Assembly (NCBI GenBank): GCA_903824935.1
Contig: CAIJYT010000028.1
Coordinates: 1 to 38,944 of the forward strand
Source: an uncultured Bacteroidales bacterium
GTDB taxonomy: Bacteria > Bacteroidota > Bacteroidia > Bacteroidales > FEN-979
DNA: 38,944 nt
Reading direction: 5' to 3'
The translations under genes were made by a program, and so were the position numbers. Shown here piece after piece: positions 1 through 38,944 of the stretch. How positions within the stretch are numbered: the stretch's first letter is position 1; the number at the start of each line of letters is the position of its first letter. The notes under the pieces are model-generated. The model worked only from the letters and a program-made list of their open reading frames with translations, did no database searches and was not told where the DNA came from.

Positions 1-570
1 CTCAATACTGTCTTCAACCACATACATGCAGATGTTAGCCCCGGCCGCCAGCTTCCTTTTGAACCAGGTTGTGACATTTGCCGTGATCTCTTTTGAAGTG
101 ACATTATAGCTTGCCTGGACGCTCATGCTTGTCATAACCGGTTTCACCATTTGAGATTCAATACCAACGGCCCACTGGTCGGAAGCCACAGGATAAGCTC
201 CACCGATAACCGCACGGTTGATTAGTGCCATGGGTACATATGGGATTGCAAAATCGGTAATCCACTGGTTTGCTTCGGGAGTCCTAAGGTCGAGGACGTA
301 CTTTGCATCCGGGTCGGCCAGGGATGTTCCATGCACCGACATCAGTATCACCTTGCCCCTGTAAAAATCGACGAGCTTCCTGGCTTTTTGAGATGCCAGT
401 GGGCAATTGATGCATTTATGCCCGGTGTATTCTTCAATCAGTACATAAGGTTTGCCGGTAGTATCATATTGTGTCTTGACCGTCGCATAAGGTTCACTCA
501 GTTTATCACAGGAGGTGGTCATCCAGCCGGTGATCAACAAAACAGGAATTAAAATTCTGAATATTTTCAT
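1..570 (-). CDS. Omp28-like outer membrane lipoprotein with thioredoxin-like CxxC motif (C-terminus truncated by window edge)
   Basis: Manual reverse translation from ATG at 570: MKIFRILIPVLLITGWMTTSCDKLSEPYATVKTQYDTTGKPYVLIEEYTGHKCINCPLASQKARKLVDFYRGKVILMSVHG..., open to window start. It has a lipobox-like TTSC and a CINC motif. Not in the ORF track because it runs off the edge. Confidence 0.75.
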   Translation of the reverse strand, partial: MKIFRILIPVLLITGWMTTSCDKLSEPYATVKTQYDTTGKPYVLIEEYTGHKCINCPLASQKARKLVDFYRGKVILMSVHGTSLADPDAKYVLDLRTPEANQWITDFAIPYVPMALINRAVIGGAYPVASDQWAVGIESQMVKPVMTSMSVQASYNVTSKEITANVTTWFKRKLAAGANICMYVVEDSIE

Positions 571-593
571 ATCTCTGATGATTATCATTCAAA

Positions 594-2300
594 TTAAAAA
601 CTGCTCGTAACGGTAAGTGTAAATCCGCTGGACTGGGGCACATAACGGCAAACGCCTCCGACACAGATGATACCTTCGCGCTGCCTTCCCCAGGCAAGCT
701 GTATCCTTGTGGTATTGTATACGAAACCGGCCGCAACATTATAATAGTGCAACTGCTTGCTTGCGTTTGAATTACCATAGTTCCACTGGTCCTGTAATGA
801 AAAGAACCATTTGGGCGAAATAGTGACTTCCATAAGACCTGCAGCCCAGTTACCATTATCCTGTTTGGTGAATAAACCCTGGGCCTCCCAGCGAAGCGAT
901 AATTTTTTGTTTACATTGAATGTTATATCAGCGACACCGATATTTGAATAAATGATGGGATCGTCGGGATGGCCCTGTACCACCGCCTTATTATAGGTCT
1001 GGTAGAGGTAATCGAAAACGCATTTCACCTTTTTACCGATTTTCTTGGTGATCTCAACCTGGGTTTCCTGCCAGTAAACCTCATTGCCTACCGAATAAAA
1101 ATTCGTGTTATAACCTAAGGTTCCAGTCTGGCCAATACCCGTCGAATCATTAACAGGCGTTTTCTTGATGGAATTCACCTGTGAAAAGTCAAGAGCAATT
1201 GAAAGGCCGTTCTTACCTCCGAGTTTTGTGTTTTTCGGGATTGTATATAAGATGCCTGCAGCAATCCCTACTTCACCGGTTGTTTGGGTGGCATAGGGGT
1301 ACATCGATGGAAGCGCATAGGTGTGCTCCTTGTTTATGGCAGGCATATAATTAATATCCAGGCCGTTGATGGTATAACTCCTGTTCGACTTGTAACTGAA
1401 GTTGTCAATCCATTTTGATTTGATTTCAATCCCGAGATTTTGCCTTGAATATGAAAGATCGAAGAGTATGGCATTTCCAGGCTTATAAATATAAACGTTC
1501 ATCTGCGAAGGGTCGTTGATCTTATGGGCATATTCTGAATAAAAGTTAAACCCCGAATAATTCAGATTCAGGCGTCCTCCGTAACAGGCTACATTTTCGG
1601 GAAGGGACAATGAATAGATCTTGTCGCCAATGGGATAAGTAAGGGTTTTTCCTGCCTGGTAATCGCTCACAAAGCTTCCTCCGAGAGTGATCTTCAGTTT
1701 GGCATTGGTAAGGGCATCAAAAATATCGTTCAGGCTGAAATCACCGTCAATGCCTTTTACGATGCCCCTGTTATTGTTCGAGTATGGGATCCAGAAGGTT
1801 CTCTGGAAGCCGTAAACCCCGGTAAGCGTGATCCCTTTGTAAGGCATGAATTTCACCCTGAGGCCTTTCATGGAATTGTCATAACCCAGGGTCCAGTCCT
1901 GGTAAGTCCTGAAGGTCATTCCCCTGCCGAACTGCTCATAAAAGTTACCTGCTGTAACTTCAAGGAGGTCATTCCTGTACTTGGCGTACCAGTAAGGAAC
2001 CCCGGCGCCCTGGTATGCCGGGTCATAGCCCAGCAAGGGAGGAAGGTATGCTTCAAATCTCAACCCGGCCGAAAAGTTCTTATATTCATAATTCACTTCG
2101 GTGAAACCGTTCATGCGGATCGGCTGCCCGTTAATGGACTGGCTTGTAATACCCATGGCCGCGTCGGTCTGGTATAATGCGGCATCAGCCTGGAACGATC
2201 CGCTGATCTGGGCATTCTTCAGGAAATCCTGGGCATTTAAACGGCCAGGCAATAGCGTGGCGACTGCAATCACTATACAAAGCAGGATAAATTTTTTCAA
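594..2300 (-). CDS. Outer-membrane beta-barrel-like protein, DUF6029-like
   Basis: 568 aa with signal peptide, alternating aromatic/beta-rich sequence and terminal F (TVTSSF), a typical OMP end. Sits between tlpA-like and Omp28-like genes. Confidence 0.7.
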   Translation of the reverse strand: MKKFILLCIVIAVATLLPGRLNAQDFLKNAQISGSFQADAALYQTDAAMGITSQSINGQPIRMNGFTEVNYEYKNFSAGLRFEAYLPPLLGYDPAYQGAGVPYWYAKYRNDLLEVTAGNFYEQFGRGMTFRTYQDWTLGYDNSMKGLRVKFMPYKGITLTGVYGFQRTFWIPYSNNNRGIVKGIDGDFSLNDIFDALTNAKLKITLGGSFVSDYQAGKTLTYPIGDKIYSLSLPENVACYGGRLNLNYSGFNFYSEYAHKINDPSQMNVYIYKPGNAILFDLSYSRQNLGIEIKSKWIDNFSYKSNRSYTINGLDINYMPAINKEHTYALPSMYPYATQTTGEVGIAAGILYTIPKNTKLGGKNGLSIALDFSQVNSIKKTPVNDSTGIGQTGTLGYNTNFYSVGNEVYWQETQVEITKKIGKKVKCVFDYLYQTYNKAVVQGHPDDPIIYSNIGVADITFNVNKKLSLRWEAQGLFTKQDNGNWAAGLMEVTISPKWFFSLQDQWNYGNSNASKQLHYYNVAAGFVYNTTRIQLAWGRQREGIICVGGVCRYVPQSSGFTLTVTSSF

Positions 2301-2326
2301 TGCTTTAAAATTTTAATTGAACCTGA

Positions 2327-2854
2327 TTACTTGATTGATTCTCCCTTTACAAGTTTCCTCACCACCTCGATAACATCATTTTCGTTGCCTTCGGCATAGG
2401 TGGTATGGCTCCACACGATCTCTCCCTTCCCGTTCAGGATAAAGGTTTGCGGGATGGGGCCGACTCCCATGGCACGTTTTAGGTCCGAGTTCTGGTCGAG
2501 AAGGATGGTGTATGTCCATCCTTTTCCGTCAACAAAGGGTTTAACCTGGGAAACCGATCTTGGGTCATCCACTGAAACAGCGTAAAGCTTAACTCCCGTT
2601 TCTTTTACCCACTCGTCATAAACATCGGAAATGGCACTTAATTCCTTTACACACGGTTTGCACCATGTGGCCCAGAAATCAATGATAACAGGCTTGCCTC
2701 CATTATCGATTTTTGCGGCATTGAATACATTCCCGTAAATATCCTTGATGTTGACATCGGGGATTGTTTTGCGTTTGGCAGAGGCGTCTTCGCTCTGGGC
2801 AAAGCATAATACAAAGGCTGATAAGAAGATAACGATCAGGGTTGCTTTTTTCAT
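2327..2854 (-). CDS. TlpA/ResA-like periplasmic thioredoxin-family protein
   Basis: Signal peptide; FWATWCKPCVKELSAI redox motif; VGPIPQTFILNGKGEIV cis-Pro region. Confidence 0.88.
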   Translation of the reverse strand: MKKATLIVIFLSAFVLCFAQSEDASAKRKTIPDVNIKDIYGNVFNAAKIDNGGKPVIIDFWATWCKPCVKELSAISDVYDEWVKETGVKLYAVSVDDPRSVSQVKPFVDGKGWTYTILLDQNSDLKRAMGVGPIPQTFILNGKGEIVWSHTTYAEGNENDVIEVVRKLVKGESIK

Positions 2855-2900
2855 GACAGTGATGTGATTAAATTAACATGGTGCAAAAGTAAGATTTTTC

Positions 2901-3881
2901 TCACACATTGCAGACTTCAAGAATACGGCAGTCGGGCTGGGGTGCAAGAGCAATCTTGTCGAGGATTGCCGGCAGCAGAACTACTTCTCCCATAGAGATT
3001 CTTTCTTTCCCGCCCGCATAAACGATTTCGGCTGAACCTTCGATGCAGATATAGACGACAAAGGAGTCAAGTTCTGAATAATCCTTCAATACCGGGAGAT
3101 TGAAATCGAGGATATTGGTCTGGAAATAAGGGCATTGAACCAGGTTCACACTGCGGTTTTTTTCCATGGTATAATTGCTGCGGTATGATGCAGGAATTTC
3201 GAAATCGAGGGCATCCAACGCAAGCGTTTCATGCATTTCCCTTGACTTGCCCTGCATATCCACCCTGTCCCAGTCATAAATCCTGTAAGTGGTATCGGAG
3301 GTTTGCTGTATCTCTGCAAGGAGTATCCCGGGTCCGAGTGCATGTATCCTTCCGGCCGGCATGTAAAATACATCGCCGCTTTTAACAGGTTCAAAATTCA
3401 GGATATTCTTCAGCGTTTTATCCTTTACATTCTTAAGGTAAAACTCCCGGTTGATCTTACGGTTGAAGCCGGCAATAAGTTCGGCCCCGAGGTCGCTGCC
3501 AAGCACATACCACATCTCGGTTTTACCTCCTTTAAGGCCGCGTTTTGCTGCGAGGTCATCATCAGGATGAACCTGTACCGAAAGCCAGTCATTCGCATCG
3601 ATGAACTTTATGAGGATAGGGAATTCTTCCTTGTGTTTTGCAAATGTCTTCTCCCCCACCAGCTCATCCATGTATATTTCAAGCAGTTCGTTCAGTTCAT
3701 TTCCTTCAAGGAAACCGTTCCTAACCACGGTCCCGGAGCCCTGAACGCCCGAAAGCATCCAGGCCTCTCCAACCGGCATGCCGGACGGTATATCAATCCC
3801 GAGGGCAGTTTTCATCGTCTGCCCTCCCCAGATCTTTTCCCTGAAGACCGGCTTGAACTTTAACGGGTATAGTGTATTCAT
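2901..3881 (-). CDS. manA: Class I mannose-6-phosphate isomerase
   Basis: LKFKPVFREKIWGGQTMK, SVQVHPDD, KTEMWYVL, GDVFYMPAGRIHALGPGILLAEIQQTSDTTYRIYDWDR are ManA signatures. Confidence 0.92.
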   Translation of the reverse strand: MNTLYPLKFKPVFREKIWGGQTMKTALGIDIPSGMPVGEAWMLSGVQGSGTVVRNGFLEGNELNELLEIYMDELVGEKTFAKHKEEFPILIKFIDANDWLSVQVHPDDDLAAKRGLKGGKTEMWYVLGSDLGAELIAGFNRKINREFYLKNVKDKTLKNILNFEPVKSGDVFYMPAGRIHALGPGILLAEIQQTSDTTYRIYDWDRVDMQGKSREMHETLALDALDFEIPASYRSNYTMEKNRSVNLVQCPYFQTNILDFNLPVLKDYSELDSFVVYICIEGSAEIVYAGGKERISMGEVVLLPAILDKIALAPQPDCRILEVCNV

Positions 3882-3989
3882 AGTAAGTTGTTAAACGATT
3901 ATAATAATTACATAAATATATGTAAGAGTGGTAAAAATATTCACAATAAACATTAACTTTGAATCGTTTCGGAAAGCAAAAATACTATT

Positions 3990-5150
3990 TTGGGGAATAT
4001 GAAAACTATAACTGAGCTGCTCCCTGCCCTGGTAAAACTTCGGCACCATCTGCACCAGATTCCTGAGACAGCTAATAAAGAATTTAAGACCCATGAGGTG
4101 ATCAGGTATTCGATAAGGGACCTGGAGCCTGATCTTGTCATAGAGAACATTGGAAAAACGGGCATGGCGGTGGTCTTTAACGGCATGCAACCCGGCAAGA
4201 CACTGATGTTCCGTGCCGAGCTGGATGCCCTTGCCATTGAGGAGGATATTGATATCCCTTATCATTCGGGTGTGAAAAACACCTCTCATAAATGCGGGCA
4301 CGACGGGCATATGACCATGTTGTTCGGCCTTGCATGCCTGATTGCGGAAAACCGGCCTGAAAAGGGAAGGGTCGTGCTGCTTTACCAGCCGGCAGAAGAG
4401 ACAGGTACCGGGGCTGAATCGGTTTTGGCAGATCCGCAGTTCAGCCAGATCATACCCGATTATGTTTTCGCCATTCATAACATTCCCGGATTCAGCAAAG
4501 GATCGGTCATTTTAAGGCAAGGGGTTTTTTCTATGACTTCCGAAGGCATGAAGGTCATTCTGAAAGGGATGGCATCGCATGCAGCTTATCCCGAAAACGG
4601 GATAAGCCCACTGCAGGCTCTGACCGGGATATTGAATATACTGCCCGGCCTTAATGATGGCAAAACGGCGCCTGAAAATTATACACAGCTCACGGTCACC
4701 TTTGTCAAGATGGGGAGAAGCGGGTTCGCGACAAGCCCCGGACAAGCTGAGATCGGGCTGGTCATTCGTGCCATTCATCAGAAAGACCTTCAGCATTTGC
4801 AGGAACTCATTAAAAATACAGTCAGGAAAATTGCTGTTGAAGCATGTCTCGAAGAGCAGTTCATTCACATTGAGCAATTTCCTGTCACCTCTAACAATCC
4901 TGAGGTGGTAAAGCGTTTATCCGCGGTTTTATCCAAGAATTCCTTTGAAGTAACAGAAGCTGAAATGCCGTTAAAGTGGTCGGAAGATTTCGGTCATTTC
5001 ACATCACGCTTCCCGGGGGCACTGATTGGACTGGGGGCAGGATCCAGCCATTCTGACCTTCACACCAGGGATTATGATTTTCCTGATGAAATTCTAGAGC
5101 CCGGGGTATTGGCCCTGTACCATATTTACACAGAATTTATTGCAGACTGA
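3990..5150 (+). CDS. M20-family amidohydrolase/peptidase (likely start ATG 3999)
   Basis: LRHHLHQIPETANKEF, AELDALAIEED, HKCGHDGHMTMLFGLACLI, YQPAEETGTGAESVL motifs. Confidence 0.9.
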   Translation: MGNMKTITELLPALVKLRHHLHQIPETANKEFKTHEVIRYSIRDLEPDLVIENIGKTGMAVVFNGMQPGKTLMFRAELDALAIEEDIDIPYHSGVKNTSHKCGHDGHMTMLFGLACLIAENRPEKGRVVLLYQPAEETGTGAESVLADPQFSQIIPDYVFAIHNIPGFSKGSVILRQGVFSMTSEGMKVILKGMASHAAYPENGISPLQALTGILNILPGLNDGKTAPENYTQLTVTFVKMGRSGFATSPGQAEIGLVIRAIHQKDLQHLQELIKNTVRKIAVEACLEEQFIHIEQFPVTSNNPEVVKRLSAVLSKNSFEVTEAEMPLKWSEDFGHFTSRFPGALIGLGAGSSHSDLHTRDYDFPDEILEPGVLALYHIYTEFIAD

Positions 5151-5151
5151 T

Positions 5152-5703
5152 ATGATATGTATTGGAATCACAGGCACAATCGGCGCCGGCAAGGGTACCG
5201 TTGTCGAATACCTTGAACGATCAAGGGGGTACAGGCATTTTTCGGTGCGTAGTTTTCTGCTGGACCTTATCCATACAGAAGGCATGCCCGAAAATCGCGA
5301 CAGCATGTTTCTGCTTGGCAACCGGCTAAGAAACGAATTTGGCCCCTCCTATGTTGTTGACTGCCTGTATAAACTTGCACAGGAATCGGGAGACAATTGT
5401 ATCATAGAAAGTATACGAACAACAGGCGAGACGGCTTTCCTGCGGTCGAAAGGGAATTTTTACCTGCTTGCCGTTGATGCGGATCCAAAGATCAGGTATG
5501 AGCGCATCAGTTTAAGGAAATCGGAAACCGATACTGTTTCTTTTACTACATTCGCGGAAAATGAGGAACGTGAAATGACATCCACCGATCCGGGCCGGCA
5601 AAACTTAAGGGAATGCATACGCATGGCTGATTTCGTGCTTACCAATAACGGCAGCAGGGAAGAATTGTTTGCCCGGGTGGATGAGATCCTGAAAAAAGTC
5701 TGA
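5152..5703 (+). CDS. P-loop nucleotide kinase-like protein ((d)NMP kinase / dephospho-CoA-kinase-like fold)
   Basis: MICIGITGTIGAGKGTVVEYLERSRGYRHFSVRSFL. Walker A is GTIGAGKGT. The track start at 5140 is a TTG; ATG 5152 is the better start. Confidence 0.75.
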   Translation: MICIGITGTIGAGKGTVVEYLERSRGYRHFSVRSFLLDLIHTEGMPENRDSMFLLGNRLRNEFGPSYVVDCLYKLAQESGDNCIIESIRTTGETAFLRSKGNFYLLAVDADPKIRYERISLRKSETDTVSFTTFAENEEREMTSTDPGRQNLRECIRMADFVLTNNGSREELFARVDEILKKV

Positions 5704-5704
5704 A

Positions 5705-6202
5705 ATGGAAGAACAAAAAAACATAAGTCCGACCTGGGACGAGTATTTCATGGAAATAGCCAACACAGTTGCAACCCGTGCAACCTGCGACAGGGGCAGA
5801 AGCGGATGCGTCATCGCCCGTGATAAGCAGATCCTTGTTACAGGTTATGTTGGAAGTCCGCGAGGATTGCCGCATTGCGACGAGGTCGGGCACCTGATGA
5901 AAAAAGTTTACCATGAGGATGAGCGCATAACACAGCATTGCATGCGAACGGTGCATGCCGAGCAAAATGCGATTTGCCAGGCCGCCAGGCTCGGAATCCC
6001 GTTGCAGGGTGCCACCATCTATTGCAGGATGACGCCATGCCGCACCTGCGCCATGCTCATTATCAACTGCGGTATCTCAAGAGTGGTCTGCGAAAGAAAA
6101 TATCACGACAGCCTTGAGAGCGAAGAAATGTTCAGGCTGTCAGGGGTAATCCTCGAATATGTGTATAACGAGGTACAGGAGTATAAAAACCAGCAGGGTT
6201 GA
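5705..6202 (+). CDS. dCMP deaminase family protein
   Basis: HAEQNAICQAARLGIPLQGATIYCRMTPCRTCAMLIINCGI: HAE and PCxxC zinc deaminase motifs. N-terminus RPTWDEYFMEIA-like. Confidence 0.9.
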   Translation: MEEQKNISPTWDEYFMEIANTVATRATCDRGRSGCVIARDKQILVTGYVGSPRGLPHCDEVGHLMKKVYHEDERITQHCMRTVHAEQNAICQAARLGIPLQGATIYCRMTPCRTCAMLIINCGISRVVCERKYHDSLESEEMFRLSGVILEYVYNEVQEYKNQQG

Positions 6203-6244
6203 AGAACGGTAAACCCTCCCCGGAAACATTGAGAGCCAGGTAAG

Positions 6245-6760
6245 ATGGACCCAGAACACGGATTGTCAGGATCCCAGTTTGAAACTTTATTCCGCACCGA
6301 ATACAAAGGGATGCTGCTCTTTGCCATTCATTATGTTAAGGATGAAGAGGCTGCAAAAGAAATTGTCCAGGAAGCATTCATCAATCTCTGGGAAAAACGT
6401 GAGTCTATTGACCCGGCGCGGGAGGTGAAATCATACTTGTCGGCTTCGGTAAGGAACAGGAGCCTTAACTATCTCCGTGACAATAAACGGTTTAACGGAA
6501 CCCTGCTCAGCCTTGGAGGTCTCCTCCCCATGCCAACAGCCGAAGAAGGCAATTCCATTGAGATGAAGGAACTCAGCGGGGCGATCCATCGTGCTATTGA
6601 GGAATTGCCCGAAAAATGCAGGGAGGTCTTCCGCCTGAACCGATTTGAACAGATGAAATACCAGGAGATAGCTGATCACCTGAATATCTCAATCAAAACG
6701 GTGGAGACGCAAATGTCTAAAGCCCTCTCCCATCTCAGGAGCAGGATAAGGCAGACATAA
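6245..6760 (+). CDS. ECF-type RNA polymerase sigma-70 factor
   Basis: FETLFRTEYKGMLLFAIHYVKDEEAAKEIVQEAFINLWEKR (region 2) and EELPEKCREVFRLNRFEQMKYQEIADHLNISIKTVETQMSKAL (region 4). Confidence 0.93.
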   Translation: MDPEHGLSGSQFETLFRTEYKGMLLFAIHYVKDEEAAKEIVQEAFINLWEKRESIDPAREVKSYLSASVRNRSLNYLRDNKRFNGTLLSLGGLLPMPTAEEGNSIEMKELSGAIHRAIEELPEKCREVFRLNRFEQMKYQEIADHLNISIKTVETQMSKALSHLRSRIRQT

Positions 6761-6820
6761 AAATTTTTATTTATTAAAAGAATAAGGGTAAAGCCGGTTT
6801 TAAGTGTATAATGACTGATC

Positions 6821-7885
6821 ATGGAAAAAGACCGTACATATTTTGAAGGGCTCATTGCCAGGTATTTCAGCAAGGAAGCAACGCCTGCCGAGATCGGTGA
6901 GCTCTCCTCATGGGTCACTGAGAGCCCCGAGAACGAAGCTGTTTTCAGTGAGTCGCGATATGCATGGATGGCATTTGAAGAAGTGAGGATCACCGGGTTG
7001 GCCGATGTGGATGAAGCATGGGAGGCGTTTAAAGAGCGGGCAGGGATAAATGAAGAGACCAAGTCGGCAGTCGTCAGTCGGCAGAAAGTAGTCAGCAGTC
7101 GGCAGTCGGCAGTCGGCAGTCAGCAGTCAAATATACCAAGAGCAATTCCGATGTACAATATTCTGCTAAGGGTAGCAGCTGTCCTCATTATTCTAGCTTT
7201 TCCTGCATTTCACCTTTACAAATACCTTCAGCAGCCAGCAATAAAAGAATTTGCAGCGGGAACCGGCCGTGCCGAAACCCTTCTGCCCGATGGCTCCCAT
7301 GTGATGCTCAATTCCGGTGCTGTGATTAAATACCCTGAAAGATTCAAAGGAAAGAAAAGGGCTGTCAGCCTTGACGGGGAAGCTTATTTTGATGTTGCTC
7401 ATAATGCTTCAAAACCTTTTATCATAGCAACCGACGGGATCAGGGTAGAAGTGAAAGGAACCTCCTTTTATATAAACACTCGTTCATGGAGCGGGGATTT
7501 TGAACTGGTGCTTACATCGGGCAAGGTCGAACTTTATTTTGAAAATCAGCCAGGCCAGGCCAGGGTTCTCAACCCAGGCGAAAAAGCCATTGTACACGGT
7601 AACCAGATCATCATCAGTACGAATACCGACGCCAACTATATGGCCTGGAAAACCCACAAGATCTCCTTTAACAATGAGCCCCTTAATTCAGTGGCGGCTA
7701 CCTTAAGCAAGGTATACCAGGCTAATGTACGCCTCGGCAATACTTCACTTGCCGGTTGCAGGCTCACAGCGACCTTCGACAATCAATCCCTTGAATCTGT
7801 ACTAAACGTTCTTAAAGCAACGTTAGATGTAGATATCAGGAATTCCGGATCTTTGGTGGAAATTTCCGGCAAAGGATGCAGATAA
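6821..7885 (+). CDS. FecR-family anti-sigma factor
   Basis: Single TM at about aa 112-130; GRAETLLPDGSHVMLNSGAVIKYPERFKGKKRAVSLDGEAYFDVAHNASKPFIIATDGIRVEVKGTSFYI FecR signature; DUF4974-like C-terminus. Confidence 0.93.
   Translation: MEKDRTYFEGLIARYFSKEATPAEIGELSSWVTESPENEAVFSESRYAWMAFEEVRITGLADVDEAWEAFKERAGINEETKSAVVSRQKVVSSRQSAVGSQQSNIPRAIPMYNILLRVAAVLIILAFPAFHLYKYLQQPAIKEFAAGTGRAETLLPDGSHVMLNSGAVIKYPERFKGKKRAVSLDGEAYFDVAHNASKPFIIATDGIRVEVKGTSFYINTRSWSGDFELVLTSGKVELYFENQPGQARVLNPGEKAIVHGNQIIISTNTDANYMAWKTHKISFNNEPLNSVAATLSKVYQANVRLGNTSLAGCRLTATFDNQSLESVLNVLKATLDVDIRNSGSLVEISGKGCR
7063..7128 (+). repeat. (GTCGGCA/GTCAGCA)n short tandem repeat inside fecR
   Basis: gtcggcagtcgtcagtcggcagaaagtagtcagcagtcggcagtcggcagtcggcagtcagcagtc, translated as SAVVSRQKVVSSRQSAVGSQQS. 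Confidence 0.9.
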
Positions 7886-10599
7886 ACAGCAGAATCTTGC
7901 TTCAATTACGCATTACGTCCTTCTTAACGTTTTTCCTCACGTTCGTCCTAACGATTTGGACTTTCATCATTTTGCTTTTCCCTGTAAACCAGTTACAGGC
8001 CCAGGTACTCGACAAGCCCATCAGCCTTCATATTAAAAACAAGCCCCTTGCAGAGACCCTTAAAACCATCTCCGAAGCAGGGAACATCAACTTCTCATAT
8101 AACCCCCAAAGCATACCTGCCGATAAGGCCGTAAGCATCATCTGTGATAAAAAACCCCTGAGGGAAGTCCTGGATGTCATCCTCAAACCCCTGGGCATTT
8201 CCTATATCGAAATTGAAAACCAGGTCGTGCTGAAAACAATAGGTACCGGAGCAGCCCAGCACCAGGCCGAAGCCGCCAAACCAGCCAGGCACTTCACTGT
8301 AAGCGGTTATATCAGGGAGAAAAACAGCGGGGAAGCGCTTATAGGTGCCAATATTTTTGCCAGGGGTACCGGCTTTGGGACCATCTCAAATTCCTATGGG
8401 TTTTATTCTCTGACTCTTCCCGAAGGAAAATACCTGCTCGATTATTCCTTTCTCGGGTTCAGGGAGATTACCCAGGATACCCTTGTCAATGGTGACCGTC
8501 ACATCAGCAAGGAAATGGAGGAAGTCAAACTGGATATGAAAGAAGTGGTTGTAAAGCCAGCTGAAACGGGCTCCGATATCCGGCGTAGCCAGTTAAGTGA
8601 TTTTAATTTTTCAAATAAGACCCTGGCCAGCCTCCCCGGTTTTGCAGGCACCTCCGATGTACTGAAAGCCCTGCAGGCGGTGCCCGGCATCCGCTCATAC
8701 GGCGACGGCTCATCCCTTTTCTATGTAAGGGGGGGCAACAGCGATCAGAACCTGCTGCTGCTCGATGAAACTCCCTTATATAATGCATCCCACTTGTTCG
8801 GCTTTTTTTCGGCCCTCTCTCCCGATGCGGTCAACGACATACAGGTTTACAAAGGCGATTTCCCTCCCGCTTACGGGGGCAGGCTGAGCTCGGTAGTGGA
8901 TATAAAAGCCAGGGAAGGCAATATGAAACATTTCGGGTTCAGCGGCAACCTGGGGCCTTATGCATCAAATATTTCAGTTGAAGGCCCGATCTGGAAAAAC
9001 CATGCTTCGTTTTTTGTTTCAGGCAGGTTATCGACAGTGAACTGGCTGAATTATTTTCTCACCGGCCAGCCTAGTTTCAACATGCAGTTCTATGACATCA
9101 ATGCCAAACTGAACCTCATGACGAACGAAAACAACAGGTTCTACCTGACGTTTTATACGGGTCGTGACGACTTCAACCGGTTGAATTCATCGGCCTACCG
9201 GATCTATGGCATAAGCTGGAACAACATCCTGGGGACTGTACGCTGGAACCATGTTTTCAACGAAAAGCTGTTTTCAAACACTACGCTTAATTACAGCCGG
9301 TATAATTATTATCTCTACACCACCGAAAGTCGCAAAGGGTTCTGGACTTCAGCTATCTCGAACCTGACATTCAAATCGGATTTCACCTGGTTCATCAATT
9401 CATGGAATACAGCCAGGGCCGGGTTTGAGGTCACCAATTATCATTCCAATCCCGGCAATATCAATGCAGGAAGTGATGATGCAGCATCAGGCCAGGTTCC
9501 CTCGGTCTCAAAATACCAGGGCATGGAATATGACCTCTACCTTGGCAATGAACAGAAACTCGGGAACCACATCGTGCTCAAATATGGTTTAAGGCTGCCC
9601 ATCTGGCAGGATTTCGGGGAATCCACGGTATACTTTTTCGATGCAAACTACCAGCTGATCGATTCGGCGCTGTTCAAAAAAAACAGCTCCTATTTCACAG
9701 TGTTCAGCCCTGAACCAAGGCTGAGCGTGATCTACAATATCACCGGGAAAACTTCGCTCAAATTCAGTTATACCAGGAACACCCAGTTCATACAGCAGCT
9801 CAGCAACACCACCGGGCCCTTCACTTCACTCGATGTTTGGGTTCCCTGCGGACCCAACATACCCGCACAGAAAGCCGACCAGTGGGCAGTCGGCGCTTAT
9901 CAGAAATTTGCGAAGAACCGTCTTTTATTCAGCGCCGAAGCATTCTACAAAGCCTACCTCGATCACCTTGATTACAAGGACCATGCGAACCTTCTTTACA
10001 ATCCCCTGATCGAAGGCGAACTCCGTTTCGGCAAGGCCTGGGCTTACGGCCTCGAGCTCATGCTGAGAAAAACCGAGGGTAATCTTACAGGCTGGATCTC
10101 CTATACCTGGTCCAAGGCCCTGGTGCAGACCGACGGGGTGAATAACAGCAAGACCTACCCTTCGAATTACGACAGCCCGAATGATGTATGCATCAACATT
10201 TCTTACGACAACCATCACCACTGGGCCTTTTCGGCAGTTTGGTATTACCGCACTGGCAGCCCCGTGACCACGCCTACGGGATTTTACTATAATAACGGGT
10301 ATTCGGTCCCGGTTTACGGCGAAAAGAATAACAGCAGGCTGCCCGATTACCACCGCCTCGACCTTTCTGTGACTTACAGGATAAGCAAGCCCGAAAAACG
10401 ATTTCAGCAGAATATAATACTTACCTTATATAATGCATATGGACGATACAACCCGTATTCACTGAGTTTCAACCGATTCACCGACGGCAACGGGAACCTG
10501 GTCGTGCCCACTAACCTCCAGGGCGGCTACCAGCTTGTGCCAACCACCATATCGGTGGCCGGGATCATTCCATCCATCAACTATCAATTTAAATTCTGA
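7876..10599 (+). CDS. TonB-dependent receptor with N-terminal secretin/TonB (STN) and carboxypeptidase-regulatory-like domains
   Basis: STN-like DKPISLHIKNKPLAETLKTISEAGNINFSYNPQSI; GEALIGANIFARGTGFGTISNSYGFYSLTLPEGKYLLDYSFLGF; plug FLYVRGGNSDQNLLLLDETPLYNASHLFGFFSALSPDAVNDIQVYKGDFPPAYGGRLSSVVDI. Overlaps the fecR stop by 10 nt. Confidence 0.94.
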   Translation: MQINSRILLQLRITSFLTFFLTFVLTIWTFIILLFPVNQLQAQVLDKPISLHIKNKPLAETLKTISEAGNINFSYNPQSIPADKAVSIICDKKPLREVLDVILKPLGISYIEIENQVVLKTIGTGAAQHQAEAAKPARHFTVSGYIREKNSGEALIGANIFARGTGFGTISNSYGFYSLTLPEGKYLLDYSFLGFREITQDTLVNGDRHISKEMEEVKLDMKEVVVKPAETGSDIRRSQLSDFNFSNKTLASLPGFAGTSDVLKALQAVPGIRSYGDGSSLFYVRGGNSDQNLLLLDETPLYNASHLFGFFSALSPDAVNDIQVYKGDFPPAYGGRLSSVVDIKAREGNMKHFGFSGNLGPYASNISVEGPIWKNHASFFVSGRLSTVNWLNYFLTGQPSFNMQFYDINAKLNLMTNENNRFYLTFYTGRDDFNRLNSSAYRIYGISWNNILGTVRWNHVFNEKLFSNTTLNYSRYNYYLYTTESRKGFWTSAISNLTFKSDFTWFINSWNTARAGFEVTNYHSNPGNINAGSDDAASGQVPSVSKYQGMEYDLYLGNEQKLGNHIVLKYGLRLPIWQDFGESTVYFFDANYQLIDSALFKKNSSYFTVFSPEPRLSVIYNITGKTSLKFSYTRNTQFIQQLSNTTGPFTSLDVWVPCGPNIPAQKADQWAVGAYQKFAKNRLLFSAEAFYKAYLDHLDYKDHANLLYNPLIEGELRFGKAWAYGLELMLRKTEGNLTGWISYTWSKALVQTDGVNNSKTYPSNYDSPNDVCINISYDNHHHWAFSAVWYYRTGSPVTTPTGFYYNNGYSVPVYGEKNNSRLPDYHRLDLSVTYRISKPEKRFQQNIILTLYNAYGRYNPYSLSFNRFTDGNGNLVVPTNLQGGYQLVPTTISVAGIIPSINYQFKF

Positions 10600-11420
10600 T
10601 GAAGAGGCTATCCACATATTTTATTTTTTGTATGCTGATGGCATCCTGCGTGAAGCAGGCGAGCTTTGATGTGCCAGGGGGATCGGGGAACCTGGTCGCT
10701 GTCGACGGCATCCTCACCAATGAGAGAAAAGCACAGGCCATAGTGATCAACCACCCTGTTAACGGGCTTAACGATCCGGCTGTACCGGTGAGCGGAGCCA
10801 CGGTAATCATCCATACGGCGGATTCGACCTGGAACCTTACCGAAACCCCTGCTGGAAGCGGTAAATACCTTACCCCTTCAACCTTTATTTCGCTTCTTAA
10901 CAAGACCTATACCCTGAATATTTATAACGGCAGTGACGTTTATTCAGCAAAGGCCGCAATGGTTGCCGGAACCACGTTTACACAGCTGACCTATGTGCAG
11001 AACGACAAGGATACCTTATATCATATAGATTATGTCGCCAGCGCTTTCAGCAGCAGCAAGCCGGCGATGTGGGAGGTTCTGCTCGACTGGAGTAAGGTTC
11101 AGGGTTACCAAAACTCCGATACCAATAAGTGCAAAGCCAGGCTGTTGTTCTATACCCTGCCAACCCTGGATGTGAGCGAGATCTTCGCCCCGGTGGTCGA
11201 ACAGGTCTCTTTCCCGAGAGGGGCGAGGATCACCGAAAGAAGGTATTCACTGGCGCCACAGCATGCCGAATTCGTGAGGGAAATGCTGCTTGAAACAAGC
11301 TGGCAGGGTGGGTTGTTTCCGACGGCTGCAGCTAATGTAAGCACTAACCTCAGCGCCGGCGCAGTGGGATTTTTCGGGGTTTGTGCTGTAACTGAATTAT
11401 CGTTGCAGGTTGAAAAGTAG
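10599..11420 (+). CDS. DUF4249-like lipoprotein, TonB-receptor partner
   Basis: Lipobox LMASC; SGNLVAVDGILTNERKAQAIVINHPVNGLNDPAVPVSGATVII pattern. Directly follows the TonB receptor. Confidence 0.75.
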   Translation: MKRLSTYFIFCMLMASCVKQASFDVPGGSGNLVAVDGILTNERKAQAIVINHPVNGLNDPAVPVSGATVIIHTADSTWNLTETPAGSGKYLTPSTFISLLNKTYTLNIYNGSDVYSAKAAMVAGTTFTQLTYVQNDKDTLYHIDYVASAFSSSKPAMWEVLLDWSKVQGYQNSDTNKCKARLLFYTLPTLDVSEIFAPVVEQVSFPRGARITERRYSLAPQHAEFVREMLLETSWQGGLFPTAAANVSTNLSAGAVGFFGVCAVTELSLQVEK

Positions 11421-11424
11421 CGGA

Positions 11425-11615
11425 TCGCTCGCACATCTCACCGCCGCTGACGTTACTGCGTCGCTCACCAGTGCTTGAACAGTAATTAAACCAGATATGG
11501 TTCGCTCCTTGTACCTAAGGCGGCTTGTGAGATGTGCTTCGCTTCGGACACCTGATGCGGCTTGTGTGATACGAACCGCTCATTACAATGCGGCTTTTAT
11601 AGAATGCTTCGCTAA
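11425..11615 (+). repeat. Dispersed covarying hairpin element, copy A (one left arm, three right-end units)
   Basis: Left CGCTCGCACATCTCACCGCCGC (11426-11447); right GGCGGCTTGTGAGATGTGCTTCGC (11519-11542). Conserved boxes TGCGTCGCTCA and TTCGCTCCTTG; further right units to about 11612. Confidence 0.85.
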
Positions 11616-11621
11616 AATTAA

Positions 11622-11646
11622 TTTCGCTACTTCGCTATTTCGCTAC
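11622..11646 (+). repeat. TTCGCTACTTCGCTATTTCGCTAC short tandem repeat
   Basis: Direct reading. Same word family as 24320-24446. Confidence 0.85.
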
Positions 11647-11727
11647 TTTTTTTCAAAATGAATCAGGGTAGAACCCTCCACCTGTGTATAATAGAAAAAC
11701 AAAAGAATCAAACCTCAAAACCATAGC

Positions 11728-12675
11728 ATGATGAAAACAACAAAAATCCTCAGTCTGGGCCTTTTTCTTGCAATCCTGATAGCTTTCGGGACCACTTCCT
11801 GCAAAAAGGACAAAACCACCAACCCTGGAGACACTAACACTACCTCCTTACAGAACCTTTCAAATGACGAGAACCAGGTTTCTGCTGCCACTGATGAAGC
11901 AAACAGCGACATCAATGCAGTTATCGGCGGTACCGGTGGCCTGAAGTCAACAGCCGGCTGGCACCTGCCTTGTAATGCAACCATAGATTCCTCGACTGTT
12001 CTCCAGGATACGATAACCTATTACATCACCTATAATGGTACGAATTGCAGGGGCAACCTGGACCGTCATGGCAAGGTTGAGATTAAGAAGCACGTGAATA
12101 CGCGCTGGCACCAGGCGGGAGCAGTTGTTTATTATAAGTTCATCAACCTGAGAGTAACACATGTGCACTCAAATAAATCCGTCACACTTAACGGCCAGAA
12201 GAAATACACCAACGTTTCCGGCGGTCTTGTATGGATGATTCCTCAGTACATAAGTTCGGTTACTTTCAAGGATGAGGGTAATATGAACGTTACCCTTGCC
12301 GACAGCACCACAAAATCGTGGAACCTGGCAAGGCAAACCACTTTCACCTTCTCAGCAACCGACAACGACTATGTACTCACGGTTGATGGGTTCGGTTCAG
12401 CCGATAGTTATAACAACTTGCTCCTCTGGGGCACCAACAGGAATGGCGAACAATTCTATACCCAGATCCTTCAGTCGGTGGTCCATAGGGCACATTGCGG
12501 CTGGGATCCCTGCAGCGGCCAGAAAAAACACATGATCCCGGGCGACAGCAAAGGAGCAACCCTCACTTTCGGATATGACAGCAACGACCAGCCTACCACT
12601 GATTGCCCGACCAAATACAAAGTTGACTGGTACAAAGGCAGCAAAAGCGGAACTCTCTATCTTTTCCTACCCTGA
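11728..12675 (+). CDS. Hypothetical lipoprotein (LATSCKK-like lipobox)
   Basis: MKTTKILSLGLFLAILIAFGTTSCKKDK signal and lipobox. No family recognised. Confidence 0.75.
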   Translation: MMKTTKILSLGLFLAILIAFGTTSCKKDKTTNPGDTNTTSLQNLSNDENQVSAATDEANSDINAVIGGTGGLKSTAGWHLPCNATIDSSTVLQDTITYYITYNGTNCRGNLDRHGKVEIKKHVNTRWHQAGAVVYYKFINLRVTHVHSNKSVTLNGQKKYTNVSGGLVWMIPQYISSVTFKDEGNMNVTLADSTTKSWNLARQTTFTFSATDNDYVLTVDGFGSADSYNNLLLWGTNRNGEQFYTQILQSVVHRAHCGWDPCSGQKKHMIPGDSKGATLTFGYDSNDQPTTDCPTKYKVDWYKGSKSGTLYLFLP

Positions 12676-12696
12676 TTCTAAATAATCCTGATTCGA

Positions 12697-12734
12697 AAGG
12701 CTGTGCCGTGATCCGGTGCAGCCTTTATTTTTTA
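12697..12734. terminator. Rho-independent-like (possibly bidirectional) terminator between convergent genes
   Basis: AAGGCTGTGCC-gtgatcc-GGTGCAGCCTT stem (two G-T wobbles) followed by TATTTTTT. Lies between convergent ORFs and overlaps the stop at 12732. Confidence 0.75.
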
Positions 12735-13760
12735 ATATATGCTGACTAGCGGTAAAGCTCTGGCAGAAACAGTCCCCCTGAACATCGCATTGCTGCTAAA
12801 AGGCATTGCAATGTTGCCGTCTTTATCAACGGCAATCAGTCCGCCCTCGCCTCCCTTGGCTTTAAGCAGGTCAAAGATCACGAAATGAGCAGCCTCCGCC
12901 AGGGGTTTGCCGGCATAAAGCATCTGAACTGCCACATTATATGCCGCACAATTCCTGATAAAAAATTCGCCATGGCCTGTACATGAAACTGCACAATTTT
13001 TATCGGCCCATGTGCCGGCACCAATAATAGGGCTGTCGCCAACCCTGCCGCTCATCTTCATCATCATACCCCCTGTGGATGTACCTGCGGCCAGGTTCCC
13101 GTTCACATCAAGTGCAACGCAACCAACAGTTCCTTTTTTTTCTTTTTCTTCGGATGAGGGGGCTGGTTGTTCTGTCCGGGTTTTCTGCTTTGCCGCTTTC
13201 CAGGCTTCATAGCGCTCGGGGGTGATGAAATACGAAGGATCGGCGATCTCAAGTCCGTGGGTTCTTGCAAAAGCGTCGGCCCCGGGTCCTATAAGCATAA
13301 CGTGATCGGTTTTATCCATTACCGCCCTGGCTGCTGTGATGGGGTTTTTTATAATGGTCACACCGCCAACAGCACCTGCTTTGCCTGTTTTCCCGTCCAT
13401 AATGGAAGCGTCAAGTTCAGCCTTGCCGTCCTCGTCGAGCACTGCGCCTTTTCCAGCATTGAACAAGGGGCAATCCTCCATGAACCTGATCACAGCTTCC
13501 ACTGCGTCCAGGCTGCTTCCTCCGGAGGCAAGTATCCCAGACCCTATGCCCAGGGCCCTGGATATTGAATCGGTATACTGCTTTTCCCTTTCGGGTTTCA
13601 TGTTTCCCTTTGCAGGGCCTCCCGCCCCTCCATGAACTACCAGGACCCAGTGCCTGCTGCCGGAAGCTGATTGGTTAGCGGCATCCTGACTGACCTGGGC
13701 AGGAAGCCATCCGCAGACAAAAATAAAAGCAAAAAGTAAAATGATTCTCATATGTTTCAT
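12732..13760 (-). CDS. Isoaspartyl peptidase/L-asparaginase (Ntn-hydrolase)
   Basis: WVLVVHGGAGG, AGKGAVLDEDGKAELDASIMDG, GTVGCVALDVNGNLAAGTSTGGMMMKMSGRVGDSPIIGAGTWAD with the nucleophile Thr of GTVGCVA. Confidence 0.93.
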   Translation of the reverse strand: MKHMRIILLFAFIFVCGWLPAQVSQDAANQSASGSRHWVLVVHGGAGGPAKGNMKPEREKQYTDSISRALGIGSGILASGGSSLDAVEAVIRFMEDCPLFNAGKGAVLDEDGKAELDASIMDGKTGKAGAVGGVTIIKNPITAARAVMDKTDHVMLIGPGADAFARTHGLEIADPSYFITPERYEAWKAAKQKTRTEQPAPSSEEKEKKGTVGCVALDVNGNLAAGTSTGGMMMKMSGRVGDSPIIGAGTWADKNCAVSCTGHGEFFIRNCAAYNVAVQMLYAGKPLAEAAHFVIFDLLKAKGGEGGLIAVDKDGNIAMPFSSNAMFRGTVSARALPLVSIY

Positions 13761-13771
13761 ATGTAAAAAGA

Positions 13772-14554
13772 TTATAAAATGCTTTTCAGAAGATGGGTGA
13801 AATTGATGATACCCGAAATCTGTAATACGGTAAGTATGATCGAGAGTATGATGACGGCACGGATAAAGCCTGCGCCTTTCTTTACAGCAAAATATGAAGC
13901 TATGAGGGCCCCGATCACGCTTCCGGCCGAAAGGAGCAGTCCGTAAACCAGGTGAACCTGACCGTTGATCACGAAGACTGCCAGGGCGAAGATCGCGTAA
14001 AAGAAAACGATCAGGTTCTTTACTGCATTGGCTTTAACGAGATCATACCCGGTGCCCAGGACAAGTGCCATCAGCATGAAATAGCCAACGCCGACCTGGA
14101 TAAAACCACCGTAAAAACCAACACAAAAGAAGATTGCAAACTGCCACCATTGCAATTTTTTCTGCATAAGGGCGGGGTTTTCGCGAAGCCAGCGGTCGGG
14201 TTTGTAGAAAAGAAAAAAGGCCATCAGAATCATTGCAAGTATCATGGCGACCTCAATGACTTTTTCATGCACATCGATTGCGAGGTAAGCCCCCAGCACG
14301 GATCCAATGGTAGCAGGGATGCCAAGCCAGACCGGCCTGAGGTTGGTGAACATTTTCTGTTTTGTAAAACTGCCCACCGACGAAAGTGTCTGGAAAAATA
14401 TGCTGATGCGGTTGGTGCCGTTGGCGATGGGGGCCGGCAGACCAAGGATGATGAGCAGTGAAAGGCTGATCACAGAACCGCCGCCCGACAAAGTATTGAT
14501 AAACCCTACAAGGATGCCGGCGGTGATGATGACGATGATTCCTGTTACTGACAT
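13772..14554 (-). CDS. TauE/SafE-type sulfite exporter family membrane protein
   Basis: GFINTLSGGGSVISLSLLIILGLPAPIANGTNRISIFFQT; multiple TMs; GFYGGFIQVGVGYFML. Confidence 0.88.
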   Translation of the reverse strand: MSVTGIIVIITAGILVGFINTLSGGGSVISLSLLIILGLPAPIANGTNRISIFFQTLSSVGSFTKQKMFTNLRPVWLGIPATIGSVLGAYLAIDVHEKVIEVAMILAMILMAFFLFYKPDRWLRENPALMQKKLQWWQFAIFFCVGFYGGFIQVGVGYFMLMALVLGTGYDLVKANAVKNLIVFFYAIFALAVFVINGQVHLVYGLLLSAGSVIGALIASYFAVKKGAGFIRAVIILSIILTVLQISGIINFTHLLKSIL

Positions 14555-14566
14555 GGAAGTTTATAT

Positions 14567-16354
14567 TTACGATTCACGGTTCACGGTTCGCGGTTCACGC
14601 CTCAGCCTGCTGTTTTTCCTGGAATACAGTATATAGATCGCCATCCCTATAAGGAGCCAGACAAGGAACCTCATCCAGTTGGTAAATCCCAGGTGAACCA
14701 TCAGGAAAAGGCTTGAAAGAAGGCCCAGCAGCGGGATCAGCGATAACTTCCTGATGATCCCCATCACTGTAAGGATCACGGCGGCAATGATGAAAATAAA
14801 CAAGGGCAGGTCATCCCTGTCAAAAGTAAAGTTGGTAAGCCTGCCAAGCTCCCTGAGTTCAGGCGGGTTCCAGAAGTAAAGCACCACCGCAACCCCGGCC
14901 CAGACCACGGGAAGCACGATGCGGGAGTTTATGTATGGGACGTGGAAGCCCTTTTGAGTAGTCTGCAGTCTGTAGTCTGCAGTCTGCAAATTGCCGACTG
15001 CCGACTGCTGACTTCTCTTGCCATAGGGGTTCAATATCAGCACACCTCCGCTCACCAGGACAAACGCAAACAGGGTACCTATGCTAGTCAGGTCTGTGAC
15101 TTCGGTGAAGTTCATGAACAGGGATGGGATGGCTACTAATAGCCCGGCAACAACAGTAGAAAAAGAGGGTGTTCTGAATTTGGGATGTATCCTCGAAAAG
15201 GCTTTCGGCAATAAACCGTCGCGGCTCATGCTCATCCAGATACGGGGTTGACCCACCTGGAAGACCAGGATCACACTGGCCATAGCGATGACGGCTGCCA
15301 GTGAAACAAAGCCTGCAAATTTAGCCATATGGTTTCTTTCAAACACATAGGCCAGGGGGTCTCCTACACCGAGTTCCGAAAAATTCACCATGCCAGTGAG
15401 AACCAGGCTGATCATGACATACAAAAAGGTTGTTATGATGAGAGAGTATATGATTGCCCTTGGCAGGTCGCGGCGTGTATTCCTGCATTCTTCAGCAGTA
15501 GTGGATATTGCATCAAAGCCGATATAAGCAAAGAACACCCCGGAAACTCCTTTGAGCACACCGGTTAGCCCATGAGGGGCAAAGGGTGTCCAATTGCCGG
15601 GTTTCACGTAAAATGACCCTACCCCAATGACCAGCAGCAATACCACGACTTTCAGGATCACCATGGAGTTACCAACCACTTTGGTTTCGTAAATCCCGAT
15701 ATAAACCAGCATGGAAATAAGGGCGACAATCGCAAAGGCAGGAATGTTGGCAATCATATGAACGCCTCCAAGTACAGGAGAATTAACCCAGGCCAGGTAT
15801 GATTTCTGTATAGCGGGGGCCAGTTGGGACAGGCTGCTGCCATGAGCAATGGCTGCGGCTCCGTCATAATAACCCCTCAGCGCGGTAACGTAATCTGTCG
15901 ATACATATTCGGGGATGTGAAGGCCCAACCCGCTCATCAGTCCACAAAAATAATCAGACCATGAAATCGCCACGGCTATGTTCCCGATGGCATATTCAAT
16001 GATAAGGTCCCAGCCGATGATCCACGCGAAAAGCTCTCCGAAACTGGCATAGGCATAGGTGTAAGCGCTGCCGCTAAGGGGGATGACCGAAGCAAATTCG
16101 GCATAACATAAGGCTGAAAAACCACAGGCTATGGCTGTAAAAATAAAGAGCAGGGCAACTGCAGGCCCGCCCGAGGCTGCAGCACTTCCTATGGTGGCGA
16201 AGATACCCGATCCGACAATGGCGGCAATCCCCAATGCGGTGAGGTCAAACACGGTAAGGCTTCGCCTGAGGCCTCCCGATTCCCGCTCGTACCTTGCGGC
16301 ATCATTGAGAATCAGGCCTATCGGCTTCTTTCTAATAAGATCGGAAAACGACAA
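14567..16354 (-). CDS. APC-family amino acid permease
   Basis: LTVFDLTALGIAAIVGSGIFATIGSAAASGGPAVALLFIFTAIACGFSALCYAEFAS and FAYIGFDAISTTAEECRNTRRDLPRAIIYSL. Confidence 0.93.
   Translation of the reverse strand: MSFSDLIRKKPIGLILNDAARYERESGGLRRSLTVFDLTALGIAAIVGSGIFATIGSAAASGGPAVALLFIFTAIACGFSALCYAEFASVIPLSGSAYTYAYASFGELFAWIIGWDLIIEYAIGNIAVAISWSDYFCGLMSGLGLHIPEYVSTDYVTALRGYYDGAAAIAHGSSLSQLAPAIQKSYLAWVNSPVLGGVHMIANIPAFAIVALISMLVYIGIYETKVVGNSMVILKVVVLLLVIGVGSFYVKPGNWTPFAPHGLTGVLKGVSGVFFAYIGFDAISTTAEECRNTRRDLPRAIIYSLIITTFLYVMISLVLTGMVNFSELGVGDPLAYVFERNHMAKFAGFVSLAAVIAMASVILVFQVGQPRIWMSMSRDGLLPKAFSRIHPKFRTPSFSTVVAGLLVAIPSLFMNFTEVTDLTSIGTLFAFVLVSGGVLILNPYGKRSQQSAVGNLQTADYRLQTTQKGFHVPYINSRIVLPVVWAGVAVVLYFWNPPELRELGRLTNFTFDRDDLPLFIFIIAAVILTVMGIIRKLSLIPLLGLLSSLFLMVHLGFTNWMRFLVWLLIGMAIYILYSRKNSRLRREPRTVNRES
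14571..14600 (+). repeat. GGTTCACG-type short tandem repeat covering the permease C-terminal codons
   Basis: gattcacggttcacggttcgcggttcacgc; translated on minus as ...REPRTVNRES. Confidence 0.85.
14957..15013 (+). repeat. AGTCTGCAGTCTGTAGTCTGCAGTCTGC...GCCGACTGCCGACTGC repeat inside permease gene
   Basis: Direct reading; translated on minus strand as SQQSAVGNLQTADYRLQTT. Confidence 0.88.
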
Positions 16355-16481
16355 GGTAATTTTTGGATAAAAATAGAAAGATTTTCAATCACTCTTGGTA
16401 ATTTCACCCCGGTTTGCTGCAGAAACGGGTGCCTGAATTGCTCCGGGCTTATACCGGAGTAAAGGCTTTGACGGAAAAATT

Positions 16482-16513
16482 CCGGTTCACGGTTCACGGT
16501 TCACGGTTCACGA
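16482..16513 (+). repeat. CCGGTTCACGGTTCACGGTTCACGGTTCACG short tandem repeat
   Basis: Direct reading; same word as 14571-14600. Immediately upstream of a TAnnTTTG box. Confidence 0.9.
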
Positions 16514-16519
16514 ATTTCG

Positions 16520-16527
16520 TACCTTTG
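16520..16527 (+). promoter_or_regulatory. Bacteroidota -7-like box TACCTTTG upstream of NAD(P)-binding protein gene
   Basis: Matches TAnnTTTG; 19 nt before ATG 16547. No clear TTG -33 box. Confidence 0.45.
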
Positions 16528-16546
16528 CAGCAATTAATATTCTCAG

Positions 16547-17164
16547 ATGAAAATAACCGTATTTGGTGCAAGCGGGAGGACTGGTCTGCTGCTGACTTTC
16601 CAGGCCCTGAACCAGGGGCATGAAGTCACAGCCTACACCCGTAGTCCGCATAAAATCAGTATTACTCACAAAAACATCAGGATCATAGAGGGAGAACTCG
16701 ATGATTATAATAAGATCCTTGATGCTGTGAGCAGGCAGGATGTGGTTATGTGCACCCTGGGCATTGAAAAAAATAAACCATCGACAGTACTGTCGGATGC
16801 CACCCGGCTGATACTGAAAGCCATGGAGGAGTCGAACGTTAAACGTTTTATCTGTATGTCGTCGGCCGGTGTTCTCGGCAATGACGGAGGTTTCTGGTTC
16901 GGGAAGGTGTTAATACCCTTATTCCTGAAGCAGGTTTTCGAAGACAAAAAACGCCAGATTGAGGTCATCAGGCAAAGCAAGGCTGAATGGGTAGTTGTGC
17001 GGCCGGTAGGGCTTACCGATTCTCCGAAAACCGGAAGGTTCAACATAAATGAAGGTCTGCCGACTTCATGGAGAATTCCCCGCAATGACGTTGCAGATTT
17101 TATGCTGAAACTCATGATTGATAAAAAATACGATTTTAAAATGCCTGCAATTTCAAGCACCTAA
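16547..17164 (+). CDS. NAD(P)-binding SDR-like/NmrA-type oxidoreductase
   Basis: MKITVFGASGRTGLLLTFQALNQGHEVTAYTRSPHKI: N-terminal Rossmann GxSGRTG; VVRPVGLTDSPKTGRF. Confidence 0.88.
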   Translation: MKITVFGASGRTGLLLTFQALNQGHEVTAYTRSPHKISITHKNIRIIEGELDDYNKILDAVSRQDVVMCTLGIEKNKPSTVLSDATRLILKAMEESNVKRFICMSSAGVLGNDGGFWFGKVLIPLFLKQVFEDKKRQIEVIRQSKAEWVVVRPVGLTDSPKTGRFNINEGLPTSWRIPRNDVADFMLKLMIDKKYDFKMPAISST

Positions 17165-17175
17165 ATACTTATTAT

Positions 17176-17589
17176 ATGAAATCCATCTTATTTCTTCACT
17201 GGGCGCCAAGGGTACTATGCATAGTCGCCATTTTATTCGTCAGCGTTTTTTCACTGGATGCCTTCCAGCCGGGGGTACCCTTAACTGACGAGACCCTGGC
17301 CTGGCTGATGCATATGATCCCTTCATTTGTCCTGATTATTATCCTTGCCATTGCATGGAAATGGGAAAACATAGGCGGGATCATATTTCTTTCCCTGGGT
17401 TTGGCATTTACCCCATTTATCTTCTGGGGGAATTATACAAACAACCATTCGATCTGGATCAGCCTTGTTGTTGTATTAACAATTACCATTCCCTTTATCC
17501 TGGTTGGCGCATTGTTCATGATGAGCTATTACACAAAGCGCAAGGCAGCAGAGGTGCTTGGAATGCTGGAGAAAAAAGAGAAAAGTTAG
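17176..17589 (+). CDS. Small integral membrane protein, four predicted TM helices, function unknown
   Basis: 137 aa, hydrophobic segments, downstream of the SDR gene in the same direction. Confidence 0.75.
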   Translation: MKSILFLHWAPRVLCIVAILFVSVFSLDAFQPGVPLTDETLAWLMHMIPSFVLIIILAIAWKWENIGGIIFLSLGLAFTPFIFWGNYTNNHSIWISLVVVLTITIPFILVGALFMMSYYTKRKAAEVLGMLEKKEKS

Positions 17590-17602
17590 GGACGAGGTAA
17601 GG

Positions 17603-17696
17603 TCAGTCGGCAGTCAGCAAATAGCAAATTGCAAATAGCAATAAACTCAAAGCTTGGATCTTCATTTGTACATGGTACATGGTACATTGTACATTA
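17603..17696. repeat. Cluster of three short-word repeats (GTCAGTCGGCAGTC; AGCAAATAGCAAATTGCAAATAGCAA; GTACATGGTACATGGTACATTGTACATT)
   Basis: Direct reading in the convergent spacer; abuts the dxs stop codon. Confidence 0.85.
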
Positions 17697-19589
17697 TTTC
17701 AACTCCTTCACTGCCTTCATGATTCCCGCCGCATCATACCCGCATTCGTGGTGGAGTTCTTCGTTCTTCCCCTGTTCTATGAATTTATCAGGGACTCCGA
17801 GGCGTTTGACCCTGGCCGAATAGCCGTGGTCGCTCATGAATTCAACGACGGCGCTGCCAAATCCGCCCATAACAGTACCATCTTCAACGGTCACGATCCT
17901 GCTGAAGTTTTTAAACACTTCATGAAGCAGCTCTTCATCGAGAGGTTTCACATAAGGAAAGTGAAAATGAGCAGGCTGTATCCCTTCTTTTTCCAGTTCA
18001 GCAAAGGCTTCCTTAACGAAGTTCCCCGGATGACCTGTACTCAGCACAGCCACCTCTTTCCCTTCCTTTATTATTAAGCCTTTGCCAACCTCCATTTCTT
18101 TCATAGTTGTCTTCCATTCGTGCATCACACCCCTGCCTTTGGGGTACCTGATTGCAAACGGTCCTTTGCCCGGAAGCTGGGCGGTGAACATAAGGTTCCT
18201 GAGCTCCTCCTCGTTCATTGGAGCTGCGATGGTCATATTTGGGATGCACCGGAGGTAGGCCAGGTCATATGCACCATGATGGGTTGCCCCGTCTTCTCCT
18301 ACAAGCCCGCCCCTGTCGAGGCAGAACACCACAGGCAGGTTTTGCAGGGCCACGTCGTGGATGATCTGGTCGTATGCCCTTTGAAGAAAGGTCGAATAAA
18401 TATTACAGAAAGGGATCATTCCCGACGAGGCAAGCCCTGCACTGAAAGTTACAGCGTGCTGTTCGGCTATGCCAACATCGAAAGTCCTCTCAGGCATTTT
18501 CATCATCATCAGGTTGAGGGAACAGCCTGTGGCCATTGCCGGTGTAATGCCTATGATTGCCGCATTCTGCTCAGCAAGTTCGATGATGGTCCTCCCGAAG
18601 ACAGTCTGGTATTTAGGCGCCTGCCCATGGCATTTATCTTCGGCAATCTTCCCGGTTTCCTTGTCAAACACTCCGGGTGCATGAAAAACAGTCTGATCCC
18701 GCTCAGCTTTTTCAAACCCCTTTCCCTTGATAGTGTGAGTATGCAGAAGTTTAGGGCCTTTTATATCCTTGATATCATTCAAAACATTTACCAGTCTAAT
18801 GATATCATTGCCGTCGACGAGTCCGAAATACCTGAAATTAAATGCTTCAAACAAACCGCTGGGTTTCAGCAGGGTTCCTTTCAGAGCGTTACCCAGCTGC
18901 TTTACAATGGCACGGGAGTTTTTACCATATTTTGTACCCCCTCCCATCATCAGCCAGATATTATCACGGATCTTGTTATAAGTCTTTGATGTTACAATAT
19001 CGGCAAGGTAATCCTTGATGGCGCCTACATTCTTATCGATGGCGATCTGGTTATCGTTGAGGATCACCAGGAGGTTGGCATTGGAAACACCGGCATTATT
19101 GAGCGCTTCCATCGCCATGCCGCCGGTCATCGCCCCGTCGCCGATTATCGCAACATGATGGCGGCTTGTCTCTCCTTTAATCTTTGAGGCCACTCCCATG
19201 CCAAGAGCGGCAGAGATGCTGGTCGAAGAATGGCCGGTACCGAATGCGTCATAAGCGCTTTCCGATATCTTCGGGAAGCCGCTGATACCTTTAAATGTCC
19301 TAAGGGTATGAAAGGATTCTTTGCGCCCGGTAAGTATTTTATGGGCATAAGCCTGGTGCCCAACGTCAAATATCACTTTATCGTTAGGCGTGTCGAACAC
19401 ATAATGAATGGCTACCGAAAGTTCAACGGCACCCAGGCTTGCTCCCAGGTGGCCAGGATTGACCGAAATCACATCGATGATGAACTGCCTGATCTCAGCG
19501 CACAGCTGGGGTAGTTGATCGACGCTGAGCTTTCTCAGGTCTTCAGGACTGCTGATATGCGCGAGTAACTGGCCTATTGCCGGAGTCAT
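17694..19589 (-). CDS. dxs: 1-deoxy-D-xylulose-5-phosphate synthase
   Basis: HLGASLGAVELSVAIHYVFDTPNDKVIFDVGHQAYAHKILTGR; GDGAMTGGMAMEALNNAG; VGIAEQHAVTFSAGLA; DRGGLVGEDGATHHGAYDLAYLR. Confidence 0.97.
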   Translation of the reverse strand: MTPAIGQLLAHISSPEDLRKLSVDQLPQLCAEIRQFIIDVISVNPGHLGASLGAVELSVAIHYVFDTPNDKVIFDVGHQAYAHKILTGRKESFHTLRTFKGISGFPKISESAYDAFGTGHSSTSISAALGMGVASKIKGETSRHHVAIIGDGAMTGGMAMEALNNAGVSNANLLVILNDNQIAIDKNVGAIKDYLADIVTSKTYNKIRDNIWLMMGGGTKYGKNSRAIVKQLGNALKGTLLKPSGLFEAFNFRYFGLVDGNDIIRLVNVLNDIKDIKGPKLLHTHTIKGKGFEKAERDQTVFHAPGVFDKETGKIAEDKCHGQAPKYQTVFGRTIIELAEQNAAIIGITPAMATGCSLNLMMMKMPERTFDVGIAEQHAVTFSAGLASSGMIPFCNIYSTFLQRAYDQIIHDVALQNLPVVFCLDRGGLVGEDGATHHGAYDLAYLRCIPNMTIAAPMNEEELRNLMFTAQLPGKGPFAIRYPKGRGVMHEWKTTMKEMEVGKGLIIKEGKEVAVLSTGHPGNFVKEAFAELEKEGIQPAHFHFPYVKPLDEELLHEVFKNFSRIVTVEDGTVMGGFGSAVVEFMSDHGYSARVKRLGVPDKFIEQGKNEELHHECGYDAAGIMKAVKELK

Positions 19590-19609
19590 GGGTCATTGAA
19601 ATTGCAGGG

Positions 19610-19617
19610 CAAATTTA
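19610..19617 (-). promoter_or_regulatory. TAnnTTTG -7-like box for dxs (TAAATTTG on minus)
   Basis: + strand CAAATTTA, 20 nt upstream of the dxs ATG. Confidence 0.45.
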
Positions 19618-19642
19618 CGATAATTTATCGTGTTGAACACTT

Positions 19643-19760
19643 AGCTCACATCTTTACAACGCTGCTAAGGTTGCTGCGTCACGCACGCATACTTATTCCC
19701 TTGGCATAAGCAGTTGAAATTCGCTCCTTGCACCTGATGCAGCTTTGTATAATGTTCGCT
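19643..19760 (+). repeat. Dispersed covarying hairpin element, copy B
   Basis: Left AGCTCACATCTTTACAACGCTGC; right GATGCAGCTTTGTATAATGTTCGCT; conserved GGTTGCTGCGTC and TTCGCTCCTTGCACCTGATGC boxes. Confidence 0.82.
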
Positions 19761-19761
19761 G

Positions 19762-20142
19762 TTAAATCAGCCCTAACTCCACTTTGGCGTCGTCGCTCAG
19801 GTTCGCAATATCCCAGGGAGGTTCGAAAGTAAGTTCGATTTTAACTTTGCCCACTCCTTCAACACGACTTACCTCGTCCTGCACCATGCCGGGCATATCC
19901 TCGGCAACCGGGCAGTTTGGAGTGGTAAGCGTCATCAGGATTTCCACATTACGATCAATGTCGATCTTAAGATTGTAAATCAGCCCAAGGTCATAAATAT
20001 TAATCGGGATCTCTGGGTCAAAAATCCTCCTGAGGGCATCTATTACAGAGTGTTCAAAAGGATCGTATGGTATGTTTTCGGGGGTTTCCATAAGTTCATT
20101 GCTTGAACCGGCAAAGTTAAGGATTCGAGTCGGAATTAACAT
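19762..20142 (-). CDS. sufT: SufT/MIP18-like (DUF59) Fe-S assembly protein; likely start METPEN at about 20091
   Basis: VIDALRRIFDPEIPINIYDLGLIYNL...MTLTTPNCPVAEDMPGMVQDEV...ELTFEPPWDI. Confidence 0.9.
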   Translation of the reverse strand: MLIPTRILNFAGSSNELMETPENIPYDPFEHSVIDALRRIFDPEIPINIYDLGLIYNLKIDIDRNVEILMTLTTPNCPVAEDMPGMVQDEVSRVEGVGKVKIELTFEPPWDIANLSDDAKVELGLI

Positions 20143-20170
20143 TAAATTCAGGCTCTTGCTCCCCGAGTCA

Positions 20171-20590
20171 TCATCCCTTCATTTTAAACACCATCGCATA
20201 AAGCTTCATTTGCTTTACCATAGATGCCAGGCCATTAGAACGGGTAGGCGAGAGGTGTTCTTTTAAGCCTATACTGTTTATGAAATTCAGGTCTGCGGAC
20301 TGTATCGCGTCGGGGGTCTGGCCCGAAAGGACTTTTACAAGCATGCTCACAATGCCCTTGGTGATGATGGCGTCGCTGTCGGCGGTGAAAAACACCTTGC
20401 CGTCACGGTACTCGGCATGAAGCCAGACCTTGCTTTGACAGCCTGAAATTATATACTGGTCAGTCTTGAATTTTGGATCTATAGGGGGCAGTGATTTGCC
20501 CATGTCGAGGATGATGTCATATTTGTCGAGCCAGTCGTCAAAAGAGGCGAATTCGTCGATAATCTGGTTTTCGGTTTCCTGGATGGTCAT
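20171..20590 (-). CDS. sufE: SufE-family cysteine desulfuration protein
   Basis: FDDWLDKYDIILDMGKSLPPIDPKFKTDQYIISGCQSKVWLHA; GLKEHLSPTRSNGLASM. Confidence 0.95.
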   Translation of the reverse strand: MTIQETENQIIDEFASFDDWLDKYDIILDMGKSLPPIDPKFKTDQYIISGCQSKVWLHAEYRDGKVFFTADSDAIITKGIVSMLVKVLSGQTPDAIQSADLNFINSIGLKEHLSPTRSNGLASMVKQMKLYAMVFKMKG

Positions 20591-20603
20591 GTTCTATTTA
20601 AAT

Positions 20604-20770
20604 TTCGCTCGCAATAATGCAATGCCGCATTGGCTTGCAGTTTTACATCGCCGCTGTCGCTCGCAACAATGCACCGCCGCTACGGTGTCTGCGTCGCATA
20701 TGCATTTGTTGTTTCTCCAACCCTCTGGAGGCTCCTTGCACCTGATGCGGCTTGTGCATTTTGCTTCGCT
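20604..20770 (+). repeat. Dispersed covarying hairpin element, copy C (extra left unit)
   Basis: Left CGCTCGCAACAATGCACCGCCGC (20658-20680); right GATGCGGCTTGTGCATTTTGCTTCGCT (20744-20770); extra left unit TTCGCTCGCAATAATGCAATGCCGC upstream. Confidence 0.85.
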
Positions 20771-20777
20771 TGTTTTA

Positions 20778-22004
20778 TTATTTAAACATCGTCTTCACTC
20801 TTTTCACAGCCTCAGCCAGCTTATCAATCTCTTCAATGGTGTTATAAAAAGCAAAGGAAGCCCTTACGGTGCCGGGTATCCCGAAGTGATCGATCAGGGG
20901 TTGGGCACAGTGATGTCCGGTCCTTACTGCAATCCCCATTTTATCAATGATGGTCCCTGCATCAAAAGGATGGATGTCGCCAACCAGGAAAGAAACCAGG
21001 CTGGCTTTTTCAGGTGCAGTGCCATAAAAACGCATATCCTCTATTGCCGAAAACCGTTCCACTGCATGCTTCAGCAACTCATCTTCATAAGCACGGATGT
21101 TGTCCATGCCCAGGTTCCTCAGATACTGATTCGCAGCCCTGAGGCCAATCACGCCTTCCACATTGGGAGTGCCGGCTTCAAACTTGAAAGGGAGCTCATT
21201 AAAAGTTGTTCTTTCAACGGTAACATCTTTCACCATTTCCCCCCCCGTCTGGTAAGGCGGAAGTTCCTCAAGCCATCTCTCTTTACCATAAAGCACACCT
21301 ATCCCCATGGGGCCGTACATTTTATGCCCCGAGAAACAATAGAAATCACAATCCAGGTCGGTCACATCGACCGGAATATGAGATACGCCCTGGGCGCCGT
21401 CGATCAGCACAGGGATACCTTTAGAGTGGGCATGGGCAATGATCTCTTTAACCGGGTTGATGGTCCCCAGCACGTTTGAAACATGAGTGAGGGCAATGAT
21501 CCTGGTGCGGTCGCTGATAAGTGAATACAGGTGTTCAAGATCAAGCTGCCCGTCGGGAAGGATACCAGCAACCTTAAGCACAGCTCCTTTCTCTTCACAT
21601 ATCATCTGCCACGGGACAAAATTTGAATGATGTTCCATAATGGTCGTGATGACCTCGTCGCCCGGTTTCAGGAATTTTTTCCCAAAGGATGATGCCACCA
21701 GGTTCAGCGATTCGGAAGCTCCTTTTGTGAAAACCACTTCATGAGTGGCATGTGCATTGATGAACTCCCTGATCTCGTTCCTGGCTTCCTCAAAGGCCTC
21801 GGTGGCTTTTACGCTAAGGTAATGGACACCACGGTGGATGTTGCAGTTATCCTGCTCATAATAATTGCTGATGGCCCTGATGACTTGAACAGGCTTTTGC
21901 GTGGTTGCGGCATTATCAAAATAGATCAGAGGCCTCTTGTAAATGGTCTGGGAGAGGATGGGGAAGTCGGCGCGGATGTCGGAGATGTTAAAGGGCATGT
22001 TCAA
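20778..22004 (-). CDS. sufS: SufS cysteine desulfurase
   Basis: IYFDNAATTQKPVQVIRAI, TKGASESLNLVA, DFYCFSGHKMYGPMGIGVLYGKERWLEELPPYQTGGEM, VRTGHHCAQPL. Confidence 0.97.
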   Translation of the reverse strand: MNMPFNISDIRADFPILSQTIYKRPLIYFDNAATTQKPVQVIRAISNYYEQDNCNIHRGVHYLSVKATEAFEEARNEIREFINAHATHEVVFTKGASESLNLVASSFGKKFLKPGDEVITTIMEHHSNFVPWQMICEEKGAVLKVAGILPDGQLDLEHLYSLISDRTRIIALTHVSNVLGTINPVKEIIAHAHSKGIPVLIDGAQGVSHIPVDVTDLDCDFYCFSGHKMYGPMGIGVLYGKERWLEELPPYQTGGEMVKDVTVERTTFNELPFKFEAGTPNVEGVIGLRAANQYLRNLGMDNIRAYEDELLKHAVERFSAIEDMRFYGTAPEKASLVSFLVGDIHPFDAGTIIDKMGIAVRTGHHCAQPLIDHFGIPGTVRASFAFYNTIEEIDKLAEAVKRVKTMFK

Positions 22005-22016
22005 GAGATTAACATG

Positions 22017-22094
22017 AATATCGAATATTGAACAAGGAATTTCGAATTTCGAATCATTTTTCGCTTTTTACTAGTGCCTAATACCTAACGCCTA
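22017..22094. repeat. Short-word repeats in the sufD-sufS spacer (TATCGAATATTGAAC..AATTTCGAATTTCGAAT; TGCCTAATACCTAACGCCTA)
   Basis: Direct reading. Confidence 0.7.
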
Positions 22095-23525
22095 TCATAT
22101 TTTCGACATGTCTATCATGAATTCCATCGGCCGCTCGGGGGTGTTGCAATGCAGTACACAGGCTTCACAGATTTGCAATTCTCCCTGCAGGCGTTTCTTC
22201 ACCATATCTTCTATTCGGTACCTCAGCGGCTCAATGTCAATTTTACTGATCACCTCATCCGCATACGCATACATTAAAAGCATTCGGGCACTGTCTTCAC
22301 CAATCCCTCTCTGCCTCAGGTAATACATCGCATCCTGGTCGAGCTGCCCTGTTGTTGAACCATGGGAACATTTCACGTCATCATTGTAGATCTCGAGAAA
22401 AGGCTTTGAATTCACTTTTGCAGTTTCCGTCAGCAGGATATTCCTGTTGCTCTGGTATGCATTGGTGCGCTGCGCATCCCTGCGAACCAGCACATGTCCG
22501 TTGAAAACCCCGCTTGAATGCTCATCAAGTATCCCTTTAAAAAGCTCGCTGCTTGTACAGTCGGGGGACGCATGGTCAATGAAAACCTGGTTATCGATAT
22601 GCTGCTTGCGGTCCATCAGGTAGATCCCGTAAACATTGGCGCCGCCGTGAGGGCCGTTAAATCTCAGCCTGAGATTGTTCCTTAGCAATCCTCCGTTGAG
22701 CGAAATATAATGGGACTCAAGTTTGGCGGCAGTTTCAAGCTCGAAATATGAAGAACTGATAAGAGTGGAGCTGTTGTTAAGATTCTGAAGCTTGTAATGA
22801 TCCATAAAGGCAGCTTCTCCCATATGTATCTCGGTTACAACATTTGAGAACGAAGCCTGCTGGTTATATGAATCATCGCAATGCACCAGCGAAAGCCTGC
22901 TGTTCTTCCCCAAAACAATAAGGTTCCTCGATTGCAGGAAAAGGTTCTCATTACTGTGGATGACATTGATGATCTGCACCGGCTTCGGGCTTTTTACATC
23001 ATCCGGCACATAAATGAAAACACCGTCCATGATAAAAGCCGTATTCAGCGAAGTAAATGCATCCCCGTTTGAACCGGAATATTTTCCAAGGTGGGCTTCC
23101 ACCAGTTCCGGATATTGCTTCAGGGCTTCAGCCAGGCTTCCCATGATTATGCCGTTCCCAAGCTTCATCAAAGGCACATCCTTGGATACATACCAGCTGT
23201 TAAGCTGCCCCATGATAGCCGTATCGAGATGAGGAATATTGCAAAGGAAAACTTTCTGAACATCCACACCCGTCTCGGGTTGCACGACCACCTTGTATTC
23301 AGTTGAAAAACTTTCCTTCAGGCTGGTATTCTTCCAGGCTTCAAGCTTAGTGGTAGGAAATCCTGATTCTTCAAAACTGCGGATGGCTTTATCCCTTAAA
23401 ACCGTCAGCGCCGGGTAATCATTGACAGATAAAGCCTCACGGCATTCCCTGTAAAGGGCTGCCATCAGTTCCTTTGTAATATTTCTCCTTACTGAATCCT
23501 GCATCTTGTATCCTGCATCTTGCAT
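22095..23525 (-). CDS. sufD: SufD Fe-S cluster assembly protein
   Basis: SELFKGILDEHSSGVFNGHVLVRRDAQRTNAYQSNRNILLTETAKVNSKPFLEIYNDDVKCSHGSTTGQLDQDAMYYLRQRGI. The exact N-terminus is uncertain. Confidence 0.95.
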   Translation of the reverse strand: MQDAGYKMQDSVRRNITKELMAALYRECREALSVNDYPALTVLRDKAIRSFEESGFPTTKLEAWKNTSLKESFSTEYKVVVQPETGVDVQKVFLCNIPHLDTAIMGQLNSWYVSKDVPLMKLGNGIIMGSLAEALKQYPELVEAHLGKYSGSNGDAFTSLNTAFIMDGVFIYVPDDVKSPKPVQIINVIHSNENLFLQSRNLIVLGKNSRLSLVHCDDSYNQQASFSNVVTEIHMGEAAFMDHYKLQNLNNSSTLISSSYFELETAAKLESHYISLNGGLLRNNLRLRFNGPHGGANVYGIYLMDRKQHIDNQVFIDHASPDCTSSELFKGILDEHSSGVFNGHVLVRRDAQRTNAYQSNRNILLTETAKVNSKPFLEIYNDDVKCSHGSTTGQLDQDAMYYLRQRGIGEDSARMLLMYAYADEVISKIDIEPLRYRIEDMVKKRLQGELQICEACVLHCNTPERPMEFMIDMSKI

Positions 23526-23530
23526 CCTGA
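23496..23530 (+). repeat. AATCCTGCATCTTGTATCCTGCATCTTGCATCCTGA repeat over the annotated sufD start
   Basis: Direct reading; gives N-terminal MQDAGYKMQDS. Confidence 0.88.
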
Positions 23531-23531
23531 C

Positions 23532-24287
23532 TTACCCCTCCTGCTCTTTTCTGATCCAGTCATACCCTTTTTCCTCCAGTTCCAGGGCAAGTTCCCTGGT
23601 CCCGGATTTTACAATCCTGCCTTCAAACAGCACATGAACGAAATCGGGAACAATATAATCGAGAAGCCTCTGGTAATGGGTGATGATTACGAAAGCGTTT
23701 TCCCTGGTGCGTAATTTGTTCACACCATTTGCAACTACCCTAAGGGCGTCAATATCAAGGCCCGAATCAGTTTCGTCGAGTATGGCCAGTTCAGGTTCTA
23801 GCATGGCCATCTGGAAAATCTCGTTCTTCTTTTTCTCTCCCCCCGAAAATCCTTCATTCACCGAGCGGTTGGCAAGGTTGGAAGTAAGTTCGACCAGCTT
23901 TTTCTTTTCTTCCATCAGTTTCAGGAAAGCACTGCCCGAAAGGGGATCCAGGCCTTTATACTTCCTCACCTCGTTTACTGCGGTGCGCATAAAATTGGTG
24001 ATGCTCACCCCCGGTATTTCAACAGGGTACTGGAAACCCAGGAAAATGCCTTCCCTTGCCCGTTCTTCAACTGCAAGCTTCAGCAGGTTCTTGTCCCTGT
24101 AAATGATCTCCCCGGCAGTTGCATCAAAGACTTCCCTGCCTGCGATCACCGAGGCGAGGGTGCTTTTTCCCGTACCGTTTGGGCCCATGATAGCATGAAC
24201 CTCCCCATGATCCACATCAAGATCTATTCCTTTTAATATTTCCTTCCCGTTGATGGACGCATGAAGGTTTTTAATTGATAAGAGCAT
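23532..24287 (-). CDS. sufC: SufC Fe-S assembly ATPase
   Basis: IMGPNGTGKSTLASVIAG; GFSGGEKKKNEIFQMAMLEPELAILDETDSGLDIDAL. Confidence 0.97.
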   Translation of the reverse strand: MLLSIKNLHASINGKEILKGIDLDVDHGEVHAIMGPNGTGKSTLASVIAGREVFDATAGEIIYRDKNLLKLAVEERAREGIFLGFQYPVEIPGVSITNFMRTAVNEVRKYKGLDPLSGSAFLKLMEEKKKLVELTSNLANRSVNEGFSGGEKKKNEIFQMAMLEPELAILDETDSGLDIDALRVVANGVNKLRTRENAFVIITHYQRLLDYIVPDFVHVLFEGRIVKSGTRELALELEEKGYDWIRKEQEG

Positions 24288-24319
24288 ATTCCTGTTATTC
24301 GTATTATATTATTTATTAA

Positions 24320-24446
24320 GTAGCGAAGTGGCGAAATCGCGAAGTAGCGAAATAAAAACGATATTTTTATGTTGATTCATTTCCCCAATATTTATAATAT
24401 AACTCTTCAATTTTCGCTATCTCGCTATTTCGCTACTTCGCTACTA
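24320..24446. repeat. Imperfect inverted repeat between sufB and sufC
   Basis: Left GTAGCGAAGTGGCGAAATCGCGAAGTAGCGAAAT; right reverse complement AGTAGCGAAGTAGCGAAATAGCGAGATAGCGAAAAT; AT-rich loop of about 60 nt. Confidence 0.88.
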
Positions 24447-24447
24447 T

Positions 24448-25896
24448 TTATCCTACGCTCCCCTCCAAACTGATGGAAAGCAGCTTCTGTGCCTCCACAG
24501 CAAACTCCATCGGCAGTTGTTTAAGAACTTCCTTGGCATATCCGTTTACAATAAGGCCGATGGCGCTTTCGGCATTCATGCCTCGCTGCTGGCAGTAAAA
24601 GAGCTGGTCCTCGCTGATCTTCGAAGTTGTTGCTTCATGCTCAACGATGGATGATTTATTCTCAACCTGGATATAAGGCCAGGTATGAGCCCCGCAGGCG
24701 GAACCCAGCAGCAATGAGTCGCACTGGCTGTAATTTCTGCTGTTTGTGGCATTCTTCGAAATGCGGACAAGTCCGCGGTAAGAATTATTGCTTTTACCTG
24801 CGGATATCCCTTTGGAAATGACTGTGCTTTTGGTGTTCCTGCCAAGGTGCATCATCTTGGTCCCGGTATCGGCCTGCTGGTGATTGTTGGTCACGGCAAC
24901 CGAATAGAATTCTCCAACGCTGTTGTCGCCCAGGAGTATGCAGGAGGGGTATTTCCAGGTAACGGCCGAGCCTGTTTCGACCTGCGTCCAGGAGATCTTG
25001 GAATTGCTTCCCTTGCATATCCCTCGCTTGGTAACGAAATTGTAGATGCCGCCTTTGCCGTTTTTATCTCCAGGGTACCAGTTCTGCACTGTCGAATATT
25101 TGACCTGGGCATCTTTCATGGCTACGATCTCGACAACAGCTGCGTGAAGCTGGTTCTCATCGCGCTGGGGAGCTGTGCAGCCTTCCATATAACTTACATA
25201 TGCGCCTTCGTCGGCAACAATCAGTGTACGTTCAAACTGACCGGTATTTGCGGCATTGATCCTGAAATAAGTGGATAATTCCACCGGGCAGCGCACCCCT
25301 TTCGGGATGTAGCAGAACGAACCGTCGCTGAAGACAGCCGAGTTCAATGAAGCATAATAGTTATCGGTGTAGGGAACCACGGAGCCAAGGTATTGCTTTA
25401 CCAGGTCCGGGTGATTCTGAACAGCCTCGCTCATAGAACAGAAGAGAATTCCATACTTGGCAAGGGTTTCCGAAAATGTTGTCTTCACCGATACGCTGTC
25501 GATAACAGCATCTACAGCCACACCTGCAAGTTTCTTCTGCTCATCAAGCGATATGCCGAGCTTATCGAAGGTAGCCAGTAGTTCAGGGTCAACCTGGTCG
25601 AGACTCTCGTATTGCTTTTTCTTTTTAGGGGCGGCATAAAAGTAGATATCCTGGAAATCGATAGGCGGGATATCCAGGTGAGCCCAGGTGGGCAGTTTCA
25701 TGGTAAGCCAATGCCTGTAGGCCTTCAGCCTGAACTCAAGCATGAATGCAGGTTCGTTCTTTTTTGCAGAAATAAACCTTACCGTGTCTTCACTCAGTCC
25801 CTTCGGAGCATATTCTGTTTCTATATCGGTGACAAAGCCGTATTTATAATCGCTTTGGGTGACTTCGCCTATGATTTTATTCTGATCGGATTCCAT
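24448..25896 (-). CDS. sufB: SufB Fe-S cluster assembly scaffold
   Basis: [85 protein letters not shown]. Confidence 0.97.
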
Positions 25897-25913
25897 GTTA
25901 CAAATTGTCCCTG

Positions 25914-25921
25914 CAAAGATA
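25914..25921 (-). promoter_or_regulatory. TAnnTTTG -7-like box for the suf operon (TATCTTTG on minus)
   Basis: + strand CAAAGATA, 17 nt upstream of the sufB ATG. Confidence 0.45.
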
Positions 25922-26047
25922 AATTAATTAGGTATTCGGGTACCTGTTTAGGAGGAGATTTTTTTATTCAGCATGGTTTAATAGCAAAGGTAGGAAAAAT
26001 CGGGATGCAGGATGGGGTAAAGCTGCGCATTGCCGATGCCTTATGAT

Positions 26048-26141
26048 GGCACTTCGTGCCGATCCAAGTTACAGGATGTAATCAATGGTATAAACCCCGG
26101 GGCAAGCCCCGGCCCCAGATTCCGCAGCAAGCGGGGAATTT
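26048..26141. repeat. Three successive hairpins (GGCAC-TTC-GTGCC; CCGGGGC-AA-GCCCCGG; ATTCCGC-AGCAA-GCGGGGAAT)
   Basis: Direct reading at 26048-26060, 26097-26112 and about 26119-26139. Confidence 0.8.
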
Positions 26142-26156
26142 ACCGGGAGTGATTAA

Positions 26157-26196
26157 ATCCTGCATCCTGCATCCTGTATCCTGTATCCTGCATCTC
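26157..26196 (+). repeat. (ATCCTGC/ATCCTGT)n short tandem repeat
   Basis: aatcctgcatcctgcatcctgtatcctgtatcctgcatct. Confidence 0.9.
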
Positions 26197-26233
26197 ATTT
26201 CATTCTGTATATTTACTTCAGAAATTAAGTAAT

Positions 26234-27454
26234 ATGACAACAGAGAACTTCAGAATTTACAATTATCGCTGGCTCATCCTTTTTATCTTTATGGGTGTGG
26301 TTGCTGTAAACCAGCTCCTTTGGATTACTTTCGCCCCCATCACAGGCAGCGCTGCAACGTTTTACAATGTTTCCGATCTCAGCATCGGGCTGTTGTCCAT
26401 GGTTTTCATGTTCGTTTTCATTCTCGTTTCGATACCTGCATCCTGGATCCTTGATACTTACGGGATCAGGGTAGCCGTTGGGATAGGGACAGTCTTTACT
26501 GGTATTTTCGGGCTGATGCGCGGCATAATGGCTGATAATTTCACCTGGGTTTTTATCGCACAGGTCGGGATAGCCATTGGCCAGCCCTTCCTGCTGAATG
26601 CCATGACCAGCGTTGCTGCACGCTGGTTTCCGATCAGGGAAAGGGCGATGGCATCAGGGCTTGGGTCGCTTGCAATGTACCTTGGAATTGTCGTCGGTAT
26701 GGCATTGACACCTTTCCTTGTAGTTCATTCCGGGATAAGAAGTATGCTTGTAGGCTACGGTATCGTTTCTGTAACCGCCACAATTATCTTCCTTATTTTT
26801 GTTCGGGAACGCCCGCCAACACCGGCCTGTCCTCCGGGACAGGAAGAGCGCTCACTGGTGTTTGACGGCCTGAAAAACATGCTAAGAAATAAAAATTATA
26901 TCCTTTTACTTGTCATTTTCTTTTTCGGCCTCGGGGTGTTCAATGCTGTTGCAACTTGGATAGAGGAGATCGTCAGGCCAAGAGGTTTCACCATCACCCA
27001 GGCAGGGATGGCAGGAGGATTGATGATCTTCGGGGGCCTTGCAGGCGCCGTTGTTATCTCATGGCTCTCCGACCATTATCAAAGAAGGGTTCCTTTTATT
27101 CTCCTGGCCTTATCGGCATCATGCCTGGGATTGCTTGGGATCACTTTTGCAACAACCTATCCTGTATTGCTGTGTTCCTCTTTTGTTATAGGCTTTTTCC
27201 TTCTCAGCGCCGGTCCGGTAGGTTTCCAGTACGGGGCCGAAATTGCCTATCCCGCTCCGGAAGGCACGTCCAACGGCTTGCTCCTCCTGATGGGTCAGAT
27301 ATCAGGAATCATTTTTATTTTTGGGATGGATGCGTTCAAATCACCAGGTACCGGGTCAATGACGCTATCGCTAGTTATACTTGCAGGCTTGCTTTTCATC
27401 TCGTTCCTGTTTGCGATGAGGCTGAAGGAATCGACACTGCTGGGGAAAAAATGA
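26234..27454 (+). CDS. Major facilitator superfamily transporter
   Basis: 12 TM-like segments; N-terminal YRWLILFIFMGVVAVNQLLWITFAPI; GSLAMYLGIVVGMALTPFLV. Confidence 0.9.
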   Translation: MTTENFRIYNYRWLILFIFMGVVAVNQLLWITFAPITGSAATFYNVSDLSIGLLSMVFMFVFILVSIPASWILDTYGIRVAVGIGTVFTGIFGLMRGIMADNFTWVFIAQVGIAIGQPFLLNAMTSVAARWFPIRERAMASGLGSLAMYLGIVVGMALTPFLVVHSGIRSMLVGYGIVSVTATIIFLIFVRERPPTPACPPGQEERSLVFDGLKNMLRNKNYILLLVIFFFGLGVFNAVATWIEEIVRPRGFTITQAGMAGGLMIFGGLAGAVVISWLSDHYQRRVPFILLALSASCLGLLGITFATTYPVLLCSSFVIGFFLLSAGPVGFQYGAEIAYPAPEGTSNGLLLLMGQISGIIFIFGMDAFKSPGTGSMTLSLVILAGLLFISFLFAMRLKESTLLGKK

Positions 27455-27487
27455 GAAGCGAAGCATTTTAATCAGACTGCTATGTGA

Positions 27488-27694
27488 AAAGCGAAGCACA
27501 TCACACAAGCTGCTTTCGCTCGCATATTTGCATCGCGGCTTTCTCTCGCATATTTGCATCGCGGCTACGGTTGCTGCGTCGCTCAGTTATCAATTTACCG
27601 AAGGCCAGACCGGATGTATTTCGCTCCTTGCACCTGATGCCGCTGATGCAAAATGCTTCGCTCCATAAAATACGGCTTGTGTGAAGTGCTTCAC
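27488..27694 (+). repeat. Dispersed covarying hairpin element, copy D (nested inner and outer arm pairs, 26-bp tandem left unit)
   Basis: Outer GCGAAGCACATCACACAAGCTGC (27491-27513) / ACGGCTTGTGTGAAGTGCTTCAC (27672-27694). Inner CTCGCATATTTGCATCGCGGC (27545-27565) / GATGCCGCTGATGCAAAATGCTTCGCT (27636-27662). Confidence 0.87.
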
Positions 27695-27700
27695 TTTTCC

Positions 27701-27708
27701 TAATTTTG
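27701..27708 (+). promoter_or_regulatory. TAnnTTTG -7-like box for thiL (TAATTTTG)
   Basis: Immediately downstream of copy D and 46 nt before the thiL ATG. Confidence 0.42.
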
Positions 27709-27754
27709 CAACCAATTTCATTTTTCGCTTTTCGCTTTTTTTAAAAGAACCCCA

Positions 27755-28831
27755 ATGTCAAAGCAACCAACAAACGACACGCCCTCCAGCCTTACCCCAT
27801 TATCTGAGATCGGCGAGTTTGGACTTATCGAACATCTTACCGGTAATATAAAACTTTACCATAAAGAAACCATCAAAGGTGTGGGAGACGACGCCGCAGT
27901 CATCGATGCAGGAGAAAATGCAATCCTGCTGTCGACCGATCTGCTGGTCGAAGGAATACATTTCGACATGATCTATACCCCCTTGTTGCACCTGGGATAT
28001 AAAGCAGCCGTGGTCAATATTTCCGACATCGCCGCCATGAATGGTATTCCCAAACAGATCACCGTTTCTGTTGCCGTTTCCAGCCGTTTCTCGGTCGAAG
28101 CCCTTGACGAGCTGTACAAAGGTCTCATGATGGCTTGTGAACGCTACAAGGTGGATCTTGTGGGAGGTGACACCTCATCCAGCAACAAAGGCCTTATTTT
28201 ATCGGTAAGCATACTCGGCGAAGCAAAAAAGGAAGAAGTGGTTTACCGCAGCGGGGCGAAATCAGGCGACCTGATCTGCGTTACCGGTGACCTGGGTAGT
28301 GCATACATGGGACTTTTGCTGCTCGAGAGGGAAAAGAAGGTTTTCCAAGTCAATCCCGACATGCAGCCGGAGCTTGAAGGTTACGATTACCAGATTGGCC
28401 GGCAGCTTAAACCTGAAGCCCGGACCGATATCCGGGAAAAATTAAAACAGCTTGGAATCAAGCCCACTTCCATGATCGACATTTCCGACGGTCTTGCTTC
28501 CGAAACTCTTCACCTCTGCAAGCAATCAGGCACAGGTTGCAGGCTTTACGAAGAAAAGATCCCCATCAACCCACAGACCAGGGAGCTTAGCATGGAATTC
28601 AAGATCATCCCCTCGGTTGCCGCCCTTTCGGGTGGGGAGGATTATGAATTGCTTTTCACCATTGATCAATCTGACTACGACAAGATAAAGGACGCCGAAG
28701 ACATAAGTATCATAGGGCATATGACAGGCAGTGAAGAAGGCAAGGCCATGGTGACTTCCGACAACAAGCAGATAGAACTGACGGCCCAGGGCTGGGACGG
28801 TATGAAAGATGACGGAGCCGGGTCGAGATGA
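27755..28831 (+). CDS. thiL: Thiamine-phosphate kinase
   Basis: IGEFGLIEHLTG...KGVGDDAAVID...LLSTDLLVEGIHFDMIYTPLLHLGYKAAVVNISDIAAMNG; DLVGGDTSSS; MIDISDGLASE. Confidence 0.95.
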   Translation: MSKQPTNDTPSSLTPLSEIGEFGLIEHLTGNIKLYHKETIKGVGDDAAVIDAGENAILLSTDLLVEGIHFDMIYTPLLHLGYKAAVVNISDIAAMNGIPKQITVSVAVSSRFSVEALDELYKGLMMACERYKVDLVGGDTSSSNKGLILSVSILGEAKKEEVVYRSGAKSGDLICVTGDLGSAYMGLLLLEREKKVFQVNPDMQPELEGYDYQIGRQLKPEARTDIREKLKQLGIKPTSMIDISDGLASETLHLCKQSGTGCRLYEEKIPINPQTRELSMEFKIIPSVAALSGGEDYELLFTIDQSDYDKIKDAEDISIIGHMTGSEEGKAMVTSDNKQIELTAQGWDGMKDDGAGSR

Positions 28832-28867
28832 TAAAACCGGCGATATCAATAATACCGGGCTCCTGAA

Positions 28868-29935
28868 ATGAAACAGCTTGGGCGTGTATACGGGCTGGAT
28901 TCATTAAGGGCGGTCGCGGCGCTTACGGTTCTCCTCGGCCATATTGAACTGGTCAAGTCAAACCTGGGCCTTCCCAACCTCTCGCATATCCCTTTTTTCG
29001 ACCAGGCAGGCCATAACGGGGTGCTGCTGTTCTTTGTCATCAGCGGGTACATCATAACCCGCCTGCTGCTTGAGGAGCACAAGAAAACAGGCACTGTCAG
29101 CATCCGCAGGTTTTACATGAGGCGTATCCTGAGGATCTGGCCCTTGTATTTCTTCATCCTCTTAAGCACCATGCTGATCTATGGATACAAACCCGGCTGG
29201 ACTACCGGGATACTGTGTTTTACCATACTTGCCAACGTGGCCCATGCATTGGGTCAGGGATGGCTGGTCAGCCCGCAAATATGGTCAATAGGCGCAGAAG
29301 AACAGTTTTATCTTTTCTGGCCGTCTCTGGTCAGGTATCTTAATAAACACCTTGCGTGGGTTCTTATCCTGATCATCACAGGCTATTCTGCACTCCCGTA
29401 TTTCCTGAGATTCATCCTTGAGGTTTCGGGATGGGCCGATCCCCGGAACATGAAATTCATCGATGTGTTTTTTTACGGGACAAAGTTCAACCTGCTGGCC
29501 CTGGGTGGGCTTCTTGCATATTGCCAGAATCAGGATTACAGATTCCTGAAATGGTTTCACCAGGGCCGGTTCTCCCTCGTCTTTGTGATCCTCCCTTTTG
29601 CATTATGGTTCAGCGGATGGCACCCCTTGTATATGGCTGATGTGATCCTCGGCCTCCTGTTCGCCCTCATGCTGGCCAATGTGACTGTTAACCATTATCC
29701 CGCATTTAATAATAAGGTCCTGGATTACCTGGGCAAAATATCCTACGGGATATACATGTTCCATTGGGTGGTTATCATGTTCCTTACTACCATGCTTTCG
29801 GGCCTCCTTAGAATCAATTACATCCCCTGGGATATTGCCTTGTATACCTTATCTGTGCTCATCACCTTGATAATCTCCTCAGTCTCTTACCACACACTCG
29901 AAAACTATTTCCTGAACCTGAAAAAAAGATTTTGA
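28868..29935 (+). CDS. Acyltransferase-3 family (OafA/YrhL-type) membrane protein
   Basis: LDSLRAVAALTVLLGHIELV; LLFFVISGYIITRLLLEE; FYMRRILRIWPLYFFIL; ISYGIYMFHW. Confidence 0.92.
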   Translation: MKQLGRVYGLDSLRAVAALTVLLGHIELVKSNLGLPNLSHIPFFDQAGHNGVLLFFVISGYIITRLLLEEHKKTGTVSIRRFYMRRILRIWPLYFFILLSTMLIYGYKPGWTTGILCFTILANVAHALGQGWLVSPQIWSIGAEEQFYLFWPSLVRYLNKHLAWVLILIITGYSALPYFLRFILEVSGWADPRNMKFIDVFFYGTKFNLLALGGLLAYCQNQDYRFLKWFHQGRFSLVFVILPFALWFSGWHPLYMADVILGLLFALMLANVTVNHYPAFNNKVLDYLGKISYGIYMFHWVVIMFLTTMLSGLLRINYIPWDIALYTLSVLITLIISSVSYHTLENYFLNLKKRF

Positions 29936-30064
29936 TCACAGGAATGAACATCCACATAAGTAAAATATAAAGATTAACTTTATTATTGTGTAATTTTACC
30001 CACGGTGGATGTCGTGCAGCAATAAGAAAAGCGATTCCGTGTTATTTTGTAAACCAGACGAAAC

Positions 30065-30487
30065 ATGAACAGAAAACAATTTTTCAAAACTTCTGCAGTG
30101 GCTCTTGCAGGCATTGCCGTTAGCGGTAGTTTTCTTGAAAGTTGCAAAAAAAGCACCAGCGGGCCCCAGGGACCGACAGTCAACTTCACCCTTGACCTTA
30201 ATGCATCAAAAAATGCCGCCCTGGCCTCATCGGGAGGTTATGTTTATGAGCAGGGTGTGATCATCGCAAGGATCAACAGCATGACCGACGGTTTTATTGC
30301 TGTTGCCTCGGCCTGCACACACCAGGGATGTACGATTACTTTCGGTGCGGGATCCCAGTCATTTGTATGCCCCTGCCATGGAGGAGCATACGATCTCAAC
30401 GGTAACGTTACCTCGGGCCCCCCGCCCTATCCTATCAAACGTTATTCTGTCACAAGGAACGGCAATATTCTGACTGTAGCGGGCTAA
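30065..30487 (+). CDS. Rieske [2Fe-2S] domain lipoprotein
   Basis: ACTHQGCTITFGAGSQSFVCPCHGGAYDLNGNVTSGPPPYPIKRYSV; lipobox FLESC. Confidence 0.92.
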   Translation: MNRKQFFKTSAVALAGIAVSGSFLESCKKSTSGPQGPTVNFTLDLNASKNAALASSGGYVYEQGVIIARINSMTDGFIAVASACTHQGCTITFGAGSQSFVCPCHGGAYDLNGNVTSGPPPYPIKRYSVTRNGNILTVAG

Positions 30488-30508
30488 TGTTAACCTAAAT
30501 CAAATCGG

Positions 30509-31039
30509 ATGTATCAGAAAAAATCATTGGACAGCAAATCCTCTGCTGTACGGCCCCGGATAATTCCTGATAAAGAGCCAGTTGATTTTTTACTTGAGAT
30601 TGCAGGAATAGTTGCGATAATCGCCCTGCTGGCCCTCACCGCAATAAACTATAAAGGATTACCTGATCGTATACCGACACATTTTAACGGTTCAGGCCTG
30701 CCTGATGGCTATGGCGGTAAAGGCATGGTATGGCTGCTGCCGGGTATTACCGTCGTAATGTACATTGGCCTCAGTATTATCAACAGCTTTCCTCACAATT
30801 TCAATTTTCCGGTAAATATCACGGAGGAGAATGCCCCCCGCCTATACAGGCATGCCATGAGAAGCATAAGAATACTCAACCTGATGCTGGTGATACTGTT
30901 TTTTTACCTCACCTGGCAAACTATAGCTTTGGCAGGCGGGAAATCCGACGGACTGGGCTTTTTATTCCTGCCGGTCTCCATTTTTATTATCATGATCTTC
31001 ATTCTTTATATGGTAGTGAGGATGTATAAACTCAAATAG
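30509..31039 (+). CDS. DUF1648-like membrane protein
   Basis: INYKGLPDRIPTHFNGSGLPDGYGGKGMVWLLPGITVVMYIGL plus several TMs. Confidence 0.82.
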   Translation: MYQKKSLDSKSSAVRPRIIPDKEPVDFLLEIAGIVAIIALLALTAINYKGLPDRIPTHFNGSGLPDGYGGKGMVWLLPGITVVMYIGLSIINSFPHNFNFPVNITEENAPRLYRHAMRSIRILNLMLVILFFYLTWQTIALAGGKSDGLGFLFLPVSIFIIMIFILYMVVRMYKLK

Positions 31040-32857
31040 TTGAGCGCCCTCAATAAATACTTTTCCCATCTCGAACCCATAATCAGGTCTTTGCCTGAGA
31101 AACCGGGAGTTTACCAGTATTTCGACGATAAAAACCGTATTATTTATGTAGGCAAGGCAAAGAACCTTAAGAAAAGGGTGAGCTCTTACTTTGTCAAGAT
31201 CAATTCGATCAGCGGCAAGGTACAGATGCTGGTGAGAAAGATTGCCGACATTAAATACATTGTTGTTGCGACGGAACAGGATGCTCTCCTGCTCGAGAAC
31301 AACCTCATCAAGAAATATCGCCCCCATTATAATGTGAGCCTTAAGGATGACAAAACTTTCCCCTGGATTTGCATTAAAAATGAACCTTTCCCAAGGATAT
31401 TCAGCACACGGACAGTGGTGAGGGATGGGTCCCAGTATTTTGGCCCATATGCAAATGTCAGGCTGATGCACACCCTGCTTGACCTTACCCGCCAGCTTTA
31501 TCCCATACGGAACTGCAACCTCAGGCTCACCGAAAAAAATATTGCCGCAGGGAAATTCAAGGTTTGCCTTGAATATCATATCGGCAACTGCAAAGGCCCG
31601 TGCGAGAGCCTGCAACCGGTTGAGGATTATGACCAGAGTATTGCAGCCATTAAGGACATCATTAAAGGGAATATTTCTTCTGTTGCCCGCCAGCTCAGGG
31701 AACTGATGATGAAATATGCTACCGGACTGGAGTTTGAAAAAGCCCATATCGTCAAGGAGAAGCTTGAACTTCTTGATAAATACCAGAGCAAGTCAACCGT
31801 TGTCAATCCATCCATCAATGATGTGGATGTTTTTTCAATCATTGCCGACGGACTGACTGCCTATGTTAACTACCTTAAGGTCATGAACGGGGCTATAATC
31901 CAGGTTCATACCATAGAGTTGCAGAAAAAGCTGGATGAAACACCTGAAGAGCTCCTTTCGATAGCAATTACTGATATCAGGCAGAGATTTGAAAGCAATT
32001 CACCCGAGATAATCCTCCCTTACATGCCCGATTTTGAGATGCCGGGGATCAGCTACATAATTCCGAAGATCGGGGATAAACGCAAACTGCTTGATCTTTC
32101 GGAAAGAAATGTCAGGTATTACCAGCTCGAAAAGGAGAGGCAAAAAGACCTGGTAGATCCCGAGCATAAGACTAAAAGGATTATGGATACCATGATGAAG
32201 GACTTGAGGATGACCGAGCCTCCGGCTCACATTGAGTGTTTCGACAATTCGAATATACAGGGCAGCAGTCCTGTTGCAGCCATGGTGTGCTTTAAGAACG
32301 GGAAACCCGATAAAAGCGAATACCGTCATTTTAATATTAAGACTGTGGAAGGGCCTGATGATTTCGCTTCTATGGAAGAGATCATTTACAGGCGTTATAA
32401 GCGTTTACTCGATGAAGAAAAACAATTACCCCAGCTGATTGTGGTCGACGGAGGCAAGGGACAGCTTAGTTCTGCCATCAGCAGCCTGGAAAAGCTTGGT
32501 CTCAGGGGAAAGGTCACCATCATAGGCATTGCAAAAAAACTTGAAGAGATCTATTATCCCAACGATCCTCTGCCCATGTACCTGGATAAAAAATCAGAGA
32601 CACTTCGCATTATACAGCAGATGCGTGATGAGGCCCACAGGTTCGGGATCACGCATCACCGCCGCCGCAGGGAAAAAGCAACACTGGCACCTCAGCTGAT
32701 GGAGATCGAAGGGATTGGATATACCCTGAACCAGAAACTTCTCTGGAGATTCAAATCGGTTAAAAACATCAGAGCCGCTTCACTGCCTGAACTCCAGGAA
32801 ACGATAGGCAAGGCGAAAGGGAAAGTGGTTTGGGATTATTTCCACGGGAAAGAGTGA
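31040..32857 (+). CDS. uvrC: Excinuclease ABC subunit C (probable TTG start)
   Basis: LPEKPGVYQYFDDKNRIIYVGKAKNLKKRVSSYF (GIY-YIG); ECFDNSNIQGSSPVAAMVCF; VVDGGKGQLSSA; HRFGITHHRRRREKATL. Confidence 0.96.
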   Translation: MSALNKYFSHLEPIIRSLPEKPGVYQYFDDKNRIIYVGKAKNLKKRVSSYFVKINSISGKVQMLVRKIADIKYIVVATEQDALLLENNLIKKYRPHYNVSLKDDKTFPWICIKNEPFPRIFSTRTVVRDGSQYFGPYANVRLMHTLLDLTRQLYPIRNCNLRLTEKNIAAGKFKVCLEYHIGNCKGPCESLQPVEDYDQSIAAIKDIIKGNISSVARQLRELMMKYATGLEFEKAHIVKEKLELLDKYQSKSTVVNPSINDVDVFSIIADGLTAYVNYLKVMNGAIIQVHTIELQKKLDETPEELLSIAITDIRQRFESNSPEIILPYMPDFEMPGISYIIPKIGDKRKLLDLSERNVRYYQLEKERQKDLVDPEHKTKRIMDTMMKDLRMTEPPAHIECFDNSNIQGSSPVAAMVCFKNGKPDKSEYRHFNIKTVEGPDDFASMEEIIYRRYKRLLDEEKQLPQLIVVDGGKGQLSSAISSLEKLGLRGKVTIIGIAKKLEEIYYPNDPLPMYLDKKSETLRIIQQMRDEAHRFGITHHRRRREKATLAPQLMEIEGIGYTLNQKLLWRFKSVKNIRAASLPELQETIGKAKGKVVWDYFHGKE

Positions 32858-32860
32858 GGG

Positions 32861-32912
32861 GGGATGCGAGATGCAGGATATCCGACATCTCACATCTTAC
32901 ATCCTGAATCAC
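32861..32912. repeat. GATGCGAGATGCAGGATATCCGACATCTCACATCTTACATCC short-word repeat, partly inverted
   Basis: Direct reading in the convergent uvrC/vanZ spacer. Confidence 0.7.
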
Positions 32913-33301
32913 TCCTGTTTAAGAAATCTATGCGCCCACAGTGCAACAATCACTGTCAAAGTCCCAATCCCATCTGCGTAAAAATCTTTCCAGTCTGCGG
33001 TACGCATGGGGATGATCCAGCCTTGTAGTAATTCCGTGGTACCACCAATAAATATACTGATAAGCATTGCCAGCAAAAGTGCATATTTAATGATGAAGGA
33101 AGGGCTTCCCGGCTTTCTGAACCCATCGACAAGAAGGAAAGCAAAAACAGCAAAAATGAACAGGTGGACTGCCTTATCCGGATGTAGCCTTTCTATCCAC
33201 ATCGGAACCCGGGGTATATCATTCCCGGGCATCATGAGTAGTAAAAGAATAAACAGTCCCCAGAGAATGCTCCAGCGGTTATTTTTCAGAAAAGTCGTCA
33301 A
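32909..33301 (-). CDS. VanZ-family membrane protein
   Basis: LHPDKAVHLFIFAVFAFLLVDGF; GGTTELLQGWIIPMRTADWKDFYADGIGTLTVIV. Confidence 0.88.
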   Translation of the reverse strand: MTTFLKNNRWSILWGLFILLLLMMPGNDIPRVPMWIERLHPDKAVHLFIFAVFAFLLVDGFRKPGSPSFIIKYALLLAMLISIFIGGTTELLQGWIIPMRTADWKDFYADGIGTLTVIVALWAHRFLKQE

Positions 33302-33313
33302 TGTTGATTTGGA

Positions 33314-33694
33314 TTACCCCTGGATCTGGGCCTGGTATTGTTCAGGACTCAGCAAGTCGGCGATCTCAGCAGTATTTGAGACCTTGATCTTTACAACCCA
33401 GCCCTTTTCGTAAGGGTCTTTGTTAATGACCTCCGGGTTGGTTGTAAGGGCTTCATTGAATTCCATAACTTCGCCGCTAACAGGCATGAACATATCAGAA
33501 ACAGTTTTAACTGCTTCTATAGTTCCGAATGCCTCATGTTTTTCAAGTATCTCTCCAACAGTTTCTACTTCGATAAACACTATATCTCCAAGTTCATGCT
33601 GTGCAAAATCAGTAATGCCTATATAAGCATGTTCTCCATCAACTTTCAGCCATTCATGGTCCTTTGTGTACTTTAAATTAGCGGGAACGTTCAT
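33314..33694 (-). CDS. gcvH: Glycine cleavage system H protein
   Basis: KYTKDHEWLKVDGEHAYIGITDFAQHELGDIVFIEVE; FGTIEAVKTVSDMFMPVSGEVMEFNEAL. Confidence 0.97.
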   Translation of the reverse strand: MNVPANLKYTKDHEWLKVDGEHAYIGITDFAQHELGDIVFIEVETVGEILEKHEAFGTIEAVKTVSDMFMPVSGEVMEFNEALTTNPEVINKDPYEKGWVVKIKVSNTAEIADLLSPEQYQAQIQG

Positions 33695-33717
33695 ATACTT
33701 CAGATTTTAAGTTTTTT

Positions 33718-33725
33718 CAAAATTA
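33718..33725 (-). promoter_or_regulatory. TAnnTTTG -7-like box for gcvH (TAATTTTG on minus)
   Basis: + strand CAAAATTA, 23 nt upstream of the ATG. Confidence 0.42.
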
Positions 33726-33790
33726 CAATTTATATTTAAATCAAGGCGCCGCAGGGGAGAAATTATTGTTAAACCATTCACGAATATTAT

Positions 33791-33939
33791 AAGCGAAGCA
33801 TTTTACATAAGCCGCATCAGTTATCTGGAGCGAAGCACATCGCATTAGCCGCCTCAGGTGCGAGGAGCTTGTTTAATGCCAGAAGAGCCTTTCATCATAT
33901 TGCTCCGCTGCCACCGTAGCGGCATTGTGATGTGCGAGC
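33791..33939 (-). repeat. Dispersed covarying hairpin element, copy E (inverted orientation, extra end unit)
   Basis: AGCGAAGCACATCGCATTAGCCGCC (33829-33853) / GCGGCATTGTGATGTGCGAGC (33919-33939), plus end unit AAGCGAAGCATTTTACATAAGCCGCATCAG (33791-33820). Confidence 0.85.
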
Positions 33940-33954
33940 CTAAGACTCTGGAAA

Positions 33955-36900
33955 CTACTGCGACAGAGAGAACCTCAACGCGAGACCTCCCTGGGTATTC
34001 GAGGTCCTGTACTGGTTCGAAACATATGGAGTATTGATATCCTTTTTGAAATAGAACTGTACGTTAAACTTCTGGCTGAGATTATAATCTGCAGTGAAAT
34101 TGATATTCATAACCTGCTGCCCCACAGATATCTGGTTTATATCCTGATCTACGCGTCTCAGGGTCGTCATATTTTTCCGGATACTGAAATCCAGTTTCAG
34201 GGTAAGGTCGCTTTTCGTCTTGGCCTTCTTTCCGCCTCCCAGCACACCCGAGAAATTCAGTTTGATCCCTTTGACCCTGTAACCCAAACCTACAATATAT
34301 TCACTGGATGACACTTCGGTAAGCTGGTTGTTCGCGAAACTGAAACTCATGGCACGTGACCTGCGCATTTCAAAATTGGCCAGCAAGCTGTTGTTGAACC
34401 CGAAATCAATACGGATAAGGGGGCTGAACTGTTCGTTGATGGTCATTACCCCTACCTGCCTTTCGGGTATGAAGTTCCCTGCATCATCAAGTACGCTTGG
34501 GGATCCGTTGGTTTCCCCGTATTTAATGTTTGAAACAAAATTGCTTACGGTATAGGTACAGAGGTAAGCATGTGTTATTGTGAGTGTTCTGAGGAACGAC
34601 TTGAAAAACGGCAGTTTGGCAAGGCCATCATAGGTAAGCCTCCAGTTTGGAAGCGGGATCGCAGGGAAAGCTGTCAGGTTGATTTTGGCGGGATTGGCGC
34701 CTTTATAGGCAGCCAGGAAAGCCGTGGTCAGGACTTCCTGGTCAACAGGGCCATAACCTACAGGAAAACCTGTTGAATCGACAGTCCCTTTTGAATTGGG
34801 GTTCTGTGCAGCGTACCTCTGGGCAATCTGCAACCTGATCTGCTTCAGTTTCTCAAAAACAGGCGAGACCCCGAACTTATCCGTTTTATCGAAGGAGGTG
34901 GCGATCATGATGGTCGACATGGTGAAAGTCCCCATCTCCGTGGGTGAGAACGATGCGAAGTCATTCAAACCGGGTGACCATTTGTAATATTCCTGCCTGC
35001 TTGTCGAATAAGTCCTGGCAGCGTTTATTTCTATGCGGAAATCCTTCACAGGTTCCACCGAAATGCTCACAGTAAGGTTCTCACTGAACTTATTCATATA
35101 AGGGTTGTTGAGCATGGTGTCCTTGGTTATCCATCCTTTTTCACCTGCCTTGTGCCTGATATCTTTCTGATCCCCGAAAATGAATCCCAGCCCGGGAGCA
35201 TTCTGGGTCCAGTTATTACCCAAAGCTTCAGGACGAGGATAGAATCCCGGGAGTTGCACACCATTATCCTGCTTGTAAGTGAATTTGGCTGATCTTACTG
35301 CCATCAGCACCCTTAAGGTCCCGTCAAGTATCATCTTACCAATGTCTTTCTTGACCTTCTCGGTTTTCAATGAATCCTGGCTGGCAATTTTTGCATTTTT
35401 ATCAGGCGGTTTAACAGGTGCCCTGGCATTTTTCTGATTCATCTGGTTCCCCGCATTGATCTTTTTCAGGTAAGGTATTTTATTATACAGGTTGACAAAA
35501 TTCAGGTTCCCGTTAAGCGCCTTTGTGCTGTTGTTCTCCGCAAGGTTACCGTAGGCCTGCTGAATGGAAAGAGCACTTGCCGTCCAACGGTACATTCCCT
35601 GGTAGCCTGCGGTCAGAGATATCCAGTCAAGGAACGGGATCTTTGACAAGGGGACATCCCAGGTAACGCTGAATGCCTGGTTGTACATATTCATCGTCCC
35701 GCGAGAAAATACCTGGTCCCAAACCTGTGAACGGTTCGACTTGTCAATCATCCCGGGAGGCTCATTGATGAATGCCTGTGCATTTGCAACAAGGCTCAGC
35801 TTCAGCGATTTTGCCAGGTCCCATTTGAGATCATACAACCTGCTCCAGTTCCATGTTTTGATATAGAAAGTTTCCATTGGAACAATAGCATCGGTCTTGT
35901 TCCTGAATTTACGCGCCTCAAAATCCCTGTTCATATCGGTCCTGAACGAAAATGATTTCGGCAGGTAAGAAAAGTTAAAATCCCTGATCAGCGATAGCCA
36001 TTTGGAATTGATGGATTTAACCTTTGATAAAGGAGTGACTACTTTCGGAATTGCGCTGTAATTATACCCAAGTGCCCCCAGGTACTTTTTATGCAGGTCA
36101 TACTCTATATCCACATCCCTGTGGAATATCTCGGAATAAGCGTAACTGATGTTAAAATTTTCAATGTCGTAGATCTTTGGCTTCTTGTTGACATTGGTCC
36201 TTTCTTTCCTCACATTCATGAGGTTGAAATTTTTTCTGTAGGTATACCCTTCGGTTATGCCCTTGATGGAGTCTTTCTGAGATTTGGTATCAAAGATTTT
36301 TAATACGTCCGACAGGTAGAGGTCAGGGTTCAGCGGGTCATACTTAGGGGTGTTTTTCTGCAGGGAATAATCAAAATGCATTGGTATTCTTATCCCTGTT
36401 TTAGGTTTGAAGAATTTACCAAGTTCCAGGTCGGTATCAAAACCAAACATGGTTATGGACTCCATGGCACGCTGTGTCTGTTTTTGTTCAAGGGTTCCGA
36501 AGCCAGAACTGGAATAGCTTCCGGTAAGCTGAACCCTTCCCAGGTCGGCCAGGTCTACGGCCAGCCTGGCTGTTGCAGCCCAGCCGCCATTCTTCTTAAA
36601 ACCTGTCAATCGCAACTCATCCACCCATACTTCGGCACATTTCGCCTGGCCATCGTCATCCTTATTCTGACCGCCTTTCTTTGGATTTCGCACCCCGATC
36701 ATAATCGATTTAACGTCGCTGATCGTGGGGGATCCCACTACTGTGATCCTGTTTGCCCCATCCATTTCCGAATAGGGATATGACAGGCTGACATTCCCTC
36801 CGTGGGCAGCCATGACAACGATGCGGTCGTATTTCACCTGTACAAGACGGTTGAGATCTATGTTAAAGGCATTGGCATCAGGCCAGATCGCATCAGGGTT

Positions 36901-38944
36901 GTTCGCGCTTGTTCCCCAGGGTGTAAACTGCAGTGGGATCTCATATTCGTAGAAATTTTCAGTAAAGTCAGAACCTATCCTTATGAAAACGGTAAGGTCC
37001 CCGGTTTTTATATCCTGGCTTTGTATGGACTTCTCGGCATGTACATACATGTTAAGGCTGTTGAACTGGCGGAAATCAAACTCACAGGTTTTATAAGCTG
37101 CACGGGCATCGCCATCAACAAGGTTGCACACCTTCATCGACATGGACTGCTCATTGAGTTTCTGCATATTGGTAGATCCCCAGTTCGTCTCCCTTTGTAT
37201 TCCCGGAGGCATGACATAGGGAATGGGTTGTTTGCTTCCGTTCTGTTCAATACTTACAGTAGCTACATCGAAGGTAGTCTGGCTTTGCTGGTTATCGGAG
37301 ATATACTCCCCGGGTGAAAGCAGTGAATTTGTATATGTTCTCCATTCTCCGCGGGTAAGTTCGAGGGTAGCGAAACGACAGACTACGGGGGTCTGGAAAT
37401 TTTTAAGGAAAACACGCATGAACCTGATGGATGTGAAATCAGAAATACTTCCGATAACCTTATCGGGGGTACGGATGGGTATCTTGAACTGGTACCATTT
37501 CACTCTCCCCCTTTGTCCGTCGGCCAGGGGGATATTGGTTGCATAATAAACATTATTGATGTAGTTCATCCCGGTAAGCATCTGCTGACGGTTCAGATGA
37601 ACAACATACTGGTAGTAGCGTTCGGATTCACTCAGGGTATTATCCTTGTTGATATCCTCAACATTGGGGATGGTAGTCGCCAGGGTCGGATAGGTTTCCG
37701 GAGACTGAGCCTGGGTGGGTGAGTTGCCGTCGGGGCCGTTGAAATTCTTGTATCTCTCCAGAACACTGCTGTACTTTGAGTCATTGTCATAATCGGTTCC
37801 CCTGAAATAATGATAATCGTCGGCCGATGGGTCGTTGCTTGCATTTTTATAAGCCTGGGAGCCGGGGCCAAAGGCTGTTTTGACTTTACTTACATAAGCA
37901 GCATCGAAAAAAGTACGTTCGTCGGCATCACCAAGCCCGTCATAACCTACATCCTGGTATGGCCTTGAAGCCGGGTCGTTGTCGAATGCATCCACAAGTG
38001 CCTGCAATCGGGGGACCCTGCCCCAGATCGTTGTATCCACGTTGGTTACAGTTGAAGATGTAGGCAACCCATTTTCATAACTTTTCCTGCCATCCTTGAG
38101 AATATCTTCAGAAATATCACCCAGGTTAAAATACAGGTCCCCCGAATTAGTCGAATCTGCACCGGTAAAGGGGTCCATCATCCAGAATTCAATATACTGA
38201 ACATTGGCAGCGTCAAAGTCGGTGGTCTCGACCTTCCTCATGATCCCTCCCCACCTTGATTCAGGTGCAGTAAGGGTACCGTCAGAGTTCAATCCTCTTG
38301 AAAAAGCAGAAGGCAGTACATCATAATTGTAAGGGCCTTTCTCCGAAGGATAATAGGCCAGGTTGAATACGGCAAGATTGACAGGAACCCCGTTCAGTGG
38401 CTGCTTATTCGGGAAGACCTCAGTTTCCCAGACCTGCCTCACATAGTTGTCGGAAAGGTCCTGTACTGTTACGTTGGGTGGAACAAGACTGGTATTTTTA
38501 TCATAGAACAAGGGGTCGATAATATACCATGCAAGTTTTGCACGGTTAAAGCCATAGGCACGGGTAGTATCAGCAGCTTCAGGGAACATGCCTGTCCCGG
38601 TCTGCATCTGTGGTGTTGATGCAAGGTACCATGTCCCTATGTTCTTTAAATCAATGGTCGATTGAGCCCCTTCAAAATCGTCAATGTAGGTGGTCCCGCT
38701 TTGTCCGATTGCCTTTGAATGTCCGGGGATGAAATCAGCGAATTCAGCATCAACAGCAATACTTGATGGGGCTTTGGTTGAAATAAAAGGAAGGGCATTA
38801 ACAAGTCGTGTAATCAGGCGTGACTGGGTCCTGTATGAAAGGTTAAAACCCCAGATTGTATTCGACATGGGTTCATCACCGTAATTTACTTTCTGCGTGA
38901 GGGGACGCTCATTCAGGTTCAGAATGGTTGCACCCAGGTTGAAA
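33955..38944 (-). CDS. sprA: SprA, type IX secretion system outer-membrane translocon (N-terminus beyond window)
   Basis: The reading frame stays open upstream of track start 38868 to the window edge (FNLGATILNLNERPLTQKVNYGDEP-MSNTIWGFNLSYRTQSRLITRL). Very long protein; DFEGAQSTIDLKNIGTWYLASTPQ; multiple barrel-like repeats. Confidence 0.92.
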   Translation of the reverse strand, partial: FNLGATILNLNERPLTQKVNYGDEPMSNTIWGFNLSYRTQSRLITRLVNALPFISTKAPSSIAVDAEFADFIPGHSKAIGQSGTTYIDDFEGAQSTIDLKNIGTWYLASTPQMQTGTGMFPEAADTTRAYGFNRAKLAWYIIDPLFYDKNTSLVPPNVTVQDLSDNYVRQVWETEVFPNKQPLNGVPVNLAVFNLAYYPSEKGPYNYDVLPSAFSRGLNSDGTLTAPESRWGGIMRKVETTDFDAANVQYIEFWMMDPFTGADSTNSGDLYFNLGDISEDILKDGRKSYENGLPTSSTVTNVDTTIWGRVPRLQALVDAFDNDPASRPYQDVGYDGLGDADERTFFDAAYVSKVKTAFGPGSQAYKNASNDPSADDYHYFRGTDYDNDSKYSSVLERYKNFNGPDGNSPTQAQSPETYPTLATTIPNVEDINKDNTLSESERYYQYVVHLNRQQMLTGMNYINNVYYATNIPLADGQRGRVKWYQFKIPIRTPDKVIGSISDFTSIRFMRVFLKNFQTPVVCRFATLELTRGEWRTYTNSLLSPGEYISDNQQSQTTFDVATVSIEQNGSKQPIPYVMPPGIQRETNWGSTNMQKLNEQSMSMKVCNLVDGDARAAYKTCEFDFRQFNSLNMYVHAEKSIQSQDIKTGDLTVFIRIGSDFTENFYEYEIPLQFTPWGTSANNPDAIWPDANAFNIDLNRLVQVKYDRIVVMAAHGGNVSLSYPYSEMDGANRITVVGSPTISDVKSIMIGVRNPKKGGQNKDDDGQAKCAEVWVDELRLTGFKKNGGWAATARLAVDLADLGRVQLTGSYSSSGFGTLEQKQTQRAMESITMFGFDTDLELGKFFKPKTGIRIPMHFDYSLQKNTPKYDPLNPDLYLSDVLKIFDTKSQKDSIKGITEGYTYRKNFNLMNVRKERTNVNKKPKIYDIENFNISYAYSEIFHRDVDIEYDLHKKYLGALGYNYSAIPKVVTPLSKVKSINSKWLSLIRDFNFSYLPKSFSFRTDMNRDFEARKFRNKTDAIVPMETFYIKTWNWSRLYDLKWDLAKSLKLSLVANAQAFINEPPGMIDKSNRSQVWDQVFSRGTMNMYNQAFSVTWDVPLSKIPFLDWISLTAGYQGMYRWTASALSIQQAYGNLAENNSTKALNGNLNFVNLYNKIPYLKKINAGNQMNQKNARAPVKPPDKNAKIASQDSLKTEKVKKDIGKMILDGTLRVLMAVRSAKFTYKQDNGVQLPGFYPRPEALGNNWTQNAPGLGFIFGDQKDIRHKAGEKGWITKDTMLNNPYMNKFSENLTVSISVEPVKDFRIEINAARTYSTSRQEYYKWSPGLNDFASFSPTEMGTFTMSTIMIATSFDKTDKFGVSPVFEKLKQIRLQIAQRYAAQNPNSKGTVDSTGFPVGYGPVDQEVLTTAFLAAYKGANPAKINLTAFPAIPLPNWRLTYDGLAKLPFFKSFLRTLTITHAYLCTYTVSNFVSNIKYGETNGSPSVLDDAGNFIPERQVGVMTINEQFSPLIRIDFGFNNSLLANFEMRRSRAMSFSFANNQLTEVSSSEYIVGLGYRVKGIKLNFSGVLGGGKKAKTKSDLTLKLDFSIRKNMTTLRRVDQDINQISVGQQVMNINFTADYNLSQKFNVQFYFKKDINTPYVSNQYRTSNTQGGLALRFSLSQ

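Follow-up and report, generated by a model that had tools for sequence, protein, structure and literature searches.

A hairpin in the sufS-sufE spacer of an uncultured Bacteroidales bacterium, probably an old passenger from a genus-specific family of nested palindromic repeats

Does the imperfect hairpin that lies inside the suf operon of this uncultured Bacteroidales bacterium serve the operon, or is it one member of a dispersed repeat that happens to reside there? The window (the whole 38,944-nt stretch analyzed here, contig C28 of a 3.63-Mb genome in 289 contigs) carries the genes in the order sufB, sufC, sufD, sufS, sufE-like, and SufT-like, all on the minus strand, and its closest named relatives, as judged by SufS, are MAGs of uncultured Bacteroidales, of which several come from lake water according to their isolate names. 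The genes next to the hairpin are as follows.

19762 to 20142, minus strand: SUF-associated FeS_assembly_P (SufT-like) gene
20171 to 20590, minus strand: sufE-like sulfur acceptor gene (SufE/CsdE models at E of 1e-27, below the equivalog cutoff), with its start codon 15 nt from the outermost hairpin unit, L1
20778 to 22004, minus strand: sufS, cysteine desulfurase (TIGR01979 above the cutoff), with its stop codon 7 nt from the element

The element, designated copy C, spans 20606 to 20770 and takes up most of the 187-nt gap between sufS and sufE, in agreement with the first-pass annotation, which had described the spacer as almost filled. The following parts were distinguished.

20606 to 20628, plus strand: L1, outermost left-type unit, CGCTCGCAATAATGCAATGCCGC, the partner of the right unit when the element is folded as RNA
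20632 to 20654, plus strand: L2, middle left-type unit, degenerate, GGCTTGCAGTTTTACATCGCCGC, a member of direct-repeat family D5
20658 to 20681, plus strand: L3, innermost left unit, CGCTCGCAACAATGCACCGCCGCT (previously quoted as CGCTCGCAACAATGCACCGCCGC, 20658 to 20680), within a covariance-model match at 20656 to 20771
20682 to 20738, plus strand: apical part, an ACGGTG stem foot and a long loop (∼50 nt) ending in GGCTCCTTG
20739 to 20770, plus strand: the single right unit, CACCTGATGCGGCTTGTGCATTTTGCTTCGCT, within the covariance-model match

Two left units and one right unit had been counted before; the quoted units are present, but the degenerate unit at 20632 to 20654 had been overlooked, and copy C is an incompletely nested structure with three left units against one right unit, two of the left units being unmatched. 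The proposed pairing of the second left arm with the right arm was recovered as that of L3 with the right unit (GCAACAATGCAC and GTGCATTTTGC are complementary), but L1 is able to compete for the same right arm and is the partner chosen in the minimum-energy RNA fold. By itself, copy C folds only modestly (z = -1.1 as DNA and -2.6 as RNA), and the case for structure rests on covariation among copies rather than on its folding energy.

Copy C is not a chance match to the family, since its covariance-model score was 70.5 bits (E = 4.7e-15 in a search over 1.03 Mb), and 45 to 56 family matches (about 50 copies) were obtained genome-wide, with 56 places found by DNA search. Other copies in the window are as follows.

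11424 to 11617, plus strand: one left and three right units
19641 to 19761, plus strand: copy beside the sufT-like gene, with no counterpart detected at the orthologous sites of two related genomes (G002 and G004)
27514 to 27695, plus strand: two units of each type, left and right, preceded immediately by reverse-type units (27457 to 27513)
33789 to 33941, minus strand: one left and two right units

In addition, runs of 8-nt repeats (TTCGCTAC/GTAGCGAA) at 11622 to 11650 and 24311 to 24446 of the window adjoin many hairpin copies and have the hairpin end sequence AGCGAA in common, and these runs may be targets or breakdown products of the element. With a covariance model derived from 18 short-loop copies, all eight genomes of the genus were positive, with 5 to 50 matches each, and 2 of the 35 other genomes of the family gave one match each. 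These two matches outside the genus (G042 and G046, both of genus g3; E of 2.3e-9 and 6.2e-8) possibly represent a distant family branch or a transfer. A sample of 294 other genomes of the order gave no match under strict filters with few candidates scored per genome, and no description of this hairpin family was found in the open-licence literature on palindromic repeats of Bacteroidetes. A phage or plasmid origin was also considered and set aside, as blastn gave no match in phage and plasmid collections.

The basic unit is an imperfect hairpin of ∼75 nt (short loop) or ∼115 nt (long loop), composed of a left part, CGCTCGCA-variable-CGCNGCTACGGTG, and a right part, CACCTGATGCNGCTT-variable-TGCTTCGCT. 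Its feet and its asymmetric internal loops are fixed, and most apical loops measure 10 to 19 nt or 50 to 69 nt. The variable arm of ∼9 bp is free in sequence, and both of its sides stay complementary. Across 121 copies, 95.1% of stem cells were paired, with 292 two-sided changes versus 80.7 in shuffles, while sliding the partner by 1 to 3 columns as a control lowered pairing to 25 to 51%. Fitting one alignment (A3) to the model favors structure; two others aligned without structure (A1 and A2) agreed. The stem cells comprised 2,174 Watson-Crick, 21 G-T, 52 A-C, and 42 other pairs; with so few G-T and A-C cells, the pair changes do not pass through wobble pairs. The internal loops were nearly invariant, with the 1x2 loop (C against TT) in 119, the 3x4 loop (mostly TAC against TGAT) in all 121, and the 2x3 loop in 105 of the copies, and the left variable arm was one base longer (10 versus 9 nt) in 104 of them.

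Many copies carry additional units beyond the inner hairpin. In the 41 copies that have such units both left and right, nested pairing (inner with inner and outer with outer) outperformed crossed pairing in 33, was worse in none, and tied in 8 (p = 2.7e-7), with examples at L005, L016, L244, L065, L067, and L228, and in one genome (G002) a whole short-loop unit was lodged in the loop of another unit. At three loci, L238:4592-4703 (L011), L250:4140-4253 (L018), and L243:4302-4415 (L019), the outer arms form near-perfect palindromes, two of which reach into the flanks; such arms are as expected if template switching removes asymmetry.

Regarding the operon, the hairpin could be read as a regulatory RNA that attenuates or protects the suf transcript and sets sufE-sufT apart from sufBCDS, an uncoupling that the first-pass annotation had proposed. 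Four of seven species (G000, G002, G004, and G006) carry the element in the sufS-sufE spacer, all in one orientation, the z value of copy C as RNA is given above, and MITEs are able to alter mRNA processing and stability (review, PMC10969869). However, the comparison of the same spacer showed that the other three species (G003, G005, and G007) lack the element there, as do more distant genera; no T-tract follows the stem on either side, and the same repeat occurs in unrelated spacers (convergent and divergent ones included) and within coding genes. Moreover, the stems bear no wobble signature and no Rfam family was assigned, the covariance models of Rfam 15 giving no match in the window at gathering score. 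We therefore regard a regulatory role in the suf operon as quite unlikely; nothing beyond position favors an effect on sufE-sufT, and nothing suggests that the element was built to regulate the operon.

Two further RNA-level candidates were tried and rejected. For an intrinsic terminator, TTTTT was located within 12 nt of the stem in 1.7% of cases on either side against a background of 3.3%, and the terminator scan found none in copy C. For RNA-level selection through wobble pairs, the 21 G-T versus 52 A-C cells represent no wobble excess on this strand; since the A-C cells are concentrated largely at two columns near the bulge, no claim on the strand is made. Covariation without G-U pairs is, on its own, no evidence of functional RNA.

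On the protein tree of the genus, ((G000,G007),((G004,G005),(G001,G006)),(G002,G003)), in which two inner nodes are weakly supported, the distribution in this spacer is most simply explained by an element ancestral in the genus and three losses, the alternative being repeated gain. The variable arms of the four suf-spacer copies differ from one another, yet they pair nearly throughout. Thus, copy C is best read as an old, dispensable resident whose effect on the operon, if any, would be minor; as L1 ends ∼15 nt ahead of the sufE start, it may slightly influence the processing of the mRNA or the translation of sufE.

The genomic context of the family was broad. Of the 121 copies, taken from loci for which the context numbers cover ∼1 Mb picked around copies, 61 occurred in spacers of tandem, 28 of convergent, and 15 of divergent genes; a further 5 lay at contig ends, and 12 fell inside called genes. 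The genes were called with a simple codon-usage ORF caller written for this analysis rather than with a published gene finder. Three or four of the 12 in-gene cases are probably start-codon artifacts. In tandem spacers throughout the genus, the left-to-right direction of the element was in sense with the genes in 43 copies and opposed in 18 (p = 0.002), copy C being among the opposed (antisense) minority. Translated in-frame copies were located in linkers of Mfd, MurF-Alr fusions (at three positions), Lnt, MiaA, and an amino acid permease, and all true in-gene copies are antisense to their gene. Several of these (L203, L216, L217, and L228) form one subfamily in the same frame (AKQFAQAALGVAKQTPDAVQDCER), all antisense.

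In the linkers of Mfd (L251 to L258) and MurF-Alr (L262 to L268), each species was observed to have a different in-frame repeat family, namely, the hairpin, (GTCGGCA)n, (CATCCTG)n, (GCGAAAA)n, or (GGAGCAG)n. Since similar short-period repeats also occupy spacers of the window (7061 to 7129, 14966 to 15016, and 23481 to 23543), linkers and spacers alike appear to be general hot spots where repeats turn over.

Comparison of orthologous sites revealed how the element changes in place. Among all orthologous spacers that allowed matching, 42 pairs had the element on both sides, with agreeing orientation in 29 and inversion in 13, and in 51 site/genome combinations no copy was detected, some of which may hold degenerate copies. 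Two-sided Watson-Crick changes numbered 58 in 24 orthologous pairs; of the one-sided events, 7 were G-U changes and 32 were breaks. Between G004 and G005, inversion was directly visible in two cases, where the arm sequence matched, and in one of which a whole small unit replaced the loop, and two sites with remnants of a deleted element. Instead of flips, some of the inverted pairs may reflect separate insertion events. The mix of orientations among copies had earlier been taken to argue for a DNA-level or orientation-independent function of the hairpin, and the 13 of 42 flipped pairs, together with stem changes that run nearly all from Watson-Crick to Watson-Crick without G-U excess, support a DNA-level, orientation-independent entity.

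Whether the family moves at all is a separate matter. The copies might be old and immobile, their likeness being kept by template switching and gene conversion, as many sites are common across the genus (the 42 pairs above) and other simple-repeat families sit at the same sites in other species. Against this, dispersed copies within one genome are up to 90 to 94% alike at unrelated loci, with the likeness stopping at the element ends, which points to spread to new sites, and presence is patchy (the 51 combinations above). Hence, a family without mobility appears improbable to us. The search for exact empty sites with clean ends yielded, as best candidates, deletion remnants or sites filled by other repeats, and neither a mobilizing enzyme for the element nor a flanking transposase was found.

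Taken together, we favor, as the probable explanation, a genus-specific, non-autonomous palindromic repeat that acts as DNA and of which copy C is one old passenger; the repeat would be REP- or RPE-like (Rickettsia palindromic element), probably with arms matched by template switching. According to this proposal, single-stranded DNA exposed at replication would fold into the hairpin, and template switching and hairpin-mediated rearrangement would copy changes from arm to arm, flip the element, or remove parts of it. Extra units would join outside, or whole units would enter the apical loop, giving nested hairpins, while some process would seed new sites and selection would retain copies in spacers and permissive linkers. 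Template switching yields multibase compensatory changes and loop inversions (PMC8794818), and the simultaneous arm changes and inversions seen here fit these reported products. Template switching alone should erase the fixed asymmetric loops, and therefore an added constraint or a master-copy effect is needed: the lopsided loops may be kept either by a structure-reading factor or by repeated seeding from master copies. The sense bias in tandem spacers (43 versus 18) counts against the proposal, as a pure DNA passenger does not account for it.

A more specific version, which we consider doubtful, is a mobile hairpin read by its shape, in which a putative recombinase would recognize the asymmetric loops of the folded strand, flip the element, and insert new copies preferentially into the apical loops of existing ones, so that Russian-doll palindromes would grow while their arms drift freely.

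An alternative is a REP/RAYT-type system, in which a tyrosine (HuH) transposase, for instance the product of the single Y1_Tnp gene of the genus, would move the hairpins. The mismatched hairpins and the restriction of a dispersed family to one genus are suggestive of such a system, in-frame REP insertions are known (PMC6006769; PMC3733652), and one conserved Y1_Tnp gene was present in each of the eight genomes. Nevertheless, GTAG, GTGG, or GGAG was found at the hairpin foot in 0 of 118 copies on either side, and in none of the eight genomes was the Y1 gene flanked by the element, with no full element within the 1.4 to 4 kb examined per side. The Y1 motifs (DHIH and Y---Q--H) resemble those of subclass 1.2, which a survey lists without REPs (PMC6006769), and relatives without the element also have Y1_Tnp genes, including homologues that are 46 to 58% identical. 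We thus judge this system unlikely here, and membership in the REP/RAYT class was rejected with the foot tag and the REPtron both absent. In the genus genomes, the Y1_Tnp gene (L031:1489-1923 and L282 to L289) is single, 79 to 87% identical, and located between cyoE-like and AI-2E-type permease genes; its behavior is that of a household gene, not of an insertion sequence.

The family constitutes a natural record of the evolution of bacterial chromosomal palindromes across eight species, readable at orthologous sites, that covers wobble-free paired arm changes, flips, nested growth, and decay. Since its arms homogenize while the fixed asymmetric loops do not, the family would allow the effects of template switching to be told apart from those of selection for folded DNA as a substrate. 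In addition, it adds a case from Bacteroidales of palindromes translated in the linkers of housekeeping enzymes.

Among known repeat classes, BOX and ERIC elements are modular or long imperfect palindromes between genes, as here, but neither is known to show nesting or free arm covariation. Integron attC sites are DNA hairpins recognized by structure, in which a variable stem is kept paired and fixed asymmetric bases stay unpaired. The present family has the same combination of a paired variable stem and conserved unpaired asymmetric bases, but neither cassettes nor conserved attC boxes were seen. The traits of a MITE are also present, as the element is short, multicopy, inverted-repeat, and without a transposase gene of its own. 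A MITE with target duplication was nonetheless not detected, no offset exceeding permuted pairs for lengths of 3 to 8 nt. BrickBuilt, a MITE of Porphyromonas gingivalis, is similarly an intergenic element of Bacteroidales with tandem 23-nt inner units, but its terminal inverted repeats are IS-like and it shows target duplications in some cases (PMC4596501), whereas our family has no target duplication and its repeated units pair with one another. REP, BIME, and REPIN sequences resemble the family as intergenic mismatched hairpins in many copies, taxon restricted, with occasional in-frame linker insertions (PMC6006769; PMC3733652), while the family lacks both a GTAG/GGAG foot and a REPtron, its stems are longer and nested, and the sequence of its arms is not conserved. 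Rickettsia palindromic elements are dispersed palindromes of ∼150 bp that also occur in frame within unrelated protein-coding genes (review, PMC10969869), as this dispersed palindrome does in Mfd, MurF-Alr, Lnt, MiaA, and the permease. Unlike them, it has no end tag (CGTC in 1, TGTC in 7, and CCTC in 0 of 118 copies), is mostly intergenic, has modular nested arms with a covarying variable part, and is inverted at about one-third of shared sites. The family thus resembles REPs and RPEs but, lacking a GTAG, GGAG, or CGTC tag and a REPtron, stands outside both, and, while in-frame linker copies are already known for these two classes, its nested, covarying, and flippable arms are new here.

Follow-up and report, generated by a model that had tools for sequence, protein, structure and literature searches.

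We describe a family of short hairpins dispersed between the genes of an uncultured Bacteroidales bacterium and its relatives, which probably represents a lineage-specific, unnamed group of REPIN/MITE-like mobile DNA hairpins. The stretch analysed here (hereafter the window) comprises 38,944 nucleotides, corresponds to contig C28 in a draft genome of 3.63 Mb, and carries five copies, termed A to E. The first-pass annotation of this stretch had proposed these five elements as members of a dispersed hairpin family with covariation. All five are seen on reading the sequence, and 5/5 were recovered by model search; pairing and covariation exceeded those in 500 of 500 shuffles and in every slid register. 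The same annotation recognised no named family, and a search of Rfam, both at the gathering threshold and with E values up to 10, likewise gave no match. A published description of the family was not found in the literature searched, a coverage that leaves most subscription journals and preprints outside. The copies in the window and their parts are as follows.

27490..27693, + strand: element D, complete nested hairpin, with the inner hairpin within the outer arm pair
27490..27513, + strand: outer left arm of D, AGCGAAGCACATCACACAAGCTGC, a right-hand unit reversed (repeat family D8)
27515..27540, + strand: left unit of D, first copy, TTCGCTCGCATATTTGCATCGCGGCT
27541..27566, + strand: left unit of D, second copy, with one mismatch; contains the left arm with an extrahelical A and the GCGGC box
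27561..27585, + strand: left core of D, GCGGCTACGGTTGCTGCGTCGCTCA
27586..27618, + strand: variable loop of D
27619..27643, + strand: right core of D, TTTCGCTCCTTGCACCTGATGCCGC, with the compensating box GCCGC
27644..27662, + strand: inner right arm of D, TGATGCAAAATGCTTCGCT
27669..27693, + strand: outer right arm of D, TACGGCTTGTGTGAAGTGCTTCACT
27542-27662, + strand: inner hairpin of D, from model search and sequence reading
11425..11543, + strand: element A, GACGTTACTGCGTC core subtype
11544..11614, + strand: two more right-hand units 3' of A
11618..11650, + strand: octamer array ATTTCGCT/ACTTCGCT adjoining A
19642..19760, + strand: element B, box GCTGC/GCAGC
20604..20656, + strand: two more left-hand units 5' of C (repeat family D7)
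20657..20770, + strand: element C, whose orthologous site varies by species
33829..33941, - strand: element E, GCGGAGC core subtype
33792..33828, - strand: extra right-hand unit adjoining E (repeat family D8)

Element D had been singled out as the most elaborate of these copies, and most of what had been noted about it holds: its inner and outer arms both pair in the MFE fold, its 26-bp direct tandem (27515-27540 and 27541-27566) does differ by one mismatch, and its switch of box to GCGGC/GCCGC, with a right box that matches, is real. The switch is nevertheless nothing special, and the annotation's view of D as exceptional is not supported. Among the 96 parsed copies of the family, the box pair is GCCGC/GCGGC in 50, GCGGC/GCCGC in 21, and GCTGC/GCAGC, the pair by which B also deviates, in 10; the minor pairs GCAGC/GCTGC and GGTGC/GCACC account for 4 and 1, respectively. 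The middle pair of the box is seen as C-G, G-C, U-A, and A-U.

The consensus unit begins with the foot TCGCTCGC, followed by an arm of 11-12 nt, the box GCNGC, TAC, GGT, and then a loop of ~5 to 60 nt; on the other side of the loop come ACC, TGAT, the matching box GCNGC, TT, the complementary arm, and the foot GCTTCGCT. Loops are longer in the window genome, where several subtypes occur, and a compact form of 66-74 nt predominates in the relatives. Tandem extra left or right units adjoin many copies, and in G002 and G003 hairpins lie in the loops of other hairpins (L154, L155, and L157-L160). The stem itself is interrupted in a regular manner: TAC and TGAT form a fixed 3x4 internal loop, a 1x2 junction loop (C/TT) is present in 93/96 parsed copies, and an extra base stands in the left arm of 82/96 parsed copies versus the right arm of 2/96 (the extra arm bases are 61 C, 13 A, 7 T, and 2 G). 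These irregularities are constant while the pairs adjoining them vary. The tetranucleotide CTAC (GTAG on the opposite strand) lies inside the internal loop and not at the foot, and CGTC is present only within some of the loops.

The covariance-model search of the genome that the annotation had suggested was carried out with a model built from 38 copies and returned 55 matches, corresponding to about 50 copies because two loci (C61 and C288) were read on both strands. The right-hand box had 50 matches in the genome at up to 3 mismatches, versus 0 for a reversed control pattern. Hairpin copies were also found in 7/7 other species of the genus, with at least 4 to 43 in each, and the relatives that bear names are uncultured Bacteroidales MAGs, several of them lake-derived. 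Among 28 copies with their gene context, 13 lie between convergent, 10 between tandem, and 5 between divergent genes, and both orientations occur; in the tandem contexts, the element has the same orientation as the genes in 6 cases and the opposite in 4. The strand of the copies relative to GC skew in G002 showed a weak excess by eye, which was not significant. Matches from a pattern scan of the genome collection that fell outside the Bacteroidales genus lacked matched arms and were dismissed as chance.

In alignment A3 (50 distinct copies as rows and 950 pair cells), the rows of which were picked by extra-base position in a pairing-based alignment and so lean slightly towards pairing, standard pairs make up 98.0% of cells versus 87.8% after shuffling, and the covariation score is 0.288 versus 0.093. 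Two-sided changes occupy 100 cells versus 26.9 expected and one-sided changes only 4, counts that overstate independent events since related copies enter as separate cells. None of 500 shuffles (0/500) reached the observed values, and sliding the register left at most 52% pairing. An earlier MAFFT alignment of 38 rows, made without reference to structure, gave the same picture of covariation. Among 989 arm pairs, 964 are Watson-Crick, 7 are G-T, and 18 are other mismatches, 8 of these being A-C.

The annotation had further held that the arms differ by locus and always match their own partner, and this stands in part. The own-partner score averages 7.67 in the long copies (n=41) and 6.90 in the compact copies (n=42), whereas the highest values among 5000 shuffles were 5.82 and 5.60, respectively, so that on average arms do not fit other loci equally well. 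However, the own partner is best or tied best in only 11/41 long and 21/42 compact copies, about 12% (median) of foreign right arms fit equally well, and individual arms are often interchangeable. The own partner is often not the best because arms in the genus are drawn from a limited vocabulary, and 'locus-specific' therefore describes a strong tendency rather than uniqueness. In addition, the identity of loop and core is uncorrelated with that of the arms (r = -0.01, 496 pairs); cores and arms therefore have partly separate histories, which could have arisen by recombination, by insertion into resident hairpins, or by fast matched drift.

The window region is syntenic in six other species at about 77% identity, and the pattern between species is one of site turnover and, at D, of concerted change. 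At site C, the copy is of the compact form in G002 and G004 and of the long form in G006, where its matched arms are different ones; the site is empty in G003, G005, and G007. Site D in G004 carries a compact copy with a duplicated left unit, CGCTCGCAATCTTGCACCGCGGC x2, whereas the duplicated left unit in the window is CGCTCGCATATTTGCATCGCGGC, with an altered foot in its second copy; the duplicated units thus differ, and the right arms match each own version; between the window species and G004, the two left units have changed in concert with the right arm. Only a remnant is retained at this site in G002, G005, and G006. Copies at sites B and E are confined to the window species, and the arms were not found at the empty orthologous sites.

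The family extends beyond the genus. A compact-form model, the alignment of which included one g3 copy, gave matches in the sister genera g3 and g4, and these homologues have other arms and the same architecture, including both the junction loop and the internal loop. Five loci of G031 (L489, L459, L465, L466, and L164, the last counted here although its source may be G034 instead) share the core CGCARCTRCGGC-[50]-GCCTGAGGYTGCTT and have mutually unrelated arms of 14-19 nt, each matching its own partner; in L466, the nested arm pairs differ at one base pair, with a matching change in both right arms. In G012 (g6), 152 kb were scanned by structure and showed no element. A match in G040 (g3) was rejected as a sign of the element's presence, as its contig agrees at 99-100% identity along 3 kb with contigs from another bin and from G002 (loci L162 and L185) and is probably mis-binned, judging from this identity.

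Several other repeats and rearrangements were observed. Tandem arrays of heptamer type (AGTCGGC, TTCACGG, CCTGCAT) lie in the spacers at 7062-7129, 14963-15016, 16480-16512, 23485-23534, and 26146-26195, and the orthologous spacers at E (33.7-33.95 kb) and C hold arrays of other motifs (TATCCAG, ATTTCACC, CATCGTA, TATTCGA), that is, a different satellite at the same place. Inverted octamer arrays, AGCGAAGT and ACTTCGCT, are found at 24311-24356 and 24412-24446, pointing towards one another, about 55 bp apart and with no hairpin between them. Octamer arrays often flank hairpin copies and also occur without them; they were considered as a part of the element and discarded, being present as well in G012, where no hairpin was detected. 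Two loci, L392 (G000 C61:18590-19040) and L393 (G000 C288:17480-17700), are head-to-head fusions of two left halves with the joint at GGAGC/GCTCC, which look like products of fold-back copying or of inverted recombination.

A Y1/RAYT-type transposase was the mobiliser that the annotation had suggested looking for, and the outcome does not favour it. Exactly one gene matching PF01797, syntenic throughout, is present in 8/8 species of the genus, beside neighbours which we take to be ctaB and an AI-2E transporter from the resemblance of their sequences. Its product, P0001 (L078 1495-1923, 143 aa; orthologues L079-L085 and L294), resembles IS200-type TnpA and solved IS200/IS605-family transposases, including ISHp608 TnpA, and scores 28 bits against NF047646, the cut-off of which is 80. 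By eye, its motifs are DHIH and YILSQE(K/R)(Q/H)H, with HH exact in G001 and G005 and QH in G000 and G002. These motifs resemble those of subclass 1.2 of Quentin et al. (2018), a comparison made by motif; this subclass carries DHIH and the signature Y---Q--HH, is low-copy, comes from Bacteroidetes and Cyanobacteria, and is without a known hairpin substrate (PMC6006769). In all 8 species, the surroundings of the PF01797 gene are free of the element out to about 1.5 kb, and the presence of the gene does not track that of the element: G012 has a P0001 orthologue (59% identity) and no detectable elements, whereas elements are present in G031 and nothing there matches PF01797, both genomes being draft assemblies that are 98% complete. 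Because of the missing flanking element and these two mismatches, the link to Y1 is a minority hypothesis. The protein, which shows no transposon features, has been kept across the genus and in one of its sister genera, and P0001 is apparently a domesticated TnpA.

In the explanation that we prefer, that of a mobile hairpin family, the single-stranded DNA form of the element would fold into an imperfect hairpin, and a protein would read this hairpin in single-stranded DNA. What counts would be the shape, consisting of the stem with its fixed bulges, together with a small number of conserved positions, which would leave the letters of the stem to drift as matched pairs. Copies would spread, presumably by transposition, to sites between genes and also inside the loops of resident copies, and would then decay. 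The literature agrees in that the bulge of the Escherichia coli REP stem is required for processing and activity of TnpA-REP (PMC8266576), and compensatory changes are frequent in REPIN hairpins (PMC3116915). Neither a target-site rule nor an autonomous parent of the family was found, and no transposition event was directly seen, the evidence for mobility being the turnover of sites between species.

One alternative, which we consider unlikely, is that the hairpins arise and persist through template switching during replication (quasipalindrome correction, fold-back copying), their complementarity being a mutational product and their spread being due to recombination and not to a transposase. 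Template switching is a known source of compensatory stem changes (PMC8794818) and would account for the 4 one-sided versus 100 double cells, for the joint difference of the tandem left units and right arm at D between the window species and G004, for the one-base-pair difference in L466 that is matched in both right arms, and for the left-left fusions joined at GGAGC/GCTCC. However, it would remove the extra left-arm base, C/TT, and TAC/TGAT, of which the first persists in 82/96 copies and the second in 93/96, the two loops being found again in sister genera, and alone it leaves the dispersal of a conserved core unexplained. Because the fixed irregularities persist, pure palindrome correction, which would erase them, is disfavoured. 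Therefore, of the two explanations that the annotation had offered, structural constraint fits best, and palindrome correction or template switching may be a contributor. A combined scheme, rather improbable in our opinion, would be a class of hairpins recognised almost entirely by shape and mobilised by an enzyme so far connected with no repeat, either a TnpA of the orphan subclass 1.2 or a protein not of the Y1 type. The conserved core would pass from one resident hairpin to another, and template switching would keep the locus-specific arms matched; if this is true, arms and core would have separate histories.

It is very doubtful that the elements are structured RNAs (3' UTR stabilisers, terminators, or small RNAs) under selection at each site. 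The strong covariation and the location of many copies downstream of genes, with 13/28 between convergent genes, would suit such a role, but there is no Rfam match, orientation in tandem contexts is mixed (6 same, 4 opposite), and sites differ between species. Furthermore, RNA would tolerate G-U, so that the rarity of G-T, no commoner than A-C, points to DNA rather than a folded RNA, and the scarcity of one-sided or G-U intermediates argues against an ordinary RNA gene. The more specific proposal that the hairpin is the substrate of P0001, acting as a RAYT-like mobiliser, is also quite unlikely. The single syntenic gene in each of 8 species would agree with the typically single-copy REP transposases (PMC8266576), as would the similarity to IS200/IS605-family transposases and of its DHIH and YILSQE(K/R)(Q/H)H motifs to subclass 1.2; against this, the gene has no adjoining element, G012 and G031 each have one partner without the other, and the foot carries no recognised guide tetranucleotide. 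Finally, recombination sites of an integron-like system share with the family a folded-strand design with an extrahelical base, an unpaired central spacer, and a variable loop, but an attC-like nature is extremely improbable, as RYYYAAC/GTTRRRY boxes are absent at conserved positions of the alignment, the genes of the window are chromosomal and syntenic and not cassettes, and copies occur in both orientations.

The Bacteroidota thus gain a dispersed hairpin family with unusually clear covariation. Its stem changes are nearly all double and lack wobble intermediates and yet its irregularities persist, which makes it a natural test of selection versus template switching, and nested or duplicated copies can be compared directly across the syntenic sites of seven species. 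A mobiliser, should one come to light, may assign a function to an orphan subclass of HUH transposases or reveal a new one.

Among known systems, the integron attC site is an imperfect hairpin with an extrahelical base and an unpaired spacer, features that the present family shares, although the family is without attC core boxes or cassette organisation. As for derivatives of IS200/IS605 elements, no larger parent element and no guide/cleavage complementarity were recognised among the retrieved loci. The atypical REP-like structures of TnpA-Y1 subclass 2.6 are also specific to Bacteroidetes and have copies elsewhere in the genome (PMC6006769), but they flank their own tnpA, which is of another subclass (NH[LIV]H, YIH[QN]NP), and they are set apart here by description. 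The CGTC-tagged palindromic repeats of Di Nocera et al. (2013) are likewise dispersed, occur in Bacteroidetes too, and are without a dedicated transposase (PMC3733652); they have stems of 8-9 bp, loops of 4-5 nt, and a terminal CGTC, whereas the stems of the present family are longer and interrupted and its loops measure 5-60 nt. REPs and REPINs, with their RAYT (TnpA-REP) transposases, are also short, dispersed, intergenic imperfect palindromes, present many times per genome and built of paired units, with compensatory stem changes (PMC3116915) and a bulge that matters in REP recognition (PMC8266576). However, the feet of the aligned copies, TCGCTCGC and GCTTCGCT, contain no GTAG/GTGG or CGTC, and no repeat-flanked transposase gene accompanies the family; because the foot tetranucleotide and a flanking RAYT are both missing, we do not file it as REP. 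Moreover, in REPINs it is the 16-mer ends that are conserved and the spacer that varies, whereas the family described here conserves its core, boxes, and feet, varies its arms, and nests hairpins inside hairpins.
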